Source of the DNA: Halobaculum roseum
Lineage (GTDB): Archaea; Halobacteriota; Halobacteria; Halobacteriales; Haloferacaceae
Reading direction: 5' to 3'
Assembly: GCF_019880245.1 (NCBI RefSeq)
Contig: NZ_CP082287.1
Coordinates: forward strand, 1-64,000
Length of the DNA stretch: 64,000 nucleotides
The position numbers and the translations under genes are program-made. The notes below the pieces were generated by a model. It made no database searches and had not been told where the DNA came from. It was given only the letters and a program-made list of their open reading frames with translations. This document shows, piece by piece, positions 1 through 64,000 of this stretch (its first letter is position 1; every line of letters begins with the position of its first letter).

Positions 1-13
1 GCCCGATGAACAA

Positions 14-200
14 AACGAAAGAAACGAACGCAACGAATAGAACGAATGGGTTGATGGCAACGAGTGAGTTTACTTCAACGAGTGGAACGAACAGTTGGTT
101 TTAACACCGTAGTAATCCTCTCACCGAGTGAAACACCCTCACCGAACGCACCGAACTAAACGACCAAAACGAACAAAACGAACATAACGAAAGGAACGAA
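14..200. repeat. AACGAA iteron-like arrays upstream of parA
   Basis: Two clusters of a short AACGAA-type motif lie before parA. In the first, ACGAA recurs at 15, 24, 33 and 42. In the second, CGA recurs at 143, 152, 161, 170, 179, 188 and 197. The period is exactly 9 bp in both. The second cluster runs up to the parA start codon at 205. Phased short repeats next to a ParA gene are typical of centromere sites or of an autoregulatory operator. That role is inferred; the periodicity is read directly. Confidence 0.7.
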
Positions 201-204
201 GATA

Positions 205-1023
205 ATGGCCGATACCAATACCGCACGAATCACGGTGGCGAATCAGAAGGGGGGCGCGGGGAAGACAACCGACGTCATTCATACTGGCGGCGCACTCGCA
301 GCCCGAGGCCACGACGTCCTCCTCGTCGATATCGACTACCACGGAGGGCTCACCTGCTCGCTTGGTTACAACGATCTGTACTACGACACCGACCGCACAA
401 CGCTGTTCGACGTCCTCGACTTCGACCAGATGGAGTCGGTGAACGACATCATCGTCGAGCACCAGGAATTCGACATCCTTCCCGCCAGCGAGAAGCTGGC
501 GAACAACAAGAACATCCAGACGTTGCTTGAGGCGCCGAAAAGTCGCGAGCGGTTGGAGATGACTCTCGACGAACTCGAGAAGGACTACGACTACATCATC
601 GTCGACACGCCGCCATCACTGAACGTCCTCACCGACAACGCCCTCGTCGCGACCGGCAACGTCGTCATCCCCGTCATCCCAGAGAAGCTCAACGCCAACA
701 GCCTCCAGATTTTCGCAAAGCAGCTGAGCTCCCTCGAACAGGCGTACGGAGACATCAATCGGCTCGCAATTGTCTGTAACCGCGTCGAGCAGAACGCTGA
801 ACACCGCGACACCATCGAGGAGATCAAGTCGGCGTACTCCCTCCCAGTGTTCGAGATTCCGAAGCGGACCGACCTCTCCCAGTCGATCGGTGATGGGGTG
901 TCCGTCTTCGGATTCGGCAAAGAGAACCAGCGCGTCGAGGATGCACGCGACCTGTTCAACGAGATCGCCGACCTGTTCAACGAGACGTTCGAGAAGACCG
1001 CACCCGAGGAGGTGAAAGCATGA
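205..1023 (+). CDS. parA: ParA-family partition ATPase
   Basis: A 272-residue P-loop ATPase of the ParA/Soj/MinD class, which segregates plasmid copies by ATP-dependent DNA binding with a centromere-binding partner. The N-terminus carries the deviant Walker A motif KGGAGKTT (residues 15-22) with its signature lysine. The A' motif VLLVDID follows at about 41-47, and Walker B IIVDTPPS at about 132-139. The segment just after Walker A departs from the usual NLG pattern (DVIHTGG). It overlaps the next gene by 4 bp (ATGA), so the two are translationally coupled. The ATG start sits directly after a 9-bp-periodic AACGAA array, which suggests autoregulation. The family assignment is firm; the plasmid partition role is inferred from context. 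Confidence 0.92.
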   Translation: MADTNTARITVANQKGGAGKTTDVIHTGGALAARGHDVLLVDIDYHGGLTCSLGYNDLYYDTDRTTLFDVLDFDQMESVNDIIVEHQEFDILPASEKLANNKNIQTLLEAPKSRERLEMTLDELEKDYDYIIVDTPPSLNVLTDNALVATGNVVIPVIPEKLNANSLQIFAKQLSSLEQAYGDINRLAIVCNRVEQNAEHRDTIEEIKSAYSLPVFEIPKRTDLSQSIGDGVSVFGFGKENQRVEDARDLFNEIADLFNETFEKTAPEEVKA

Positions 1024-1427
1024 GCGACGGCTGGGGTGATGCTTCCGGCATCGAGGGCAACTACGAAGAGGAGGACGATGAGGTCGATACCAGCGAAACG
1101 AGTGAGGTGAGTGAAACGGTGGAAACCAGTTCATCAACCGAAACGACCGAATCGACTTCAACGAGTGAAACGAACGAAACGAGCAAAACGAAGACGAACA
1201 TCAAGGACGAGTGGAACGGGCGGACGATCTACATTCCCGACGATGTCCTCGACGAGATGGAGGATACCTACCTTGAGTCCCAGCTAAAGCTCCGCAAGGC
1301 GGGGCAGGACGAGTTCAAAAAGAACCGCCACTTCTACCCGCTACTCGTCCAGTTCGGGGTAGAAGCGCTCTCTGATGCGGATGCTGAGGAAATTCAGGCT
1401 CGGCTATCGGAACTCGGAGACGAATGA
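1020..1427 (+). CDS. ParA partner, putative centromere-binding protein
   Basis: A 135-residue acidic protein translated from an ATGA overlap with parA, the place where a ParB-like centromere-binding partner is expected. Residues 1-60 are low-complexity and rich in Ser, Glu and Thr, with a repeating Thr-(Ser/Asn)-Glu pattern. The rest (about 65-135) is a compact helical domain beginning with the strand-like RTIYIPDDVLDEM and ending in KKNRHFYPLLVQFGVEAL, reminiscent of small DNA-binding partners. The Thr/Ser/Glu stretch is encoded by the same 9-bp AACGAA-type array that precedes parA. No recognised ParB or CopG signature is visible, so the role rests on position. Confidence 0.7.
   Translation: MSDGWGDASGIEGNYEEEDDEVDTSETSEVSETVETSSSTETTESTSTSETNETSKTKTNIKDEWNGRTIYIPDDVLDEMEDTYLESQLKLRKAGQDEFKKNRHFYPLLVQFGVEALSDADAEEIQARLSELGDE
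1144..1195. repeat. AACGAA array inside the parA partner gene
   Basis: CGA recurs at 1144, 1153, 1162, 1171, 1180 and 1189 with a strict 9-bp period, in the reading frame of the ParA partner. It encodes alternating Thr, Ser/Asn and Glu/Lys. Motif and phase match the array upstream of parA. It may be a second protein-binding block placed within a tolerant linker, or simply the coding consequence of a Thr-rich repeat. Confidence 0.6.
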
Positions 1428-1546
1428 CCTCGCGCAGAGCGAGGGCCGAGAGGAGTTGAGACTAGTGCTCTCAATGCATGGAACGGATGCAGTGGGGAAT
1501 TGCTACTGTCTCCAGTACTGTGATCGGTAGACAGTGTGAGTGTGTC

Positions 1547-2344
1547 TCACTGTGAGCGGATGCGGTCGGTACGCTCTGTGGGTGTCCGACTTTCCCCGAA
1601 GACCTGTTCGATCACCCACTGCTCCGCATGGCGGAGACGGTATCGAAGCGTCGACTTTGGGATGCCGAGTTCGTCTGCGACCGCGCCGAGTGATACCCCC
1701 CGCGGCGTTTCGTAGTATCCAAGCTCAACAGCCGTCTCAATCGCGTGGCGCTGGTCAGGGGAGAGAACAGTCTGCGAGACATCAACCGTCGACCACAATG
1801 AAGGGGCTCCAGCTTGTTTCAACGACAGGCTGACGCCACTCGGCAGTCCATCTTGAAGACGGTCGAAAATCTCCCCACCAGAAGCATCACCGGGGAGAAG
1901 GACGCGCCACTCGTACACGTTTCTCCGCCGTCGTGCGTCGAACAGTGGTCCTTCGCCAATCGTTCGGGTGACGAGGTGCGGGACGGAGTGACAGTACCGC
2001 CCGCCGGAGGTGTACGCGTACACAAGGAGACTCTCGGTACCGTCCTCGATCACCTCGTACTCGGTCTCGTAGCTACAGTTTGGATGCTCCCCGAGACACT
2101 CGTTGCATATCGTGGTGTCTGTCACGACCGCTTCCAATCGATTCAACGTCTCGCTTGAACCCACAAAGCGGTCGACGCGCCACAATCCCGTGTTGGATAC
2201 TGAGACGCGTAGCGCACGACCGATGAGATCCGGATTGTCGATGAAAATATCCATCACTGGATCGGCTCCACGGTCGTACTCAGCGGACAAGACGTACTCG
2301 CGCATATGCAATATCATAGTCGAACAATCAAACAGTTTTCGCAC
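1547..2344 (-). CDS. HTH-10 (bacterio-opsin activator type) transcription regulator
   Basis: A 265-residue protein of the haloarchaeal Bat-like regulator family. The N-terminal part (about 1-190) matches the layout of the bacterio-opsin activator sensor-like domain. The C-terminus (about 195-250) is the HTH-10 DNA-binding domain, recognisable from DQRHAIETAVELGYYETPRG followed by VADELGIPKSTLRYRLRHAE. It is transcribed away from the adenine-deaminase-like gene with a gap of about 180 bp, so it may control that gene, though no operator is visible. The effector is unknown. The ATG start gives a family-typical length. Confidence 0.85.
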   Translation of the reverse strand: MRKLFDCSTMILHMREYVLSAEYDRGADPVMDIFIDNPDLIGRALRVSVSNTGLWRVDRFVGSSETLNRLEAVVTDTTICNECLGEHPNCSYETEYEVIEDGTESLLVYAYTSGGRYCHSVPHLVTRTIGEGPLFDARRRRNVYEWRVLLPGDASGGEIFDRLQDGLPSGVSLSLKQAGAPSLWSTVDVSQTVLSPDQRHAIETAVELGYYETPRGVSLGAVADELGIPKSTLRYRLRHAEQWVIEQVFGESRTPTERTDRIRSQ

Positions 2345-2525
2345 GCCTACAGATGAAACTGCGGGCGTCGTTGCGTATACGCAATTATAACGTTAACTAC
2401 CAGCCGAACAACCTCTCTGATATGCACGACGCTACTACCAACAATAGGACGATCGACCGCTGTGGAACGCTGAAACCCATAGTGAGCGAACTCTCGAGAA
2501 ACCGAATTTCGGGAGGGCCAGGCAG

Positions 2526-4250
2526 ATGAATCCGCTTCAAGCCGTTGCACTCGGAGAGTCGAATGCCGACCTCATCATCTCAGGTGGAGACGTACTGATT
2601 CCTGAGACGGGCGAGTTGTCTGCACGTGACGTCGCCATCAAAAACGAGCGAGTCGCAGCGCTTCCCGACGATGCGACGCCGATCATCGGGGAAAACACGA
2701 CGGTTCTCGACGCCACAGGGCAGGTCGTCACGCCAGGATTCATCAACGCCCACGTACACGTTGATTCCTTCCAGCCGTTCGAACAGACGTACCACTATGC
2801 ACTCGCGGGGGGGACCACGGCTGTCGTTACCGAAACTAGTGAGTTCGGGAGTAGCTTTGGCGCGGCTGGTGTCCGCCACCTCCTCGACGCGACGGCCGAG
2901 CTACCTGTTGCGGTCTTCGCGACCGTGCCGCCACAGCAGTTGTTCGATCTCTTCGACCCCCAACGAGCTGACGAGACAGCCACGGACGAACTCGTCGACC
3001 TGCTCACAGTCGAGCGAGTCGTCGGCGTCGGAGAGACCGCTTGGGTTCAGATAGTCGGACGTAACTCGCCATCCGAGGCGTTATACGAACGCGCTCAACA
3101 GGAGAACAAACGGATTGGAGGGCACGGGACAGGGTGTTCGGGTGACGAACTGACGGCGTTCGCATCGGTCGTCACGAACGACCACGAGGCCATTTCGAGC
3201 GAACAGCTGATCGAACGGCTGGAAAACGGGATACACGCCGTTGGGCGATACGGATCGTTCCGGGATGACATCGGGATACTGGCAGACGCCTATCAACAAA
3301 TCGGCTCGCATGAACTGTCGCTCTCAACTGACTGGATCTGGCCTGAGGATATCGTCGATGATGGCTACATGGACGCAGTGATTCGCCGCGCTATCGAGGA
3401 GGGCGTCGACCCAGCAGACGCAATCCGAATGGCGACGCTCAATCCTGCTCGTCACTTTGGTCTCGACGGACGCGGCTCGCTCACTCCTGGCCATATCGCC
3501 GATATCGTCCTTCTCGATGACCTCGAAACAGTCGAGGTCGATACCGTGGTCAGCGGTGGTGATGTCGTTGTTCGTGACGGAGAACCACGCGTCGAGCCCC
3601 GACCACACGAGTATCCAGAATCGTTCTGTAACTCGGTGAACGTCGACCTGAACGACGTACTTCACGTTCCCGAAACCGCAGCGACGGAAGGTGCCGTGAG
3701 AGCGATCAAACACGAGCACGGACCGATATCGAGCGAAACAACAGTTGAACCACGAGTCGAGAACGGACAGCTCGTTGCTGCACCCGAACGAGACGTACTC
3801 AAGATTTCGCTCCTGGACAGGCAGCCAGAACACGATGAAACAGGGTTTACTGGGTTCATCACCGGGCTGGGCCTTGAGGAAGGTGCCGTTGCAACCACTC
3901 ACACATGGCAAACACCGGGACTGGTCGCTGTCGGCGCAAGCGACGACGCGATGCAAACTGCGGTCAACCAAGTTGCCGAAATGAACGGTGGTTGGGCGGT
4001 CGTCGGTCAGGACTCGGTTCGAGCGACGTTCCCGACTCCGATTGGGGCACGGTGTGCAGATCGAGAGGTGGCCGAAACTGCGGAGGCGTTCGGCGAGATC
4101 GAAGCCGCCGTCAATGAACTCGGGGCGACAGGCGGTAATCCGATGCTCGCACTCCAGTCACTTTCGTTTACTGGGGTGCCGTCCCTTCGGATGTCCGTCT
4201 CGGGATACGCGAACGTTCTGACTCGTGAGACAGTCGGGCTCACAATATAG
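2526..4250 (+). CDS. ade: Adenine deaminase-like amidohydrolase
   Basis: A 574-residue metal-dependent amidohydrolase of the adenine deaminase family, which converts adenine to hypoxanthine in purine salvage. Visible features are the metal-binding AHVHVD (His76, His78) after VTPGFIN, the family glutamate in GVGETA, a GH followed by GTGCSGDELTAF, TNDHEAIS, and the segment DAIRMATLNPARHFGL. The C-terminal domain with TGVPSLRMS resembles the family's end, so the gene is full length. The usual TDDR-P and GHID segments appear as STDWIWPED and DGYMD, so substrate choice may differ from adenine. The IS4-type transposase gene begins 18 bp after the stop. Confidence 0.82.
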   Translation: MNPLQAVALGESNADLIISGGDVLIPETGELSARDVAIKNERVAALPDDATPIIGENTTVLDATGQVVTPGFINAHVHVDSFQPFEQTYHYALAGGTTAVVTETSEFGSSFGAAGVRHLLDATAELPVAVFATVPPQQLFDLFDPQRADETATDELVDLLTVERVVGVGETAWVQIVGRNSPSEALYERAQQENKRIGGHGTGCSGDELTAFASVVTNDHEAISSEQLIERLENGIHAVGRYGSFRDDIGILADAYQQIGSHELSLSTDWIWPEDIVDDGYMDAVIRRAIEEGVDPADAIRMATLNPARHFGLDGRGSLTPGHIADIVLLDDLETVEVDTVVSGGDVVVRDGEPRVEPRPHEYPESFCNSVNVDLNDVLHVPETAATEGAVRAIKHEHGPISSETTVEPRVENGQLVAAPERDVLKISLLDRQPEHDETGFTGFITGLGLEEGAVATTHTWQTPGLVAVGASDDAMQTAVNQVAEMNGGWAVVGQDSVRATFPTPIGARCADREVAETAEAFGEIEAAVNELGATGGNPMLALQSLSFTGVPSLRMSVSGYANVLTRETVGLTI

Positions 4251-4267
4251 TACGTCAGTGTCTCGTA

Positions 4268-5944
4268 GTGGTTTCGACGCCTGTATCTCGCCGAACGGTC
4301 TTTCGACGGCTCGCCCAACGTTCTTTTGTCGAGTGGCCGGTGTATGATTCGACACCGCTGTACGATCGAACCTCGCTTGCCGGATTAGAATCTGATGTCC
4401 GGACGGTCTCGGAGATGTGGTTCGGCTCCGAGAGCCATAACTCGGTCGTGGAGTTCGTCTGGTCACTCCCGCTTGCCTACTTCCGGTTCGACGCTCACGA
4501 CTGCTATGGAGGGGCGACACGCTATCAGATGGACACTCTCTTTCGGGTGTTCGTCCTGAAGGAACTCCACGGGTGGGACCACGAAACACCCTTGGTCGAG
4601 TATCTCGATTCCCACTCCAACCTCTGCGAGGAACTTGGATTGGACACGGTGCCAGACCAGTCAACGCTGTGGCGCAGCTGGAACAAACGCTTCACAGCTG
4701 ACCTTCGCGAGACGGTCGAGGCCGCTGCTCGAACGGTCCTGATTAAAGCCCAGAACGAGGGCGTCGACGTTCCCCGTGAACCGGAGCGAAAGCTTCGACA
4801 CCGCCTCGACGATTCTGACGAACCGAAACCCGACGATCAGACTGTCCTTGAGCAGGCGGAGAAGCTCACTGACCACGTCAGTCGCGTCGTCTTTCCCGCC
4901 TTCTCCTTAGACCGTGACGAGGGCTGTGAGATACACGAGAACGCATATTGGGACCTACAAACGTATCTGGGCCTCCGAGAAAACTTAGCCGCCAACGAGG
5001 GCGCTCGCAGCTTCACTTACGAATCGACTAGAGAGCGAACACCACTGGGCCACGCTCATCGTGAACACCTTCGAGACCTCTCCATCGAACAGATTCGGGA
5101 AATGTACCGACAGGCTATCGGCCGATTGTTGGGCGAGGCGGCGGAGACGGAGGAGTTCCTTCGAGCTGGTATCGTCGCCATCGACATCACCGAAGCCGAG
5201 CCGTTCACAGGCGACCGCACAGGCCATGAAGACGAGATTCTCGGGACCAAAGAGCAGAGCGATGAGTACGCCTATCAGTGGGCGACGGTGCAGTTAGTCG
5301 GCAATGCGGTCCCGATTGTCCTGGACGCTCGTCCCGTACGTAGAGGCGAGAGTCGCTTGGAGATTGTCGAAGACCTGCTCGACTCGGCTGAAGAACTCGT
5401 CCACGTCGACAATGTGCTGATGGACCGGGAGTTCGACAGCCAACACGTCCTAGAGATGGTCAGCCAACGCGGGCTCACGTACGTCGTTCCGAAGCGGATG
5501 CAGACCAGCGAGAAGGCCCAGGCAAAGCGGTTACTCCAGTGCGATCAAGATCGGTACGAGACGGACCGTAAACTCCATCTCGGCAAGAATGAGTGGCACG
5601 AGACGACGCTGATCTATCGGCGAAAAGAGGACTCAGACCACGACGACCACCGTCAGTATTCGGTGTTCATGACGAACCGAGGGAGCGGGCACCTCACGGA
5701 GTACGGCTACCGGTGGGAAATCGAGAGTGGGTACAGGTCGATTAAGCGATTCATGGCCGCGACGACATCGAAAAATTTCGGACTCCGCTTCTTCTACTTC
5801 GCGTTTGCGTGTCTCCTGTACTCGATTTGGCGAGCGGTTGATTTGCTCGTCCAGGTCGAGTTGACAGGTGAGTACGAGCATTCGCCGATCGTGACGGCTT
5901 ATAACACATTGACGCTGCTGAAGAAGGAAACTGGGATCGGATAG
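4268..5944 (+). CDS. IS4-superfamily DDE transposase
   Basis: A transposase of 558 residues if the GTG at 4268 is used; the next in-frame ATG is at 4415. The IS4 YREK signature is exact near the C-terminus: in YGYRWEIESGYRSIK the spacing is Y-x2-R-x3-E-x6-K. The first DDE aspartate is probably in VAIDITEAEPF, and the second in VDNVLMDREFD. Very little DNA separates it from the ade gene, and I could not find terminal inverted repeats on either side. It may be a truncated or immobile element, or have short or imperfect ends. It encodes no accessory protein. Confidence 0.85.
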   Translation: MVSTPVSRRTVFRRLAQRSFVEWPVYDSTPLYDRTSLAGLESDVRTVSEMWFGSESHNSVVEFVWSLPLAYFRFDAHDCYGGATRYQMDTLFRVFVLKELHGWDHETPLVEYLDSHSNLCEELGLDTVPDQSTLWRSWNKRFTADLRETVEAAARTVLIKAQNEGVDVPREPERKLRHRLDDSDEPKPDDQTVLEQAEKLTDHVSRVVFPAFSLDRDEGCEIHENAYWDLQTYLGLRENLAANEGARSFTYESTRERTPLGHAHREHLRDLSIEQIREMYRQAIGRLLGEAAETEEFLRAGIVAIDITEAEPFTGDRTGHEDEILGTKEQSDEYAYQWATVQLVGNAVPIVLDARPVRRGESRLEIVEDLLDSAEELVHVDNVLMDREFDSQHVLEMVSQRGLTYVVPKRMQTSEKAQAKRLLQCDQDRYETDRKLHLGKNEWHETTLIYRRKEDSDHDDHRQYSVFMTNRGSGHLTEYGYRWEIESGYRSIKRFMAATTSKNFGLRFFYFAFACLLYSIWRAVDLLVQVELTGEYEHSPIVTAYNTLTLLKKETGIG

Positions 5945-6397
5945 CAGGGCCCTCGCTCCTGGGTGAGCGCAGATTCCCGAGTGGCAACGCTATCGAGAAT
6001 CTCGGGAAAACGACTATCTGGTTGTTAGTACGACAGGAAGAAGCGAACGAAGGGTGATCTGAAGCAGCTTCTGTTCACTGATTCGGCTGAAAACACGCAT
6101 CATAGGCCCGCTAAACCCGGTGTAGTCGCAACTTCCAAAGGGCCGATATTTTGTATAGCGATATACGATTTATATTTTCCTGTAGTGCCGAATTCCGGCG
6201 CTAAGAGACTCCAGATCCTCGAATTCTCCCGATGGGCCGAATACAGCAAGTGGTCCTGATTATGCCCGTAATCACGACCACTTTGAAGTACCCCGACGCC
6301 GTCGGTGAAGCACGAATGCTGCAACCGCCTCATGACGGCGCTTCCCCCGGGGTAGAGGACCCGAGACCGGTCCCGCAGGACGGTGGAGGGCCGGTGG
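5945..6397. other. Intergenic region upstream of the integrase
   Basis: No convincing gene. The stretch holds an AT-rich patch around 6145-6180 containing the small palindrome GTATA-GCGA-TATAC (6153-6166), which could be promoter or operator DNA for the integrase. No tRNA 3' end or obvious att core was recognised, although an attachment site next to a tyrosine integrase would be expected here or on the far side of the cargo. Confidence 0.4.
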
Positions 6398-7624
6398 ATG
6401 CCTGATCGAGCGCTTTCGACGCCGCTCGACGACAGCTTCGAGCGCTACCTCCAGGACAAGGGGAAAGGCCGCGGAGGCGACGGCGGGAACTATCGACGAA
6501 ACGCTGCACGCGAGCTGGAGCGATTCGCCGAGTGGACCGCCGGCGACCGCGGCGACGACGACTGGACCGGGATCGTCCCCGACGACGTCGACCGGGAGCC
6601 GACCTTCGACGATCTCGACGAACGCGTGTTCCGGGAGTACGCCCGGCATCTCGGTGGAGATCGGGGACTCAAGCAGAACACGGTACAAACCTATTACCGC
6701 TATATCTCTGCGTGGTGTGGCTGGTGCGTCAACGAGGGATATCTCGAAGCGCATTACGCGCAGCGGGCGAGTGCGATGGCGCCGCTCCCGGAGGACGACG
6801 GCCGCAAGCCCGGCGACCAACAGGCCTGGACGTCCAAACAGCGCCACGCCCTCACCCGCCACGTCGACGAACGGGCCCGCGACGCCGTCGAGGCGTACAC
6901 GATACTCCCAGAGGATACTGACCCCCTCGACAAGCAGCGGGGACGCTACGCAGGCCTGAAGGCGGCTCGTGACCGGGCTCTGGTGTTCGTCCTCGCGTAT
7001 ACCGCCGTCCGCGTCGGCGAACTCCTCCGCGATCCGAACGACCCGCGCCGGCGCGGCGTCCGCTGGGAGGACCTCTCCCTCGACGACGGCAGTATGGACG
7101 TCTACCGGAAGAAACAGCAGTGGGACGCCGCGAGTCTCCCCGATCCAGTGATTTCCCCGCTGCGAAGCTATCGCCAGCTGATGGACCCGCCGACCGAGCG
7201 GTGGCCGGTGTTTCCGACGTTCGACCAACGGACGCTCGCGGAGCTCGTCCGGGAAGAGCTCGCCGACCGAGGGGAACCCCCAGAGGCAATTACTGAGCGG
7301 CGTGATGAGCACGCTCGAGACCTCCTGCTGGCGCTCGATGAGGATATTCGGCCGCCGTCGATCACGACGGACGGCGCACGGTCGATTCTCCAACGGCTCT
7401 CGGAGAGCGCAGAGATCGATATCGACCATCCGAAACACGATTATCTTGCTCCGCACGGTGGTCGACGTGGGATGGGGGAGGTACTTGTCCGCGCGTTTGG
7501 GTACACGGTCGCTGCCCGCTACTTAGATAACTCCGAGGAGATGGTTCGGGAGCGCTACTCACATATCGAAGCGGGAGAACTTGGAGATGTGGCGACGGAA
7601 GCTCTCAATGAAATCGATTCTTAG
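6398..7624 (+). CDS. Tyrosine recombinase / phage-type integrase
   Basis: A site-specific recombinase of about 408 residues. ATG 6398 is preferred over the upstream GTG 6383 because a GGAGG ribosome site precedes it. The N-terminal half is the SAM-like core-binding domain (SFERYLQDK to about residue 130). The catalytic domain shows Arg205 in AVRVGELL, the HxxR box at His353-Arg356 in PHGGRRGMGE, and the nucleophile Tyr387 in RERYSHIEAGE. All main catalytic residues are present, so it should be active. It stands at the left border of a more AT-rich island (7689-13233) and probably mobilised it. Confidence 0.9.
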   Translation: MPDRALSTPLDDSFERYLQDKGKGRGGDGGNYRRNAARELERFAEWTAGDRGDDDWTGIVPDDVDREPTFDDLDERVFREYARHLGGDRGLKQNTVQTYYRYISAWCGWCVNEGYLEAHYAQRASAMAPLPEDDGRKPGDQQAWTSKQRHALTRHVDERARDAVEAYTILPEDTDPLDKQRGRYAGLKAARDRALVFVLAYTAVRVGELLRDPNDPRRRGVRWEDLSLDDGSMDVYRKKQQWDAASLPDPVISPLRSYRQLMDPPTERWPVFPTFDQRTLAELVREELADRGEPPEAITERRDEHARDLLLALDEDIRPPSITTDGARSILQRLSESAEIDIDHPKHDYLAPHGGRRGMGEVLVRAFGYTVAARYLDNSEEMVRERYSHIEAGELGDVATEALNEIDS

Positions 7625-7688
7625 GTTGGTATTCCGCCTCTCTCAATAACCAATATTTCTATTCAGCACCCTGCTCGAATAAGAACAG

Positions 7689-8528
7689 ATGGATTGTCCT
7701 CAGTGCTCAAAATCCTTCTCGAATTCAGATGGGCTGGTTACTCATCTGACGAACGCCCACAATATTTCAAGAATTGAGGCTAGAGAGAGGGTTATTGAAC
7801 TTTCTGATTCTAGAGATTCTGACCAGGAGGAAACTCCAGCAAATTCGCCTGGAAAGGATGCTGCGTCCAACTCGGACCGCCAGGTGATGCTCAATCGTTT
7901 CCGCCGACAATATGACGTACTCGGACGAATGCCGACGCCTCACGAATTAGATGAGATAGATGGATACAGTCGCGAAGACTATATCAATGAGTTCGGCTCC
8001 GTGTACGGTACAGCTGTCTTCGCTGGGCTGACTGATCTTGAACCCGGAAGGTACGATCATGATGCGGATGGATCGAAACAATACAGCGAGTGGGATCTCA
8101 TTAGTGAGCTCTGGCGAATCTTTGAGTTGACAGGCAAAGCGTCGGTTCGAATGATGGATCACGCCGGCAAGTACAGTAGTCAAACCTACCAGTACCGATT
8201 TGGGAGCTGGTCGGAAGCCCTGAATAGAGCGAATATTGACGGCCCAGACCCGTCCATTCCGGCAAATCGTGACTCTCGGCAGAAGCACTACGCAAGCGCA
8301 GAGTGGAAAGAACTCCGTACACAGGCACTAAAACGAGATGACTATGAGTGCCAATCGTGTGGGATTTCTGAAGAAAAGCATCAAGAGAAATTTGGTGTCG
8401 GATTGAACGTGCATCATTTGACTGATATTGCAGAATTCGAAGACCCGGCCAATGCCGATGTTGTAGAGAACTTAGAGACACTTTGTGCAGAATGCCACGG
8501 AGAACACCATCCGTTCTCTGAAAAATAG
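7689..8528 (+). CDS. HNH endonuclease with zinc finger and homing-endonuclease-associated repeats
   Basis: A 279-residue protein. Residues 1-25 form a C2H2 zinc finger (CPQCSKSF...HLTNAH). Two segments at about 60-110 and 130-185 resemble the homing-endonuclease-associated repeat, with WRIFELTGKAS followed by YRFGSWSEALNRANI as the clearest one. The C-terminus is an HNH nuclease: WKELRTQALKRDDYECQSCG, NVHHLTDIAEF, then NLETLCAECHGEHH, with a CxxC-CxxC zinc knot. The likely activity is metal-dependent DNA cleavage. Its base composition is more AT-rich than the conjugation genes. It is the first gene after the integrase and may be a defence nuclease. Confidence 0.85.
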   Translation: MDCPQCSKSFSNSDGLVTHLTNAHNISRIEARERVIELSDSRDSDQEETPANSPGKDAASNSDRQVMLNRFRRQYDVLGRMPTPHELDEIDGYSREDYINEFGSVYGTAVFAGLTDLEPGRYDHDADGSKQYSEWDLISELWRIFELTGKASVRMMDHAGKYSSQTYQYRFGSWSEALNRANIDGPDPSIPANRDSRQKHYASAEWKELRTQALKRDDYECQSCGISEEKHQEKFGVGLNVHHLTDIAEFEDPANADVVENLETLCAECHGEHHPFSEK

Positions 8529-8611
8529 AATCCTCATTCCCATTTTATCTCGGCATATTCTCTTGTCATCTGTAATCCGGAACAGCGGAAAGTTCAAGCA
8601 GACCACGTATT

Positions 8612-9847
8612 TTGGTTCAGTTGACCGTGCCGTTCAGAGCGCTCGACGACGGGAAGATTGTTACCCCTATACAGGTCAATGACCAGCAGCCCGTCGAATG
8701 TCCTGAGTGCCGAAGTATCCTTTATCCTCGCGACGGTGACCACCGTGCCCGCCACTTCTTTCACGCTGCCGACGACGCAGCTGAGTCCTGTTCAAAGGCG
8801 GGCCAGGGGGAATCAGATACCCACGTTCGCTGTACGGCATTGGCAGTCGCTACGCTTGCTGACCAGTATCCGAATGCAGCACGCGTCGGGGCTGAAATCA
8901 CAATCGACGCGACAGGGACGCCAACAACTCCCGAGACCCGACGGGCCGACGCCCTCGTTGAGTTCGATGAGGAAAACCCCTTCTTCGGAGGCGGCCTTAT
9001 CATTGAGGTTCAACACAAGCACCACAGTAAGGATATCGAAGGAACTACCCACGATTACCTTTCAGCGGGGTACTCAGTCGCGTGGTTAGAGTCTGAGGAT
9101 TTTGGTGACGAGCAGCTGGAATATAACGTCGTCGACGACGCGTTCCGAGCCGACGACGGTCGGGCTTTCAGCATCCGTGAGTACGACCTGTGGGAGTTCG
9201 ACACTCGTGTCGAAGCGAATCTCGACTGGGAGGAAAAATCTCGAGGCTGCCATTTCGTCGAAGAATACGGGAGCCACAATTGGAGCCAAGTCCCAGGATA
9301 TGCGCATCCGGACGGGTACGAATACGAATACTGCTGGTGGTGCGGATCACGCCGGCGGTACGATCACGAACTAACCAAGTTCGTGTACGACTACGAGGGG
9401 GTGCTCGCACCAGAGGTCGACATCGAAGTTCTTCGTGACGCTGTTATCCCCTATCCAGATGTTGCGAACGATTTTGACGACTGGAAGAACGGCGATTCGT
9501 TTGGTCGTGAACGGTCGTTTGAGGGAGCATTAGCAAACCGTACTGATGTCGCACCGTGTCGCGGACCACACGGCATTCACGAATGGACGAGAAAGGAAGT
9601 CATCAAACGAAGGTACGATGATCGCGCCGACGTCGCGCTCTGGGAATGCCAGCACTGCCCTGTTCACCTTCTCACGAACCATACCGGGGAGGGGGAGACG
9701 GAGGCGGCAATTTTGTTCGGAAAAGCTCCAAACCCGGATTGGGGATTGGACCACCTAAACGGAAATCCGCGAAAGTGTAACAATCGATCTCACCACGAAC
9801 AAGCGGACTGGGACTATTGCCCAGACTGCTTTCAGATAGACCCATAG
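8612..9847 (+). CDS. CoiA-like nuclease-domain protein with zinc motifs
   Basis: A protein of up to 411 residues. No ATG occurs near the start, so TTG 8612 or GTG 8627 is assumed. The N-terminus has a CPECR zinc half-site followed by HRARHFFHAAD. The central part, with RRADALVEF, GGGLIIEVQHKHHSKDIEGTTHDYLSAGYSVAWL, follows the layout of the CoiA-type PD-(D/E)XK nuclease domain (Asp, then Glu-x-Gln, then Lys). The C-terminal half contains several paired cysteines (WWCGSRRRYDHEL, ECQHC, YCPDCF) that suggest zinc ribbons. CoiA-type domains occur in competence and mobile-element proteins. The gene lies between an HNH nuclease and an SF1 helicase. Confidence 0.72.
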   Translation: MVQLTVPFRALDDGKIVTPIQVNDQQPVECPECRSILYPRDGDHRARHFFHAADDAAESCSKAGQGESDTHVRCTALAVATLADQYPNAARVGAEITIDATGTPTTPETRRADALVEFDEENPFFGGGLIIEVQHKHHSKDIEGTTHDYLSAGYSVAWLESEDFGDEQLEYNVVDDAFRADDGRAFSIREYDLWEFDTRVEANLDWEEKSRGCHFVEEYGSHNWSQVPGYAHPDGYEYEYCWWCGSRRRYDHELTKFVYDYEGVLAPEVDIEVLRDAVIPYPDVANDFDDWKNGDSFGRERSFEGALANRTDVAPCRGPHGIHEWTRKEVIKRRYDDRADVALWECQHCPVHLLTNHTGEGETEAAILFGKAPNPDWGLDHLNGNPRKCNNRSHHEQADWDYCPDCFQIDP

Positions 9848-9970
9848 GGCTGGTAGTCAGAAGTAGAGAAAATTAGCTCAGAGATGGAGGTAATGCACCT
9901 CTCATCAGGGAAATTAGCCTAGCGGTGCGTTGCCCGTGTTTTTTACTACGGTAGCGTATCTTCCTCGACT

Positions 9971-12247
9971 ATGGAGGCCTACTTGGATTCAGTTACCGAG
10001 TCATTTCTTGAAGACGACTATCAGCTCTCCCAGTTGTCTGTCTCTACGTCTGTGATCGAGTCCGATGACGCTTGGAACCTCGAGGAACCGATTCCAGTCG
10101 GAGAGATCATCAATGCCTTTCGCGTCCAAAAGACACTGGTTCAGCAAGGTGGTCAGGTATTTATTCCTCTCCACGAGGATGATTCGGCAGAGCTGACTGG
10201 AGAATATCTTATTTATCGCCGAGAAACTGACGAGACCCTACTTAGTGAGGGTTCTGACCCACATGAGCTACACTTTTTGAATGCTAACACGGGCGGGGAT
10301 GATTTCCGAGAGGTCAGAGAGGCTGCATCGACGTATCTAGCGTATCGAATGCGGTTCTGGCACTCTAGTTATTCGCCATCTGAGCAACCCTCATACTTGC
10401 CTTCTGAGTATTTCGATGATCGTCCGCCACAACCACCACGGGAACTCTCGGCTGTTGATCCCCTATCGGATGATGAATATGATGACTTTATCGACGCAAC
10501 GGAGCAGGCGATGGCGAATGAGTTGGAGGCGGAACGACGGTCTGTCTGGGATTCCAATAGAGGAATGTCTATCGATAGACTGCAGCGGGAACAAGGCGGA
10601 GATGGAATCGCTTCTGCGGGATACTCCCGTTTAGCTGAGGATCGTATTTCTGTTTCAGCACCAGGGTCTGGAACGCACCGTAATCCAGTCCAATCGACTT
10701 ACGGAATCCACGAGGGCAACATTGTCGGGGTTGCGTCAGGTGGTGATTCGAATTCGCCGATCGTACCGGGCATCGTTACGCGTGTCGGGTTGAGTGATTT
10801 CAACATAGAGCTTGACTGGGAGGCGACAACTCGGACTTCTCAAGCGAAGGATGATCTCCGACGGGCAGACCGGGTTTCTGTTGCGATCCTCGACCGAAAT
10901 ATTGCTTTCCAGCGCGAGCGTTCGGCTTTCCGACAGATGGCCGACTCCAGTTCGGGCAAGCAGCTTCTAGCAGGTGATTCATCTCTCTCGTTCGATGCAC
11001 CCCTATCGGTTTCACTGAATACTTCGCTCGAATTGAATTCCTACCAGCGTCGGGCAGCGATTAATGCTCTTCGAGCGGAGGATGCGTACTGTATTCATGG
11101 GCCACCAGGAACAGGAAAGACCCGAACGCTAACAGCGGTCATCCAGTCCGCAGTTGAGTCGGGGGAACGTGTCTTAGTCTGTGCGCACTCAAATCAAGCA
11201 GTAGATAATCTGATCGCTGGAGAGAGCAGTCCGGATAACCCTGACGAGGAGTCTCTCCACGGGATAATCCAAGCAGAAGGATACCGAATGGCACGAATCG
11301 GCCGGCGAGACCAAATCACGTCTCGAGTTGTTTCCACCCACTATGCTGATGAAGAGACGGACCGGGCTCAAATTGTTGCAACGACGACCAACAGCGCAGA
11401 TCGACTTGATCTGGCCCGATTTAGCTTGATTGTGGTTGATGAGGCAACGCAGGCGAGTATCCCGGCAACTGCAGTCCCATTTCAGCTTGGATCAAAGCTC
11501 GTGTTGGCTGGCGACCATAAGCAGCTCCCGCCGTACCATTCTGCTGAAACCGCGTCAGATGAAGCGTTCTATCCGTCATTGTTTGAGCATATATTGGACC
11601 GATTCGGAGACGATGCGAAAACCACACTTAGAAGGCAATACCGAATGCACGAATCTATCGCCAATTTCTCTAATAAGGAGTTCTACAATGGACTTTTGCT
11701 CCACGGGGAACCGAACAGATCGGCGACTATCTCCGGGTTACAACCGCTAGTTGGGATAAATATCTCCAACCAGGAATCTAATCAAGGGAATTCGCGTGAA
11801 AATCCATCCGAGGCGGAGGTAGTCGTTGCACAAGTTCAGAGATCGCTGAACGCCGGAGTTGATGCAAGTGACATTGGAGTGATCACGCCATATACTGGTC
11901 AGAAAGGTCTAGTAGAGGGTGAGCTGGCTTCAGAATTTGATGCAGATGCAGCAGAGAAAATCAAGGTCCAAACCATTGACTCCTTCCAAGGAGGTCAACG
12001 AGAGGTAATCATCGTCTCTTTTACCGTGAGTAATGATCGGAACAACTCGGGGTTCTTGGCGTTCCCAAATGAAGGGCCTCGTAGATTGAACGTTGCACTC
12101 ACTCGTGCAAAGAAGCGACTCGTATTAGTTGGTGATTGGGATACACTCTCCTCAATCGCTCCCCACCGCGATACTTCTACAAGTTGTGCCGATCTGTATC
12201 GTCGTCTCTTGGACTATATCCATGAGCAAGGTAGGATGGTCGGGTAG
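9971..12247 (+). CDS. Superfamily 1 helicase, Upf1/Dna2-like
   Basis: A 758-residue ATP-dependent helicase. The first 340 residues are a poorly conserved N-terminal region that includes an OB- or barrel-like segment around 230-290. Walker A GPPGTGKT begins at residue 377 and Walker B VVDEAT is at about 488-493 (Asp490, Glu491). Later SF1B motifs are LVLAGDHKQLPP, RRQYRMHESIANFSN, TIDSFQGGQREVIIVS and NVALTRAKKRLVLVGD. All motifs are intact. This helicase group is common in anti-phage systems and in RNA/DNA processing. Its neighbours (HNH and CoiA-like nucleases, an unknown protein) suggest a defence role, which is inferred. Confidence 0.9.
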   Translation: MEAYLDSVTESFLEDDYQLSQLSVSTSVIESDDAWNLEEPIPVGEIINAFRVQKTLVQQGGQVFIPLHEDDSAELTGEYLIYRRETDETLLSEGSDPHELHFLNANTGGDDFREVREAASTYLAYRMRFWHSSYSPSEQPSYLPSEYFDDRPPQPPRELSAVDPLSDDEYDDFIDATEQAMANELEAERRSVWDSNRGMSIDRLQREQGGDGIASAGYSRLAEDRISVSAPGSGTHRNPVQSTYGIHEGNIVGVASGGDSNSPIVPGIVTRVGLSDFNIELDWEATTRTSQAKDDLRRADRVSVAILDRNIAFQRERSAFRQMADSSSGKQLLAGDSSLSFDAPLSVSLNTSLELNSYQRRAAINALRAEDAYCIHGPPGTGKTRTLTAVIQSAVESGERVLVCAHSNQAVDNLIAGESSPDNPDEESLHGIIQAEGYRMARIGRRDQITSRVVSTHYADEETDRAQIVATTTNSADRLDLARFSLIVVDEATQASIPATAVPFQLGSKLVLAGDHKQLPPYHSAETASDEAFYPSLFEHILDRFGDDAKTTLRRQYRMHESIANFSNKEFYNGLLLHGEPNRSATISGLQPLVGINISNQESNQGNSRENPSEAEVVVAQVQRSLNAGVDASDIGVITPYTGQKGLVEGELASEFDADAAEKIKVQTIDSFQGGQREVIIVSFTVSNDRNNSGFLAFPNEGPRRLNVALTRAKKRLVLVGDWDTLSSIAPHRDTSTSCADLYRRLLDYIHEQGRMVG

Positions 12248-12300
12248 ACTATCTCTGAAAACGCATACCACAAATTTGTGCCATATGCCGATATGGGGTG

Positions 12301-13233
12301 CTACATTGGCTCTTCTACTTGGAGACTCATCGTAATTAGATGCTCTAAGGTTTGGATTGAGTAGGAATCAGTGGAACTGGACTCCTCTATTGCCTCTGAC
12401 ATCGGTTCTGCTATAGTTTGTCCGCCTTCTCGTCCCATAATCAGGTTGTAGACAAGATTCAAAATCACTTCCGACATCTGCTTGCACACATTACTGTTCA
12501 CATAATAGAGATTTAACTCGGCGTCGTAATGTCGGTTCCCCAGCGATTCCGTTTGGAGTCTAAGGAAAAAGAAGCCCCATTGATCCTGCTGTACAGCTTC
12601 CATGTCGTCTATTAGGTCTTCAACCTCGGTATCTAGCTGTCCGAAAAGTCCCCCTTCCCAAAGCCACTCGATATCCGCTATCGTGACTGGTAGAACGCGA
12701 AACCCGTGCTTCAAATCATTCAGTAACGGTCGGAATCCTCGCCAAAAATTGAGGGCGGCATTCGCAGCTGCGATATGTAGGTCGGGATCTTCAACGAAGT
12801 CCAATTCATTTGTTCCGTCGTCGTAGACTGCGGAACATCCTAAGAACTCTCGTGCGATCATCTCCCGGTCTGTTGCATCTATCTCATCGATGACCTGCTC
12901 AAAGTCGATTAGATTCTCCGGCTCCTCCGCTAAGCGGCTAACTGAAACCATCTCGCCCTCATCAATCTCCACTGTAAGCTCATCAAGGACACTGGCGATA
13001 TCCCGTGTATAGGTATCCTCTTTCACCATCATCCAGGGCTGCTCTGGATTCCGAGCATTCACCGCGAACAGGTGGGCATATAGATCGGATAATTGAGCTA
13101 GAATATAGAGCGAGTCCATTCCGTCGTAGCGATTGTAGGGGTTGAGTTTCTTGATTCGATTATCCCAGTAGCCGAATGCAAAATTGCGACGCCATAAGTG
13201 TGCTAGAGGGTTCTCCAAATCGAGTTCTTCCAT
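12301..13233 (-). CDS. Protein of unknown function, mostly helical
   Basis: A 310-residue protein I do not recognise. It is convergent with the helicase gene (about 50 bp between stops) and closes the AT-rich island. It looks soluble and helical. Residues about 175-200 contain ALNFWRGFRPLLNDLKHGFRVLP; an Asn-x-x-Lys-His-Gly pattern of this kind occurs in several families of uncharacterised helical proteins near defence genes. No signal peptide or membrane segment is visible. Its start lies 73 bp from the divergent histone-fold gene. Confidence 0.75.
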   Translation of the reverse strand: MEELDLENPLAHLWRRNFAFGYWDNRIKKLNPYNRYDGMDSLYILAQLSDLYAHLFAVNARNPEQPWMMVKEDTYTRDIASVLDELTVEIDEGEMVSVSRLAEEPENLIDFEQVIDEIDATDREMIAREFLGCSAVYDDGTNELDFVEDPDLHIAAANAALNFWRGFRPLLNDLKHGFRVLPVTIADIEWLWEGGLFGQLDTEVEDLIDDMEAVQQDQWGFFFLRLQTESLGNRHYDAELNLYYVNSNVCKQMSEVILNLVYNLIMGREGGQTIAEPMSEAIEESSSTDSYSIQTLEHLITMSLQVEEPM

Positions 13234-13306
13234 GCTGAGTCTCCAAGATGTGTGGTTGACACAAAGAACAATCGTTTATATATCACCTGGTGAACCCTAT
13301 TACGCA

Positions 13307-13474
13307 ATGTCTGACCTAATCGTCAAAGCAACCGTGAAGGACGCACTTTCGGACCACAACGTCTCGGCAGATTTCTACGACGCCCTCAACGAAGAAGTCG
13401 CCGAACTGCTCGACGACGCCGCAGAGCGTGCCGAGGCCAACGACCGAAAGACGGTCCAGCCCCGCGATCTGTAG
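13307..13474 (+). CDS. DUF1931-type archaeal histone-fold protein
   Basis: A 55-residue protein, shorter than the DUF1931 family norm. It runs from VKATVKDALSDHNVSADFYDALNEE to DRKTVQPRDL, and the closing TVQPRDL is typical of the end of a histone-fold helix. It is probably a small nucleoid-binding protein. An AT-rich promoter (TTTATATATC) lies about 30 bp upstream, with TATA spacing fitting a short leader. It sits between the acquired island and the xseA/xseB pair. Confidence 0.75.
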   Translation: MSDLIVKATVKDALSDHNVSADFYDALNEEVAELLDDAAERAEANDRKTVQPRDL

Positions 13475-13548
13475 GCCTGCGTAACGCAGCTAACCCCCCA
13501 CTCGAACGTAGCTTTTTGAGGTTCCTGATCAGAAGGTAGGAAACAGAG

Positions 13549-14601
13549 ATGGCGGACGCACCGGATACCGAACGGCAGGCGGTCGAACCCAGTGCGAGAG
13601 AGGTCCTTAGCGTATCACAGCTGAATGACCGGATCGCGTCGGTCGTCCAAGACACGCCTGCCCTCAACGGCGTCCGCTGTATCGGCGAGGTCACCGACCT
13701 CCACCAGAACAGCACGGCGCTTTACTTCGCGCTCACCGACGGCGACGCCGAGCTCCGCTGTATGATCTGGGCGAACCGCTACCGGGAGATGGACGCCAAC
13801 CTTGAGGACGGGACCGAAGTCATCCTTGAGGGCGATATCGACTACTGGGTTGAAGGTGGGAAGATCGACCTCAAACCGTGGGAGGTTATCGTCGTCGGCG
13901 ACGGCGACCAGGCGGAAGCCGTCGAGCGACTGCGAAGCGAACTCGAAGAGCGTGGCTGGTTCGAGGACGAGCAGAAACAGCAACCGCCGGCGTTCCCGGA
14001 GCGAGTCGGCGTCGTCACGTCCCTTCGAGGAGACGCTCGGTACGACATCCAGAACGCAATCCACGAGCAGGACCCCACCGTCGACATTCTGGTGAAGGAC
14101 GCCACGGTCCAAGGTTCAGAGGCGCCGACATCCATCGCGAACGGGATTCACCATCTCGACCGCTCGGAGGACGTCGACGCGATCATCGTCGGCCGCGGCG
14201 GTGGGAGCGATTCGAACCTTCAGGCGTTCAACACCGACCGGATCGCCGAGGCCATCTTCACCGCCAACACGCCCATCGTCACCGCGATCGGGCACACTGA
14301 CGACCGACTGATCGCCGATCAGGTGGCGGATGTCGCAACGATCACGCCGACAGCCGCCGGCGAGTATACCGCGAATTCGCGTGAGGAGTTCCTCGCGAGC
14401 GAGATCGAGCCGCTGGAGCAACAGCTTGAGGCCGCGTACGAAACGTTCCGTCAGGAACACGAACATGAGCGGGAGCTCGCCGAAGCAGTCGACGAGGCGG
14501 CCGCCTCCGAGGGGCTTCCGCCGATCTACTACAAAGCCGCCATCGGTGTGTTGCTGTTGCTGCTATTGGTCATCACTGCGCTGTGGCTGGGGGTGATCTA
14601 A
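13549..14601 (+). CDS. xseA: Exonuclease VII large subunit with C-terminal membrane anchor
   Basis: A 350-residue XseA homologue. The N-terminal OB-fold (about 20-115) binds single-stranded DNA. The catalytic domain shows GVVTSLRGDARYDIQNAI, IIVGRGGGSDSNLQAFN and TAIGHTDDRLIADQVADVATITPTAAGE, the family's conserved motifs. The long coiled-coil tail of bacterial XseA is replaced by a short charged segment and a final hydrophobic helix (IGVLLLLLLVITALWLGV, about 329-348). The enzyme should therefore be tethered to the membrane. The xseB gene follows 2 bp later. The family degrades single-stranded DNA; location next to a conjugation locus suggests processing of transferred strands, which is inferred. 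Confidence 0.88.
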   Translation: MADAPDTERQAVEPSAREVLSVSQLNDRIASVVQDTPALNGVRCIGEVTDLHQNSTALYFALTDGDAELRCMIWANRYREMDANLEDGTEVILEGDIDYWVEGGKIDLKPWEVIVVGDGDQAEAVERLRSELEERGWFEDEQKQQPPAFPERVGVVTSLRGDARYDIQNAIHEQDPTVDILVKDATVQGSEAPTSIANGIHHLDRSEDVDAIIVGRGGGSDSNLQAFNTDRIAEAIFTANTPIVTAIGHTDDRLIADQVADVATITPTAAGEYTANSREEFLASEIEPLEQQLEAAYETFRQEHEHERELAEAVDEAAASEGLPPIYYKAAIGVLLLLLLVITALWLGVI

Positions 14602-14603
14602 GC

Positions 14604-14786
14604 GTGGCAAACGATTCAGCGATCCACGACCGCCTGAGCCGCGTCGAGGAGATAATCGAGCAACTCGATGCCGACGACTGTGACCTCGAGGAGGGTACGC
14701 GGCTACACGACGAGGGTCAGGAACTCTTGGCCGAGGTGCGGGAAATCCTTGGCGAGGGTAGTGGGAACGTCGTCGAGATCGAGTAA
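14604..14786 (+). CDS. xseB: Exonuclease VII small subunit
   Basis: A 60-residue helical protein of the XseB type. IHDRLSRVEEIIEQLDADDCDLEEGTRLHDEGQELL has the family pattern of two helices joined by a loop before the second. The GTG at 14604 lies 2 bp after the xseA stop; an upstream overlapping GTG at 14583 would add seven residues. It forms the coiled-coil partner that XseA needs for activity. Confidence 0.85.
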   Translation: MANDSAIHDRLSRVEEIIEQLDADDCDLEEGTRLHDEGQELLAEVREILGEGSGNVVEIE

Positions 14787-14801
14787 ATTTTCGCACCGGC
14801 C

Positions 14802-14843
14802 TTAACCAACACTCTGTTCGGACCACCCTCTTTTGTTGGTTAA
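14802..14843. repeat. 42-bp inverted repeat element, copy 1
   Basis: TTAACCAACA (14802-14811) and TGTTGGTTAA (14834-14843) form a perfect inverted repeat, outer edge to outer edge 42 bp. It begins 15 bp after the xseB stop and is followed at once by the AT-rich TTTATTAT, a possible TATA box for the conjugation operon that starts at 14990. The same arms with the same 42-bp geometry occur at 29906-29947 and 53927-53968. The spacer between the arms is not conserved, so a protein-binding site is more likely than an RNA terminator. Confidence 0.75.
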
Positions 14844-14989
14844 CTTTATTATCCGTGGTGAACGAGTCCATCGATTATAATTTACTTTAAATTATTGCGC
14901 CCGTGTTGGCCAGAAAGTATTTACTAGCGTTCCAGCTATCGTGTCAACATGTACCGGGATTCAGCCGGTGCATACCCATACCCGCACGT

Positions 14990-15268
14990 ATGATTACACG
15001 GTCAGTCACCATCGAGGAAATCGATGACCTGTACCTGATGTGGAACGACCACATCAACGCCTCTGCCCTCTATCGTCGCGCCCTCCGCGAGGAAATGGAC
15101 GTCCGCGGTGTCGACCCCGATGAACTCCGCGACCTCCTCGACCGGGCCCGCGAACAGGGCTACACGCTCGAAGAGATCGCAGAGGAGACGAACCGCTTCG
15201 ATGATCTCCAGTCGCTCGTCGAGGAGCCACGGGGCTGCTCACCGGCTGGAGAAGCTTCCAACGACTAA
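14990..15268 (+). CDS. Small protein of unknown function, first gene of the conjugation operon
   Basis: A 92-residue acidic helical protein. ATG 14990 is chosen because the protein then begins MITRSVTIEEIDDLY; the upstream in-frame extension looks non-coding. There is no membrane segment. The helical stretch DPDELRDLLDRAREQGYTLEEIAEETN could be a helix-turn-helix-like or protein-interaction region. It is 6 bp upstream of the pilin-like gene and is likely co-transcribed with the T4SS genes. It could be a regulator of the operon, but nothing proves it. Confidence 0.72.
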   Translation: MITRSVTIEEIDDLYLMWNDHINASALYRRALREEMDVRGVDPDELRDLLDRAREQGYTLEEIAEETNRFDDLQSLVEEPRGCSPAGEASND

Positions 15269-15274
15269 CCCGCT

Positions 15275-15694
15275 ATGACACAGGATAGTACTCCCTCCGA
15301 CCCTGAGCGTAGCTCCGAAAGAGACTCGTCGTCGGGAAGCAGTCTTCACAGACAAGCCGTAGTTACGGTTGTCCTGCTGAGCCTGTTCGCCGTTCAACCC
15401 GCTGCCGCGCAGACTAACGCGGTCTGCAGCGCGGATAACCTCCCGAGTATGATTGAGGGATTCTTCCAGCTCACCACCGCGCTGGGGATCGTCGGCCTCG
15501 CTATCGTCTGGCAGGCTGACTCCCTCATCGAGATGTTTACCCTCAATCCCGAGCAGAAGAAGGGCCTCAAGCGCCACAAACGCTCCGCGATGAAATCCGC
15601 GGTCGTCCTCGTGGTACTCGGCCCGCTGTACACCGTCGCCGGTTCGATGATGGGCCTCCCGCTGGCCCAGTGTGTCGACCTCGTCCCCTGGTAA
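15275..15694 (+). CDS. VirB2-like pilin/membrane subunit of a T4SS
   Basis: A 139-residue membrane protein. A hydrophilic N-terminus is followed by a hydrophobic segment (AVVTVVLLSLFAVQPAAAQ, about 29-47) that resembles a cleavable signal peptide with an AxA-Q site. Two further membrane helices follow (about 62-80 and 108-128), separated by a basic loop (KKGLKRHKRSAMK). This is the VirB2/TrbC pilin layout: a signal peptide plus two hydrophobic helices around a short basic loop. Two cysteines in the mature part could form a disulphide. It lies in order before the VirB6-, VirB3- and VirB4-like genes. Confidence 0.7.
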   Translation: MTQDSTPSDPERSSERDSSSGSSLHRQAVVTVVLLSLFAVQPAAAQTNAVCSADNLPSMIEGFFQLTTALGIVGLAIVWQADSLIEMFTLNPEQKKGLKRHKRSAMKSAVVLVVLGPLYTVAGSMMGLPLAQCVDLVPW

Positions 15695-15721
15695 ACCGCT
15701 CCCACCCCCGCTGTGAGCCCT

Positions 15722-17458
15722 ATGGAACGTCGAGAGCTCTCCATAATCGTGGCCGTGCTGTGCGTGACGAGTGTAGTCACGGGTATCGTCACGGCTACTC
15801 CACCACGGCCAGGAACGGAGGATAACGGGCTCACAGAGAACGAATCGGCGACGCTGTGGTCTCGCGACGCGGACGACTACATCAGTCAAGAGGCGTACCA
15901 AGAGCGGTACGGCGAATCTCGGACTGCGATGCAACAGCTCGCGAACGGGACGGACATCACGTTCAAGCGCCCACCAGCGACCGCGGCGACGTGGACACGG
16001 AACGACTTCGAGGATCTGAACGCAGGCGGGTCGGACACCTCCATTCACCCACCACACGCCTCGCTGGAGGACGGCGTCTACATCGAAGATGCACACGCCA
16101 CGATATTCGCCGTCCAACCATCGACGCGAGGCCATCTGGAGTCGGGTGAAACCCCGCTCTACATCGCGCCGAACGGAACGATGCGTGGGTTCGTCGACTA
16201 CCGTGTCCGTGTCCCGAATGGGAGTTCGTCCGGGAATCGGACGGTCGAGTGGTCGCTGACGAACCACGAGGTCGACGAGGTCCGGCTCATCAACGATGGG
16301 ACCACCATCGTCGAGCAGGAGGGCTCGCACACCCCTGCGTTGGAGTACCAGATTGAGGACGATTGGAGTACGACACTCACCCTCGAAGCCGAGATCGACG
16401 TTCGCTTGAAGAAGACCGTCCGGATCGACCGAGGTGATGAGACGGACGTCGATGTCACGTACCAGACCGAGTCTCTGAACGTCACAGATTCCATCGATGT
16501 CGAGATCTACGACCTTACGGCGTACCCCTACTACGCCGAATACCCGAACGGCGATGCAGGAGTGGCGATCTTCCAGTCCCGTCCCTGGCAGGGCTACACG
16601 CTAACCGAGAACGGAAGTGCTCGCGTTCGCGGTGTCTGGCGGTTCTACACCGCCCGGAACACGAACTGGGATACGCTCGTGCAGTCCAGCCGGACGGGGA
16701 GCTCGACCGTCCAGTCCAACGCGATTCCCGTCTACGTTCACGCGTATCCCTCCCGGATCGGTCCCCGTGCTGAGCCAGTCCGTGATGGTCCCGAGATCAT
16801 CGATACCTGGGGGACGGACCGTCCATCGCCGGTCGGAACCCTCGGCGAGAACATCAACATCGAGATCGTCAACCAGACCTACACGACGACGTATGGTCTC
16901 GCCGTCCGCGCCGAGACAGTCGACCGTGAGGATCTCCACGTTGCAGGCATCGTCCGTGGTGTGAACGCCTCTATCGTCGCCCCTGATTCCGGTTCTGAGC
17001 GACAGCTTCGGCGCAGTAACCTCTCCGTCGAGGTGATCCAGCAAAACCAGTCACAGGCGACACTCCGTATCGAGCTTCGAGATAACCAGACGGGGACTCC
17101 GATTGGACTCGGCGGAGGCGGTCGCCGGTATCCGATCGGTGGCGGGGCTCGGAACGGATACATCACCATCGCGGATCAGCGGGTCGAAACGAACGCGTCT
17201 GGCGTGGCAATCGTGACTGTGGAGCAGCCGGGAATCTACACCGCCCGGTATCATCCTGGGTCGTGGCTTGGCCACAATCCCGCCTACGTGAGTGATACGG
17301 CGACGGCCCGCTGGCATCCACTCGGGACGATCGAGGGCTGGTTTGCTCTCTTCGTCGAGGTCGGATGGCAGCTGCTCCCCTTCTTTGTGATGTTCTACGC
17401 CGGGAAGCGGCTCCTGCGAATGCTCGGCCCCGAAGACATCTTCCAGAACAATCCATGA
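15722..17458 (+). CDS. Large surface protein of the conjugation locus
   Basis: A 578-residue exported protein from ATG 15722 (GTG 15713 is also possible). The N-terminal hydrophobic helix (LSIIVAVLCVTSVVTGIVTA) is a signal peptide or anchor. The long extracellular region has many Asn-x-Ser/Thr sites and beta-rich, Ig-like sequence. A carboxypeptidase-regulatory-like stretch (GYITIADQRVETNASGVAIVTV) occurs at about 475-505, and a membrane helix (about 540-562) is followed by a basic cytoplasmic tail. It probably forms the external part of the conjugation apparatus or a mating-pair contact. It overlaps the next gene by 4 bp (ATGA). No homologous family name is recognised. Confidence 0.8.
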   Translation: MERRELSIIVAVLCVTSVVTGIVTATPPRPGTEDNGLTENESATLWSRDADDYISQEAYQERYGESRTAMQQLANGTDITFKRPPATAATWTRNDFEDLNAGGSDTSIHPPHASLEDGVYIEDAHATIFAVQPSTRGHLESGETPLYIAPNGTMRGFVDYRVRVPNGSSSGNRTVEWSLTNHEVDEVRLINDGTTIVEQEGSHTPALEYQIEDDWSTTLTLEAEIDVRLKKTVRIDRGDETDVDVTYQTESLNVTDSIDVEIYDLTAYPYYAEYPNGDAGVAIFQSRPWQGYTLTENGSARVRGVWRFYTARNTNWDTLVQSSRTGSSTVQSNAIPVYVHAYPSRIGPRAEPVRDGPEIIDTWGTDRPSPVGTLGENINIEIVNQTYTTTYGLAVRAETVDREDLHVAGIVRGVNASIVAPDSGSERQLRRSNLSVEVIQQNQSQATLRIELRDNQTGTPIGLGGGGRRYPIGGGARNGYITIADQRVETNASGVAIVTVEQPGIYTARYHPGSWLGHNPAYVSDTATARWHPLGTIEGWFALFVEVGWQLLPFFVMFYAGKRLLRMLGPEDIFQNNP

Positions 17459-18288
17459 CTCGAGACAATCACCACCTCAGCAGACGGACCGCCCTCCGAA
17501 CAGTCGCCGGCGCCGCGCTCGCGAGTGTGACCGGATGCCTGGACAGTAACGGAAGCACCACTCCGAATGGGAGCGAGAGCCCCGCAGATGGGTCGGGAGT
17601 GTTCCAGCAGGTGACCGTCGATGGAACAGCACTCGTCGTCGAGTTCGCCGCCGACTCAGAGTTCGACCAGATCAACCTCATTCAGCCGAATGGGGAGCTG
17701 TTCGGTCAGCGGGAAGTCGCTGCGGGGTCACAACAGGTTTCCTTCGAACTCGGAACGAGCTACGCACCCGGCGAGTACGAGGTTGTTGCACTGAAAGGCG
17801 AAGAGGAAGCTGGGGGTGCGACTATTACAGTCCAACCAGAGCTACAGGTCCGAGAAGTCGGACTCTACCGAAACAACCCCGACAAGCCCTGGGATGAGGT
17901 CTACGGCGATACTGAAACGGACCGGCTAAAGAACGGGGAGGCTTTCGTCACAGTTGAAAATACTGGTAGCGGCCCTGATGCTGCGATTGAACTGATCTTC
18001 TCTGGAGACATCCCTAATCCAGTCGATGATCCCCGCGGAAGTGGGATGTACGAGACTGAGCAGGTCCTCATCCCTCCAGGAGAAACGAGGGACTTGTTCA
18101 GCAATTCGTACCCCTTCGGTTCCGAATCTGACGAGGGGATGGGATGTTCTCCTGAGGGGAACTCGGGGCAGTTCACCGTGACAGTCGAAACCCAGATTGG
18201 TGGGAATCAGGCCTCCAACACGTTCGATGTACAGTACTCTGGATCGACTGAGATGAGCGATTGCGAGGTCAGCATTACGGAGGCCTAA
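17455..18288 (+). CDS. Tat-exported lipoprotein of the conjugation locus
   Basis: A 277-residue lipoprotein. ATG 17455 overlaps the previous stop. The N-terminus has a twin-arginine signal (LSRRTALRTVAGAALASVTGC) with a lipobox cysteine at about residue 28, so the protein is exported folded and lipid-anchored outside the membrane. A Ser/Gly/Pro-rich linker follows, then two beta-sandwich-like segments. The second (EVGLYRNNPDKPWDEVYG...) contains a CARDB-like pattern with FVTVENTGSGPDAAIELIFSG. It may be the archaeal counterpart of the VirB7-type lipoprotein, by position only. Confidence 0.82.
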   Translation: MTRDNHHLSRRTALRTVAGAALASVTGCLDSNGSTTPNGSESPADGSGVFQQVTVDGTALVVEFAADSEFDQINLIQPNGELFGQREVAAGSQQVSFELGTSYAPGEYEVVALKGEEEAGGATITVQPELQVREVGLYRNNPDKPWDEVYGDTETDRLKNGEAFVTVENTGSGPDAAIELIFSGDIPNPVDDPRGSGMYETEQVLIPPGETRDLFSNSYPFGSESDEGMGCSPEGNSGQFTVTVETQIGGNQASNTFDVQYSGSTEMSDCEVSITEA

Positions 18289-18290
18289 CG

Positions 18291-19352
18291 ATGGTAGACC
18301 TCATCGACGTCGTCCTCGAAGGGATCAAGGGCGTTGTGGACTGGTTCATCGGTCTGTTCATGGACGGCCTTCGGTCGGGGTATCAGACTCTGACTGAAGA
18401 GATGTTTGGGACTCCCACTCCCCACACTGACGGAGCGTTCATTTTCGGACAGCCGAGCAATGCCCCGTGGCCGGCGATTCAGGAAGGTCTCGTGGGTGGC
18501 GAGATAATGCTAATCGCCCTGTTGTTGCTCGTGATGAGCGTTCAGGGACGCCACACCATCCGAATCTTCAACATCGGGAGCGCATACGAAGCTCGGAAAA
18601 CCAAGAAGACCGCGTGGGTGGGTGCGTTCCTAATAATCACTTGGTACTGGATTGGTGCCCTCGCCCTCTATCTCGTCGATGGATTCACAATCGCGTTGAT
18701 GCCCGAACTGTCCTCCCTCGCAGCAGCGATGCTGCAATTCATCGCTGGTTCAATCACTAATCCTGGGTTGGGTCTTCTCTTTGCTCTGCTTGGCGGTATC
18801 TCCATGTGGGCGCTTGAGGCGCTGTTCTACATTCGGCGGATTCTCCTCTACGTATATCTGTATGGGATGCCCATCGCGTTCGCTCTCGCATACGGAAACA
18901 TCCCGGTAATATCAGACGTAGCGATGGGGTTCAGCAAACGGTTCGTTCCGCTTGCTGTTCTCCCATTGCCTGCAGCGATGGTTCTGAAGGGGTATGATTT
19001 GTTGTACTCCGGCGGAACCCTAACACCAGAGACAGCGTTCCTCAAGTACTTAGTCGCGGCTTCGCTCCCGCTGGTTGCGCTGTACGTCACCTGGAAGACG
19101 TTCAAGTACGCGACCCCGCTGACCGCGAAAGTTCTAGGTGGCGCTACGAAGGGAGTTGCTCTCATCGGCGGCGTGGCTGCCGGGGCCTACGTTGGTGGGG
19201 CTGGCGTCGCGACGACCGCAGCCCGATGGGGGCCCAAGGCCGCCGCAGGGCACGCGGTGGCCCAGAAAGCAGCAGCTCGAGGGACGAACGGTGACGAAGA
19301 CAGCGGGACGCCGTCCTACCGGCGGACCGAGAACGACCCTGGAAGCTACTAA
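18291..19352 (+). CDS. VirB6/TrbL-like polytopic membrane protein
   Basis: A 353-residue protein with about six membrane helices between residues 75 and 310 and a charged, Ala/Gly-rich cytoplasmic tail. ATG 18291 is chosen; GGAG lies about 10 bp upstream. The N-terminal amphipathic start (DLIDVVLEGIKGVVDWFIGLFMDGL), the position before a PrgI/VirB3-like gene and VirB4, and the size fit the channel-forming VirB6/TrbL component. Sequence motifs are weak in this family, so the call relies on topology and gene order. Confidence 0.72.
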   Translation: MVDLIDVVLEGIKGVVDWFIGLFMDGLRSGYQTLTEEMFGTPTPHTDGAFIFGQPSNAPWPAIQEGLVGGEIMLIALLLLVMSVQGRHTIRIFNIGSAYEARKTKKTAWVGAFLIITWYWIGALALYLVDGFTIALMPELSSLAAAMLQFIAGSITNPGLGLLFALLGGISMWALEALFYIRRILLYVYLYGMPIAFALAYGNIPVISDVAMGFSKRFVPLAVLPLPAAMVLKGYDLLYSGGTLTPETAFLKYLVAASLPLVALYVTWKTFKYATPLTAKVLGGATKGVALIGGVAAGAYVGGAGVATTAARWGPKAAAGHAVAQKAAARGTNGDEDSGTPSYRRTENDPGSY

Positions 19353-19358
19353 CAACCC

Positions 19359-20480
19359 ATGTCGATAGATCAAGACGCAGCCGCACGACGCATCATGGAC
19401 CAGTTCGGCGAGGAGAGTCGCATCCCCTACCTCAACATCGAGGAGGGTGACGTCGGCGTCCTGATCGCCTTCCCGATCGTCGGCCTGTTCATCGCTGGCC
19501 TCACGGGAATCGAATCGCTCGCACTTCCGTTCGTCGCCGGTGGGTTCGGCTTTGGCGTCGCCATCGTCTACGTCTCTCCCGACCACCTGAACGCGTGGAC
19601 GTGGACCAAGGACGTCTATCGGTACGTCAAGCGGCCGCAGATTACCTTCAGTGCTCCCGAAGACGCCGACGGGACCACCAACGAGACAGAGCGCAACGAG
19701 GGCGGCCTTGCGAACTACACGCCCTTCAAGCCGGACGAACGTACGCAGGACCTCACGAACATCGAGCGAGCGTGGCCGGGCGCAGGCGCCATTCAGCGGG
19801 CCGACGGGACGATGGAGGCGTTCATCGAGATCGACCCCGACAACATGGACTTCGCGATGTCCGACGACTGGGCCCAGCTCCAAGACGCCGGCGAGGACTT
19901 CGCCAACAAAGAGCTGGACTCGAAGCTCAAACTCCACGCTACAACCCGCTCATTTCCGGTGGAGCAGATCACGGAGAACATCGAGGACCGCCTGAACGAC
20001 GAAGACGTCACGGAGAACCCGATCTTCAAGGAACTCCTCGAGGAGTACCGGGAGACCCGGCCGAAGGAGATGCGAGAGCGCGGCATCCAGCAAGTGCGAT
20101 ACTACATAGGGATCCAGGTCAGCCCGTTGGAGGTCTACGACCGCTTCCGCGACGAGGGCACGCCCGCCGAGAAGCTGACGCAGTTCCCCGTCATCGGCTT
20201 CCTGTTCAATCCGTTCGTCACCCGTCGTGAGGATCTCACCGACGTCGAACGTCGCGCTCAGATGTTCGAGAAGCTCGACAGTCGGGTGAACGACGTGCGA
20301 TCTGAGTTCATCCAGCAGGCGTCCGGATGGTCCGCACGTCGGCTCAGCACGGTCGAACTGTTCGTCCTGAATATGGACTTCTGGAACGGTCGCGAACACG
20401 ACTACGACGAGGCAGAGCGTATCGTTCGCGAACAACCGATCATCGGCCAGTCGCGCCGGGAGGATGCGTTCGATGCGTAG
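19359..20480 (+). CDS. VirB3/PrgI-like inner membrane T4SS protein
   Basis: A 373-residue protein that starts 6 bp after the VirB6-like gene. Two closely spaced membrane helices lie near the N-terminus (VGVLIAFPIVGLFIAGL and LALPFVAGGFGFGVAIVY, about 28-68), followed by a large soluble domain. This two-helix hairpin ahead of a cytoplasmic domain is the PrgI/VirB3 layout. The soluble part (120-373) shares the N-terminal style of VirB4 proteins, as in PrgI-VirB4 linked loci (MEAFIEIDPDNMDFAMSD). Its end overlaps the VirB4-like gene by 17 bp. Confidence 0.75.
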   Translation: MSIDQDAAARRIMDQFGEESRIPYLNIEEGDVGVLIAFPIVGLFIAGLTGIESLALPFVAGGFGFGVAIVYVSPDHLNAWTWTKDVYRYVKRPQITFSAPEDADGTTNETERNEGGLANYTPFKPDERTQDLTNIERAWPGAGAIQRADGTMEAFIEIDPDNMDFAMSDDWAQLQDAGEDFANKELDSKLKLHATTRSFPVEQITENIEDRLNDEDVTENPIFKELLEEYRETRPKEMRERGIQQVRYYIGIQVSPLEVYDRFRDEGTPAEKLTQFPVIGFLFNPFVTRREDLTDVERRAQMFEKLDSRVNDVRSEFIQQASGWSARRLSTVELFVLNMDFWNGREHDYDEAERIVREQPIIGQSRREDAFDA

Positions 20481-22698
20481 CGTGATCCTCCAAGCCGGGG
20501 GCGGTGTGGGCAGCCAGCTCGTCAGATGGCTCTCCAGTCCGACCTCTACGGAGGGCGCGGCGCTCTATCTCCTCATCGTCGTCCTGCTCGGTATCGGTGG
20601 AAAACTCCTCTGGGACTGGTACACCGAAGACGACACGGAAGAAGTCGAGTTCTCCGACGTACTCGACGAAGAGACACTCGAACAAGGCGAGGCCGAACGC
20701 AAACTCCTCGACGACATCGCCGAGTCACACAAGACGGTGACCGCGCCGGCTGCCGCCGAGTGGGAAACGCGAGCCGCACGAGTCGGCGAGCAGTGGACGA
20801 CGACGCTGTACATCGCTGACTACCCGGACTACCCCAACGACGGCTATCTCTCCGAGCTCTTCGAGATGACCGACGTGCAGTTCGATCTGACGGCCCACAT
20901 CACGCCGAAGAACCAGGAACGGGCCCGGAACGAACTGCAGGACATCGCCGATGACCTCCAGGTCGACGCTGACTTGGAACAGAGCGTCCGGAGTGCCTAC
21001 CTCCAAGAGCGGGCCAACGAGGCCGCAGCGACCTACACAGCTGTCGAGAACGGCGCGAGCGTCTTCGACCAGGGGATGTTCATCACCGTTCGGGCCGACG
21101 AGAAGGACGACCTCAGAGACGCCGTCCAGAAGGTCAAGAGTGCGCTTCGTGACGACCCGGCGAACCTCACGCCGAAGACGGCAATCTGTCGGCAGGACCT
21201 CGCCCTTCAATCCGCCGCGCCCATCGGCGACAACGAGTTCGGCCGAACGTCAATCGCGCTCGGCGGTGCTGTCGGCGCATTGCTCTCCTCGCCGCACAAC
21301 GCGACGATCCTCGAGGAGGGCGGCGTCGAGTTCGGGATTCACAAGGACAACCAGAGCCCTGTGGTCATCGACCCGTTCGCCCGAGACAACGGGTACGCGA
21401 TGTTCACCGTCGGCGACACGGGCTCGGGGAAGTCGTTCAGTTCCAAACAGAACTTCATCCGGTCCATCGAACAGAGCAAGGACCGTATCGGGATCATCCT
21501 CGAACCGCTGAACAACTGGGCCGGTGTCTCGGAAGCCCTCGACGCCAAACGGATCACGGTCGGCGGGACGCTCGGTCTGAACCCGCTGGAGATCCGGGAG
21601 ACCCCAGAGCACGTCCAGCGGGCGATGGGTGAGGACGCGAGTCCGTTCAACGAGAAGCTCGACGACGCGATGAGCTTCCTCACGAATTTCTTCGCGCTCC
21701 GCGGTATCTCGCTCGGCGACCGGCGGACAACGCTCGAACTCGGGCTAAAGCGCGCCTACAAGCGCCAGGACATTACGGACGACATCTCCACCCACAGCAA
21801 TCCGAGCCCGACCATCCGCGACATGATGGACGTCTTCGAGGATATGGTCGACGATCCCGAGGAGTTCGTCGTGCGGTCCGACGAGGAATCCGGGAAGATC
21901 AAGGAGGACGCAACGTGGCTGCTCGATCAGCTCCGCCCCTTCGAAGACGACGGTCGCCACGCGAATCTCGGGCAGGAGTCTGATTTCGACATTCGAGACG
22001 AGAAGGTAATCTATCTCGATCTCGCCCAGCAGGAAGGGAGCGTGGACAGCAGCACAGCACTGACGATGCAGCTCCTCATCTCGCTGGTGTACGAGCGAGC
22101 GAAGGTCTCGGACAAGGAGGTCGTGTTCTACATCGACGAGGCTCGCTACATCATGCAGGACGCCGCCAGTCTGGCGTTCCTCGAGACTGTCTTCCGGCAC
22201 CACCGCCACCACGACCTCTCGATCCGGCTGGTCACACAGACCGTCGACGAGTTCTTCGAGCACGCCGAATCCGAAGCGATCCTCGATCAGTGTGCCGTCA
22301 AGCAATTCCACCGCCTCGACGGGATGGACGAAGACTGGGCCGACGAGTTCGGTCTGAACTACGCACAGATGCGGTTCGTCCAGGATGCGGTGCCCGGCAA
22401 CGAGGACGCTGGCTTCTCCGAGGCACTGGTCGGCGTCGACGGCGAGTGGCGCGGCATCCAGGTCAAAGCGATGCCCAAGGAGAAACAGGTCATCGACTTC
22501 GACCCGACTGCCCAGGTCCGCTCCTCGCTCCCCGGCGCCGGCGACAGCGCTGTCGATAGTGAGATGGAGGAATTCCAAGCGGAGCTTGAAGAGCGAGTAA
22601 CGAATGGAACGAACGAAACGAACACCAGCGAGGATGAATCCAACGCCGTCGCTGCCGAGCCGGATGGCGGGTCAACGGAGGGAACCGACGATGGCTGA
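20464..22698 (+). CDS. VirB4-like T4SS ATPase
   Basis: A 744-residue ATPase that energises the T4SS channel. ATG 20464 or 20473 both overlap the previous gene. A short N-terminal membrane helix (GAALYLLIVVLLGIGGKLL) anchors it. Walker A GDTGSGKS spans residues 317-324, Walker B VVFYIDEAR has Asp558-Glu559, and RLVTQTVDEFFEHAESEAILDQC is the typical VirB4/TraC helix region. The C-terminal tail (after about 705) is disordered and acidic; part of it is encoded by AACGAA repeats at 22601-22623 in the same 9-bp phase as the partition arrays. It overlaps the next gene by 8 bp. Confidence 0.92.
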   Translation: MRSMRSVILQAGGGVGSQLVRWLSSPTSTEGAALYLLIVVLLGIGGKLLWDWYTEDDTEEVEFSDVLDEETLEQGEAERKLLDDIAESHKTVTAPAAAEWETRAARVGEQWTTTLYIADYPDYPNDGYLSELFEMTDVQFDLTAHITPKNQERARNELQDIADDLQVDADLEQSVRSAYLQERANEAAATYTAVENGASVFDQGMFITVRADEKDDLRDAVQKVKSALRDDPANLTPKTAICRQDLALQSAAPIGDNEFGRTSIALGGAVGALLSSPHNATILEEGGVEFGIHKDNQSPVVIDPFARDNGYAMFTVGDTGSGKSFSSKQNFIRSIEQSKDRIGIILEPLNNWAGVSEALDAKRITVGGTLGLNPLEIRETPEHVQRAMGEDASPFNEKLDDAMSFLTNFFALRGISLGDRRTTLELGLKRAYKRQDITDDISTHSNPSPTIRDMMDVFEDMVDDPEEFVVRSDEESGKIKEDATWLLDQLRPFEDDGRHANLGQESDFDIRDEKVIYLDLAQQEGSVDSSTALTMQLLISLVYERAKVSDKEVVFYIDEARYIMQDAASLAFLETVFRHHRHHDLSIRLVTQTVDEFFEHAESEAILDQCAVKQFHRLDGMDEDWADEFGLNYAQMRFVQDAVPGNEDAGFSEALVGVDGEWRGIQVKAMPKEKQVIDFDPTAQVRSSLPGAGDSAVDSEMEEFQAELEERVTNGTNETNTSEDESNAVAAEPDGGSTEGTDDG
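22601..22623. repeat. AACGAA array within the virB4-like gene
   Basis: CGA occurs at 22601, 22610 and 22619 (9-bp period) plus an extra copy at 22614, encoding Val-Thr-Asn-Gly-Thr-Asn-Glu-Thr-Asn-Thr in the disordered tail of the VirB4-like protein. The motif is the same as in the arrays at 14-200 and 1144-1195, more than 21 kb away. It could be an additional partition-protein site or a coincidence of Thr/Asn coding. Confidence 0.45.
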
Positions 22699-25600
22699 CT
22701 ACTTACGCGTCACTCCGACCTCTGAGCAACTCGATGCCGAGAGCATCCCCCGCGTCCTTGACAGCCTCCACAAACTGACTACGCCGGGGGCGTCAGGCCT
22801 CAGAGCAAAGCTGAACCCACTTCACGGTGAGACACCGCCTCGGTTCGAGTTCCTCGCGATTAGTGATGGGCCGGATGAGCCGGTGGAGTTCTTCTACGGG
22901 GCCGATGCTCACCTCGATACTGTGGAAAAGCGGCTCCGCTCGATTTACCCGTCCACGTTCGATATCGAACGCGTCGATGTCGACGTCGCCGCCCGTCTCA
23001 TTCAATCGGTCGAGTTGACACCAGAGGAGTTCGTCGAGCACTACGAAGCCGGGCGGCTTCAGTACGAGTTTGGTCCAGGGGAGCAGTACGAGCACGTCGA
23101 CGAAGAGCCGGCTGACGCTGGCTCAGCGAATACGGACCCGGTCGTCGACGGCGGCACGGTAGCCGCCACAATCCCCGACCATCACGTTGTTGTTGGTGAC
23201 TCCGTCCTCGAACTTGCCCCACCCGAGACACTCCCCGAGGACGAGCAGTGGCCATCGATCGAGAAGCCGACGATGACGCCGAGGGGGACGATCCTGGCAC
23301 GACCAGCCGAGGACGCCGTCTCCCCGCTCGGTGTCCAGTGGTGTGGGTCCGCGTCTCGGAAGCAGGACTGGATGACGTCGCTGACGCCGTTCACAGCGGA
23401 TGAATCAGACGGGAATCTCTCGTCGGTCGATCAACCGGGTGCCGCGCTCGCGACGCTCATCGACCACCTGATGGAGGCGACAGCCCCAACCGCGTTCCAG
23501 GTTGTCTTCCAACGACGCAGCAGCTGGCAGTCCGACGCGGAAGTGCGGAAAGAGGACCTCGTCGACGGCCGAGACACGTTCTTCCAAGAGGTCGTCGGGT
23601 CGTTCCTCGAGGTCGAGGACCACCGGAGCGACCAGGACGAACGACAACTCAGTGAGTCCGTCGAGAAACGGATCGAGTACATCGACGCGAAGAACGCCAA
23701 ACGGTCGTTCACGGCGAACATTCGCGCCGTCGGCGTGCCTGCTGATGGCTCTCGCGAGGATCTCGATGCTCGCATGGATTCGCTCCTCCCGGTGTTCGAT
23801 ACGCTCGATGGGCCGTTCTACGAGGTGGAGGGACAACGGCTCCGGGAGAGTGGTTTTCGTGAGAAAACGAAGGAGAAGAACGCACGGGCCGCGCTCCAGC
23901 GTCTTCTCAATCGAGAGCTGACGACGGGACGGGGGAAGACCCGGCCTGAGCTGGTCCTCAGCGGGACGGAGCTCGCGAACTTCGTCCTCGTCCCCTCCTC
24001 CGAACAGTTGACCGTCGAAGGGACGCGGGGAACGAGGGCCGAACAGCAGAGCCGCAATCCGCTACCGTGGCCGAATCCCGACCTGATCCAGCAGTTCCAG
24101 AACGGGATGGAGATCGGGTACGCTCTCGACGATAACGGGGAGCCGCGACCGGATCCGATCCAAATCCCGCCGGATCTGTTGCCGACGCATTATGGGCGGT
24201 TCGCGTCGACTGGTGGCGGGAAGTCGAAGGCCATCATCAACGACGCCCTCTCCCTGCGTGAGTCGACTGGTGGGCCAGTCGTCATCGTCGATCCGAAGGG
24301 TGACGGGATGTGTGAGAACTACCTGCGCTGCCACTACGAGCGGTTCGGTGGCTTGGACGACGTCTACCACTTCCGCGTCCCGGAGACGATCCCCGCGTTC
24401 TCGTTCTTCGACATTCGGCCGGCGCTCGAAGCGGGCCGTAACCGGGAGGACGCGATTCAGGACAAGGTCGACCACTTCCACGACATCCTCCGGATGATCA
24501 TGGGCCGCGAGCAGTACGGCCAGGCGTTCGTCGCGAACGAGATCCTCAGCTACCTCATCAAGGCGCTGTTCGACGAGGAGTACGGCAACGACGTGTTCGG
24601 GCTGGACGACCTCTTCGCCGCCGCCCTCCGGATGCAACGCGACCAGACGATTCCGCCGGTTTCGGCGGACAACCAGAACATCGAGGAGTCGCTGACGCGC
24701 CACTTTGCGAAGGACAACCACCAGTTCCAGGTGTCGATGGACGCCGTCGGGAACCGCCTCGACAAGCTCAAAGAGGACGCGCATCTCCGGCGGATCTTCA
24801 GCCACGACCCTGAGCAGAACGACGCCGGCGAGTACGTCGACAACCGCTTCGACTTCCGCGAGTTCCTCGATGAAGACGCGACCATCATCTTCGACCTCGG
24901 CGACCTGCGGCCGGAGGCACAGCGGGCGATCACACTCCTGCTGTTGAGCAACCTCTGGGACGCCGTGCAGGTGCGCCGTCGCGATGGCCAGACCGACTAC
25001 GAGAAGCTCACGAACCTCATCATCGAGGAGGCGGCGCCGGTCGCGTCGACGAAGCTCGTCACCGAGCAGCTACTGCCCCAAGGCCGGTCGTTCGGCCTGA
25101 GTATGGGGCTCGTGATGCAGTTCCCCGAGCAGGTGCGGAACCGGAACGAGCGGGCCTACGACGAGGTGTTGAACAACATCAAGACGAAGCTCGTCGGGAA
25201 CATCTCGATCGAGCGCGACCTCGCGGAGTCGCTCGCCCACGAGGACCTCAGCCCGACCGAACTCCGCAACCGGATCAACACGCTCCCGAGTGGGGAGTGG
25301 ATCGCTCAGCTCCCGAGCCCGTCGTTCGGGGAGACTGGGCCGCCGCCGTTCTCGCTGAAGCCGCTCCCAATTGCGCCGGGGCATCCAGAAAGCGACCAGC
25401 CACTCACAGAGCCGCAGGAAGACCATTTCGAGTCCGTGACCCGGCCGCGGATGGTTGAGCGCACAGCGGCCCAGTACGGGCTGACAGCGACGACTGAATC
25501 GAGCCCTGCTCCGGAGGAGACGGGCTGGGGAAGTTCAGGAGCCGACCCGGCGGTCTCGTCGGTTGATGGAGATACGGGGGGCGACCCGAACCAATCCGCT

Positions 25601-26512
25601 TTCATCAGCCACGCGACGAGCGAGGACGGGTCGACGTCGACGACTCAACCCGAGACGGACAGCGAGTCCGATGGCGACCACGGGGAGGTCAGTTCGTTGT
25701 TCGGGGAACCCATTGATAGCGACGAGGACCCCGCTGGCGACCAGCCAGAGCAACCGGCGAACGGGTCAACGCCCGTTCAGGACAGCGGCATTCCCGTTCC
25801 CGATAACGAGCTTCGAGACCGCGGGCTCAGTCGCGATGACGTGCGATTCCTGAACCGAGTCCTCGACGTCATGAACAGAGAGGACGACGAGTACACGCTC
25901 TTGAAAAGTATGCGCCAGCTGCGAGACGACTACGAGGACCTTCATCTGGAGCGGCTCACGGAACAGGAGCTACTGGACGAGGGATCAGCCGCTGGGCGCA
26001 AGTACTACAGCGTCCTTCCGGACGGGCGTGACCTCCTCGGCAGGGAACTGAACGCCGGCCCCGGCGAGGGTGACCTCGGCGAAAAAACCCCGCACAAGGT
26101 CGGCGTCCGGCTCCTCGAGTCGTGGCTCCAGCAGCAGGACGACGTCGTTCGCGTCGAACCGTACTACGAATACGACGATGGAACGGTGTTGGATGTAGCC
26201 GGGTTCGACGATGAGGGCAATCTGGTCTGGGCAGGTGAAGCGGAGCTCGCGAGTAACAACAGACACGCCCCGGTCGAGGATTACGACAAGCTCAGCGCCG
26301 TTGACGGCGACGCAGTCTGGGCGTTCAACACTCGGGAGACGGCCATCGACGTGCTTGACGCGCTGGCCGACGCCGACAGGATCGACGAGCCTGTCAGTGG
26401 GCGGTCGGCGCGGTCGTTCGCGAACATCAGAGACGCCGTCGACGAATTCGATGCTGACGGCCTGACCACCGTTCGAGGGTTCAAAAATCTCAAAGAGGAA
26501 CTCGAGTCATGA
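22691..26512 (+). CDS. VirD4/TraG-type coupling ATPase with C-terminal nuclease-like domain
   Basis: A 1273-residue protein; ATG 22691 overlaps the VirB4-like stop. Residues 1-470 are a large N-terminal region resembling the first domains of VirB4/TraC-like proteins. The ATPase domain has Walker A TGGGKS (507-512), VVIVDPKGDGM, and Walker B LIIEEAAP (Glu779-Glu780). This is the coupling ATPase that feeds DNA to the channel. After a Ser/Asp/Glu-rich linker (about 920-1030) comes a winged-helix-like segment (LSRDDVRFLNRVLDVM...) and then a domain with Asp1168, Glu1183 and Glu1185 in VLDVAGF...VWAGEAELASNN, resembling a PD-(D/E)XK nuclease core with E-x-E. It overlaps the primase gene by 4 bp. 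Confidence 0.85.
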   Translation: MADYLRVTPTSEQLDAESIPRVLDSLHKLTTPGASGLRAKLNPLHGETPPRFEFLAISDGPDEPVEFFYGADAHLDTVEKRLRSIYPSTFDIERVDVDVAARLIQSVELTPEEFVEHYEAGRLQYEFGPGEQYEHVDEEPADAGSANTDPVVDGGTVAATIPDHHVVVGDSVLELAPPETLPEDEQWPSIEKPTMTPRGTILARPAEDAVSPLGVQWCGSASRKQDWMTSLTPFTADESDGNLSSVDQPGAALATLIDHLMEATAPTAFQVVFQRRSSWQSDAEVRKEDLVDGRDTFFQEVVGSFLEVEDHRSDQDERQLSESVEKRIEYIDAKNAKRSFTANIRAVGVPADGSREDLDARMDSLLPVFDTLDGPFYEVEGQRLRESGFREKTKEKNARAALQRLLNRELTTGRGKTRPELVLSGTELANFVLVPSSEQLTVEGTRGTRAEQQSRNPLPWPNPDLIQQFQNGMEIGYALDDNGEPRPDPIQIPPDLLPTHYGRFASTGGGKSKAIINDALSLRESTGGPVVIVDPKGDGMCENYLRCHYERFGGLDDVYHFRVPETIPAFSFFDIRPALEAGRNREDAIQDKVDHFHDILRMIMGREQYGQAFVANEILSYLIKALFDEEYGNDVFGLDDLFAAALRMQRDQTIPPVSADNQNIEESLTRHFAKDNHQFQVSMDAVGNRLDKLKEDAHLRRIFSHDPEQNDAGEYVDNRFDFREFLDEDATIIFDLGDLRPEAQRAITLLLLSNLWDAVQVRRRDGQTDYEKLTNLIIEEAAPVASTKLVTEQLLPQGRSFGLSMGLVMQFPEQVRNRNERAYDEVLNNIKTKLVGNISIERDLAESLAHEDLSPTELRNRINTLPSGEWIAQLPSPSFGETGPPPFSLKPLPIAPGHPESDQPLTEPQEDHFESVTRPRMVERTAAQYGLTATTESSPAPEETGWGSSGADPAVSSVDGDTGGDPNQSAFISHATSEDGSTSTTQPETDSESDGDHGEVSSLFGEPIDSDEDPAGDQPEQPANGSTPVQDSGIPVPDNELRDRGLSRDDVRFLNRVLDVMNREDDEYTLLKSMRQLRDDYEDLHLERLTEQELLDEGSAAGRKYYSVLPDGRDLLGRELNAGPGEGDLGEKTPHKVGVRLLESWLQQQDDVVRVEPYYEYDDGTVLDVAGFDDEGNLVWAGEAELASNNRHAPVEDYDKLSAVDGDAVWAFNTRETAIDVLDALADADRIDEPVSGRSARSFANIRDAVDEFDADGLTTVRGFKNLKEELES

Positions 26513-27393
26513 CGTGGCGACAGGCAACTCGTGAGGAGATTTACGCCTACTACGCCGAGGAGTTTCCCCGCTATGTCGATGACCTGCCGGACTTCATCTC
26601 GGCGACGGGCCCGAAGCAGTACGCCGTCGCCTTCCGCGAGGCCCACCCGGTTCGCAAAGACGAAGTGCCGGACAAGGACTTCATCCGGCGGGATACGTGG
26701 CAAACGGATCCATCCGGAGATCGAACGACGGCGGAGTTCAGCAGCTTCGAGGACGTCGGTGAGTTCATTCGCCACCCCGCACGGAACGACCCGCTTGGCC
26801 GAAGCGAATTCGCACTCGCTGATCCAGAAGTCTTGGAGCAACCGGATCCACGCCCCGACGCCGTCTACTACGCACTCGATCACTGGGAGCGGCCGTGGGT
26901 CCTCCTCGTCGATATCGACGCCAAGGAGATCGCTCGAGAACGAGCCGCGGATGCCGTCTCGGACGACGTCGACGATCGAAATGACGAGGCGCTTCTTGAC
27001 GCCGCCGGCATCCTCGACGCCGAGCCAACCGGATATCCGTACGCCTTCGAGGACGTCGACCAAGCCATCGAGTACGGGTTCGAGGTGCGCGACATCTTCG
27101 AGGACGATTTCGGTGCCGAGGAGACGATGGTCGTGTACAGCGGGCAGGGCGTCCACTTCTACCTGCTGGATACCGACCCGGCTCACCGGTACGACGAGCA
27201 GAGTCGCGAGGTGTTGAACGACCTCCTCCTCGAGACGTACGACATCCCCATCGATCCGGTCGTGACGGCCGACCGCCGGCGTGTTGCTCGCCTCCCCTAC
27301 TCACTCCACGCCGACGTCTGCAGCATTGTCCAACCAATCGAAAGCCCGGCGTTCGACGTTCGGTCGGCGACGCCCGAGGTGATCGACGAATGA
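26509..27393 (+). CDS. Archaeo-eukaryotic (AEP) primase small-subunit-like protein
   Basis: A 294-residue primase of the PriS/AEP superfamily, which makes RNA or DNA primers. The three catalytic motifs are in order: LLVDIDAKE (the metal-binding Asp-x-Asp, about 136-143), YSGQGVHFYLLD (the sxH motif, about 209-219) and VVTADRRRVARLPYSLH (third acidic residue plus basic nucleotide-binding residues, about 250-266). The zinc knuckle of cellular PriS is absent. ATGA overlaps join it to the coupling ATPase before it and the PriL-like gene after it. It probably primes the complementary strand after transfer, an inference from its place in the operon. Confidence 0.88.
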   Translation: MTWRQATREEIYAYYAEEFPRYVDDLPDFISATGPKQYAVAFREAHPVRKDEVPDKDFIRRDTWQTDPSGDRTTAEFSSFEDVGEFIRHPARNDPLGRSEFALADPEVLEQPDPRPDAVYYALDHWERPWVLLVDIDAKEIARERAADAVSDDVDDRNDEALLDAAGILDAEPTGYPYAFEDVDQAIEYGFEVRDIFEDDFGAEETMVVYSGQGVHFYLLDTDPAHRYDEQSREVLNDLLLETYDIPIDPVVTADRRRVARLPYSLHADVCSIVQPIESPAFDVRSATPEVIDE

Positions 27394-28913
27394 GCTCCAG
27401 TACGCCCACCGACGACGAGGACACAGCGTATCGAGTTGCGGCACTCCCGCTGGAGTACGGCGAGACCCGAATCAATCAGCTGTTTACGCGTGGCTACAAC
27501 CGATACGTCGTCGACGGCGAGGACCAGCCCGAGGACCTCGTGAACGATCTCGAGCGGTTCGGCACGGCGGCGTTCAAAGAGCAGGTTCGTGCCGACGCCG
27601 CCGAGGAGCCGTTCGTCGACGAGCCGGGAACGCTCGCCGTGCTTGCAACGCTGAGTGCGATCTGTGTAAAGGAGCACCCGAAGTTCGAACACGCGTCGCC
27701 CCGGAACATCCAGGTGCTCTACGATATCCGGGAGCTGTACGTCAACAATCTCGCCTCACTCATCCGCGCCCACGGTGATGGATCGCTCCAGCAGGACATC
27801 GCCGACGTGCTGTACAGCAAGGAGCCCGGTGAGGATGGCCCACACCCTGGTCGAGTCTGTACGGGCATCACGGAGATGCCGGAGTTCGGGAATGGTCTCT
27901 TCCTCGAAATCCCGATGGCCGCAGCGTCACGCAAATGTCTCGTACGGGAGGACCAGGGGTCGACGGGGAGTGACGATGGCAGAGAGATACTGACGCGAGT
28001 GAAAGACAACAAGCTGTACGTCCCGGTCGGTGATTTCGACAGCAAGTATCGGGACTATGCTGAGCGGGCGTTCAAGAAGCTCCTGCGGGTGCAAGAAGAC
28101 GGGCTCTCCGACGACCAGCTGACGTGGCTGACGACGAACGAGTCCGCGATAACGGAGCGGATCGACCGCTTCCTCGAGACCGGCCATCACGAGCGCATCT
28201 GGCGGAACTGGGACCGTGGCGAACGGACGATCCGCGTCCTCCGACGGGCTCTGAGTGACGCGCCCGACGACGTTGCCCAAAAGGGTGAGTTCCACACGGC
28301 AAAAGAACTCTATCGAGCGGTTGCGGCGTACGACGCTGAAGATGACTGGGAATCCTCTGTAACGGACTGGATCTCGAGTCCGAGCAGTCTCGCGAAGACG
28401 CTGGCCGACCACGAGTCACACTCGGCCGTCACGATCGATCGCGACGGGCGCGTCAATACGTATCGAATCGGGCGAGCCGGAACCGGCGCCGAACAGATTG
28501 AGGTGCGAGAAATCGAGGATCTTTTCGAACTCCCCTGTATGGCGAATATGGAGGAACGGCTCCACGAGAAAAAGCCGGTGCGGAAGGATCTCTACAACTT
28601 TGCACGAATGGTGATGTGGCTCCCCCAGTACCAGGACAGTAGCCTCGACGAGATTGTCGCAGACCTCAAGGACGTCTTCTCGCGATGGCCGTGGTACGAC
28701 GAGCAGGAGACCGAATACCAGGTCCGCTACGAGTTCTCGAACACCATCGACGGCGACACGCCGTTGCCGATGAACTGCGATAACGACGATCTGCAGCGCT
28801 ACTGCATCGGCCAGGACCAGTGTCCCTACTCGATCTGGGGCAGCCTTCCGTTCCCGGATGAGATGTACGAGCAGGTGGACGAGGAATCAGCTGGGCCTAC
28901 TGAGCAATTCTAA
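27390..28913 (+). CDS. PriL-like primase-associated protein with four-cysteine C-terminal domain
   Basis: A 507-residue protein translationally coupled to the AEP primase. The C-terminal third follows the layout of the PriL iron-sulphur domain: LPCMANMEERL (Cys383), RKDLYNFARMVMWLPQ, DEIVADLKDVFSRWPWYD, TEYQVRYEFSN, then LPMNC (Cys463), RYC (Cys472) and DQC (Cys478) near the end. Four such cysteines would hold a 4Fe-4S cluster. The N-terminal 350 residues are not clearly homologous to cellular PriL. It is probably the regulatory subunit of an element-encoded primase. It is the last gene of the conjugation operon. Confidence 0.8.
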   Translation: MSSSTPTDDEDTAYRVAALPLEYGETRINQLFTRGYNRYVVDGEDQPEDLVNDLERFGTAAFKEQVRADAAEEPFVDEPGTLAVLATLSAICVKEHPKFEHASPRNIQVLYDIRELYVNNLASLIRAHGDGSLQQDIADVLYSKEPGEDGPHPGRVCTGITEMPEFGNGLFLEIPMAAASRKCLVREDQGSTGSDDGREILTRVKDNKLYVPVGDFDSKYRDYAERAFKKLLRVQEDGLSDDQLTWLTTNESAITERIDRFLETGHHERIWRNWDRGERTIRVLRRALSDAPDDVAQKGEFHTAKELYRAVAAYDAEDDWESSVTDWISSPSSLAKTLADHESHSAVTIDRDGRVNTYRIGRAGTGAEQIEVREIEDLFELPCMANMEERLHEKKPVRKDLYNFARMVMWLPQYQDSSLDEIVADLKDVFSRWPWYDEQETEYQVRYEFSNTIDGDTPLPMNCDNDDLQRYCIGQDQCPYSIWGSLPFPDEMYEQVDEESAGPTEQF

Positions 28914-29395
28914 GTAATAGACTTCCCTCAGATTTTTGAGAATTGTGTTGCAGACCGAAGCCAGTCCTTTCAGAATCCCCGTCGAGCAATATTCAGCGGC
29001 TAACACAACCAGATTCGAGTGAATCGGGGTGTTTCACGATTGGAAGTGTCGAGTCGGGGGGCCTCGGGAGACTCAGAACAGGTGAAGCGGCGGCCCGGTG
29101 AAATTTTGATACGCCCGGGATCACCATCATTACCCTCTCGTCGAGCAAATTTTGGGACTCCAGTATTAGTTCCGAACTCGTCGAGGTATTTTCTACGACT
29201 TCAAATCGGCCCGACGGGTTTCTTCTTCGATTAGAGCCCGTCATAGCGTCTTGCATATCGCGGTTTTCGTCCAAAGAAAGAGGCGATATGCAGTGTGCGA
29301 AGGCCGCCGGCTCTCTCAGGCCGAGGGGCCGTCACCCAGAGATTGGAATCTGGAACTTATCAGATGTAGCGCATAGGGTGAATGGATGCGTTTCG
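28914..29395. other. Intergenic region after the conjugation operon
   Basis: About 480 bp without a believable gene: short overlapping frames only, with composition lower in GC than the flanking genes. No terminator poly-T run stands out, although TTTTTGAG near 28933 could act as one. The DNA may be decayed. Confidence 0.4.
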
Positions 29396-29408
29396 ATGGT
29401 GTCTGTCG

Positions 29409-29445
29409 CCCCCACGAGGGGGTGGCGGGGCACATCATGTGCCCC
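29409..29445. promoter_or_regulatory. GC-rich double hairpin, leader motif copy A
   Basis: CCCCC (29409-29413) pairs with GGGGG (29418-29422), and GGGGCACAT (29427-29435) is a perfect inverted repeat of ATGTGCCCC (29437-29445). The first hairpin and its following GGCGGGG resemble elements at 54282-54306 and 62098-62120. It ends 10 bp before the start codon at 29456, so it would be in the transcript or promoter of that gene. Confidence 0.5.
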
Positions 29446-29455
29446 CGGATAGACG

Positions 29456-29896
29456 ATGGCTTCGGAACGACGCAGCGAGACACGATCAGCGCATCAAGCG
29501 GCAAGTACCCCGGACGGCCAGGCGCCGTGGGCAGACCTCCAGGTGGTGGTCCCGACCGAGCGAGATCACACGTCGGTCGTTGCCCTCGTGGAGTGTGCTC
29601 TCGTCGAACTCACGCACGAGGCCGTGGGCGCCGTCTTCGTCTCCCGGCAGGTTGGGCGGTCGACGCGGACGCAGTACGTCGCCGCCGACGACGTCGGCGA
29701 GCAGTTCCAGAAGCGGCACTTCGACGACCGGCTGGGCTGGCACGAGACCACCGTCCCTCGACGAATCGTTCGCGACGAGCTCATCGCCCAACTCACACGG
29801 TCGCCCTCGGCGACGGCGGAACGGCCAGGTGAGGGAGCAGCCAGCAAGCCAGATACCTTCACCGTGAAGCCAGTTCGAGAGCTCCGAACACCGTAG
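29456..29896 (+). CDS. Hypothetical plasmid protein
   Basis: A 146-residue soluble protein I do not recognise. After a low-complexity N-terminus, the region ADLQVVVPTERDHTSVVALVECALVELTHEA and the following DRLGWHETTVPRRIVRDELIAQL look like an alpha/beta fold. Coding bias (G/C at third positions) supports a real gene. A double hairpin (29409-29445) precedes it and a 42-bp inverted repeat (29906-29947) follows within 10 bp of the stop, both members of repeat families on this element. Confidence 0.7.
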   Translation: MASERRSETRSAHQAASTPDGQAPWADLQVVVPTERDHTSVVALVECALVELTHEAVGAVFVSRQVGRSTRTQYVAADDVGEQFQKRHFDDRLGWHETTVPRRIVRDELIAQLTRSPSATAERPGEGAASKPDTFTVKPVRELRTP

Positions 29897-29905
29897 CGGC
29901 AAGAG

Positions 29906-29947
29906 TTAACCAACACTTCGAATCGATATCGACACTGTGTTGGTTAA
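29906..29947. repeat. 42-bp inverted repeat element, copy 2
   Basis: TTAACCAACAC (29906-29916) and GTGTTGGTTAA (29937-29947) are a perfect inverted repeat; one more base pair extends it outward on each side (29905-29948). The outer distance of the shared arms is 42 bp, as in the copies at 14802 and 53927. It starts 10 bp after the stop codon of the preceding gene; the next gene begins at 30075. Confidence 0.8.
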
Positions 29948-30074
29948 CGATGGGGCCGGAGCCACACCCTCGCCCCCGCCCTCCGCCCTGATCCTCGAGT
30001 GAAGACCTGACGACCAGTCGGTCCAAACGGTCGTGTGACGGGTTTTATCGGGCCACTGTTCGTCGAGAGCGAGT

Positions 30075-30620
30075 ATGGTCGTCGTCGAGGAGGTCACCAA
30101 ACTGAGCGCGCGCCGCACTCAAACCTCGTCTGAGGCGTTTCCGGACGATGCGCTGGCGTCGATTCGGGCGGCCGTCGAAGCCGTCCCAGCAAGCGTCTTC
30201 GAGGGCTCGACGAAGCACACGGAGGTCGGGGCGTTCGATGCCGCAATCGCTGATGGGCTCTCGCAGTACGAGTACGAAGGGGACGCCGCCGGCGGCTACA
30301 ACCCGAACTGTAAGCTCTGGTCGCATCAGGGGTTTAACTACAGCGTCGACCTCTACGACGCCGACGTCCGCATCGCCATCGAGGTCGAGAAGAGCGAGCG
30401 GAAGAACGTCAGCGACGACCTCCTCAAGTTCCAGAAGGGATACCGCACCCAGAAGGGCGGCCGGCCGAAGATCGAGTTCGGCTGTCTGGTGGTGCCGGTG
30501 AACTATCTCGGCCGGCATAACCTCTACCAGCACAGCCTGACCAAACTCGATTTCATGAAGGGCGTCCTGTTCATCGACGACGTCGCCGTCATCGGCTATC
30601 GCGACCCCCGACCGGACTGA
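30075..30620 (+). CDS. Restriction-endonuclease-like protein, BamHI/BglII style
   Basis: A 181-residue protein. The segment NYSVDLYDADVRIAIEVEKSERKNVSDDLLKFQKG reads as a PD-(D/E)XK nuclease core, with an Asp in the second strand and Glu-Val-Glu in the third. Glu-x-Glu in place of Glu-x-Lys is known from BamHI. The following helix (Asp-Asp-Leu-Leu-Lys-Phe-Gln-Lys) fits the family. It may be an orphan type II restriction enzyme or a nuclease of the mobile element; no methyltransferase is nearby. An AT-rich TTTTATC about 30 bp before the ATG is a plausible TATA box. Confidence 0.72.
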   Translation: MVVVEEVTKLSARRTQTSSEAFPDDALASIRAAVEAVPASVFEGSTKHTEVGAFDAAIADGLSQYEYEGDAAGGYNPNCKLWSHQGFNYSVDLYDADVRIAIEVEKSERKNVSDDLLKFQKGYRTQKGGRPKIEFGCLVVPVNYLGRHNLYQHSLTKLDFMKGVLFIDDVAVIGYRDPRPD

Positions 30621-30693
30621 CGCTGTTCCTCCTGACTGTTTGTCGGCGCCGGGAGGCGTGCAGCGCGCGACAGCGTGCGCGGCGTGACTCACT

Positions 30694-30984
30694 ATGCCTG
30701 GTCCCGATCCTCACGACGACACGAGTCGCGACTACGAACGGTTCGAGAAAGCACAGCTCGCTCAGGACCGCGACGCCGCCGGCATCGACACGGCGGACGT
30801 CGACGACGCAACGGCCGAGAACTTGGTCAACGAGCTCATCGACGCGGACGTCGTCACTCCGGTTCCCGCGGACCACGTTCTGGTTCACGAGCCGAGCGGC
30901 ACCACGTTCGACTCGACGACACAGTTGGCCGCCTTCCACCGTGGTTGGGCGGCCGGCCGCGACGCCGACGCGGAGGACGAGTGA
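30694..30984 (+). CDS. Small acidic hypothetical protein
   Basis: A 96-residue, very acidic protein. It has a helical region (SRDYERFEKAQLAQDRDAAGIDTADVDDATAENLVNELIDADV) and then VTPVPADHVLVHEPSGTTFDSTTQLAAFHRGWAAGRDA, which resembles a short domain seen in plasmid-borne haloarchaeal orphans. No enzyme motif is visible. Its stop overlaps the next start (TGATG), so the two are co-translated. Confidence 0.72.
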   Translation: MPGPDPHDDTSRDYERFEKAQLAQDRDAAGIDTADVDDATAENLVNELIDADVVTPVPADHVLVHEPSGTTFDSTTQLAAFHRGWAAGRDADAEDE

Positions 30985-31310
30985 TGCAGCAGACCCTCGT
31001 CGGCTGTGCGTTCTGCGACGCCCCACCCGGCACCGAGACTGGTGAGGCCCACACCTGGGGACAGGACGAGCGGGTCACCCACCCGATCTGCGTCGACTGC
31101 GCGATTCAGACGGAGCCGGATCCCGACGAGCGCGATCACGTCGCCTGTGACGGCTGTGGCCTGGTCGTCGACACGCTTGCGGCGCTCACCCGGTTCTGGG
31201 TCGAGCTCGGGCACCTCGAAGGCCCGTTGCAGCTGTGCGCCCGCTGTAGTCCGGGCGGGCTCGCGACGTACTGGACGCGCGACCTCGAGGAACATATGGT
31301 TGAGCAGTAG
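30984..31310 (+). CDS. Zinc-finger hypothetical protein
   Basis: A 108-residue protein with four cysteine pairs: CAFC (8-11), CVDC, CDGC and CARC. The layout suggests two treble-clef or ribbon zinc sites, as in small nucleic-acid-binding or adaptor proteins. ATG 30984 overlaps the upstream stop by one base. There is no membrane segment. No precise function can be assigned. Confidence 0.75.
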   Translation: MQQTLVGCAFCDAPPGTETGEAHTWGQDERVTHPICVDCAIQTEPDPDERDHVACDGCGLVVDTLAALTRFWVELGHLEGPLQLCARCSPGGLATYWTRDLEEHMVEQ

Positions 31311-31394
31311 TTGGCTTCTCACCCGATAGCCCCGCGCACCATCACGTTGAAATACGCCGATACACCTAATACACTCACCGACAAAGAAATACAT

Positions 31395-31760
31395 ATGCCC
31401 ATCGACATCGAGACCTTCGAAGCCTCCCCCGAGGACCACCTCCAGCGCTCCGGGGAGACGAACGCGGACCGCGTGATGCGCTTCCTCGCTGCGCACCCTG
31501 ACCAGGCGTTCACGCAGAGCGAGATTCGCGACGCAACTGACGTCAAAGCAGGGAGCATCAGTGTCGTCCTCTCCCGCCTCGAAGACCGAGGGCTCGTCCG
31601 GCACAAGGGCAATTACTGGGCGCTCGGTGAGGTCGATGATGTCGCCGCGTACGCCAGCATGCTCGAGAGTACGCGAGCGGCCAACGACCGTTTCGGTGAA
31701 GAGGACATAGACGAATGGTTGGAGCACGCTGTCGACGACGAGGACGAGGCGACTGAATGA
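31395..31760 (+). CDS. Winged-HTH antitoxin-like regulator (MarR-type fold)
   Basis: A 121-residue protein. ATG 31395 is chosen; the upstream in-frame part is non-coding and contains the promoter. Residues about 25-75 form a winged helix (RVMRFLAAHPDQAFTQSEIRDATDVKAGSISVVLSRLEDRGLVRHKGNYWAL). The acidic C-terminal tail resembles a toxin-binding segment. Its stop overlaps the start of a PemK/MazF-like toxin by 4 bp, so it is likely the antitoxin and autorepressor of the pair. A winged helix is an unusual antitoxin fold for MazF. Confidence 0.8.
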   Translation: MPIDIETFEASPEDHLQRSGETNADRVMRFLAAHPDQAFTQSEIRDATDVKAGSISVVLSRLEDRGLVRHKGNYWALGEVDDVAAYASMLESTRAANDRFGEEDIDEWLEHAVDDEDEATE

Positions 31761-32098
31761 GCTATCAGCGTGGGGATGTCGTCTGGGGACCTGACCCGTT
31801 CAAGTCGGGAGAGAACCCTCGTCCGTGGCTGATTCTCAACAACGACACGCATCCATTCGGTGAAGAGGAGTATATGACGGTCACACTAACGACGACACCC
31901 CACGACGAGGGGATTCCCCTCGACGACACCGACTGGGTCGAGGGCGGGATGCCTCGGCAGAGTTACGCCTCGCCGTGGGCCGTCGCGTCGCCGAAGCACG
32001 CCGCGATTGTTCGACGCCAGGGCCGCCTCGAGGAGTCGTTCGTCCTGACCGTCGTCGACGCACTCGAAGCGTATCTCGAATCACCGACCGAGGACTGA
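31757..32098 (+). CDS. PemK/MazF-type endoribonuclease toxin
   Basis: A 113-residue protein of the MazF/PemK family, which cleaves mRNA. The N-terminus YQRGDVVWGPDPFKSGENPRPWLILNN has the expected small-barrel pattern (RGDVVW and the R-P-W-L-I-L-N strand), and SPKHAAIVRRQGRLEESFVLTVVDAL matches the family's C-terminal half. It follows an HTH antitoxin gene with an ATGA overlap. The pair would stabilise the element by post-segregational killing. Confidence 0.85.
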   Translation: MSYQRGDVVWGPDPFKSGENPRPWLILNNDTHPFGEEEYMTVTLTTTPHDEGIPLDDTDWVEGGMPRQSYASPWAVASPKHAAIVRRQGRLEESFVLTVVDALEAYLESPTED

Positions 32099-32112
32099 CC
32101 GATCACACGACC

Positions 32113-32418
32113 GTGTACGACGTTCAAGAACGAACTGGCAATCCCGCGCATCCATCTGTCGACAGGGTTTGTGAGCGGCTGCTCGACCGTGCGGCTACTC
32201 CGCGAACGGATCACCCGGATGCACATCTCGATGAAACGATGGCCACGGTTGTCGATCGATACGGGGACGCAGTCGTCCAGGCGGTCATCCGTCGAATCCT
32301 CGTCGACGGCGTCCCGTTTCGGACGGCCGCTGCAGATCACGATGTGGCGGCACTGGATGGTGTTCGGATCGGAACTGTCGCAACGCAGGTTCTCCGTGAA
32401 CTGAACACGGACCCGTAG
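32113..32418 (+). CDS. Small hypothetical protein after the toxin gene
   Basis: A 101-residue protein if GTG 32113 is the start, 14 bp after the toxin stop and in the same direction. It is helical: HPSVDRVCERLLDRAATPRTDHPDAHLDETMATVVDRYGDAVVQAVIRRILVDGVPF. Codon bias is consistent with a gene. It could be a third component of the toxin-antitoxin locus; this is inferred from position only. Confidence 0.6.
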   Translation: MYDVQERTGNPAHPSVDRVCERLLDRAATPRTDHPDAHLDETMATVVDRYGDAVVQAVIRRILVDGVPFRTAAADHDVAALDGVRIGTVATQVLRELNTDP

Positions 32419-32423
32419 GCGTC

Positions 32424-32645
32424 TTTGAAAGCCCTCGGCCGCTCGACGTCCCGCGACCGCCGCTGCGCGCCTCGTCCCTGCGGTGCTTGCGGGGTCGGGG
32501 GACGGCCGAGGCGCCCTCGCCCTTTCTGAGTCCGCCAGGACGGTAGATGGCTCACCGAGCGACGTCGCCGGCTGGACAGGTGTGTACGTAGCGGCGCGCC
32601 CCGCTCGCCGCTGCCGCCCTCCGCGTCGCTCGCGACCGACCATTC
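32424..32645. repeat. GC-rich dispersed repeat, copy 1
   Basis: A non-coding GC-rich stretch with a second, diverged copy at 39385-39601 in the same orientation. Matching blocks run in the same order, starting with GAAAGCCC, then CGCTCG, TGCGCGCCTCGT or its close variant, GTGCTTGCG, and ending in a 32-bp exact match at 32614-32645. Inner spacers differ in sequence. No protein is conserved between the copies, so the element is probably a non-coding repeat or structured RNA. Confidence 0.65.
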
Positions 32646-32770
32646 GTGGAGGGTTCGATGTAATCGCCAAGTTGGCGACAGCTTTTGACAGCCGTGCTGA
32701 ATACAGAGCACGTCTCTCGCACGGTGGTTACTGCCGACGACGCAATCAAGAGATTCGATCTCTTCAACTC

Positions 32771-33052
32771 TCAAAAATCATCGTCCGGGCCGTCAAGACC
32801 AGTAATCGTATTGTCAGTCGAGTGCTCACTCCAATCGATGTCCGCGAGGTAGTTCGCCCACAAAAAGTACCCACCGATAGCTGTGAATGGAATACCGATT
32901 GCTGAGACGACGAGGCCCACCATACGACCGCTTGCGGCCGAGTAGATTCCAAAGCCGATGATGGCGAGTCCCAGACAAAACAGCCCAACCAGCGCAATAC
33001 GTGCGAATATACTGATGATTCGAACGTACAGTGACTGAGAACCCTGCGGCAT
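32771..33052 (-). CDS. Two-helix membrane protein
   Basis: A 93-residue protein with two membrane helices (about 10-36, RIISIFARIALVGLFCLGLAIIG and beyond, and 44-66, MVGLVVSAIGIPFTAIGGYF) and an acidic cytoplasmic tail. No motif identifies it. It is isolated between a GC-rich repeat and a non-coding stretch. Confidence 0.62.
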   Translation of the reverse strand: MPQGSQSLYVRIISIFARIALVGLFCLGLAIIGFGIYSAASGRMVGLVVSAIGIPFTAIGGYFLWANYLADIDWSEHSTDNTITGLDGPDDDF

Positions 33053-33474
33053 GTGTAGCAGCGTTGAATGATTGGAATTTCAATTTTTCGGTGCAGAGAC
33101 GTGACACGTCCCACCACTAAGCTACCCCCGTCCGACTGCTGGCTGTCGTGTCGAGTCAGAGAGCGAAACGCGGGCTGAATCGACCGTCTTCTGTCAACTT
33201 CGTCGCCTCTCAACGGCGATACAGGCACACTTGCTGGTTGGTTCCGCTATAATCGAGTGAGCAGACTTCCTTAGGTACTACACTCAGCCTCTATATTCAG
33301 CACGAGGTTCGTGTCATAATTTGAGGATAACCTACAGAACCACTTACTCCAATCTCGCCGATAGAGAGTTGCTTTTCGCCAGTCAGGGGTGCAGGTGTCT
33401 CAACAGGCCTGTGACGCAACTTCAGTGACGCAAAATGAACCAGCGTATCCAACGACGTGAGGTGAACCGGATCA
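33053..33474. other. Intergenic region before the first TnpB locus
   Basis: About 420 bp with no believable gene and mixed composition. GTGACGCAA occurs twice within 25 bp (near 33410 and 33425). This may include the left end of the TnpB-encoding element, but I cannot place an end. Confidence 0.4.
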
Positions 33475-33651
33475 ATGTCGGTTGACCTCAACGAGATCGA
33501 GCAAGCAGAGGTCGACCTCGAAGAGTGGTTAGTCGAACAGTCAGAGGCCGGTGTTCCCGAACTCGTCCTCGTCGGTCTCCTCCGTGACTACGCGGACGAC
33601 GTCGAGGACCTTGGCTACGTCCCACGGATGTGGGGCAACAGCAAGCGGTGA
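33475..33651 (+). CDS. Small acidic protein upstream of tnpB
   Basis: A 58-residue acidic, helical protein (MSVDLNEIEQAEVDLEEWLVE to PRMWGNSKR). Position and codon bias support it: it ends 90 bp before tnpB on the same strand. No motif is recognised. It could be an accessory factor of the element or an unrelated orphan. Confidence 0.6.
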   Translation: MSVDLNEIEQAEVDLEEWLVEQSEAGVPELVLVGLLRDYADDVEDLGYVPRMWGNSKR

Positions 33652-33741
33652 TGTGAGTCCCGTTCGACTCGCCGTTGTTTTTTCGCGCCCGCGATGGGCG
33701 GAGGCGCGACGTGATCGGGCCTCCACCAGAGAGGATTACAC

Positions 33742-34983
33742 ATGAGACGAACGAATACCTTCGATGTCGTCCCGCACTCCGAGACGGCAGAAGAGATCCT
33801 CGTACGGGTGCTAGACGCCTCGGCAAGCCTCTGGAACACACTCACCTACGACCGCCGACAGCAGTTCTTCGAAGGAGAGAGTGTCTGGGAATGCGATGGC
33901 TACTACGACGAGTATGTCGACGTGCTCGGCGGTGCGACGACCCAACAGATTGCTCGCGTGAACGATACCGCGTGGCGCTCCTTCTTCGAGCTTCTCGACG
34001 AGCCAGAATACGACCCGAGTCCACCCGGCTACTGGGGAAATCGTGACGACGGTCGAGAACTCCGGACCTACATTCGAAACGACGCATACACGCTCCAGTG
34101 GAACGAGCGCTCACGACTGGAGATACCCATCGGAATGGACCTCAAAGACGAGTACGGGTTCGGGATGTATGACCGACTTCGGTTACCAGTTCGCGGGAAG
34201 CCGAAATGGCGAGGAGATAGTGGTCGGCTCGAAATCTCGTACGATTCAGTCGAAGAGACGTATCGTGTCCACCAGTCCGTAACCGTCGACGACGTCGAAA
34301 GAAGTGACTCAGATGACTCTGAGGTAGCCGCGCTCGATCTCGGTGCAAACGTACTCGTGGCCTGTACGACGACAACCGGGGAGCAGTATCTCTACAGTGG
34401 ACAAACCCCGTTCGATCGGTTCCGAGAGACGACTAACGCTATCGCCAACGCCCAAGCGAAACTCCCCGACGGACAACACTCCAGTCAGCGAATCAAGCGT
34501 CTCTATCGCAAGCGCTCTCGACGGCGCGATCATGCGGTGAACGCGCTCCTCCGTGACGTAGTTGAACGGTTAGACGAAGCTGGTGTTACAACGCTCTACC
34601 ACGGCGATCTCACCGGAGTGCTCGGTGAGTACTGGTCGGTGGAGGCGAATCTCAAAGCACGGACCTTCTGGGCGCATCGGCAGTGTATTGATAGACTCGG
34701 ATCAGTCTGTGAAGAGTATGGAATCGACGTAGAAGCAATCTCGGAGGCGTGGACGTCCCAGACCTGTCCAGAATGTGGCGAACGGGACCGAACACGCCGG
34801 CATCGAGAGACGCTCACCTGTCCGTGTGGTTTCGACGGCCACGCCGACCTCGTTGCTTCGAGAACATTACTCGAACGAGCAACGAACACAACAGTCAGGC
34901 CGACGGCACGGCCCGTGCGGTTCCAGTGGGACGATCACCAGTGGTTTCCCGTTGAGGGTGCCGCAGTGTCGCCCAACGAATAG
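33742..34983 (+). CDS. tnpB: TnpB-family RNA-guided nuclease (IS200/IS605 type), copy 1
   Basis: A 413-residue TnpB. The first RuvC aspartate is Asp199 (AALDLGANV). The zinc ribbon is Cys342-Cys345 and Cys360-Cys362. The last RuvC aspartate is Asp369 in HADLVASRTLL. The middle RuvC position, normally Glu followed by Asp/Asn-Leu, reads YHGDL, with Gly288-Asp289. No TnpA transposase gene accompanies it, so it is a stand-alone (IS1341-like) element or a domesticated copy. A perfect hairpin at 35009-35025 follows the stop and could belong to the right end or the guide RNA. Confidence 0.85.
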   Translation: MRRTNTFDVVPHSETAEEILVRVLDASASLWNTLTYDRRQQFFEGESVWECDGYYDEYVDVLGGATTQQIARVNDTAWRSFFELLDEPEYDPSPPGYWGNRDDGRELRTYIRNDAYTLQWNERSRLEIPIGMDLKDEYGFGMYDRLRLPVRGKPKWRGDSGRLEISYDSVEETYRVHQSVTVDDVERSDSDDSEVAALDLGANVLVACTTTTGEQYLYSGQTPFDRFRETTNAIANAQAKLPDGQHSSQRIKRLYRKRSRRRDHAVNALLRDVVERLDEAGVTTLYHGDLTGVLGEYWSVEANLKARTFWAHRQCIDRLGSVCEEYGIDVEAISEAWTSQTCPECGERDRTRRHRETLTCPCGFDGHADLVASRTLLERATNTTVRPTARPVRFQWDDHQWFPVEGAAVSPNE

Positions 34984-35008
34984 CGCACAGACCCGCGAGG
35001 TGCCGCCG

Positions 35009-35025
35009 TAGCGTCCTTGACGCTA
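35009..35025 (+). other. Perfect hairpin after tnpB copy 1
   Basis: TAGCGTC (35009-35015), loop CTT, GACGCTA (35019-35025). It lies 26 bp after the tnpB stop. In IS200/IS605 elements a subterminal hairpin marks the right end, and the guide RNA overlaps this region. It could equally be a terminator, though no T-run follows. Confidence 0.5.
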
Positions 35026-35166
35026 GCGAGCGGACGCTTCCATTGTGTGGAGTGGATGTCGACCCGCTGGACGCTTGCATTACTCGGACGTACTCCAAGT
35101 ACAGCTCTATCTCCAGAATAAGGCTACTGACTAGAGAAGGCTGTATCACGCGGACACAATGGACTT

Positions 35167-35757
35167 ATGACAGTACGAGATGGACAAGAGAGCATGTCTC
35201 TGTTGCCCTCCACTGACGACGTGACTGCCGAGCAAGAGGGCGACATACGAGTTCTCGGTGTGGAGGAAGATGAGACAGCAAACGTGTTTGAGGCCCTTTC
35301 GTCGGAAACGGCGCGGCGTATCCTGACTGCAATTTACGACGATCCGGCACCTCCATCTGAACTTGCTACCCGACTCGATCTGTCCCTGCAGAACGTCTCC
35401 TACCACCTCGACAATCTCGAAGAGGCAGGCGTGGTCCGTGTGGCCCATACCCGGTACTCAGAGAAGGGCAAAGAGATGAACGTGTATGCACCCGCAGACG
35501 ACCCCGTCGTCGTCTTCGTCGGCACCACGGAACGTAAAACGGGACTCCTCGACCTACTGAAGCGGCTCGTCGGCGCGACGGGGCTCTTGTTTCTCGTCTC
35601 TGCCTTCCTGTTCGTCTTTCAGGCATTTGGACAGCCCGGTGGTGCAGGTGATGCGCCGACGATACTAGAACTCCTCTCATTCCCGGGCCTTGAGTTCCTC
35701 CTCGGGGGACTGTTCGTCCTTGGACTGGTCGTCCTGTGGTGGGCCCGGAACAGATAG
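35167..35757 (+). CDS. ArsR-type HTH regulator with C-terminal membrane anchor
   Basis: A 196-residue protein. Residues about 35-100 are an ArsR-like winged helix (VFEALSSETARRILTAIYDDPAPPSELATRLDLSLQNVSYHLDNLEEAGVV). The C-terminal third has two membrane helices (about 134-153 and 172-190, LEFLLGGLFVLGLVVLWW). It is therefore a membrane-bound one-component transcription regulator, a design common in haloarchaea. It precedes a run of small membrane proteins that may be its targets. Confidence 0.85.
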   Translation: MTVRDGQESMSLLPSTDDVTAEQEGDIRVLGVEEDETANVFEALSSETARRILTAIYDDPAPPSELATRLDLSLQNVSYHLDNLEEAGVVRVAHTRYSEKGKEMNVYAPADDPVVVFVGTTERKTGLLDLLKRLVGATGLLFLVSAFLFVFQAFGQPGGAGDAPTILELLSFPGLEFLLGGLFVLGLVVLWWARNR

Positions 35758-35835
35758 ATGGTCGACATCCTCGTCTGTCAAAATTAATTTTGGCCCAAAC
35801 ATCGTACTAAGGGCCCTGGTGGTCAACTGACGTGT

Positions 35836-36255
35836 ATGTCACGTACCTCAACGCAATCGATCGTAACAAGAACCTCGATTATCGGCGGCTTGGTTGGTGG
35901 ACTGGTCCACGCAGGTGTGGCTGTTTTGCTCTGGAATCGTTGGTTCGATAACCTGTGGGAACTGCTCATGACCAAACCACTCAATGGAGCGTATATCGTC
36001 CTTGGAATGTTTCTCCTTGGATTCGTTCCAGTTCTGTTTTATGTAGGTGAGAAAGTCAGATCGCCCGCCATCATCGTCGCTGTATTCCTGCTCCTTTCAG
36101 GATTCGGCTCGTGGCTGGCGGGGCCAGTTCGTCCACCATCTGCTGTGCCGACACCATTCGCTCTGTATATCCTACTTTGGGTCGGCGTCGTCGCTCTTGC
36201 GGGTTTCACAGGGAGACTGGAATTTCGTCGTAAACAACGAGCCGCAAGCGCGTGA
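35836..36255 (+). CDS. Four-helix membrane protein
   Basis: A 139-residue protein with four predicted membrane helices (about 15-33, 50-68, 76-95 and 107-126) and a basic C-terminus. The second and third helices enclose FVPVLFYVGEKVRSPAIIVAVFLL. A related layout and a similar R-S-P segment occur in the protein at 36963-37427, so the two may be paralogues. No function is known. Confidence 0.7.
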   Translation: MSRTSTQSIVTRTSIIGGLVGGLVHAGVAVLLWNRWFDNLWELLMTKPLNGAYIVLGMFLLGFVPVLFYVGEKVRSPAIIVAVFLLLSGFGSWLAGPVRPPSAVPTPFALYILLWVGVVALAGFTGRLEFRRKQRAASA

Positions 36256-36434
36256 TACTGGCCACCTCGGGAACGACGCATTGTCCTGTCCGATAGCGCT
36301 CCACAAAGGTCGAAGTTTGGTTCTTTGACGGAAGGGTGGCATCAATATTTAGTGGAATGACTAAACCGGCGGCCTTGAGGATTCAGCCTGGATGACCCGA
36401 AGGCATATAATCAAATGAGTGGAATATTCGGTAT

Positions 36435-36851
36435 ATGAACGCCCTGAAAAGCCTCCACATGGCAGATAAACCCCCTCGAGTTGGCTATCGCGGCCTCGCT
36501 GCGCTATTGGGTGTTGTAACGCTAGCAACGTTCGGGATTGACCGATTCCTGTACGAAACGGCTGGTCAATCACTTGGAGAAGTACCGGCGTACGTGATGG
36601 GCGGTGTCCTACTCGTCGTCGGGGTGAGTGCCTTCTACGCATCAGTAAACGGTAAAGACATCGGAACGGCAGTTCTCCTCTCGTTAGGGCCGGTTGGGGG
36701 ACTTTTCGTGTATTTAATCGGGTACCACCTCGTTTTGCCCCCGAGTACTGACTCTCCGACGTGGCTCATATTCCTCGCCTTTGCCGGAGTCCTCCTTGCG
36801 ATTGGGACTGTCGCACACCTTTGTGGTCGTTTAGTCAAACGAGTATTCTAA
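36435..36851 (+). CDS. Four-helix membrane protein
   Basis: A 138-residue protein with four membrane helices (about 23-40, 53-70, 77-99 and 108-130) and short loops. It is on the same strand as the previous gene, about 180 bp later, and convergent with the next one. No family motif was recognised. Confidence 0.65.
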   Translation: MNALKSLHMADKPPRVGYRGLAALLGVVTLATFGIDRFLYETAGQSLGEVPAYVMGGVLLVVGVSAFYASVNGKDIGTAVLLSLGPVGGLFVYLIGYHLVLPPSTDSPTWLIFLAFAGVLLAIGTVAHLCGRLVKRVF

Positions 36852-36962
36852 ACCTGTTTTGGAGCGTCCTCCTTCTGTTCGCCAGCAAGATTTATCGCCA
36901 TCAGCGACACAACATGGCCCCCTCCGAGGTTGGTCTAAAGGGAGATCACGTATATCTCCCAA

Positions 36963-37427
36963 TCAGTCAATCGTATTAGTCTGCGAGAATTTACGACCAC
37001 GGAGCCAGTATTCTATCGCCGCCAGAATACCGTAGGCAACGAGATAAAATGGTGCCCACACAAACACGAAGAGGAACCCGGGCGAATCCCCTTGTCCACT
37101 TCCAATTGGCGGGATATACACGAGTATATGCCAGAAAACGAGGATGCCTATCAACAGCGCCCCCGGGCTACGGATTTCATAGCGAAGCCAGAGCAAAACG
37201 GGAATCCCTATCGTTACCAACCCAAACGCCATAGATAATGCAAGCGCGTCCCAAAGTGTTCCTGAGATTGAAACATTCGAGGTTGGAAGGAGGCTATACG
37301 CGAACACACCGAGTGAATAGAGGACGCTGACTGCAATGCTGATGGCGAGGGGACGCTCCCATGTTTCCGACGCCGAGAACCACCGATGGAGGGCCGGCAT
37401 ACTGCACTCTTGTACTTGCCCGAACAT
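36963..37427 (-). CDS. Four-helix membrane protein
   Basis: A 154-residue protein from the ATG at 37427 (an internal ATG would remove nine residues). It has four hydrophobic helices (about 27-47, 57-77, 88-108 and 119-140). GIPVLLWLRYEIRSPGALLIGILVF aligns by eye with VPVLFYVGEKVRSPAIIVAVFLLL in the protein at 35836-36255. Function is unknown. Confidence 0.65.
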   Translation of the reverse strand: MFGQVQECSMPALHRWFSASETWERPLAISIAVSVLYSLGVFAYSLLPTSNVSISGTLWDALALSMAFGLVTIGIPVLLWLRYEIRSPGALLIGILVFWHILVYIPPIGSGQGDSPGFLFVFVWAPFYLVAYGILAAIEYWLRGRKFSQTNTID

Positions 37428-37510
37428 TACTCTTCACTGGCTCTGTTGAAATTCTATTTTCTGGACATCTTCCCGCTGGAGCAGCGGTTGGATAGGTGGC
37501 GAATCTACAC

Positions 37511-37900
37511 CTATGCCTGCGGAGAAGGAGCCAGAGATAACCCTACATATCGGCTCCGCTTGTAGAGGTAGTGCAGACCGATAACCACGCCGAGAACAGG
37601 CGCGAAGAACATCAACGAGTACCACATCGATGGTTTCCAATCAGAAGATTCTGCGACGTAAATTATGTCAAAGTACAGTCCCACGATGGCAAGTGCGAGG
37701 GTAATGAAAAAGCCCACAAAGAGGAATCGAGCCACCCAGACATACGCGCTCGAAGAAGGGTAGTCCGAAGGTCCCAGTATCACTATAGCAAGCAACTGGA
37801 TTCCGAGTACCAGATATGGGACTACCAAAGTAACCCACCACTTGTCTTTGATCGAGTCGCTGGTACGGAGGGCTGATAATTTGCGATTCAGGCGGGACAT
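37511..37900 (-). CDS. Membrane protein of unknown function
   Basis: A 129-residue protein with three clear membrane helices (about 23-43, 54-75 and 91-112) and basic ends. It lies about 80 bp upstream of the preceding minus-strand gene and is probably co-transcribed with it. No motif was recognised. Confidence 0.65.
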   Translation of the reverse strand: MSRLNRKLSALRTSDSIKDKWWVTLVVPYLVLGIQLLAIVILGPSDYPSSSAYVWVARFLFVGFFITLALAIVGLYFDIIYVAESSDWKPSMWYSLMFFAPVLGVVIGLHYLYKRSRYVGLSLAPSPQA

Positions 37901-38020
37901 CTATGCAATCCTATGAGGCAGTTGAATATGATGATTGCGACGATATACAACAGATCTATCTCTACCGGATTCTGCTCTTCTCTCCTGATAGAACTTCTGT
38001 CGTTCTATAGAAGTGTACTC

Positions 38021-39313
38021 TTACTCGCTGCTCCCGATAGCGTAGATCCGCCCATCAGCGATCCCGACGTAGCACATCCCGTGCGCCAATGCGACCTCTG
38101 TGTCCATGATGTAGCCCGCCATCCCGATGTCTGGGACCGTGATATCGATGGCCCACACAGGACTGTCACTCGTCTCGTAGGCAACGACGGAGTCGTTCCG
38201 CGGCACGACCACGCCACCGTCACCGGCGGCAGGGGGTTGGTTGTCCCCACTCTCGGCCGACCGCCAGCGAATCGCCCCGTCCGAGATATCGATTGCAACG
38301 AGCCCTCCGTGATACGTATTCACGTACGCAGTATCTCCTGTGACCGCTGGTGAGGGTATCGCGTTCCCGTAGTCCTCGTCGACGACGGTTGTCCGCCACA
38401 GTACGGTTCCATCAGCGGTATCGGCGGCGACGAGTTCCTCGGCAATGCCCGGGACGTACAGACGGCCCTCGGCGACCGTCGGTGTGCCCTGAATATCCGG
38501 ACAACACTCGTCAGGTGTGGCGATCTGTTTGCTCCACTGTCTCTCACTGGTCGTCGCATCAAGTGCTGCAATACGTCCGTCAGTTAATCCGACGTAGACG
38601 CCGTCGTGGTCCGCACAGATCGCTGTGTAGCACTCCCCGTCGATAGGTGTGCGCCACTGTTGGGTGCCATCCAGCGTGTAGGCGTACACCGCGTTGTCCT
38701 CGTCTCGCGTCGCCAAGTAACAGGTTCTGTCCACGACTGCTGGCGAGCCAGTCACGTCCGGAATCGTCTCCGTCCACTGGATCGACCCGTCGTCGCGGGC
38801 GAGGGCAGTCAAGGCCGCCTGCTCGTAGTCCGGACCACGCGTGACGGCCAGGAGTGTGTCGTCCGCGAGTGCGAGTCCGACTGCACGGCCCGTTTCAAGT
38901 TGCACATCTAGTTGCTGCTCGCCGGATTCAGCATCGAACCCTGCAAGGTAGACGACCGAATGCTCAGCGTCATCCGGTGACTCGACATAGGCGAGGTAGA
39001 CACGCTCCGGGCCGACGACCGGGGCCGTTGCGCCATGTGGGTCGTTCCCCGGCCGCCGAAGCCAAGCGACGTCGACGTCGCCGTGTGGGACTGTGGAGGC
39101 CGCGTAGCCGGTTCGGCCGCCATCGTGTCCCTCCATCAGCCAACGACCAGACGTCGTGTAGCTCGCGATGTACGCGTCGTTCGTGAACGGCTTCGGCACC
39201 GACTCCCCACCTGAGAGGCCGGGGACGTTCGGGGCGGTACACCCGGCCAGAGCCAGCACACTTCCGCCAGCCACAGTCTGTCGGAGGAGGTGCCGACGCG
39301 TCAGCGAGACCAT
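38021..39313 (-). CDS. PQQ-binding-like beta-propeller lipoprotein
   Basis: A 430-residue protein from ATG 39313. The N-terminus has a Tat lipoprotein signal (LTRRHLLRQTVAGGSVLALAGC) with the lipobox cysteine at about residue 24. The rest consists of repeated PQQ-type blades, each with a Gly-x-x-x-Ala-Leu/Tyr-Asp pattern and a Trp-Arg/Lys/Ser strand (GRIAALDATTSERQWSKQIA, GGLVAIDISDGAIRWRSAE). It folds as an eight-blade-like propeller outside the cell. Such proteins act as scaffolds or enzymes; the substrate is unknown. Confidence 0.88.
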   Translation of the reverse strand: MVSLTRRHLLRQTVAGGSVLALAGCTAPNVPGLSGGESVPKPFTNDAYIASYTTSGRWLMEGHDGGRTGYAASTVPHGDVDVAWLRRPGNDPHGATAPVVGPERVYLAYVESPDDAEHSVVYLAGFDAESGEQQLDVQLETGRAVGLALADDTLLAVTRGPDYEQAALTALARDDGSIQWTETIPDVTGSPAVVDRTCYLATRDEDNAVYAYTLDGTQQWRTPIDGECYTAICADHDGVYVGLTDGRIAALDATTSERQWSKQIATPDECCPDIQGTPTVAEGRLYVPGIAEELVAADTADGTVLWRTTVVDEDYGNAIPSPAVTGDTAYVNTYHGGLVAIDISDGAIRWRSAESGDNQPPAAGDGGVVVPRNDSVVAYETSDSPVWAIDITVPDIGMAGYIMDTEVALAHGMCYVGIADGRIYAIGSSE

Positions 39314-39384
39314 ATGAACAGTGGACAACACTGTGTCAAACGTCTTCTGGAGGGACAAACAGCTGCTAGCGTTTGGTGCGGTCA

Positions 39385-39601
39385 CCTCGAAAGCCCCCGG
39401 ACGCTCGCCGGCCGTGACTCGCTGTGCGCCTCGTTCCTGCAGTGCTTGCGTCGTCGGGGCACGTCGGGCGTCCGGCCCCTTTCAGTCCCGCCCGGAGTCT
39501 GTTGCTAGGCTCGTGATCCCCATCGGTTGACTGGTGTGGTACTATACGGCACGCACCGCGCGCCGCATTCCGCCCTCCGCGTCGCTCGCGACCGACCATT
39601 C
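39385..39601. repeat. GC-rich dispersed repeat, copy 2
   Basis: A non-coding stretch related to 32424-32645, sharing the leading GAAAGCCC block, the GTGCTTGCG block and a 32-bp exact match at its right end (39570-39601 here, 32614-32645 there). It lies upstream of a second GC-rich region with strong hairpins and the OB-fold gene at 40023. Confidence 0.65.
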
Positions 39602-39727
39602 CGGGCTGCGCCGAGCAAGCTCGGCGTTCCGGGCTAAAGTGAATCTGGTCTCGACGCCAGCATTAAGCGCGTTTTCGGTTGCGCCCCTCGCGGGCTTTCG
39701 CGTTCCAGCGCTTTGGGCCGTTCCGCG

Positions 39728-40003
39728 CGGCGAGTCATACCACGACTCGCCGTGCTCACGACCGTCGCCCTGGACACGGACTCGCAGTCCGGGCCGGACA
39801 CGAGAAACGGCTTAAAGCTGGCCGCTCGCTCCGGGCGGGTCGGCGCGCGGTGCTGGTTGGGTGACCTTCCTTTGGCGCGCTCTCGCTCGCGCCCCAAGGG
39901 GCGCTCGCGAAGGCGCGAGCGAGAGCGCGCAGATGGTTCTGTCGGTCGTTGTCGTCGGAAAACCGCGATGTAGGAGCATCGCGGTGTCGGGCGCGTGAGC
40001 GCC
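39728..40003. other. Stacked perfect hairpins upstream of the OB-fold gene
   Basis: Four perfect stem-loops lie within 280 bp: CGGCGAGTC/GACTCGCCG (39728-39736/39744-39752); a 19-bp stem at 39875-39893/39912-39930 with an 18-nt loop; ACCGCGATG/CATCGCGGT (39962-39970/39977-39985); and GGCGC/GCGCC (39990-39994/39999-40003). The last ends 19 bp before the start codon at 40023. A structured leader RNA, an attenuator or a single-stranded initiation region are possible. No gene is visible from 39602 to 40022. Confidence 0.7.
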
Positions 40004-40022
40004 TTCGGATCAGTGAGATCCA

Positions 40023-40919
40023 ATGTCAAGTAACAACGCTACCAGTAATGTAGTTTCGGTCGATGAACAGGCATTCGAAAAAGCGGACGAAGCGGCGGTC
40101 GATGAAGAGGGCTTCGAGGTCGTCGATGAGACCCCGGAGTTCCAGGCGACGGTGCAGATGGAGGTGCAGGCAAAGGTCGATGCGAACCACCCGGACGGGA
40201 TGGTCGACACCAGTGACGAGCGGATCTATGGGGCGACCCTCGAGCAGGAAGAGCGCATTCGGGCGCGGGAGGCTGAGCTGGAGCGCATCAGTGCCCAAGC
40301 AGAGATGGGGACGCAAGAAGGTCGGGCAAAGCGGACGCGAGAGATCGCGGCGAAACGGAGCGCTGAGCAGCGTGCTGAGTTTCAGAAGCGGGCGGCGAGC
40401 GTGAACCCGATGGCGGACCCGGAACGAGGCGATCCCCGTGCAGAACTCACGCAGGAGCAGTTGGCGGCGGTGAACAAGCAGTCGATGCGGCTGGCGGAGA
40501 AACTGGATGGCTGGTCGCGAGCGGCGATTGGTCGGCGGCTGGGTGAGGCCGTGGTCGGTGGGAAAGACCTGATGAGTGCGGTCGTCGGGGTGTTCGAGGA
40601 GTTGCAGACGGCTCCTGGGACAGTGGTTCCCATCGGGAAGCTCGAGGACGTCAATCGCAAAGAGGTGAGCATCGAAGGTCAGGTCGAGACGTTGTGGGAT
40701 CCCTCACATCCGAGCATCGCCCAGGTCGGACTCATCGCGGACGACAGTGGCCAAACGCGGGTGACGATCTGGGAGAAATCGAATGCTCCGTGGATCGAGG
40801 AAGGCGAGCAGGTGCGCATTCACGGGGCGGCACGGAACTGGTACGAAGGACGCGTCTCACTGGCCGTCACTGGGTGGACGACCCTGCATTTCCCTGAGCG
40901 CGGTCGGTGGTGGGAGTAG
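40023..40919 (+). CDS. OB-fold single-strand DNA-binding (RPA-like) protein
   Basis: A 298-residue protein. Residues 1-160 are acidic and helical, with a coiled-coil-like charged stretch. The C-terminal 100 residues form an OB-fold resembling replication protein A: VPIGKLEDVNRKEVSIEGQVETLWDPSHPSIAQVGLIADDSGQTRVTIWEKSN, then EGEQVRIHGAARNWYEGRVSLAVTGWTTLHF. Such proteins bind single-stranded DNA in replication and repair. It sits alone behind an unusual hairpin-rich leader. The nearby downstream sequence is GC-rich and non-coding. Confidence 0.85.
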   Translation: MSSNNATSNVVSVDEQAFEKADEAAVDEEGFEVVDETPEFQATVQMEVQAKVDANHPDGMVDTSDERIYGATLEQEERIRAREAELERISAQAEMGTQEGRAKRTREIAAKRSAEQRAEFQKRAASVNPMADPERGDPRAELTQEQLAAVNKQSMRLAEKLDGWSRAAIGRRLGEAVVGGKDLMSAVVGVFEELQTAPGTVVPIGKLEDVNRKEVSIEGQVETLWDPSHPSIAQVGLIADDSGQTRVTIWEKSNAPWIEEGEQVRIHGAARNWYEGRVSLAVTGWTTLHFPERGRWWE

Positions 40920-41137
40920 CCGGTCGTCGCGGTCTTCTTTTTTTGCTACGTGCCGGACCGACCCTGACCCCGCCTCCCCACCCTCCGCTCCGTGCTCGCT
41001 ACGCTGCGCGCGCAGCCACGACCTTTGACACCGACGACGAGAACGAATCACTGAGAGAGAAAACTGAGGTTAGATCACCGTTCACGACCCATTCATGAAG
41101 AGCAGTACTCTTGAATCGAGACCCCATTTGCACCACT

Positions 41138-42073
41138 ATGTCTGAACCGATCTACGTCGTTGGCCACCAACAACCTGATACCGACACGATTTGCTCAGCG
41201 ATAGCTTATGCACGGTTGAAGAAGAAACAGGGTGCAGACGTCGTTCCTGCACGAGCAGGACCTCTCAACCCAGAAACACAGTTCGTCGTCGACCGATGGG
41301 ATGTCGAAGTACCGGCACGTCTCGACGATGCCGCAGGCGAACAATTGATTCTCGTCGATCACAACGAGTACAGCCAAACGGTGGCCGGAGCGGAAAAAGC
41401 AGAGATCGTCGAGATTATCGACCACCATCGTCTCGGCGGCATCGAAACGAGCGAACCCATTCTGTTCCGAAACGAACCTGTCGGGTCGACTGCGACGATT
41501 CTCACACAGCTGTTTGACGACGCGAACGAGACGATCACCACGCAGACCGCGGGGCTGTTGCTGAGCGGAATTCTCAGTGATACTGTTGTGCTCCGGTCTC
41601 CAACGACGACCGACCGAGACCGGACTGTAGCCGGGCGACTTGCCGATATTGCTGGTGTGGACTACGAAGCGTACGGAACGGATCTCCTCTCGCAGAAGAG
41701 CAAAATCGGGGAGAAGAGTCCCCGAGAGATGGTGCTCAGCGATTTCAAAGAGTTCGACTTCGACGGACAACACGTCGGCATTGGACAGATCGAAACGGTA
41801 GAGCCGTCGGCCGTATTGGATCAACAAGAGGCCGTCGTTGAGGCCATGAACGAGGTCGTTACTGAACGCGACAACGCGGTGTTTTTGCTCCTCGTTACGG
41901 ATCTGCTCGAAGAAGATTCGACTGCACTCGTCGCTGGTCCAGAAATCGAACTCGTCGAAACGGGGTTAGACACGACGTTCACGGACCACGAATCGTTCCT
42001 CCCGGGAGTGATGTCCCGGAAGAAGCAAGTCGTCCCGTTGCTGGAAGACGCCTTCGGCGCTCATTCCGCTTGA
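41138..42073 (+). CDS. ppaC: Manganese-dependent inorganic pyrophosphatase (family II, DHH)
   Basis: A 311-residue enzyme that hydrolyses pyrophosphate to phosphate. ATG 41138 is preferred to 41111 because the protein then begins right before the conserved core. Metal-binding motifs are GHQQPDTDTICSA, LVDHNE and the DHH motif IDHHRLGG. The C-terminal substrate site SRKKQVVP matches the family. All key residues are present. It is a stand-alone gene in the ion-homeostasis region. Confidence 0.93.
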   Translation: MSEPIYVVGHQQPDTDTICSAIAYARLKKKQGADVVPARAGPLNPETQFVVDRWDVEVPARLDDAAGEQLILVDHNEYSQTVAGAEKAEIVEIIDHHRLGGIETSEPILFRNEPVGSTATILTQLFDDANETITTQTAGLLLSGILSDTVVLRSPTTTDRDRTVAGRLADIAGVDYEAYGTDLLSQKSKIGEKSPREMVLSDFKEFDFDGQHVGIGQIETVEPSAVLDQQEAVVEAMNEVVTERDNAVFLLLVTDLLEEDSTALVAGPEIELVETGLDTTFTDHESFLPGVMSRKKQVVPLLEDAFGAHSA

Positions 42074-42175
42074 GAACGTGAGGGAGATATCCGGGTGGTG
42101 CGGTGGATTCGACAGATACACTGTTCGATCCGATAGACATCGCCGAAGGACAGAGAGAGACGGAACCGCCAGTCA

Positions 42176-42682
42176 TTACTCGGTACTGACTGCCGATCGA
42201 ACACGGTATTCAACCTCAATTACGTTCTCGGCGAGCTGTTCTACAGACGCCTCGATAGTAGCGACAAACGCGATAGCGACGATGGTGGCAGCGAGTGCAC
42301 CGATGATGTCGATCGGCCAATGATAGCCGACCGCCACTCGTGCTGCGCCCACGATTACCGCCAGAGCCACGAAGGCTGTACCAACCGCATAGTGTTTCTG
42401 CCAGAGTGCAGCGAGCGCGAAGGCAAACAGGACGGTCGTGTGCTGGCTTGGAAAGCTGTTAACGGGTGTATCGGACACGATCGTCTGCTGGACCTGGTAG
42501 GGTGCAGGATGTGCGAAAAACAGGCCGAAGCCGTAGGAAACGGCGATGGCGACGACCACGGTGGTAAACACCTGAAACGCATCTACTCGATAGCCCAGTA
42601 GCCACCCAACGATGAGAGATAGTGGAACAACGTAGATGAGCTCGTTTGCAGCCCCTACGAGCAGAGAGGTCACCAGACTCAT
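42176..42682 (-). CDS. PAP2-family membrane phosphatase
   Basis: A 168-residue protein with about five membrane helices. The second PAP2 motif is SFPSQHTTVLFAFALA (Ser-x-Gln-His) and the third is VGYHWPIDIIGA (catalytic His). The first motif (usually Lys-x6-Arg-Pro) is degenerate: FFAHPAPYQ. It is probably a lipid phosphatase acting on isoprenoid or phospholipid phosphates. It is convergent with the pyrophosphatase gene. Confidence 0.8.
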   Translation of the reverse strand: MSLVTSLLVGAANELIYVVPLSLIVGWLLGYRVDAFQVFTTVVVAIAVSYGFGLFFAHPAPYQVQQTIVSDTPVNSFPSQHTTVLFAFALAALWQKHYAVGTAFVALAVIVGAARVAVGYHWPIDIIGALAATIVAIAFVATIEASVEQLAENVIEVEYRVRSAVSTE

Positions 42683-42898
42683 ACTTGAAAAAACTCGGTG
42701 TGTGGGTAGAAGGTATCGGTCGTCAGTTTCAGCGAGAACTCCTACCTTTGACAGCGCAGTGTCTCTGACCGACCAGTTCCGCTACCTGACGGTCCTCTCT
42801 CACGCATGATCGCGTGGTCGGGCAACAGACACCGGCAGAAGAGCATATCGAGACGTCCTCACCGCACGTTCTTTTAGGTGGGAATATTCCACGCCCAC

Positions 42899-43069
42899 AT
42901 GGATCGAAGTACAATCGCTGGAATCGTCCTCTCCCTCATAGGACTCATTGGGTACGTCGCCGGGATATACGTCGCCTATCCCGGCCGGGCCTTTTCGATT
43001 ACCGTACTCATGGTCGGCATCGCACTCGTCGCAATCGCACAACAATCTGCCACGAGGGGAGGCGCATGA
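42899..43069 (+). CDS. Small two-helix membrane protein upstream of corA
   Basis: A 56-residue hydrophobic protein with two membrane helices (about 5-27 and 32-48). ATG 42899 gives a protein that ends with a 4-bp ATGA overlap into corA, so it is translationally coupled to the Mg2+ transporter. It may be a small regulatory subunit of CorA; this is inferred from coupling only. Confidence 0.75.
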   Translation: MDRSTIAGIVLSLIGLIGYVAGIYVAYPGRAFSITVLMVGIALVAIAQQSATRGGA

Positions 43070-44052
43070 GTCTTCACGCGATGGTGTATACGGCTGATGG
43101 CGTCGAGCGTCACGACGATCTCGACACTGCGCTCGAAGCACCCGGTGAGACGTGGATCCATGCAAACGACGTCGAACCAACCGAGATGAAAGCACTCAGA
43201 GACCGCTTTACTATCCATCAGTTGGCTGTCGAAGACGTGCTGCACGAAGAAACGCGGCCGAAAACCGAAGAGTACGACACCCACACGTTCGTGCTGATGA
43301 AGACAGCACGTCTGAGCCAGCGCGACGATGTCGAGTTCCACAAAGAAGTTCGAACGCACCCAGTGGGCTTCTTCATCGGCGAGGACTGGTTGGTCACGAT
43401 GTCGACGACGGAGATCGACGTCGTCGACCCGTCAGCGTCGCAGTGGACGAAAAACGGACGACGATTCGTGAACCGTGGCACGGATTTTCTCGCCTACCGG
43501 ATCATGGACGCCATCGTCGACGACTACTTCGACCTCCTCGACGAGATCGAGGACGACATCGAAGCGGTCGAAGAGCGCGTCCTCGACGAACCGGACCCCC
43601 AGATGCTCGAAGACTTGAACGACGTTCGACGGGATCTCCTCGCGTTTCGCAAGATCGCCTGGCCCGCTCGCGAAGCGATGTCGTACCTATCGCGGGGGGA
43701 CATCCCAGAGGTTGCCGATCGGAACGAGAAGTACTTCCGGGACGTGTACGACCATCTCGTCCAGGTCGTCGACCTGATCGAGACGTACCGTGATCTCACC
43801 GGTGGGTCGAGGGACATCTACCTGAACGCTGTCTCGCAGTCGACGAACGAGGTGATGAAGACGCTCACGGTCGTCGCGACCATCTTCATCCCGCTCACGT
43901 TCGTCGTCGGGGTCTACGGGATGAACTTCACCGACACGCCGTTCGCGATGCCGGAACTCTACTGGACGTATGGCTATCCAGCGGTCATGATCGGGATGGG
44001 AGTTCTCTCAGGGATGATGCTCGTCCACTTCCGTCGCCAGGATTGGATCTGA
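43066..44052 (+). CDS. corA: CorA-type divalent metal ion channel
   Basis: A 328-residue CorA homologue for Mg2+ (or Co2+/Ni2+) uptake. It has a large cytoplasmic domain with the long helix (AVEERVLDEPDPQMLEDLNDVRRDLLAFRKIAWPAREAM) and two C-terminal membrane helices separated by the GMN motif in VYGMNFTD, which forms the pore mouth. The length is family-typical. It overlaps the small membrane gene upstream; the MgtE/PhoU genes follow on the other strand. Confidence 0.93.
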   Translation: MSLHAMVYTADGVERHDDLDTALEAPGETWIHANDVEPTEMKALRDRFTIHQLAVEDVLHEETRPKTEEYDTHTFVLMKTARLSQRDDVEFHKEVRTHPVGFFIGEDWLVTMSTTEIDVVDPSASQWTKNGRRFVNRGTDFLAYRIMDAIVDDYFDLLDEIEDDIEAVEERVLDEPDPQMLEDLNDVRRDLLAFRKIAWPAREAMSYLSRGDIPEVADRNEKYFRDVYDHLVQVVDLIETYRDLTGGSRDIYLNAVSQSTNEVMKTLTVVATIFIPLTFVVGVYGMNFTDTPFAMPELYWTYGYPAVMIGMGVLSGMMLVHFRRQDWI

Positions 44053-44105
44053 AGCATCCCCTTCAGCTCAGACTATCTCGATATCGGTCCTCACCTGACG
44101 GGAAT

Positions 44106-44675
44106 TCACAGTACTGCAAGCACGAGTTTTGTTGCAACGAATAACGACGCCATCCCGAAGATGTCACCGGCGGTCGTCATCGCTGGCCCGACGAGATCGT
44201 CGGGGTTCATTCCCCGACGATACCCCACGAACACCACGACGACGATGACGGCGGTCAACACGAACCCAGCGAGCACACCGCCAACAAAGGCAATGAAGAC
44301 GAGTACCCAGAGCGGTGCGACGGCGTGACCAATTACCGAGAGAATCGCGAAGGTGAGAATGGCGGCGAACACGCTCGCGGTCAGTCCGTTGAGCAGCGCC
44401 GCCACGACGGCGTTCACGAGGCGGTCGTCCGGTTCGAACACCGGATCGAGCAACCCCTGGTGGAGGGCACTCGACAACCGAGACCCCAGCGACCCGTAGA
44501 CGCTCCCACGAATCGCCAGAAACGCCGGCACCATCACGAGCAAGCCCTGAACCGCTTTGAGTTCGGCGTCCATTCCCCCGAGGATCGTCCCTGCGAGCAA
44601 CCCGCCGAACGCACTCACCAGTACCGTCGGAAGGGCGCTTCGATACGAGTTTGTGACGACTGAGACGACAGACAT
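44106..44675 (-). CDS. Half-size MgtE/SLC41-type membrane protein, second half
   Basis: A 189-residue membrane protein with about five helices. ATG 44675 is used; the in-frame extension to 44828 is Ser-rich and non-coding. PAFLAIRGSVYGSLGSRLSSALHQG is typical of the MgtE/SLC41 domain (the pore-lining segment before an amphipathic helix), and ends with MNPDDLVGPAMTTAGDIFGM. It lacks the cytoplasmic N and CBS domains of bacterial MgtE. With the next gene it likely forms a heterodimeric Mg2+ channel. Confidence 0.85.
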   Translation of the reverse strand: MSVVSVVTNSYRSALPTVLVSAFGGLLAGTILGGMDAELKAVQGLLVMVPAFLAIRGSVYGSLGSRLSSALHQGLLDPVFEPDDRLVNAVVAALLNGLTASVFAAILTFAILSVIGHAVAPLWVLVFIAFVGGVLAGFVLTAVIVVVVFVGYRRGMNPDDLVGPAMTTAGDIFGMASLFVATKLVLAVL

Positions 44676-44772
44676 GACTATTCGGTCGGGGGCTGAACAG
44701 CTCCCGTTCTGTATTGGGACACGAAATTCTGGCTGAAAAAGCTGCTCGCTTTCAGTCGAGTGGATATCGGGT

Positions 44773-45333
44773 TCATGGGACGAGGAGTTGCACGACGGCG
44801 AAGAGGACGAGCACGCCGAGGACGTCACAGACGTTCGTGACGACGGGAATGACGACGTCGTCGGGGTCCAGTTCGAAGCGATAGGCCGTGTACGTCGCGA
44901 CGACGGTCACCAGAATCGCGAGGAACGCGAGGATGAGTCCACTCGCGAGGGCGACACTCACGACCATCCCGATCGACAGTTGGGGGTCACCGGTCACTGC
45001 GACGATGCCCCATCCACCAGCGCCGACGATGGGGAACACGCTCACGGCAAGCAACACAGTCGTGATCGTGTTTCCGAGGAGTCGGTCGTCGGTCGGGTCG
45101 AACGAGAGCATCCCGAGATGGAACGCCGTCGACAGCCGGGCGGACAGGATACTGCCGAGATTCCCGGCCGTTCCGATCATCACCGGGACCAACACCAGAA
45201 GCGTCGGGTACTGGAGGAGCGTCGCCTCGAACGAGCCCAGTGTGAGGCCGCCAACGAGTTCCAGAACAGTCAGCACGAGCAGGATCGGCAAGAGCGCTCG
45301 CGTAATCGACCGGACTGACCAGTGGTCGACCAT
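44773..45333 (-). CDS. Half-size MgtE/SLC41-type membrane protein, first half
   Basis: A 186-residue homologue of the neighbouring half-MgtE. ATG 45333 lies 2 bp after the upstream stop; GTG 45339 is an alternative. The pattern VPVMIGTAGNLGSILSARLSTAFHLG and LDPDDVVIPVVTNVCDVLGV match the equivalent segments of the partner. The two halves correspond to the two MgtE-type membrane domains of SLC41. Transcribed with the PhoU/TrkA-C protein. Confidence 0.86.
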   Translation of the reverse strand: MVDHWSVRSITRALLPILLVLTVLELVGGLTLGSFEATLLQYPTLLVLVPVMIGTAGNLGSILSARLSTAFHLGMLSFDPTDDRLLGNTITTVLLAVSVFPIVGAGGWGIVAVTGDPQLSIGMVVSVALASGLILAFLAILVTVVATYTAYRFELDPDDVVIPVVTNVCDVLGVLVLFAVVQLLVP

Positions 45334-45335
45334 CG

Positions 45336-46541
45336 TCACGCCGCCCAGTCTGCGAGTCGGTTGGCTCCTGCTCGCGTTCCTTTCGTAATGAGCACGTCGC
45401 CAGCACGAAGCGCCGTGTCCGGCGGCGGCGAGATCTGGTACTTCGTTCGGCCGTCGGTCGCTGCCGATTCTCGGCGGATCGCCACGATGTGCATCCCCGT
45501 TCGCGTCTTCACTTCGGCGTCACTGATCGTCGTCCCGTCGAGGCGACTCCCAGACGCGACAGTCGTTCGGTCGATGATCTCGTCGGATTCCTGGACGGCG
45601 GCTTCGACGACGGGATGGCTTCCGACGCCACGAAGCACGCCTTCGCTGATCTCGAGGGCCGCGTCACTGATGACCTCTGTACTGGCCGCGATGTGAAGCA
45701 ATCCTCGGATCGACACTGGGTCGTCGACCGTCTTGGCTGCACGAAGCGCCCAGACCTCGAACCGCGACTGGAGTGCATCGACCTCGACTTCGAGTTCGCG
45801 AACCTCTTCAGCGAGATCCGGGCTGTCGAAGAGCACGCTCCCGTACGCGAGATCGACGGCCAGTTCGCTCATGTTCTTCATGAGTGCGACCGTCTCGACG
45901 GCCCGGTCGAGATCCTCGAGTGGCTGTTCGGCCATCTCAGGTGTCGTAAACGGCTCGTCCGTGATCGTCGCGTAGACGCGTGCCAGTCCCTCCTCCGTTC
46001 CCCGACAGAACAAGATATCTTCGGCTTGGAGACGTGTCTCACGATCCGGATTGAGGAGCCAGTCGTCGTCGCGCCTGAGTGCGAGCACGCGGACGCCCGT
46101 CTCCGTCTCCAGATTGATGTCGCCGAGCGTTCGGTCGGCGTACGGTGAGTCTGCGCTGACGGTCGCGCGGGCGAGTGTCTCGACAGCGTCGGGGAGCACG
46201 CCACGGAGTGCCGGTGGCAGTCCGATGTCATCGAGGACGACCTTCGCGATGTCGCCTGCAGCGTCACTGATTTTCTCGGCGGCCCCGACGATTCCGAACA
46301 CGGGGGCGAGAGCTTCGGCCTCTTCGGGACGGCGGCCGGCCATCACGAGACTCATTCGGGCCTGCAACTGGAGGAGATCCATCTCGTCTTCGAGGGCGAG
46401 GACTTCCTCTGCGAGTGCCGCGTTTTCGAAGAGGACCGACGAATACGAGAGGTCGATGAGCAACTCGGCGATATCTTTCATCTCTCCGAGTACCTCCTTA
46501 ACGCTGACCGGCTCGTACTCGATTCCGTCGTCCTCGCTCAT
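45336..46541 (-). CDS. Tandem PhoU + TrkA-C regulatory protein
   Basis: A 401-residue soluble protein built of two repeats of PhoU-like helices followed by a TrkA-C (RCK-C) ligand-binding domain: residues about 10-110 PhoU, 112-185 TrkA-C, 200-300 PhoU, 320-400 TrkA-C. Typical TrkA-C segments are LGDINLETETGVRVLALRRD and ISDAEVKTRTGMHIVAIRRE. It is the first gene of the operon with the two half-MgtE channels and probably gates them in response to a nucleotide or ion. ATG 46541 is preferred over 46559. Confidence 0.88.
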   Translation of the reverse strand: MSEDDGIEYEPVSVKEVLGEMKDIAELLIDLSYSSVLFENAALAEEVLALEDEMDLLQLQARMSLVMAGRRPEEAEALAPVFGIVGAAEKISDAAGDIAKVVLDDIGLPPALRGVLPDAVETLARATVSADSPYADRTLGDINLETETGVRVLALRRDDDWLLNPDRETRLQAEDILFCRGTEEGLARVYATITDEPFTTPEMAEQPLEDLDRAVETVALMKNMSELAVDLAYGSVLFDSPDLAEEVRELEVEVDALQSRFEVWALRAAKTVDDPVSIRGLLHIAASTEVISDAALEISEGVLRGVGSHPVVEAAVQESDEIIDRTTVASGSRLDGTTISDAEVKTRTGMHIVAIRRESAATDGRTKYQISPPPDTALRAGDVLITKGTRAGANRLADWAA

Positions 46542-46761
46542 ACTGTGTACTGAGTCCACCGTTCACTTAATGGACTCCAATCGAGACCTCGATCAGCGAA
46601 CCACTCTTGAGACCCTCCCGGCGGAACGTAGTTACATATTGAGACGTGACGTAGACGTTCATATGTACAGCAACATCTCAGATTGAAGATGGATTATTCT
46701 GTCGTGGGGTCTGCTCGCCCCTGTTATTATGGTATTGGGACGCAAATTCCGAGATACTCGT

Positions 46762-46815
46762 GGCGATGGAGTCCGCCTTACCCCAACCGCCGAATCCGTC
46801 GGCTGATGACTCCTG
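46762..46815 (+). promoter_or_regulatory. Fluoride riboswitch (crcB motif), copy 1
   Basis: The aptamer fits the crcB-motif layout: GGCG/CGCC (46762-46765/46774-46777), a second stem GCCG/CGGC (46789-46792/46800-46803), the conserved GGCTGATGACTCC end, and a pseudoknot GGAGTC (46768-46773) with GACTCC (46808-46813). It precedes a small membrane protein gene (46848), whose GGAGGT ribosome site (46835-46840) can pair with TGACTCC, suggesting translational control by fluoride. Confidence 0.88.
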
Positions 46816-46847
46816 TTTCCACACTCCCCAAGGTGGAGGTCACCACG

Positions 46848-47054
46848 ATGGGACAACAGGATACACTAGATACGAACCACGCACCTGAACCGTCTGATAG
46901 AGCCTCGGCACTGCGATGGGCGATCATATTCTCAATTTGCTGGCTTATTGGATGGATTGTATTTTCCTACGTGACTGGAGAGACCTTCCGCATCGCAATA
47001 GAGACCGCACTCCCATATTCAGTCCTACTCGGTATCCTTGCGTACGTTCTCTGA
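46848..47054 (+). CDS. Small membrane protein under a fluoride riboswitch
   Basis: A 68-residue protein with two membrane helices (about 23-43 and 50-67; WAIIFSICWLIGWIVFSYV and then IAIETALPYSVLLGILAYVL). ATG 46848 is chosen over in-frame upstream ATGs because those lie inside the riboswitch, and because GGAGGT precedes it by 7 bp. It does not resemble CrcB. Control by a fluoride riboswitch, and its place next to a crcB pair with its own riboswitch, imply a role in fluoride tolerance that I cannot name. Confidence 0.8.
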   Translation: MGQQDTLDTNHAPEPSDRASALRWAIIFSICWLIGWIVFSYVTGETFRIAIETALPYSVLLGILAYVL

Positions 47055-47176
47055 AGAGACAGCTAAGAGAGGTCGTGACCGGTAGAAGACCGTAATTGAA
47101 GCGTGTTCAATAGTGATGGACAGTTCTCGATTCCAGAGGGCATAAGTGACGAGCAGAACGTTCTACTGATAGAATA

Positions 47177-47248
47177 GGCGATGGGGTCCGCCTAATCCAA
47201 CCGCCGAATCCGTCGGCTGATGACTCCTGTTCATGAGGACAGAGTCAT
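47177..47248 (+). promoter_or_regulatory. Fluoride riboswitch (crcB motif), copy 2, with start-sequestering hairpin
   Basis: Aptamer stems: GGCG/CGCC (47177-47180/47189-47192), GCCG/CGGC (47203-47206/47214-47217), and pseudoknot GGGGTC (47183-47188) with GACTCC (47222-47227). The same 3' strand can instead form a long hairpin: ATGACTC (47220-47226) plus TGT (47228-47230) pairs with ACA and GAGTCAT (47239-47248), burying the crcB start codon at 47247. The two folds exclude each other, so fluoride binding would release the start codon. Confidence 0.9.
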
Positions 47249-47642
47249 GGCAGAGAAAACCGCACACCCACTCGTTCGCGTCGAATCATTGGCACTCATT
47301 GCAATCGGTGGCTTTGCCGGGTCGAACCTCCGGTATTTCGCCGGATTTCTCTTGCCGGGGATGTACGGCACACTCGCCGTCAACGCGCTCGGAAGTTTCG
47401 CATTGGGGTTCGTTCTGTACGAAACGCTCTACTCGGGCGTCTTAGCCCAGGAAACTCGTGCTGTCGTCTCCACCGGGTTTCTCTCGTCGTTCACCACATA
47501 CAGTACGTTTGCATTGCAATCGAGTCAGGCACCACCCCTCTGGTTGGTCGTGAATATCGCCGCCAACTATACACTCGGATTTACAGGTGTACTGCTCGGA
47601 CGATACCTCGCACAGTGCGTCGATCGGCGGTGGTCCGAATGA
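47247..47642 (+). CDS. crcB: CrcB/FluC fluoride channel subunit 1
   Basis: A 131-residue Fluc-type fluoride channel. ATG 47247 is used; an in-frame ATG at 47220 lies within the riboswitch. Family segments include GGFAGSNLRYFAGFLLPG (Gly-x3-N-x-R-Y), TLAVNALGSFALGF (Asn of the pore) and STGFLSSFTTYSTFALQ (the phenylalanine track and Thr/Ser ion path). Four membrane helices. It overlaps the second crcB gene by 4 bp; two different subunits probably form an antiparallel heterodimer. Confidence 0.95.
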   Translation: MAEKTAHPLVRVESLALIAIGGFAGSNLRYFAGFLLPGMYGTLAVNALGSFALGFVLYETLYSGVLAQETRAVVSTGFLSSFTTYSTFALQSSQAPPLWLVVNIAANYTLGFTGVLLGRYLAQCVDRRWSE

Positions 47643-48001
47643 TCGAGTTCGACCCTGCACACGTCGTCGGCACCGGAGGAGCGGTCGGTGCGCTGCTTCG
47701 TCACTACGTGAGCCAGCTCGTCGATGTCGAAGAGTTCCCGACGGGGACGTTCACCGTGAACGTCCTCGGAAGCTTTGCACTCGGCTTCATCACGTTCCTC
47801 GGTGCGGACACGACGCTCCTATTGCTGTTCGGAACCGGTGTCTGTGGGTCGTTTACGACCTTCTCATCATTCTCCTTCGAGACAGTCCGTCTCTGGGAGA
47901 CAGGAGAACGAACTCGGGCGGTAGGCAACGCTGGAGGCAATCTGTTTGGCGCAGGGCTCGCAATTGGGTTAGCGTGGGGACTCGTCCAACTACTCGGTTG
48001 A
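47639..48001 (+). CDS. crcB: CrcB/FluC fluoride channel subunit 2
   Basis: A 120-residue partner subunit. ATG 47639 overlaps the first crcB. Motifs: GGAVGALLRHYVSQL, GTFTVNVLGSFALGF and GTGVCGSFTTFSSFSFET match the FluC pattern. Four membrane helices. The pair is the usual two-gene form of FluC, in which the two proteins insert with opposite topology and together form two fluoride pores. Confidence 0.95.
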   Translation: MIEFDPAHVVGTGGAVGALLRHYVSQLVDVEEFPTGTFTVNVLGSFALGFITFLGADTTLLLLFGTGVCGSFTTFSSFSFETVRLWETGERTRAVGNAGGNLFGAGLAIGLAWGLVQLLG

Positions 48002-48007
48002 GGAGGG

Positions 48008-48445
48008 TCAGTCGTCTTCGTTGATTCGAACGATATGAACGGGGATTGGAGTCTGACGGATGATTTTCTCGGTGACACTCCCGATGAGGAACCGATTGAA
48101 TCCAGTTCGCCCGTGGGTTCCCATAACGATCAGGTCAATGTCGTGGTCGGCTACGTACCGTAGGATTTCCTCGTGCGGTATGCCCTTTCGAATGGCCGTC
48201 TCACTCGGCACACCGACAGCTTCGGCCTCGGTCTGGATGGCTTCGAGCGCTGTTTCACCGGTAGCCTCGAGCTCGTCTGCCAGCGTGAGCCACTTCGACT
48301 CGGGAAGTGTGTTGTAATCCCGCGTATCGACGACGTAGAGTCCGCGAACAGTTGCTCCCGTGAGGTCAGCTAATCGAACGCCTTCATGGATTGCTTTCGT
48401 CGCTCCCGCGCTCCCGTCAGTTGGAATCAGAATCTGTTGGTACAT
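48008..48445 (-). CDS. Universal stress protein (UspA) family
   Basis: A 145-residue UspA protein. ATG 48445 is chosen to match the family start (MYQQILIPTDGSAGATKAI). The ATP-binding signature GTHGRTGFNRFLIGSVTEKIIRQTPIPV has the G-x2-G-x9-G-S pattern, so it probably binds ATP. It is convergent with crcB, with stops 6 bp apart, and may be stress-related. Confidence 0.92.
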   Translation of the reverse strand: MYQQILIPTDGSAGATKAIHEGVRLADLTGATVRGLYVVDTRDYNTLPESKWLTLADELEATGETALEAIQTEAEAVGVPSETAIRKGIPHEEILRYVADHDIDLIVMGTHGRTGFNRFLIGSVTEKIIRQTPIPVHIVRINEDD

Positions 48446-48640
48446 AAGAGACAATATGCGTGGTGACCTCTTCAATTCGGGCCTCTATCGTCCAGTTACC
48501 TATCTAACCGTGTCGTGGAGCCTCCTCTCATAACGTGGCACTGGCTCAAGACCAAACGTCGCCAGCCCTCGTACGTTTATTTTCCCCTTAATGGGTGAAG
48601 GGTTCGCCGTACGGGCGAATCTCGATAATTGGTGAGACAC

Positions 48641-49567
48641 ATGGCGACGAGAGATATCTACGAAACAAGCTTCGACGAGGACGTCCAGACAAACTCCAGC
48701 ACGAACCCATGTCCGGAGTGCGATGGCCGAGTCACTACTAACTCGGTCGAAACTATCTGTGAAGACTGTGGACTCGTTATTGACGAACAACGAATCGACC
48801 ACGGTCCTGAATGGAGAACTCACGATCAGGACCAGCGAAAGCGGACGGGCGCTCCACTGACTACGGCACGGCATGACCGAGGGCTGTCGACCGAGATCGG
48901 TCGCGGGAAAGATGCAAACGGGAACGAACTCTCTGGACGAAAGCGCCAGCGGCTATCCCGAATGCGGCGTGAACAGACTCGTGGTCGGTTCCAGTCGAAA
49001 GCCGAGCGAAATCTCGCACACGGCCTGGGTGAAGTTCGAAGAATCGCGAGCGTCCTCGAACTCTCAGGTTCGGTCCGTGATCAGGCGTGCCAACTGTTCC
49101 GGAATGCTCAGAATGAAGACCTGCTTCGAGGCCGATCAATCGAAGCGATAGCTGCAGCTAGCGTGTACGGGGCCTGTCGTTGTAACGGCCACCCGCGGTT
49201 ACTCGACGATGTCGTCGACGCAGCACGCGTCGAACAATCGAGAGTCGCAAATGCGTACAAGACGCTGAATACAGAACTTGGACTGCCGACCCAGCCTGTT
49301 CGACCGAGCGAATTCATCCCCCGGCTTGCGTCGGAACTTGATATTCCAGCGTACATCCGACAGCGAGCTCGGAGGCTGGCCGAACAGTCGGAATCGACAG
49401 GAGTAGCGTCGGGCGTCAAACCATCAGGATTCGCAGCTGCCTGTCTGTACAAGGCGGGTCGCGAAGAGGGACGATGGCTGACACAGGCGGAAGTCGCTGC
49501 GGCGGCGAGCGTCACTGCACCAACCATCCGGTCGCATCAAGACGTACTGCGCGAGTTGGCCACCTGA
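48641..49567 (+). CDS. tfb: Transcription initiation factor TFB
   Basis: A 308-residue TFIIB-type factor that recruits RNA polymerase to TBP-bound promoters. ATG 48641 gives a start near the zinc ribbon (CPECDGR...CEDCGLV, about 22-45). The B-finger/linker region includes EWRTHDQDQRKRTGAP. Two cyclin-like repeats follow (about 115-205 and 210-300), with a C-terminal HTH (AEVAAAASVTAPTIRSHQDVL). Haloarchaea carry several TFBs, and plasmid-borne ones often control accessory regulons. It probably gives this element its own transcription specificity; that is inferred. Confidence 0.93.
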   Translation: MATRDIYETSFDEDVQTNSSTNPCPECDGRVTTNSVETICEDCGLVIDEQRIDHGPEWRTHDQDQRKRTGAPLTTARHDRGLSTEIGRGKDANGNELSGRKRQRLSRMRREQTRGRFQSKAERNLAHGLGEVRRIASVLELSGSVRDQACQLFRNAQNEDLLRGRSIEAIAAASVYGACRCNGHPRLLDDVVDAARVEQSRVANAYKTLNTELGLPTQPVRPSEFIPRLASELDIPAYIRQRARRLAEQSESTGVASGVKPSGFAAACLYKAGREEGRWLTQAEVAAAASVTAPTIRSHQDVLRELAT

Positions 49568-49738
49568 TTCATCGTATTCAAAAGATCTCGTCAGTTCTGA
49601 GGAGCAGGCCTGCCGTGAGCAGGAGGTGATCGAGTACTCCCGTCGTCGCATGTCCATCGTGTGACCGGTAACGCCGTAGCGAGGCGGGAAAGATCGGAGG
49701 CGAAGCGCTCATCAGACCCGTTATCCTGTCTTGAACTA

Positions 49739-50395
49739 GTGACGCAGGAGTTCGTCGACGCACTGTCCGTGGATCCATTCGCCGTCATGAACACGATTGG
49801 GCTCGTCGCGTTCGCCCTTGTCGGGGCCACCAAGGCGATCCGCGAGGAGTTCGATCTATTCGGTGTCACGGTGGTCGGCCTCGCTACGGCATTTGCAGGC
49901 GGGATGACCCGTGATCTCCTTGTCAATCGGATTCCGCTCGCGCTCAGTACACCCACCGAGATCGCCCTCGGTTTGCTCGGTGTCGGACTAGCGGTTGGAG
50001 TGAGCGCCGTCCTCGAGTCAGCCGACACGCATCCAGTGACACAGCTCTCGGATGCAATCGGGCTCGCCGCGTTTACAACGACAGGCGCTATCGTCGCGAC
50101 GCAGGCCGGAATCCCCGCCTTCGGCGTCGTCGCGATTGCGACGATCAACGCGGTCGGGGGTGGTGCTGTGGCCGATATCCTGCTGGATCGCTCGCCATTT
50201 ATCCTGCTCGACGATTTCTACGCCAGCTGTGCGGTACTGGGTGGGAGTGCATACTGGATGATCGTCGCTGTCGGAGGGGCGACCGGAACCGCTGCAGCGG
50301 TGTGCGCAGCGATGGTTGTAGGCACACGAATTGCGGCACTTATCTACGGCTGGTCACTTCCGACTGCACAGGTACTGGGACTAACACGAGAGTAG
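49739..50395 (+). CDS. TRIC-type cation channel / UPF0126 membrane protein
   Basis: A protein of about 218 residues from GTG 49739 (an upstream ATG at 49661 adds 26 non-hydrophobic residues). It has about seven membrane helices in two repeats of the UPF0126 domain: LVGATKAIREEFDLFGVTVVGLATAFAGGMTRDLLVNRIP and GAIVATQAGIPAFGVVAIATINAVGGGAVADILLDRSPF. The Gly-Gly-x-x-Arg-Asp and the Gly-Gly-Gly motifs are conserved. The family includes TRIC-like K+ channels. Confidence 0.88.
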   Translation: MTQEFVDALSVDPFAVMNTIGLVAFALVGATKAIREEFDLFGVTVVGLATAFAGGMTRDLLVNRIPLALSTPTEIALGLLGVGLAVGVSAVLESADTHPVTQLSDAIGLAAFTTTGAIVATQAGIPAFGVVAIATINAVGGGAVADILLDRSPFILLDDFYASCAVLGGSAYWMIVAVGGATGTAAAVCAAMVVGTRIAALIYGWSLPTAQVLGLTRE

Positions 50396-50502
50396 CGCCT
50401 CAGGGGCCACGGAGATGAAGACAGAGAGAGCGGAGGTTATCGGCGTTCCTGTTCCCCGAGCGGCCGATCATCACCGACGGACTACCGTCGGTCTGACAGC
50501 AT

Positions 50503-50856
50503 TCAGAGCCAGTCCTCACCCCAAGCGTCGAGCGACTCGAACACTGGACAGAGGGCGTTTCCCTTCTCAGTCAGCGTGTAGTAACTCGCCACCGGTGACT
50601 CGAACTCCTTCCGGTTCTCGATGAACCCTTCCTCCGCTAAGTCGTCAAGCACCCGCGAGAGCGTGTAGGAACTCGCGCCCGTCGAACGTTTGAGTTCGTT
50701 GAATCGCTTTTCACCGTCGCGCAGGTCGTTCAGGACGATGAGCTTCCACTTCGCCCCCATCTCCTCGACCGCTCCGACGACGTTGCAGACGTCCGCATTC
50801 CGCTGTTCGACCTCGGTGTCTTCGCCCGTGTCAGCCTCAGGTGGTTGGGTCGCCAT
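50503..50856 (-). CDS. HxlR-family transcription regulator
   Basis: A 117-residue winged-helix regulator. DVCNVVGAVEEMGAKWKLIVLNDLRDGEKRFNELKRSTG is the HxlR signature, with a cysteine near the N-terminus (Cys24) that senses electrophiles or redox state in related repressors. GFIENRKEFESPVASYYTLTEKG forms the wing. It is divergent from the SDR gene (start to start 62 bp), so it probably represses the SDR/DoxX/VOC operon. Confidence 0.9.
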   Translation of the reverse strand: MATQPPEADTGEDTEVEQRNADVCNVVGAVEEMGAKWKLIVLNDLRDGEKRFNELKRSTGASSYTLSRVLDDLAEEGFIENRKEFESPVASYYTLTEKGNALCPVFESLDAWGEDWL

Positions 50857-50918
50857 TACTTGGTCACACTATTGTTGCCTGAGCTATATATAGGTTTGGG
50901 AGCAAACTAGGTAATGTA

Positions 50919-51620
50919 ATGGAACTACAACACTCGACGGTGCTCGTGACCGGCGCAACCGGCAACATGGGCCCGTACGTGACTGATTCGCTGATCGAGA
51001 GCGGCGCCGACGTCGTCGGTACCTACGTCACCGAAACGGCGAGAGATGAAGTAGCGACCCGCGCTGAACACGCCGATGCAGTATCGTACTACCAGGTCGA
51101 TCTAACCGATCAGGCGGCGGTCGACGCCTTCGCCGAGACGGTTGTCGATGACCACGGATCGGTCGATCACATCGTTGGCCTCGCTGGTGGGTTCTCGATG
51201 GGCGGCGTCAGCGATACCGACGCCGATGCGTTCCAGGCCGCGTTGAATCGCCACGCGACGACGGCGTTCCTGACCGTTAAGGCCTTCGCGGAGCACCTCG
51301 ACGAGCGCAGCGGAGTCGTTCTGTTCAGCTCTGACCGCGCCATCACCCCCGTCGGCGGGACGCTCGCGTACGACGTCGGCAAGGGCGCGGTTCGAACGCT
51401 GACCGAGTCGCTCGATGTCGAACTTGAGGCCCGCGTCAACGCCGTGGCTCCGTTCCTCATCGATGTCCCGGGGAACCGCGAAGCGATGCCCGACGCCGAT
51501 TTCTCGGAGTGGACGGCACCGGAGGCCGTCGTCGACGAAGTTGTTCACCTGCTTTCGAACGCGGGTGTTACGGGGCAGATCGTCCAGCTGACCGGTGGGC
51601 AGCCGGGGGTCGAGGACTGA
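50919..51620 (+). CDS. Short-chain dehydrogenase/reductase
   Basis: A 233-residue NAD(P)-binding oxidoreductase of the SDR family. The Rossmann motif is VLVTGATGNMGPYVTDSL. The usual Tyr-x3-Lys is present as YDVGKGAV with a preceding Ser (LFSSDRAI). The C-terminus GQIVQLTGGQPG fits the family. Its stop overlaps the DoxX start (TGATG). It is divergent from the HxlR gene and probably part of an electrophile- or quinone-response operon. Confidence 0.9.
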   Translation: MELQHSTVLVTGATGNMGPYVTDSLIESGADVVGTYVTETARDEVATRAEHADAVSYYQVDLTDQAAVDAFAETVVDDHGSVDHIVGLAGGFSMGGVSDTDADAFQAALNRHATTAFLTVKAFAEHLDERSGVVLFSSDRAITPVGGTLAYDVGKGAVRTLTESLDVELEARVNAVAPFLIDVPGNREAMPDADFSEWTAPEAVVDEVVHLLSNAGVTGQIVQLTGGQPGVED

Positions 51621-52039
51621 TGGCGCTGGAGACTGCAGCTGGTGGGCTCGCGTTTCTGGTGGGCCGCGTCGTCTTCGGCGTCCTGCTCGGGTTCATGGGG
51701 CTCGGTCACTTCACGGGGCTCGACGGAATGAGTGGCTACGCCGAAGCCAAGGGCGTTCCCGCCCCGCGGCTCGCCGTCATCCTGTCTGGCCTCATGCTCA
51801 TCGCTGGCGGACTTGCCATCGCGCTTGGCGTCTACCCACTGGTCGGAGCAGCGGTTATCGCGCTATTCTTCCTGGGCGTGACGCCGGTCATGCACGACTT
51901 CTGGACGGTCGATGACCCCGAACAGCGGCAGTCTGAGATGACGAACTTCCTGAAGAACGCCACGCTCTTCGGCGCTGCGCTCGTTCTCGCAGCATTCAGT
52001 AGCACCGCCTGGCCGTACGCGCTCAACATCGGGCTCTGA
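51620..52039 (+). CDS. DoxX-family membrane protein
   Basis: A 139-residue four-helix membrane protein. GRVVFGVLLGFMGLGHFTGLDGMSGYAEAKGVPAPRLAVILSGLMLIAGGLAIALG is typical of the DoxX family, which is linked with quinone or thiosulphate-oxidising oxidoreductases. It overlaps the SDR gene by one base and precedes a VOC protein. Operon membership suggests co-regulation by HxlR. Confidence 0.9.
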   Translation: MALETAAGGLAFLVGRVVFGVLLGFMGLGHFTGLDGMSGYAEAKGVPAPRLAVILSGLMLIAGGLAIALGVYPLVGAAVIALFFLGVTPVMHDFWTVDDPEQRQSEMTNFLKNATLFGAALVLAAFSSTAWPYALNIGL

Positions 52040-52049
52040 GATGTCTCCC

Positions 52050-52910
52050 ATGACAACGCAAACAAATCCAGACGTACTCCCCCAGGAGGCACACATCGGG
52101 CGGACCGCGCTTCGCGTCAACGACCTCGAAGAGCTGACCGGGTTCTACCAGGATGTCGTCGGCCTCAGCGTGCTTCGCCGAACCGACACCGAGTCAGTAC
52201 TGGGTGTCGATGACACGCCGCTCCTCGTCTTAGAGGGTGATGCAGACGCACTCGGACGACACCAATCGGCAGCGGGTCTCTTTCACAACGCATTCAGAGT
52301 CCCCTCGCGTGCGGCATTAGGTGACGCGTTAGCCCGCATTCAGGAACACTGGCAGCTCGGCGGCGCGTCCGACCACGGCGTCAGTGAGGCGCTGTACCTG
52401 ACCGACCCAGAAGGCAACGGCATCGAGATCTACCGCGATTACCCCCGTGAAGACTGGCCCCGCGCTGACAACGGGCGCATCCGTATGGGTACGTATCCTC
52501 TCGATCTCGGCCCATTGGAAACCGCAGCCGCAGAAGCGTCAGGACTTCCTGCCGGAACGGACGTGGGGCACGTTCATCTCGAAGTGTCCTCGCTGGAGGC
52601 GTTCCGCGATTTCTACGTGGACACACTCGGGTTCGAGATCCAAACAGAAGTGCCAGCCGCCCTCTTCGTCGGGGCTGGCGGCTACCACCACCATCTCGGG
52701 GCGAACACGTGGCACCACAGAACGGGACCGGTCAGCGGACGCGGACTGTCGTGGTTCGAAGTGCTCCTGCCAGACGACGACTCACTCGAAGCAGTTCGGG
52801 AGCGGCTCGTAGCCGGTGATATTCCATCCACCGAAACGGATGAGGGAGTCGTTGTTCACGATCCTGATGAGATCGAGATCCGCATTCGAGCGGACTCATC
52901 GAACCAGTAG
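52050..52910 (+). CDS. VOC-family ring-cleavage dioxygenase/glyoxalase-like protein
   Basis: A 286-residue protein (ATG 52041 is an alternative start). It contains two vicinal-oxygen-chelate modules: HIGRTALRVNDLEELTGFYQDVVGLSVLRR...GNGIEIYRDYP and GHVHLEVSSLEAFRDFYVDTLGFEI. Metal ligand candidates are a His in each first strand and a Glu (GIEIY; EIEIRI at the end). This layout suits CatE-type dioxygenases or glyoxalases. It closes the SDR/DoxX operon. Confidence 0.85.
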   Translation: MTTQTNPDVLPQEAHIGRTALRVNDLEELTGFYQDVVGLSVLRRTDTESVLGVDDTPLLVLEGDADALGRHQSAAGLFHNAFRVPSRAALGDALARIQEHWQLGGASDHGVSEALYLTDPEGNGIEIYRDYPREDWPRADNGRIRMGTYPLDLGPLETAAAEASGLPAGTDVGHVHLEVSSLEAFRDFYVDTLGFEIQTEVPAALFVGAGGYHHHLGANTWHHRTGPVSGRGLSWFEVLLPDDDSLEAVRERLVAGDIPSTETDEGVVVHDPDEIEIRIRADSSNQ

Positions 52911-53025
52911 CGTAGACGCAGGCAGTATTCGACGATCGAGAACCACTCTGTAGCACGTACAGGCCGCTTGGAGCGGTGCTATAATTTAAACCGGAAGACG
53001 AGCCAAATTCTCGGCAGATCGAACT

Positions 53026-53907
53026 ATGGACGGCCACTACGCTGATTTCAAGGAACTCCGACCGACCGGCGAAGCCTCCCACATCCCAGACGATACCCTA
53101 GACGACGGCGGAGGGGAAGAAGCCCATCAACAGCGAGTAGCATCGAGCAGTAGAGGATATCCCAACCAGGCAGCTACGGAGAACGAATGCCGGTCCTGTG
53201 GGTCATCCATTCCGGCGACGCAGACGAAGTGCCGATTTTGCCTCACCAACCACGTTGACGGCACTTCCTCAGTCAACGCGAACGACGCTCCAGAACAGAC
53301 CCTCGTCGGCATCGTCCACCTGGTCGTCGAGTCGACCACGTTCTACGGCGCCGTCGCGAAGGGCGGCGCCGCGGCGAACCTCCTCTCCGCCAACGAGGCG
53401 GAGCCGGCCGTCGACGACTACACACTCCTCTACGATCTCGACGAGGCGCCGGCACGCCAGCTGGCCGAGGAATGGCCCTCACTCCCTGACGCGGTACAGG
53501 TGGCGTCAGTGGAGGGAGAGCGGCTTCTCAGTGCTGCCAGTGACCGGACTGGGTGGCACGGGCAGGAAGCGTCGGAGCGTCAGGAGCAGGCCCCGACGCG
53601 GCTCTACGACCAGCGTGGGGACGGCATCCGCGACGCGTCGCGTCTCGACATGGTCATCGACGACGCCGACGACGCGGTGTGGCTGGTTCCAGCGATGGCG
53701 CTGACCAAATCTACTGGTGAAGCTGCGGCTGATCGCCAGGCGTCGTCGGTACCGACGACTCAGAAACTCGACTGTCAAAACTGTGGACGGGCGACCGACC
53801 ATCGGTTCAAGACCCACGAGTCGGTCCCGGATGCGGCGTGGACGGGGCAACCGATCTGGGAGTGCCGGGTGTGTGGCTCGGCTCGCTACGGCCCCAATCT
53901 CGAGTAA
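53026..53907 (+). CDS. Hypothetical plasmid protein with two zinc ribbons
   Basis: A 293-residue protein. An N-terminal ribbon (ECRSCGSSIPATQTKCRFC, about 54-72) and a C-terminal ribbon (LDCQNCGRATDHRF...WECRVCGSARYG, about 250-288) flank an alpha/beta domain (EQTLVGIVHLVVESTTFYGAVAKGGAAANLL...). It is followed within 20 bp by a 42-bp inverted repeat. No enzymatic motif was recognised. Confidence 0.75.
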   Translation: MDGHYADFKELRPTGEASHIPDDTLDDGGGEEAHQQRVASSSRGYPNQAATENECRSCGSSIPATQTKCRFCLTNHVDGTSSVNANDAPEQTLVGIVHLVVESTTFYGAVAKGGAAANLLSANEAEPAVDDYTLLYDLDEAPARQLAEEWPSLPDAVQVASVEGERLLSAASDRTGWHGQEASERQEQAPTRLYDQRGDGIRDASRLDMVIDDADDAVWLVPAMALTKSTGEAAADRQASSVPTTQKLDCQNCGRATDHRFKTHESVPDAAWTGQPIWECRVCGSARYGPNLE

Positions 53908-53926
53908 GGCCAGTGCTGGACATCGA

Positions 53927-53968
53927 TTAACCAACAGCCTGCGAGTACCGTCGAGGTTCGTTGGTTAA
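53927..53968. repeat. 42-bp inverted repeat element, copy 3
   Basis: TTAACCAAC (53927-53935) and GTTGGTTAA (53960-53968), outer distance 42 bp as in the copies at 14802 and 29906. It starts 20 bp after the zinc-ribbon gene's stop; the next gene starts at 54045. Confidence 0.78.
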
Positions 53969-54044
53969 GACTAGGATCTCCTGAAAGCCCGACGCCAGTC
54001 TCGATGGTGTTCTTTCCGCGCCGGCGAGCGGTGAGGCGCTTCCG

Positions 54045-54233
54045 ATGGAGCAAGAGTTCAAACAGGGCTACCGGATGCATCGTATACTCAGCAATCTCAA
54101 CCGACTCGACGTCGACCGATTGGACGCCGCGGATCGAGAGCGAGTCGAGACCGCGAGAGACCTCCTGGAGGAGGTGAGCCTTCTCACGCGGCCGGGCGAC
54201 GGAGCCGGGGCGGACGCCCACGCAGACTCCTAA
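54045..54233 (+). CDS. Small helical hypothetical protein
   Basis: A 62-residue acidic helical protein (GYRMHRILSNLNRLDVDRLDAADRERVETARDLLEEVSLLTR). It is probably real by codon bias and its clear position after the 42-bp repeat. No function was recognised. A GC-rich hairpin at 54282-54306 follows, near a very short open frame (GTG 54311) that is too small to call. Confidence 0.6.
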   Translation: MEQEFKQGYRMHRILSNLNRLDVDRLDAADRERVETARDLLEEVSLLTRPGDGAGADAHADS

Positions 54234-54281
54234 CGGGAGTCGCCGGCCACGCCTCGGGAGGCACCTCTCACGTCGGTTTAT

Positions 54282-54306
54282 CGCCCCCGACAGGGGTGCG
54301 GGGGCG
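54282..54306. promoter_or_regulatory. GC-rich hairpin, leader motif copy B
   Basis: CGCCCCC (54282-54288) pairs with GGGGGCG (54300-54306), directly after a TTTATC TATA-like box. The inner sequence AGGGGTGCGGGGG is shared with the element at 62098-62120. Position suggests an operator or 5' leader element. A 24-codon frame begins at GTG 54311 but is not a convincing gene. Confidence 0.5.
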
Positions 54307-54415
54307 ACCCCGTGAAGTCCAGACATGGCGACACTGCAAGCTGCGACGACGTCGAGGAACCTGCAGACGTCTTCCACTTGACCTAGGGGTTGACGGGGAC
54401 GAATTCCCGACCGCG

Positions 54416-55531
54416 TCACTCGTCAGCGTCGGCGATCTCGATCAGGTTCTCGCGGCCTAGCTGGAGTTTCTCAATCGTTCCCTCGTCGACCATATTCCCG
54501 ATGACGCGTGACGTTTTCGAGGCCGACCAGTCAAACTCGTCGGCGATGGCGGCTTGGCGCATGCGTCCACCGTTCGCTTCGAGTAGTTCCTGGACGCGTT
54601 CGGGATCGGTCATGACCGCCCCGCCTGTTGCCGTGTCATCTGCCGGCACCTCATCACCTGTCGGTGCCTGCGCCGGACCATCTGTATCCACAGCCTCGTT
54701 CACCGGCTCAGGGGGTTCGCTGCCGCTCGCATCGTCGCGGCGGCGCCAGCCGATGTACGCACCGATGCCGACGAGGGCCACCAGGAGTACCCCGCCCAGG
54801 ACCATTCCCGGTCCGGTATCACTGAACGGCGACGACGTCGCCCCGTTCGGCGTCGATGACTGCCCACCGGTTTGTTGTGGTTCAGTGGTGGGGTTGAACA
54901 CCACGTGAGGGTGGCGGTTAGCAAAGTCCTCGCGACCGACCCACGTCACGACCCCATCGTCCCGGCTGTTGGGCGTCGGTTCTACGCGGGTGATTTCGTA
55001 CTCAGTCGGTGCCTCGATTTCGAGCGTATCGTTCGCTGCCAGGAAGAAACCGCCCTGGAACACGTCTCCAACGACGAGCGAGTCGTTCTGCTGGGCGGCG
55101 AAGCCCGTCCAGGTGAACTGGTAGGTGACGATCCCCCAGCGACGAGGAACCTCCTGGATGCTCGTCGAGGCAGTGAAGTTCACGGCACGCATCTCGCGGC
55201 CGGTCGCGTTGGCCGCATTGGCGACGACACCCTGCATCCGCTGGCGGAACGGGTCGAGATAGCGCGATGTGTTCTCTCGGAAGCGCGACTGGAACGCTTC
55301 GTACTCGGTGACGCGGTCGTCGCTGTCGAGCCGAGTTCGAATCTGAATCGTCCACTGCGCCGACCCGTTCGGATAGACATGAATCCGAGTGACCGTGTTA
55401 TCCGTCTCGGGTTGTGCCGTCTGTCCTGCAGCGTTCACAGCCGCCATCGGCAGAAAGGTCGCAGTGAGCAAGAGACCGAGAACACACACCGAAAAGACAG
55501 CCACCCAAGGCTTCCGCAGTGACTTAGTCAT
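54416..55531 (-). CDS. Transmembrane HTH regulator with extracellular domain
   Basis: A 371-residue protein: a signal peptide (about 10-35), an extracellular domain (36-230) rich in Asn-x-Ser/Thr, a membrane helix (about 243-262), and a cytoplasmic part ending in a winged helix (MTDPERVQELLEANGGRMRQAAIADEFDWSASKTSRVIGNMVDEGTIEKL). It may sense an external signal and control transcription directly. The extracellular domain is homologous by eye to the protein at 57621-58397. It is divergent from the acidic surface protein at 55756. Confidence 0.82.
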   Translation of the reverse strand: MTKSLRKPWVAVFSVCVLGLLLTATFLPMAAVNAAGQTAQPETDNTVTRIHVYPNGSAQWTIQIRTRLDSDDRVTEYEAFQSRFRENTSRYLDPFRQRMQGVVANAANATGREMRAVNFTASTSIQEVPRRWGIVTYQFTWTGFAAQQNDSLVVGDVFQGGFFLAANDTLEIEAPTEYEITRVEPTPNSRDDGVVTWVGREDFANRHPHVVFNPTTEPQQTGGQSSTPNGATSSPFSDTGPGMVLGGVLLVALVGIGAYIGWRRRDDASGSEPPEPVNEAVDTDGPAQAPTGDEVPADDTATGGAVMTDPERVQELLEANGGRMRQAAIADEFDWSASKTSRVIGNMVDEGTIEKLQLGRENLIEIADADE

Positions 55532-55755
55532 TCAGTTGCATCCGGATTTCGACGAAATACGTATAAATTGTTTGTTCATCGGACGCGTCTGCAGACCAAA
55601 TCACCCGTGGAGTGCTTGATTGCGGACAGGGCCGTATCACCCCGCAGTGAGGTGATTTGAACGAACACGTTCGGTGCAAATGAGTGCAAACGTCCGCGAA
55701 TCACTCTGACTATCTCGCCAGTTTATGACTCTATCCCGTATACAAATGGATCACG

Positions 55756-57525
55756 ATGAAAGCAAAGTCACTCGGATATGCACTGCTCGCACTGTTCTTC
55801 GTCGTCGGGCTGACAGTCCCGGCGGCGGCAGTGTCGACAACCGGTGGCGTGTCAGCCATCGATGGGAACGCGGCAGTGGCTGCCACCGCCCAAGAGAATG
55901 CAACGCAGAACAACTCGAGCGTGAACGTCACCGTCGGACAGCAACTCTCGACGGTTATCGACGTCTCGAGCGACGAAGTACAGACCGACTTCGAGAACAC
56001 CGCCTTTGAAGTGTCGGTCGAAGGCGCGAACGAAGAAGAGCAGGCCGAGGCCATCGCCGACCGCGCAGAGGAATTGCGCGAGCGTGCCGAGGACATCCGC
56101 GAGGACTACGAAGAGGCCACCGAGGCGTATGAGGAGGGCGAGATTAGCAAATCCGAGTACGCCCAGCGCCTCGCCACGCTGAACGCGCGGGCGACGAATC
56201 TCCTCAACAGCTACGAGCAGCTTCAGAAGCGCGCCCAGAACGTCTCCGCACTCGAACTTCGGGCGGCCGACATGAACCAGTCGTTGCTGCGTGCATCCGT
56301 CGAAAACCTGAGTAGCGTCAGCGGCACTGGGGCCGCCGCACTGCTCAAGCAGTTCACTGGCCAGTCAGAGGGTGAGATCGAACTCGAAACCGCCGATGGT
56401 CTCTCGATCGAGATACAGAGTGAAGACGGCGAGCAGTCCCGCGAGATCGAGCGCCCACGTGACGACGATCGGAACATCACAGTGAGCCAGGCCGATGCTC
56501 TGGACACGGCGCGAGCAGCGCTTTCGACGCCCGAAAACGGTTCCTGGACGCTCACGGAGGCGAAAATCAAGCAGGACGAGGGTGCCTACGAGTTCGCGTT
56601 CGTTCTCCGGGGTGCGGACAATCAGACCGGCGAGGCCGAAGTCAGCGTCGACGGCTCCTCGGGTGAGGTCTTCTCGCTCGAAGAGGAGATCGAACGCCGT
56701 GGCGCCGAGGACGAGGAAGACGAGAAGGAACGTGAGGACGAAGGTGAAGACAGTGAGGATGACGAAGATGCGGAAGACGGCGAACTCGCGATGGTCGTCT
56801 CCGACGGGAGGCCCGGTCCGAATGCGACGGTCACAATCACAGTCCTCTCGAACGGGGCGCCCGCCGAGAACGTCACCGTCTTCCTGAACGAGCAGGTCGT
56901 CGGGACGACCGACGCCAACGGAACGGTGACGGTGACGCTCCCCGAGAGCGGCGAGGCGGAACTCACGGCCCAGAAGGGTGAGGCCGAGGGTGAGCTCGAA
57001 TTCGAGTTCGAGGAGGAAGACGAGGAGAGCGAGGTCTTCCGGCAGCTGAACGTGGATGCCTCGCTTGCTGACGATACCGTCTCGGTGGCCGTCTCCTACA
57101 ACGGCTCGAGTGTCGCGAACGCGACGGTCTACGCGAACGGGCAGGCAGTCGGGACGACCAACTCTGACGGGACGGTGACGTTCACGATCGACGCGAATTC
57201 GACCGAGGAGCTCGAACTCGAGGTCGTCAAAGGCGCCTTCGAGGCCGAGCTCGAATTCACGGTGCAGAACGGCTCGCTCACGCTGACCGAGGAAGCGCAT
57301 GAAGGCGACGGTGACAAGGCTGAAGACGAGGAGGAAGAACGCGAAGCGGACGAAGAAGACGAGAGTGAGGGCGACGCTGATGCGGACGAAGAAGACGAAG
57401 AGGAACGTGAGGAAGAGGCCGACGAGGAAGATGAGGAAGGCGATGACGAGGAGGATTCCGACGAGGAAGAGGAAGAAGAAACTGAGACCCCCGAAGACGA
57501 CACTGACGAGGACGACGAAAGCTAG
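55756..57525 (+). CDS. Large acidic surface protein with repeated Ig-like domains
   Basis: A 589-residue exported protein: signal peptide (about 1-25), then coiled-coil-like charged region (90-165), a PepSY-like segment (ITVSQADALDTARAALSTPENGSWTLTEAKIKQDEGAYEFAFVL), then two related Big-like beta modules (about 350-400 and 440-490) with matching strands VGTTDANGTVTVTLPESGEAEL and VGTTNSDGTVTFTIDANSTEEL. Acidic low-complexity linkers follow each, and the C-terminal 80 residues are almost all Glu/Asp. No C-terminal anchor is visible. Confidence 0.8.
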   Translation: MKAKSLGYALLALFFVVGLTVPAAAVSTTGGVSAIDGNAAVAATAQENATQNNSSVNVTVGQQLSTVIDVSSDEVQTDFENTAFEVSVEGANEEEQAEAIADRAEELRERAEDIREDYEEATEAYEEGEISKSEYAQRLATLNARATNLLNSYEQLQKRAQNVSALELRAADMNQSLLRASVENLSSVSGTGAAALLKQFTGQSEGEIELETADGLSIEIQSEDGEQSREIERPRDDDRNITVSQADALDTARAALSTPENGSWTLTEAKIKQDEGAYEFAFVLRGADNQTGEAEVSVDGSSGEVFSLEEEIERRGAEDEEDEKEREDEGEDSEDDEDAEDGELAMVVSDGRPGPNATVTITVLSNGAPAENVTVFLNEQVVGTTDANGTVTVTLPESGEAELTAQKGEAEGELEFEFEEEDEESEVFRQLNVDASLADDTVSVAVSYNGSSVANATVYANGQAVGTTNSDGTVTFTIDANSTEELELEVVKGAFEAELEFTVQNGSLTLTEEAHEGDGDKAEDEEEEREADEEDESEGDADADEEDEEEREEEADEEDEEGDDEEDSDEEEEEETETPEDDTDEDDES

Positions 57526-57620
57526 GTAACGTCCTACGCGTGCGATTTCAGGTTGTCAACTGTACCAAGCACTACGTTTATTCAGTAATGACAGTTTCCA
57601 CTGACCTATGATACACATCC

Positions 57621-58397
57621 ATGACTGACCGTCCCGACTTGACCACACGTCTCGCGGCAACGGAGAGGATCCGTCTCGGCTGCGTCCTCGTCGCCCTCGT
57701 CCTGCTCGTGATGGCGTCTGTGGCTGCAACGGCGGCGACAGCACAATCCACCGAATCGGCAGCGTCGCTACCCGCGGAGCCAGCGTTCGTCGTCGACCTC
57801 GAGACCGACGGATCGGCTCACGTGACGCTGGTCACCACCTTCGATCTGACCACCGACAGCGAACGCGAGGCGTTCGAGGCACTGCGCGCGAACGAGACTG
57901 CCCGAGAACAGCGAACAAATCGGTTTGCGGCCCGAATGCGGGCCATCGCAAACCGGGCAGAAAACGACACCGGTCGTGAGATGGCGATTCGAAACCCCGA
58001 TATGACGTTCTCGACCGAGAACGACACCGGCATCGTCGGCCTGTCGGTGACGTGGGACGGGCTCGCCGCCCAGGAGGGCGACCGACTCGTTCTGGGCGAG
58101 CCCTTTGCCAGTGGCTTCGACATCGATCGGTCGTTCGTGGTCGTCGGCCCCGACGGTTACGCGCTGGACACGGCCACGCCGACGCCGACCACGCAGCAGC
58201 AGAACAGCGCGACGTGGCATGCAACGACGCAGTTCGACGGGTTCGAGACGGTGTTTACACCCGCAGAGGGCGGTACCGCGACTGACGCCGATGATGGGAC
58301 GAGTGGAGCTGGCGCACCTGGATTCGGTATCGGCGTTGCTGTCGTCGCAGTAATGGCTGCCAGCGCGCTTCTGGTGGCTCGTCGTCACCAGAAGTGA
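57621..58397 (+). CDS. PGF-CTERM surface protein, homologous to the regulator ectodomain
   Basis: A 258-residue exported protein. A signal helix lies at about 17-40. The domain (50-205) parallels the extracellular domain of the transmembrane regulator at 54416 (NDTGREMAIRNPDMTFSTENDTGIVGLSVTWDGLAAQEGDRLVLGEPFASGF versus NATGREMRAVNFTASTS... and WGIVTYQFTWTGFAAQQNDSLVVGDVFQGGF). The C-terminus (PGFGIGVAVVAVMAASALLVARRHQK) fits the PGF-CTERM archaeosortase signal, so the protein is likely processed and lipid-linked. It may be a decoy or ligand-side form of the sensor. Confidence 0.8.
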   Translation: MTDRPDLTTRLAATERIRLGCVLVALVLLVMASVAATAATAQSTESAASLPAEPAFVVDLETDGSAHVTLVTTFDLTTDSEREAFEALRANETAREQRTNRFAARMRAIANRAENDTGREMAIRNPDMTFSTENDTGIVGLSVTWDGLAAQEGDRLVLGEPFASGFDIDRSFVVVGPDGYALDTATPTPTTQQQNSATWHATTQFDGFETVFTPAEGGTATDADDGTSGAGAPGFGIGVAVVAVMAASALLVARRHQK

Positions 58398-58570
58398 ACC
58401 GGTCCAGGCACTCGCTCAGTGCCGAGGCGTTCTCGAAGCCCCGCCGTTGTTGGCAGTCCGCGACTTGTGACACCCACTCCGTGGATTCTATCTTGAAGTT
58501 TCGGGGTTCTCAGTCTTGAAATCCATTCTACTGTACTGGACAGCATTTGTTTTGCGCCGGCGGTACCCGA

Positions 58571-59146
58571 TGTCGACACGGAGCCAACTCCGATTCATCC
58601 AACGAGTTGAACAGCCTGATGAAACAGCTGGCAGCGCCGCCCGCGTCGCACAGGTGTACCGGCATTCGGACGGCTACCCGGCGAGCGTCCTCAGGGGTCT
58701 CACTTAGCTGAAGGAGCTTCTCGATGCGACCCGTGCCGAGAGCGGACCCGGCTACACGGCGGCGACGTTCGTGTTCCTCGACAAGCTCTCGACGGTCGGC
58801 CTCTATCTGGATGGTGACCCGGAAGGAACGATCGACGCTGACCAACCCTCAGATCTCCTTGAGCCGGACAATATGGAACACCTCGACCAGCCGATGTACC
58901 TGCTCGGACACGGTGTCGAGAATCCGGCCGACGGCATCCACGGCGACGAAGAGTACCTCTACGTCGTCGAACTCCCGACGGAGAACGCGTTCGACGAGCC
59001 CCGCCGAGTGGACCGTCAAGGTGAGCGGTCATTCCGCGTTCCCCCGCTGGGACGGTCCAACCGACGAGGCCTTCGAGCGGGCCAACTGGCAGTTCCACGG
59101 CCCGCTGGAAGACGCACTCGAAGAGCTAGTTGCTGAGCCAGCGTGA
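58571..59146 (+). pseudogene. Broken gene for a hypothetical plasmid protein
   Basis: A reading frame beginning MSTRSQLRFIQRVEQPDETAG continues past an in-frame TAG at 58705-58707 and then reads LKELLDATRAESGPGYTAATFVFLDKLSTVGLYLDGDPEGTIDADQ in the same frame. After FDEP (about 58999-59005) it moves to the +1 frame, as AEWTVKVSGHSAFPRWDGPTDEAFERANWQFHGPLEDALEEL. The DNA reads CCCCGCC at the shift; one C fewer restores the frame. The parts join to one protein of about 190 residues, so at least two mutations inactivated it. Function is unknown. Confidence 0.78.
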
Positions 59147-59159
59147 GAACGCGTCCGGT

Positions 59160-60524
59160 CTAAATGACGCCGCCGATGACGAGCAGGCCAACGACGAGCA
59201 GCAGCGTCGCGACCACGCTCCCCCCGGCCAGCCACTTGTTCTCCATCGCCTTCTCGTGAAGCGGCATCTCGGCGTACTCCTCGCGGAACGCCTCGAGATT
59301 CTGTTCGTCGTAGAAGTACTTCGTCTTCAGCGCGAACCGTTCCGTCACCGCACAGCCCGTACAGACCGGTTCGCCTTCCAGCCGCTCCGTTTTAATGTGG
59401 CTGGAGCAGGCGATGGCCCCGCAGTTCGGACAGTAGGTGTACGTCTCGTCGACGCCACTCGCGCCACAATGGACGCAGCGGTGGATGCCGTCCTCGGCTG
59501 TCACTCTCGACGGGCCTGCCGCGTAGTACTCGTAGGGGTAGGTGTACTCCTGGATGTCGGTGGTGTGCCGAACTTCGGGGAGGTACACTGGTTCGATCGA
59601 CTGGACGGAGATGTCCGAGCGGTTCGGCTCGCAGGTCTTGTTGTAGGTGACGTTGTTGTCGCCGGTGTAGGTCACCGTCGTCGTGTGGTGTTGCTGGAGC
59701 CGCTCGACGGCCCATTCCTTGTACTCCGTTTGGGTCTGGCCGAACCGGCGCTCCTCCACGTCGTCGAATACTTCTCCGAACTGCTCGGCGTCGAGGTCGA
59801 CCGTCGCGTGGAGGTTCTCGGTGACCAGCGTCGCGACGTCTTCGTCGACGACCTGTGGCTGCCCGCGCTCGGCGTGGGCGACGAATCGCGTCCGGTCGTT
59901 GATCCGGTGGATGACGCCCACCGACGTCTCGAAGACGGCGTTCGTGTCCGCGGTGACCGCGACCACCGGGCGGAACGTTACCGACGAGTGCGGTTCTGGC
60001 AGGTCGACGGCTTCGATGTTCTCGATGTCGCGGAACGCCTCCGCGACGGGCGCGTCGACGTCGGCGGCCGGGTCGTACGGGCGGAGCGTCTCGTCGCAGA
60101 GAATCTCGATGCGACCGTTGTAGAGGTCGAGGGCGATCTCGTCGGCGATCTCCCGGAGGTCCTCGCCGTCGAGCAACTCGATTGGATGGGGATCGTCGTT
60201 TTGTTGGAGGCGGTCGGCGTACTCCTGAGCAGGGTTCGTAAACCGGCCGGTCGTGACGACCATTCCGCGTTTCGGGCCGTCGAAATCGAATGTCGCGATG
60301 GCCGAGTGGAGCTTCTGGACGACCGGCCGGCCGACCGTACCTGTGTGCTTGCACTCGACGATGATCGCGCGCCGCGTGCCGTCGACGACCTCCTCCATGA
60401 TGACGTCGCGACCCTCGTCAGCCGTGCGGTCGGCCTGGCGGACGTTCTCGTAGCCGAGGTTCCGGAACACGTCCTCCATCACGTCCTCGAACTCGAACCC
60501 CGAGAGATCGTCCAGTACAGCCAT
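59160..60524 (-). CDS. Membrane-anchored Mrr-type restriction endonuclease
   Basis: A 454-residue protein from ATG 60524 (60530 adds two residues). The N-terminus is an Mrr-cat domain: GFEFEDVMEDVFRNLGY, DRTADEGRDVIM (catalytic Asp) and IIVECKHTGTVGRPVVQKLHSAI (Glu-x-Lys). The middle part has no known match. Zinc ribbons follow (CVHCGASGVDETYTYCPNC, CTGC), and the last 20 residues form a membrane helix (GGSVVATLLLVVGLLVIGG). Mrr-like enzymes cut modified DNA. A C-terminal anchor would place the nuclease at the membrane. Confidence 0.87.
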   Translation of the reverse strand: MAVLDDLSGFEFEDVMEDVFRNLGYENVRQADRTADEGRDVIMEEVVDGTRRAIIVECKHTGTVGRPVVQKLHSAIATFDFDGPKRGMVVTTGRFTNPAQEYADRLQQNDDPHPIELLDGEDLREIADEIALDLYNGRIEILCDETLRPYDPAADVDAPVAEAFRDIENIEAVDLPEPHSSVTFRPVVAVTADTNAVFETSVGVIHRINDRTRFVAHAERGQPQVVDEDVATLVTENLHATVDLDAEQFGEVFDDVEERRFGQTQTEYKEWAVERLQQHHTTTVTYTGDNNVTYNKTCEPNRSDISVQSIEPVYLPEVRHTTDIQEYTYPYEYYAAGPSRVTAEDGIHRCVHCGASGVDETYTYCPNCGAIACSSHIKTERLEGEPVCTGCAVTERFALKTKYFYDEQNLEAFREEYAEMPLHEKAMENKWLAGGSVVATLLLVVGLLVIGGVI

Positions 60525-60694
60525 TCTCAATTATGTGGATAGTGTGAGGGGAATAACCATCTCTTTTGTGATGGGATAAACCGACATAGCGAACGAGGAT
60601 TCACCTCCGATAATAAGCCCAAAGAGCCCACTGTTGACAAACATTAATATTTACAATTCAGACGAGTATAACCTGTTATAGAGACGTTCCACGG

Positions 60695-62005
60695 ATGTTG
60701 GAAATCCACCGCACCCACCGAGCGCGAATCCGCAACCACTCACAGGTGGCAGAGCCACTCGACCGGCACGGGTGGAGTGCCAGCAAACTCTGGAACGTCG
60801 CCAACTACTACTCCCGCCAACAATGGGAAGACACCGGGGAGATCCCTGGTCACGAGGAACTCAAAAGCGAGCTGAAGGATCACGACAAGTACCGGGGGCT
60901 GCACAGTCAGTCCAGTCAGCGGGTTCTGGAGGAACTCGCTGAAGCCTTCAACTCGTGGTACTCCTCAGACGATGACCGGGACAACCCGCCCGGATACCGC
61001 AAACGCAACTACTACGACGACCAAGGCCGCTGCGTCCACGAAGAACACCCGCGCAGCACGGTTACGTGGAAGCAGAAGGGCATCCGACACGACCCGAAAC
61101 ACAATCGCGTCCGCCTCAGCAAAGGCGCGAATCACAAAGACCACCCACGGGACCGCGATTACATCCTCGTCGAATACGAGACGCGACCCGGCATCTCGGT
61201 CGAGAACCTGCAACAGGTTCGTGCCGTCTACGACAACGCGAAGGAACGCTGGGAACTCCACCTCGTCTGCAAAGACGATATTGAGACGCCAGACGCACCC
61301 GGAGAGGAGACCGCTGGCATCGACCTCGGTATCTCGAATTTCGCCGCTGTCGCCTACAGTATGGAAGAGGCCGACCTATACCCGGGTAATCGGTTGAAAC
61401 AGGATGGCTACTACTTCCCGAAGGAGATTGCCAAGTGTGACGACAGTGGTGGCGAGCGGGCGACACGGCTGCACCGGAAGTGGTCTGAGCGCCGCCGGCA
61501 TTTCTTCCACGCCCTCGCCAAGCACATCGTCCAGCGGTGTGTGGAGAAGGGCGTTGGCCGAGTCAACGTCGGAGATTTGAGTAGCGTGCGTGAGGATGAG
61601 AACGGTCAGGCGAAGAACTGGGGACAGCACGGCAACCTTGACCTGCACGGGTGGGCGTTCGACCGCTTCACCTCGATTCTCGAATATAAGGCGAAGGCCG
61701 AGGGGATCGAGGTCGTGGAAGTGGACGAGGGTGGGACATCGAAGACGTGTTCTGTGTGCGGGAAAGAAGACGATGGGCAGCGTGTTGAGCGCGGCTTGTA
61801 CGTCTGTGAGGAGTGTGACGCAGCGTTCAACGCAGACGTAAATGGGGCGGAGAACATCCGTCTCGACATCAACGACAGCGCAAGTAACTCCGAGTCCACC
61901 TCTGGGGATAGGAGTACCGGCTGGTTGGCCCAGCCCGGAGTCTACCTGTACGACCTCTCCTGCGGATTCGAACCGCAGGCCGAGGTGGTGGACTCTAAAC
62001 CTTAA
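60695..62005 (+). CDS. tnpB: TnpB-family RNA-guided nuclease (IS200/IS605 type), copy 2
   Basis: A 436-residue TnpB with little resemblance to copy 1. The first RuvC aspartate is Asp210 (AGIDLGISN), the zinc ribbon is Cys352-Cys355 and Cys371-Cys374, and the last aspartate is Asp381 (NADVNGAENI). The usual middle Glu-x-Leu appears as VGDL (Gly293-Asp294). No TnpA gene is present. A hairpin at 62025-62044 and the sequence after it resemble the right end of haloarchaeal IS200/IS605 elements; the guide RNA would overlap the gene's 3' end. Confidence 0.88.
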   Translation: MLEIHRTHRARIRNHSQVAEPLDRHGWSASKLWNVANYYSRQQWEDTGEIPGHEELKSELKDHDKYRGLHSQSSQRVLEELAEAFNSWYSSDDDRDNPPGYRKRNYYDDQGRCVHEEHPRSTVTWKQKGIRHDPKHNRVRLSKGANHKDHPRDRDYILVEYETRPGISVENLQQVRAVYDNAKERWELHLVCKDDIETPDAPGEETAGIDLGISNFAAVAYSMEEADLYPGNRLKQDGYYFPKEIAKCDDSGGERATRLHRKWSERRRHFFHALAKHIVQRCVEKGVGRVNVGDLSSVREDENGQAKNWGQHGNLDLHGWAFDRFTSILEYKAKAEGIEVVEVDEGGTSKTCSVCGKEDDGQRVERGLYVCEECDAAFNADVNGAENIRLDINDSASNSESTSGDRSTGWLAQPGVYLYDLSCGFEPQAEVVDSKP

Positions 62006-62024
62006 TATCCCAACGCTCGGGAAT

Positions 62025-62055
62025 CCCATCTCTTCAGGGGTGGGAGGAGGTCAAG
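62025..62055 (+). mobile_element. Right end of the IS200/IS605-type element, copy 2
   Basis: CCCATC (62025-62030) pairs with GGTGGG (62039-62044) with one G-T pair and loop TCTTCAGG, followed by AGGAGGTCAAG (62045-62055). Subterminal hairpins followed by GTCAA-like ends are typical of the right end in haloarchaeal IS200/IS605 elements. The end is close to 62055. The left end was not located; it should lie before 60695. Confidence 0.65.
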
Positions 62056-62097
62056 TGGACAGTACGTTGCCGAACGCTACGCCGTCCTGTTTATTGA

Positions 62098-62120
62098 ACC
62101 CCTGAGAGGGGTGCGGGGGT
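62098..62120. promoter_or_regulatory. GC-rich hairpin, leader motif copy C
   Basis: ACCCCT (62098-62103) pairs with AGGGGT (62107-62112), followed by GCGGGGGT (62113-62120). It begins 8 bp after the start of the TATA-like TTTATT. AGGGGTGCGGGGG is identical to the element at 54282-54306. The gene at 62144 starts 24 bp after it. An operator or leader element is possible. Confidence 0.5.
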
Positions 62121-62143
62121 CACCGAACCGCCCGCGAGCAACG

Positions 62144-62353
62144 ATGAACGGGAATGTACCTATGGCCAGTTCGGAATCGGTTCCAGTCGCATCGCTCGCT
62201 CAGTCCCACCGAGACACAGTCGAGTACGTCGGCTTCCGTGTCGACGGCCAAGCCGTCGTCCTGAACCTCTCGGAGCATCGGCGGCTCTCCCCCGAGCACA
62301 GTCTGGACCTCGTCAACCACAGTCTAGCTGGCCGCCTAAAGCGACTTACGTGA
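62144..62353 (+). CDS. Small hypothetical protein
   Basis: A 69-residue protein from ATG 62144 (62162 is an alternative). VEYVGFRVDGQAVVLNLSEHRRLSPEHSLDLVNHSL suggests a small alpha/beta fold. Codon use fits a gene. It lies behind the GC-rich hairpin C. No function was recognised. Confidence 0.6.
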   Translation: MNGNVPMASSESVPVASLAQSHRDTVEYVGFRVDGQAVVLNLSEHRRLSPEHSLDLVNHSLAGRLKRLT

Positions 62354-62538
62354 GAGGCGGTTGCACAACAGTTCCCGCGCTGGAGCCGGTAAATTAGTCA
62401 ATATAGAAGGATCTGAGACAGTCTGGAAAATGATCTGGTCAGCATCTGTCAGAAGAGAGCTGCTGAATATAGAGGGTACATCTATCGAGGCAGCCTGTAC
62501 CCAAACCAATATACAACCGCATATTACTTAGAACAAAC

Positions 62539-63234
62539 ATGGTTGAGTTCGGCGCGGACGAACGGGAAGCTGTCTACAAATCCATCTATGCACGGCGGGA
62601 CATCAGACAGTTCTGTGCTGAACCTGTCTCTGAGGAGGTGGTAGCGCGGATACTGGACGCTGCGCATCACGCTCCCAGCGTGGGATTCTCTCAGCCGTGG
62701 GACTTCGTGGTAGTCAAAGACGATGAAACAAAATCAGAGATAGCATTAATCGCTGAACGGGCGATTGCTGCCGCACGCGAGGGTTATCAGGAGCCCAAGA
62801 AATCAGATTTCGGGCAGTTGAAATTGGAGGGGATTACCGACGCTCCGGTGAATATCTGTATTACGTGTGATCCCACCCGCGATGCGCCGCATGTCCTTGG
62901 GCGCAACACAATGCAGGAGATGGATGTCTATTCGACGTGCCTGGCTATCCAGAATCTCTGGCTGGCCGCTCGTGCCGAAGGTGTCGGAGTGGGGTGGGTA
63001 TCTTTTCTCTATCCCCACGAACTCCGGGAAGTGCTGAACATCCCACACCATATCCAACCTGTCGCATACCTCTGCGTCGGCTATCCTAAAAACGGATTCC
63101 CTGATGAGCCGGTACTTCAGCAACAGGGCTGGCGAGAACGTATCAACGGAGAGGAACTTGTTCACTACGGCGCGTGGAATCCGACCAAAACACCAGAGAC
63201 ACAATCGCAGCCAAAATCCCCAACTGACGACTGA
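62539..63234 (+). CDS. bluB: BluB-like nitroreductase (5,6-dimethylbenzimidazole synthase type)
   Basis: A 231-residue flavoprotein. The FMN-binding start YARRDIRQFCAEPVSEEVV and APSVGFSQPWDFVVV, then NICITCDPTRDAPHVLGRNTMQEMDVYSTCLAIQNLWLAARAEGVGVGWVSFL and LCVGYPKNGFPDEPVLQQQGWRERI follow the BluB pattern (notably PSVGFSQPW and GVGVGWVSF). BluB converts reduced FMN to the lower ligand of cobalamin. The neighbouring gene is thiC. No cobalamin riboswitch was recognised in the upstream 180 bp. Confidence 0.85.
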   Translation: MVEFGADEREAVYKSIYARRDIRQFCAEPVSEEVVARILDAAHHAPSVGFSQPWDFVVVKDDETKSEIALIAERAIAAAREGYQEPKKSDFGQLKLEGITDAPVNICITCDPTRDAPHVLGRNTMQEMDVYSTCLAIQNLWLAARAEGVGVGWVSFLYPHELREVLNIPHHIQPVAYLCVGYPKNGFPDEPVLQQQGWRERINGEELVHYGAWNPTKTPETQSQPKSPTDD

Positions 63235-63370
63235 ACGACCAATAGCAAACGCGAGATATACTGATAAATACGCGGGAGAGTTTAGCAGGATATTCGCCAG
63301 TTACTACCCCGAAAAACTGTGCGTGAACTTTTCTATGACACGCTCACAGAAAATAGTTCACTCAAATCTC

Positions 63371-63436
63371 ACTCCGCAACGGAGTGGCGAATACACGTCG
63401 GCCCTTCCCATAGGTTATATTACTCGGCGATATAAC
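63371..63436 (+). promoter_or_regulatory. Promoter region of thiC with inverted repeats
   Basis: ACTCCG/CGGAGT (63371-63385, loop CAA) is a perfect hairpin. GTTATAT (63414-63420) and ATATAAC (63430-63436) form a second perfect inverted repeat that covers a likely TATA element, 10 bp before the thiC start codon at 63447. An operator is more likely than a terminator. No TPP riboswitch was seen. Confidence 0.5.
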
Positions 63437-63446
63437 TTGGTTATTG

Positions 63447-64000
63447 ATGGCAAAGACTCAGCTTCAGTGGGCCAAAGCAGGCGAAATCACGTCCGCTATG
63501 GAACGAGTTGCCGAGCGGGAAAACTGTGATCCAGACTTTGTTCGACAGCAGGTTGCCGACGGACAAGCCGTCATTCCAAACAATCATGCGCACGAATCGC
63601 TTGACCCGATGATTATCGGACGTGAATTCTCTACAAAGGTTAACGCGAACATTGGCAATAGCGACACGACCAGTGGTATTGAAGGCGAACTCCGGAAACT
63701 CCACACTGCGGTCCACTATGGTACCGACACTGTGATGGACCTTTCAACCGGCGAGAATCTTGATAACATCCGTAGCGCTAATATTGAGCATTCACCCGTG
63801 CCGGTCGGTACCGTCCCGATTTACGAGGCTGTCAAGCATGTTGACAACCCCGCCGATATTACCCACGAACTGCTGCTCAATATCATCGAGAAGCAAGCCA
63901 CGCAGGGCGTCGATTATATGACTATCCATGCAGGCGTGCTGATGGAACATCTCCCCCTGACAGATGGCCGTAAGACCGGAATCGTCTCACGAGGGGGCTC
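63447..64000 (+). CDS. thiC: ThiC phosphomethylpyrimidine synthase, 5' part
   Basis: The first 184 residues of a ThiC-family radical-SAM enzyme; the window ends within the gene. Visible conserved segments are DPMIIGREFSTKVNANIGNSDTTSGIEGELRKLHTAVHYGTDTVMDLSTGENL, SPVPVGTVPIYEA and VDYMTIHAGVLMEHL. ThiC makes the pyrimidine of thiamine. Paralogues (BzaA/B/F) make benzimidazoles for cobalamin; the BluB-like gene upstream makes this alternative worth noting. The catalytic C-terminus lies outside the window. Confidence 0.92.
   Translation, partial: MAKTQLQWAKAGEITSAMERVAERENCDPDFVRQQVADGQAVIPNNHAHESLDPMIIGREFSTKVNANIGNSDTTSGIEGELRKLHTAVHYGTDTVMDLSTGENLDNIRSANIEHSPVPVGTVPIYEAVKHVDNPADITHELLLNIIEKQATQGVDYMTIHAGVLMEHLPLTDGRKTGIVSRGG

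Follow-up and report, generated by a model that had tools for sequence, protein, structure and literature searches.

Here we describe a double fluoride riboswitch locus in Halobaculum roseum, in which one aptamer precedes the two-gene FluC channel and the other precedes a gene for a 68-residue membrane protein. The initial annotation had proposed this arrangement from a 64,000-nucleotide stretch of the genome (the window, to whose numbering all positions below refer; every feature of the locus lies on the plus strand), and our analysis confirms both the double riboswitch locus and the fluoride-linked small gene as real. The explanation that we favor, and consider probable, is that a small membrane protein linked to arsenic-efflux (ars) clusters has been recruited under a duplicated fluoride aptamer, giving two adjacent fluoride-switched transcription units. 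A gene under a fluoride riboswitch is a strong candidate for fluoride defence, and in the sample surveyed the fluoride riboswitches of haloarchaea otherwise guard FluC with almost no exception. If a small membrane protein is shared by fluoride and arsenic loci, that would suggest that resistance to toxic ions includes a common step which has so far gone unstudied.

Both aptamers were recovered by a covariance-model scan with the fluoride riboswitch family (crcB motif, RF01734). Aptamer 1 occupies 46753–46822 (50.9 bits, E = 4e-12) and aptamer 2 occupies 47168–47236 (54.0 bits, E = 3.7e-13). Each match runs over the full model (positions 1–64) at a score above the gathering score of 34 bits, and both RNAs keep P1, P3 and the pseudoknot. 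The initial annotation had placed the first aptamer at 46762–46815 and the two some 0.4 kb apart; the model match encloses that interval, the conserved core (GGCGAUGG) has its first base at 46762, and the core-to-core spacing of the two aptamers is 415 nt. Where the locus differs from other fluoride riboswitch loci is in holding two aptamers, and a whole-genome RF01734 scan found no third one anywhere in H. roseum.

The same arrangement, with both aptamers, is present at an orthologous locus in Halogeometricum pallidum JCM 14848, with which the block at 46667–49554 shares 88.6% DNA identity. Of the 54 core positions, 5 are different between the first aptamers of the two genomes, and four of these five differences make up two P3 pairs altered on both sides (C-G to U-A and A-U to G-C in the alignment). 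When 15 haloarchaeal aptamers are compared, pairing in P1, P3 and between the loop and the 3' strand of the pseudoknot is kept in 98.6% of cells, and five of the 14 pairs have changed on both sides, as against 0–1 in slid controls. None of 500 shuffles equals the observed number of paired cells, the double changes or the covariation score. Because of the compensated P3 changes and the covariation across the 15 aptamers, selection on aptamer 1 as an RNA structure is well supported by sequence comparison. The double locus is likewise beyond chance, since the arrangement recurs in H. pallidum and the helices show compensatory change.

Right after aptamer 2 come fluC1 (CrcB, 131 aa, 47247–47642) and fluC2 (CrcB, 120 aa, 47639–48001), which match PF02537 with 63.8 bits (E = 2e-17) and 86.3 bits (E = 2.1e-24), respectively, against a cut-off of 32.9. 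This is the order seen at nearly all surveyed haloarchaeal loci. A fluoride aptamer match at E ≤ 0.001 is present in 66 of the 391 Halobacteria genomes scanned, and in 34 of these it scores above the RF01734 cut-off. The neighbourhoods of 66 matches were surveyed, with a few weak listed matches left out, and 62 of them have FluC downstream in the same orientation, no more than 1.2 kb away. Only at the first aptamers of the window and of H. pallidum does another gene intervene, putting FluC at a distance of more than 150 nt. Contig C1 of the H. roseum genome carries a second FluC pair (G000 C1:2501473-2502254), at which the whole-genome scan found no fluoride aptamer.

The gene behind aptamer 1 starts 25 nt past the aptamer and spans 46848–47054 (68 codons from the ATG at 46848, then a stop at 47052–47054). 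A Shine-Dalgarno-like GGAGGT at 46835–46840, about 7 nt upstream of the ATG, is kept in H. pallidum. The encoded protein is polar at its N-terminus and contains two hydrophobic segments, the centres of which fall near residues 33 and 57–59. It has no Pfam match up to E = 1 and no NCBIfam family above cut-off; a PF02537 match is absent, on which ground a FluC fragment or a FluC-like origin was rejected, and this bears out the initial description of a membrane protein unlike FluC. In size it resembles the YhdT/DUF997 small membrane proteins, and the YhdT model NF007918 gives a weak match over residues 22–47 (E = 0.0027); membership in this family (NF007918, PF06196) was nevertheless rejected, the score being 18 bits against a curated cut-off of 107. 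A profile search of the PDB returned four weak matches, the best at E = 0.077, and an AlphaFold model built from the single sequence, which came out as one long helix (pTM 0.42), was uninformative and was not used. Between the window and H. pallidum, dN/dS is 0.47 for the small gene versus 0.10 for fluC1 and also for fluC2, a comparison that draws on only about 21 changes, and purifying selection on the small gene is not firmly shown by these sequences.

What kind of protein this might be is suggested by its relatives. In the 391 genomes, a search with the small protein returned the H. pallidum orthologue (84% identity), a protein in genome G277 (38%, E = 1.9e-9) and weaker matches in G055 and G303; a four-row profile search added G209, G164 and G250, and a search among genomes of the family to which G277 belongs added G439 and G440. 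The distant relatives are 22–38% identical to the small protein and have a W-rich pattern in common with it. In pairwise comparison, the G277 protein is 35% identical over the full 68 residues (E = 1e-13) and the G303 protein 29% over 48 residues. The G055 match falls inside a longer ORF of 187 aa and was treated as noise, as were class-wide profile matches at about E = 1e-2 to 5e-4 (for example G195 and G300). No extra relatives were found in the 170 genomes searched of H. roseum's own family, none in a plasmid search with the window protein as query and none on viral contigs. The unit of aptamer and small gene is known from two genomes, H. roseum and H. pallidum.

The initial annotation had suggested a search for homologues behind other fluoride riboswitches, and only the one orthologous locus in H. 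pallidum was found to have one. Instead, nearly all of the distant relatives are located in ars clusters (ArsR-ACR3-ArsC). In G277, G303, G209, G250 and G440, the ORF follows a gene for an ArsC-like phosphatase (shortened in G277) that adjoins an ArsR-ACR3 pair, with ACR3 confirmed by TIGR00832 in four of the five. The phosphatase matches both LMWPc (PF01451) and ArsC models, the latter at scores below the NCBIfam cut-offs. On a Halococcus dombrowskii plasmid the order is arsR-acr3-phosphatase-ORF-arsD-arsA, and Halocatena salina shares this order as far as the ORF, while in Halocatena marina and on contig 2 of G439 the ORF comes after ArsR and an ArsP-like permease. G164 is the exception, with no ars gene seen near its relative. 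In the Halococcus and Halocatena clusters, the ORF encodes, or once encoded, a two-segment W-rich relative of the window protein, from which the window copy differs in standing under a fluoride aptamer. It is flanked by a PhoU/TrkA_C gene and fluC1 rather than by ACR3-ArsC, no ars gene lies beside it, and the two ACR3 loci of the H. roseum genome are without the small ORF.

Several of the ars-linked copies are broken. In-frame stops interrupt the relatives in G209, G250 and H. dombrowskii, all where G303 has tryptophan, and those of G440, H. salina and H. marina seem to have undergone frameshifts or decay. At the ars-linked loci L083, L084 and L110, 7 of 7 internal stops fall on tryptophan positions of G303, and codon 29 (zero-based) is a stop in all three (TAG twice, TGA once). 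No codon becomes a stop more easily than TGG, so these positions may reflect chance decay. The intact copies are the two fluoride-linked ones, that of G277 (with a copy at identical coordinates in G439) and that of G303. The family is thus losing ground in ars clusters, with the fluoride-linked copy kept in two genera, and given the several broken ars-linked relatives it may be dispensable.

How the two aptamers are transcribed can be approached through the other haloarchaeal loci. When 64 haloarchaeal loci are aligned on the aptamer core, an AT peak appears at −34 to −30, from which the usual archaeal promoter spacing would put transcript starts about 5 nt upstream of the core. This peak, about 32 nt upstream, suggests that each window aptamer begins its own transcript. 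Candidate TATA elements lie at 46720–46731 for the small-gene transcript (CCTGTTATTATG, with CTTATAG at the equivalent site in H. pallidum) and at 47138–47149 for the FluC transcript (GGGCATAAGTGA, in a position relative to the aptamer that is shared with other haloarchaeal loci). For the former, the highest-scoring PWM match at the expected location (±3 nt) ranks among the top 0.3% of all positions in the window, which is a weak test; for the latter, the PWM score is not significant alone.

As to switching, a 12-pair hairpin at 47220–47248 is a candidate OFF state for fluC1, in which the pseudoknot's 3' strand (AUGACUC) would pair with GAGUCAU at the start codon. Its folding energy is −13.8 kcal/mol (z = −2.4 against shuffles), and that of the equivalent hairpin in H. 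pallidum is −14.5 kcal/mol (z = −2.8); such a fold would make this an ON switch that acts on translation. For the small gene, a fold pairing UCCUGUU with AACAGGA inside the ORF is possible in both genomes, with z = −0.75 in the window and −3.1 in H. pallidum. As only the H. pallidum fold clearly beats shuffles, no expression platform is established for aptamer 1. Judging from the RNA class, fluoride likely raises expression of the small gene, and would probably do so by translational release.

On the explanation that we favor, the locus would work as follows. Each unit would have its own archaeal promoter, with its transcript starting a few bases upstream of the aptamer. Unit 2 is the standard haloarchaeal one, an aptamer and then fluC1-fluC2 forming the fluoride channel, while unit 1 would be a duplicated aptamer set before a small protein whose family is found mostly at the end of ArsR-ACR3-ArsC clusters. 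With rising fluoride, the aptamers would fold the pseudoknot and free the ribosome-binding region, presumably an ON response at the level of translation, and the channel and the small protein would be made together. Within the membrane, the small protein would most likely assist ion efflux or serve to protect the membrane. Its role in fluoride tolerance is offered here as a hypothesis, with caution because the small gene evolves fast and is rare, being known from two genomes. The initial annotation had called it a new fluoride-tolerance component. The family libraries searched contain no family for it, and a better description is that of a small membrane protein with ars linkage that has come under fluoride control in two genomes, as its recognisable relatives are nearly all in arsenic-efflux clusters.

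The same fast evolution could be read differently. The small gene may be a passenger, a fragment of an ars cluster lying beside a duplicated aptamer, switched by fluoride and decaying with no role in tolerance, and its dN/dS of 0.47, the stops or frameshifts in most ars-linked relatives and the presence of the unit in two genomes only would all fit. We find this rather unlikely, however, given that the frame, the start codon and the Shine-Dalgarno-like site are kept in two genera despite diverged synonymous sites, that aptamer 1 has kept its pairing via compensated changes, and that the protein retains the W-rich pattern common to its distant relatives. A wider role for the protein is a similarly tentative idea: it might be a general accessory of toxic-anion efflux, which in some haloarchaea serves ACR3 or ArsP-type transporters and in others has been rewired to a fluoride riboswitch, and would then be a new tolerance component not tied to one transporter.

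Two further readings give FluC the central place, and both seem to us improbable. The aptamers share a strand and are only 0.4 kb apart, which is what one would expect if a single long transcript with two aptamers served to steepen FluC expression, with the small ORF as a by-product or leader ORF; against this, aptamer 2 is preceded at the standard spacing by a TATA-like element, the aptamers flank a complete gene that has a ribosome-binding site of its own, and the small ORF has homologues elsewhere. A direct role at FluC, with the small protein as partner subunit or modulator, would account for their adjacency and co-regulation in both genomes, yet about 60 other haloarchaeal aptamer-FluC loci are without such an intervening gene, and the relatives accompany ACR3 and ArsP-type permeases, not FluC. 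The small membrane protein falls outside the riboswitch-associated gene classes given in the available portions of two papers (PMC2864571; PMC11139923). A literature search with most subscription journals outside its reach found no paper on fluoride riboswitches in haloarchaea or Thermococcus kodakarensis, which is no proof of novelty.

Upstream of the locus, a few genes away, the window carries a gene for a manganese-dependent inorganic pyrophosphatase (NF003877, 41138–42073), for which the whole-genome scan found no aptamer of its own. In H. pallidum the pyrophosphatase gene (L003, 2793–3728) directly precedes aptamer 1. A 4.6-kb segment (42056–46666), missing from the matching place in H. 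pallidum, separates the two in the window and contains CorA, two MgtE-like genes and the PhoU/TrkA_C gene.

The four of the 66 surveyed matches without FluC are also of some variety. L080 and L082 are partial matches inside other genes. At L008, where FluC is cut short, the aptamer is followed by a fluC1 that is replaced by unrelated sequence beyond about 20 codons. L014 is an aptamer-like RNA whose 1.2 kb of downstream sequence contains no FluC; the first gene called after it is a zinc-ribbon-like ORF of 61 aa. Finally, many of the weaker-scoring haloarchaeal aptamers (L065–L069, L071–L075, L077–L079, L081 and L086–L099) have in common a variant core with a GGGGCC loop and a GGTCCC 3' strand; these often carry long P3 inserts, yet lie close upstream of fluC.
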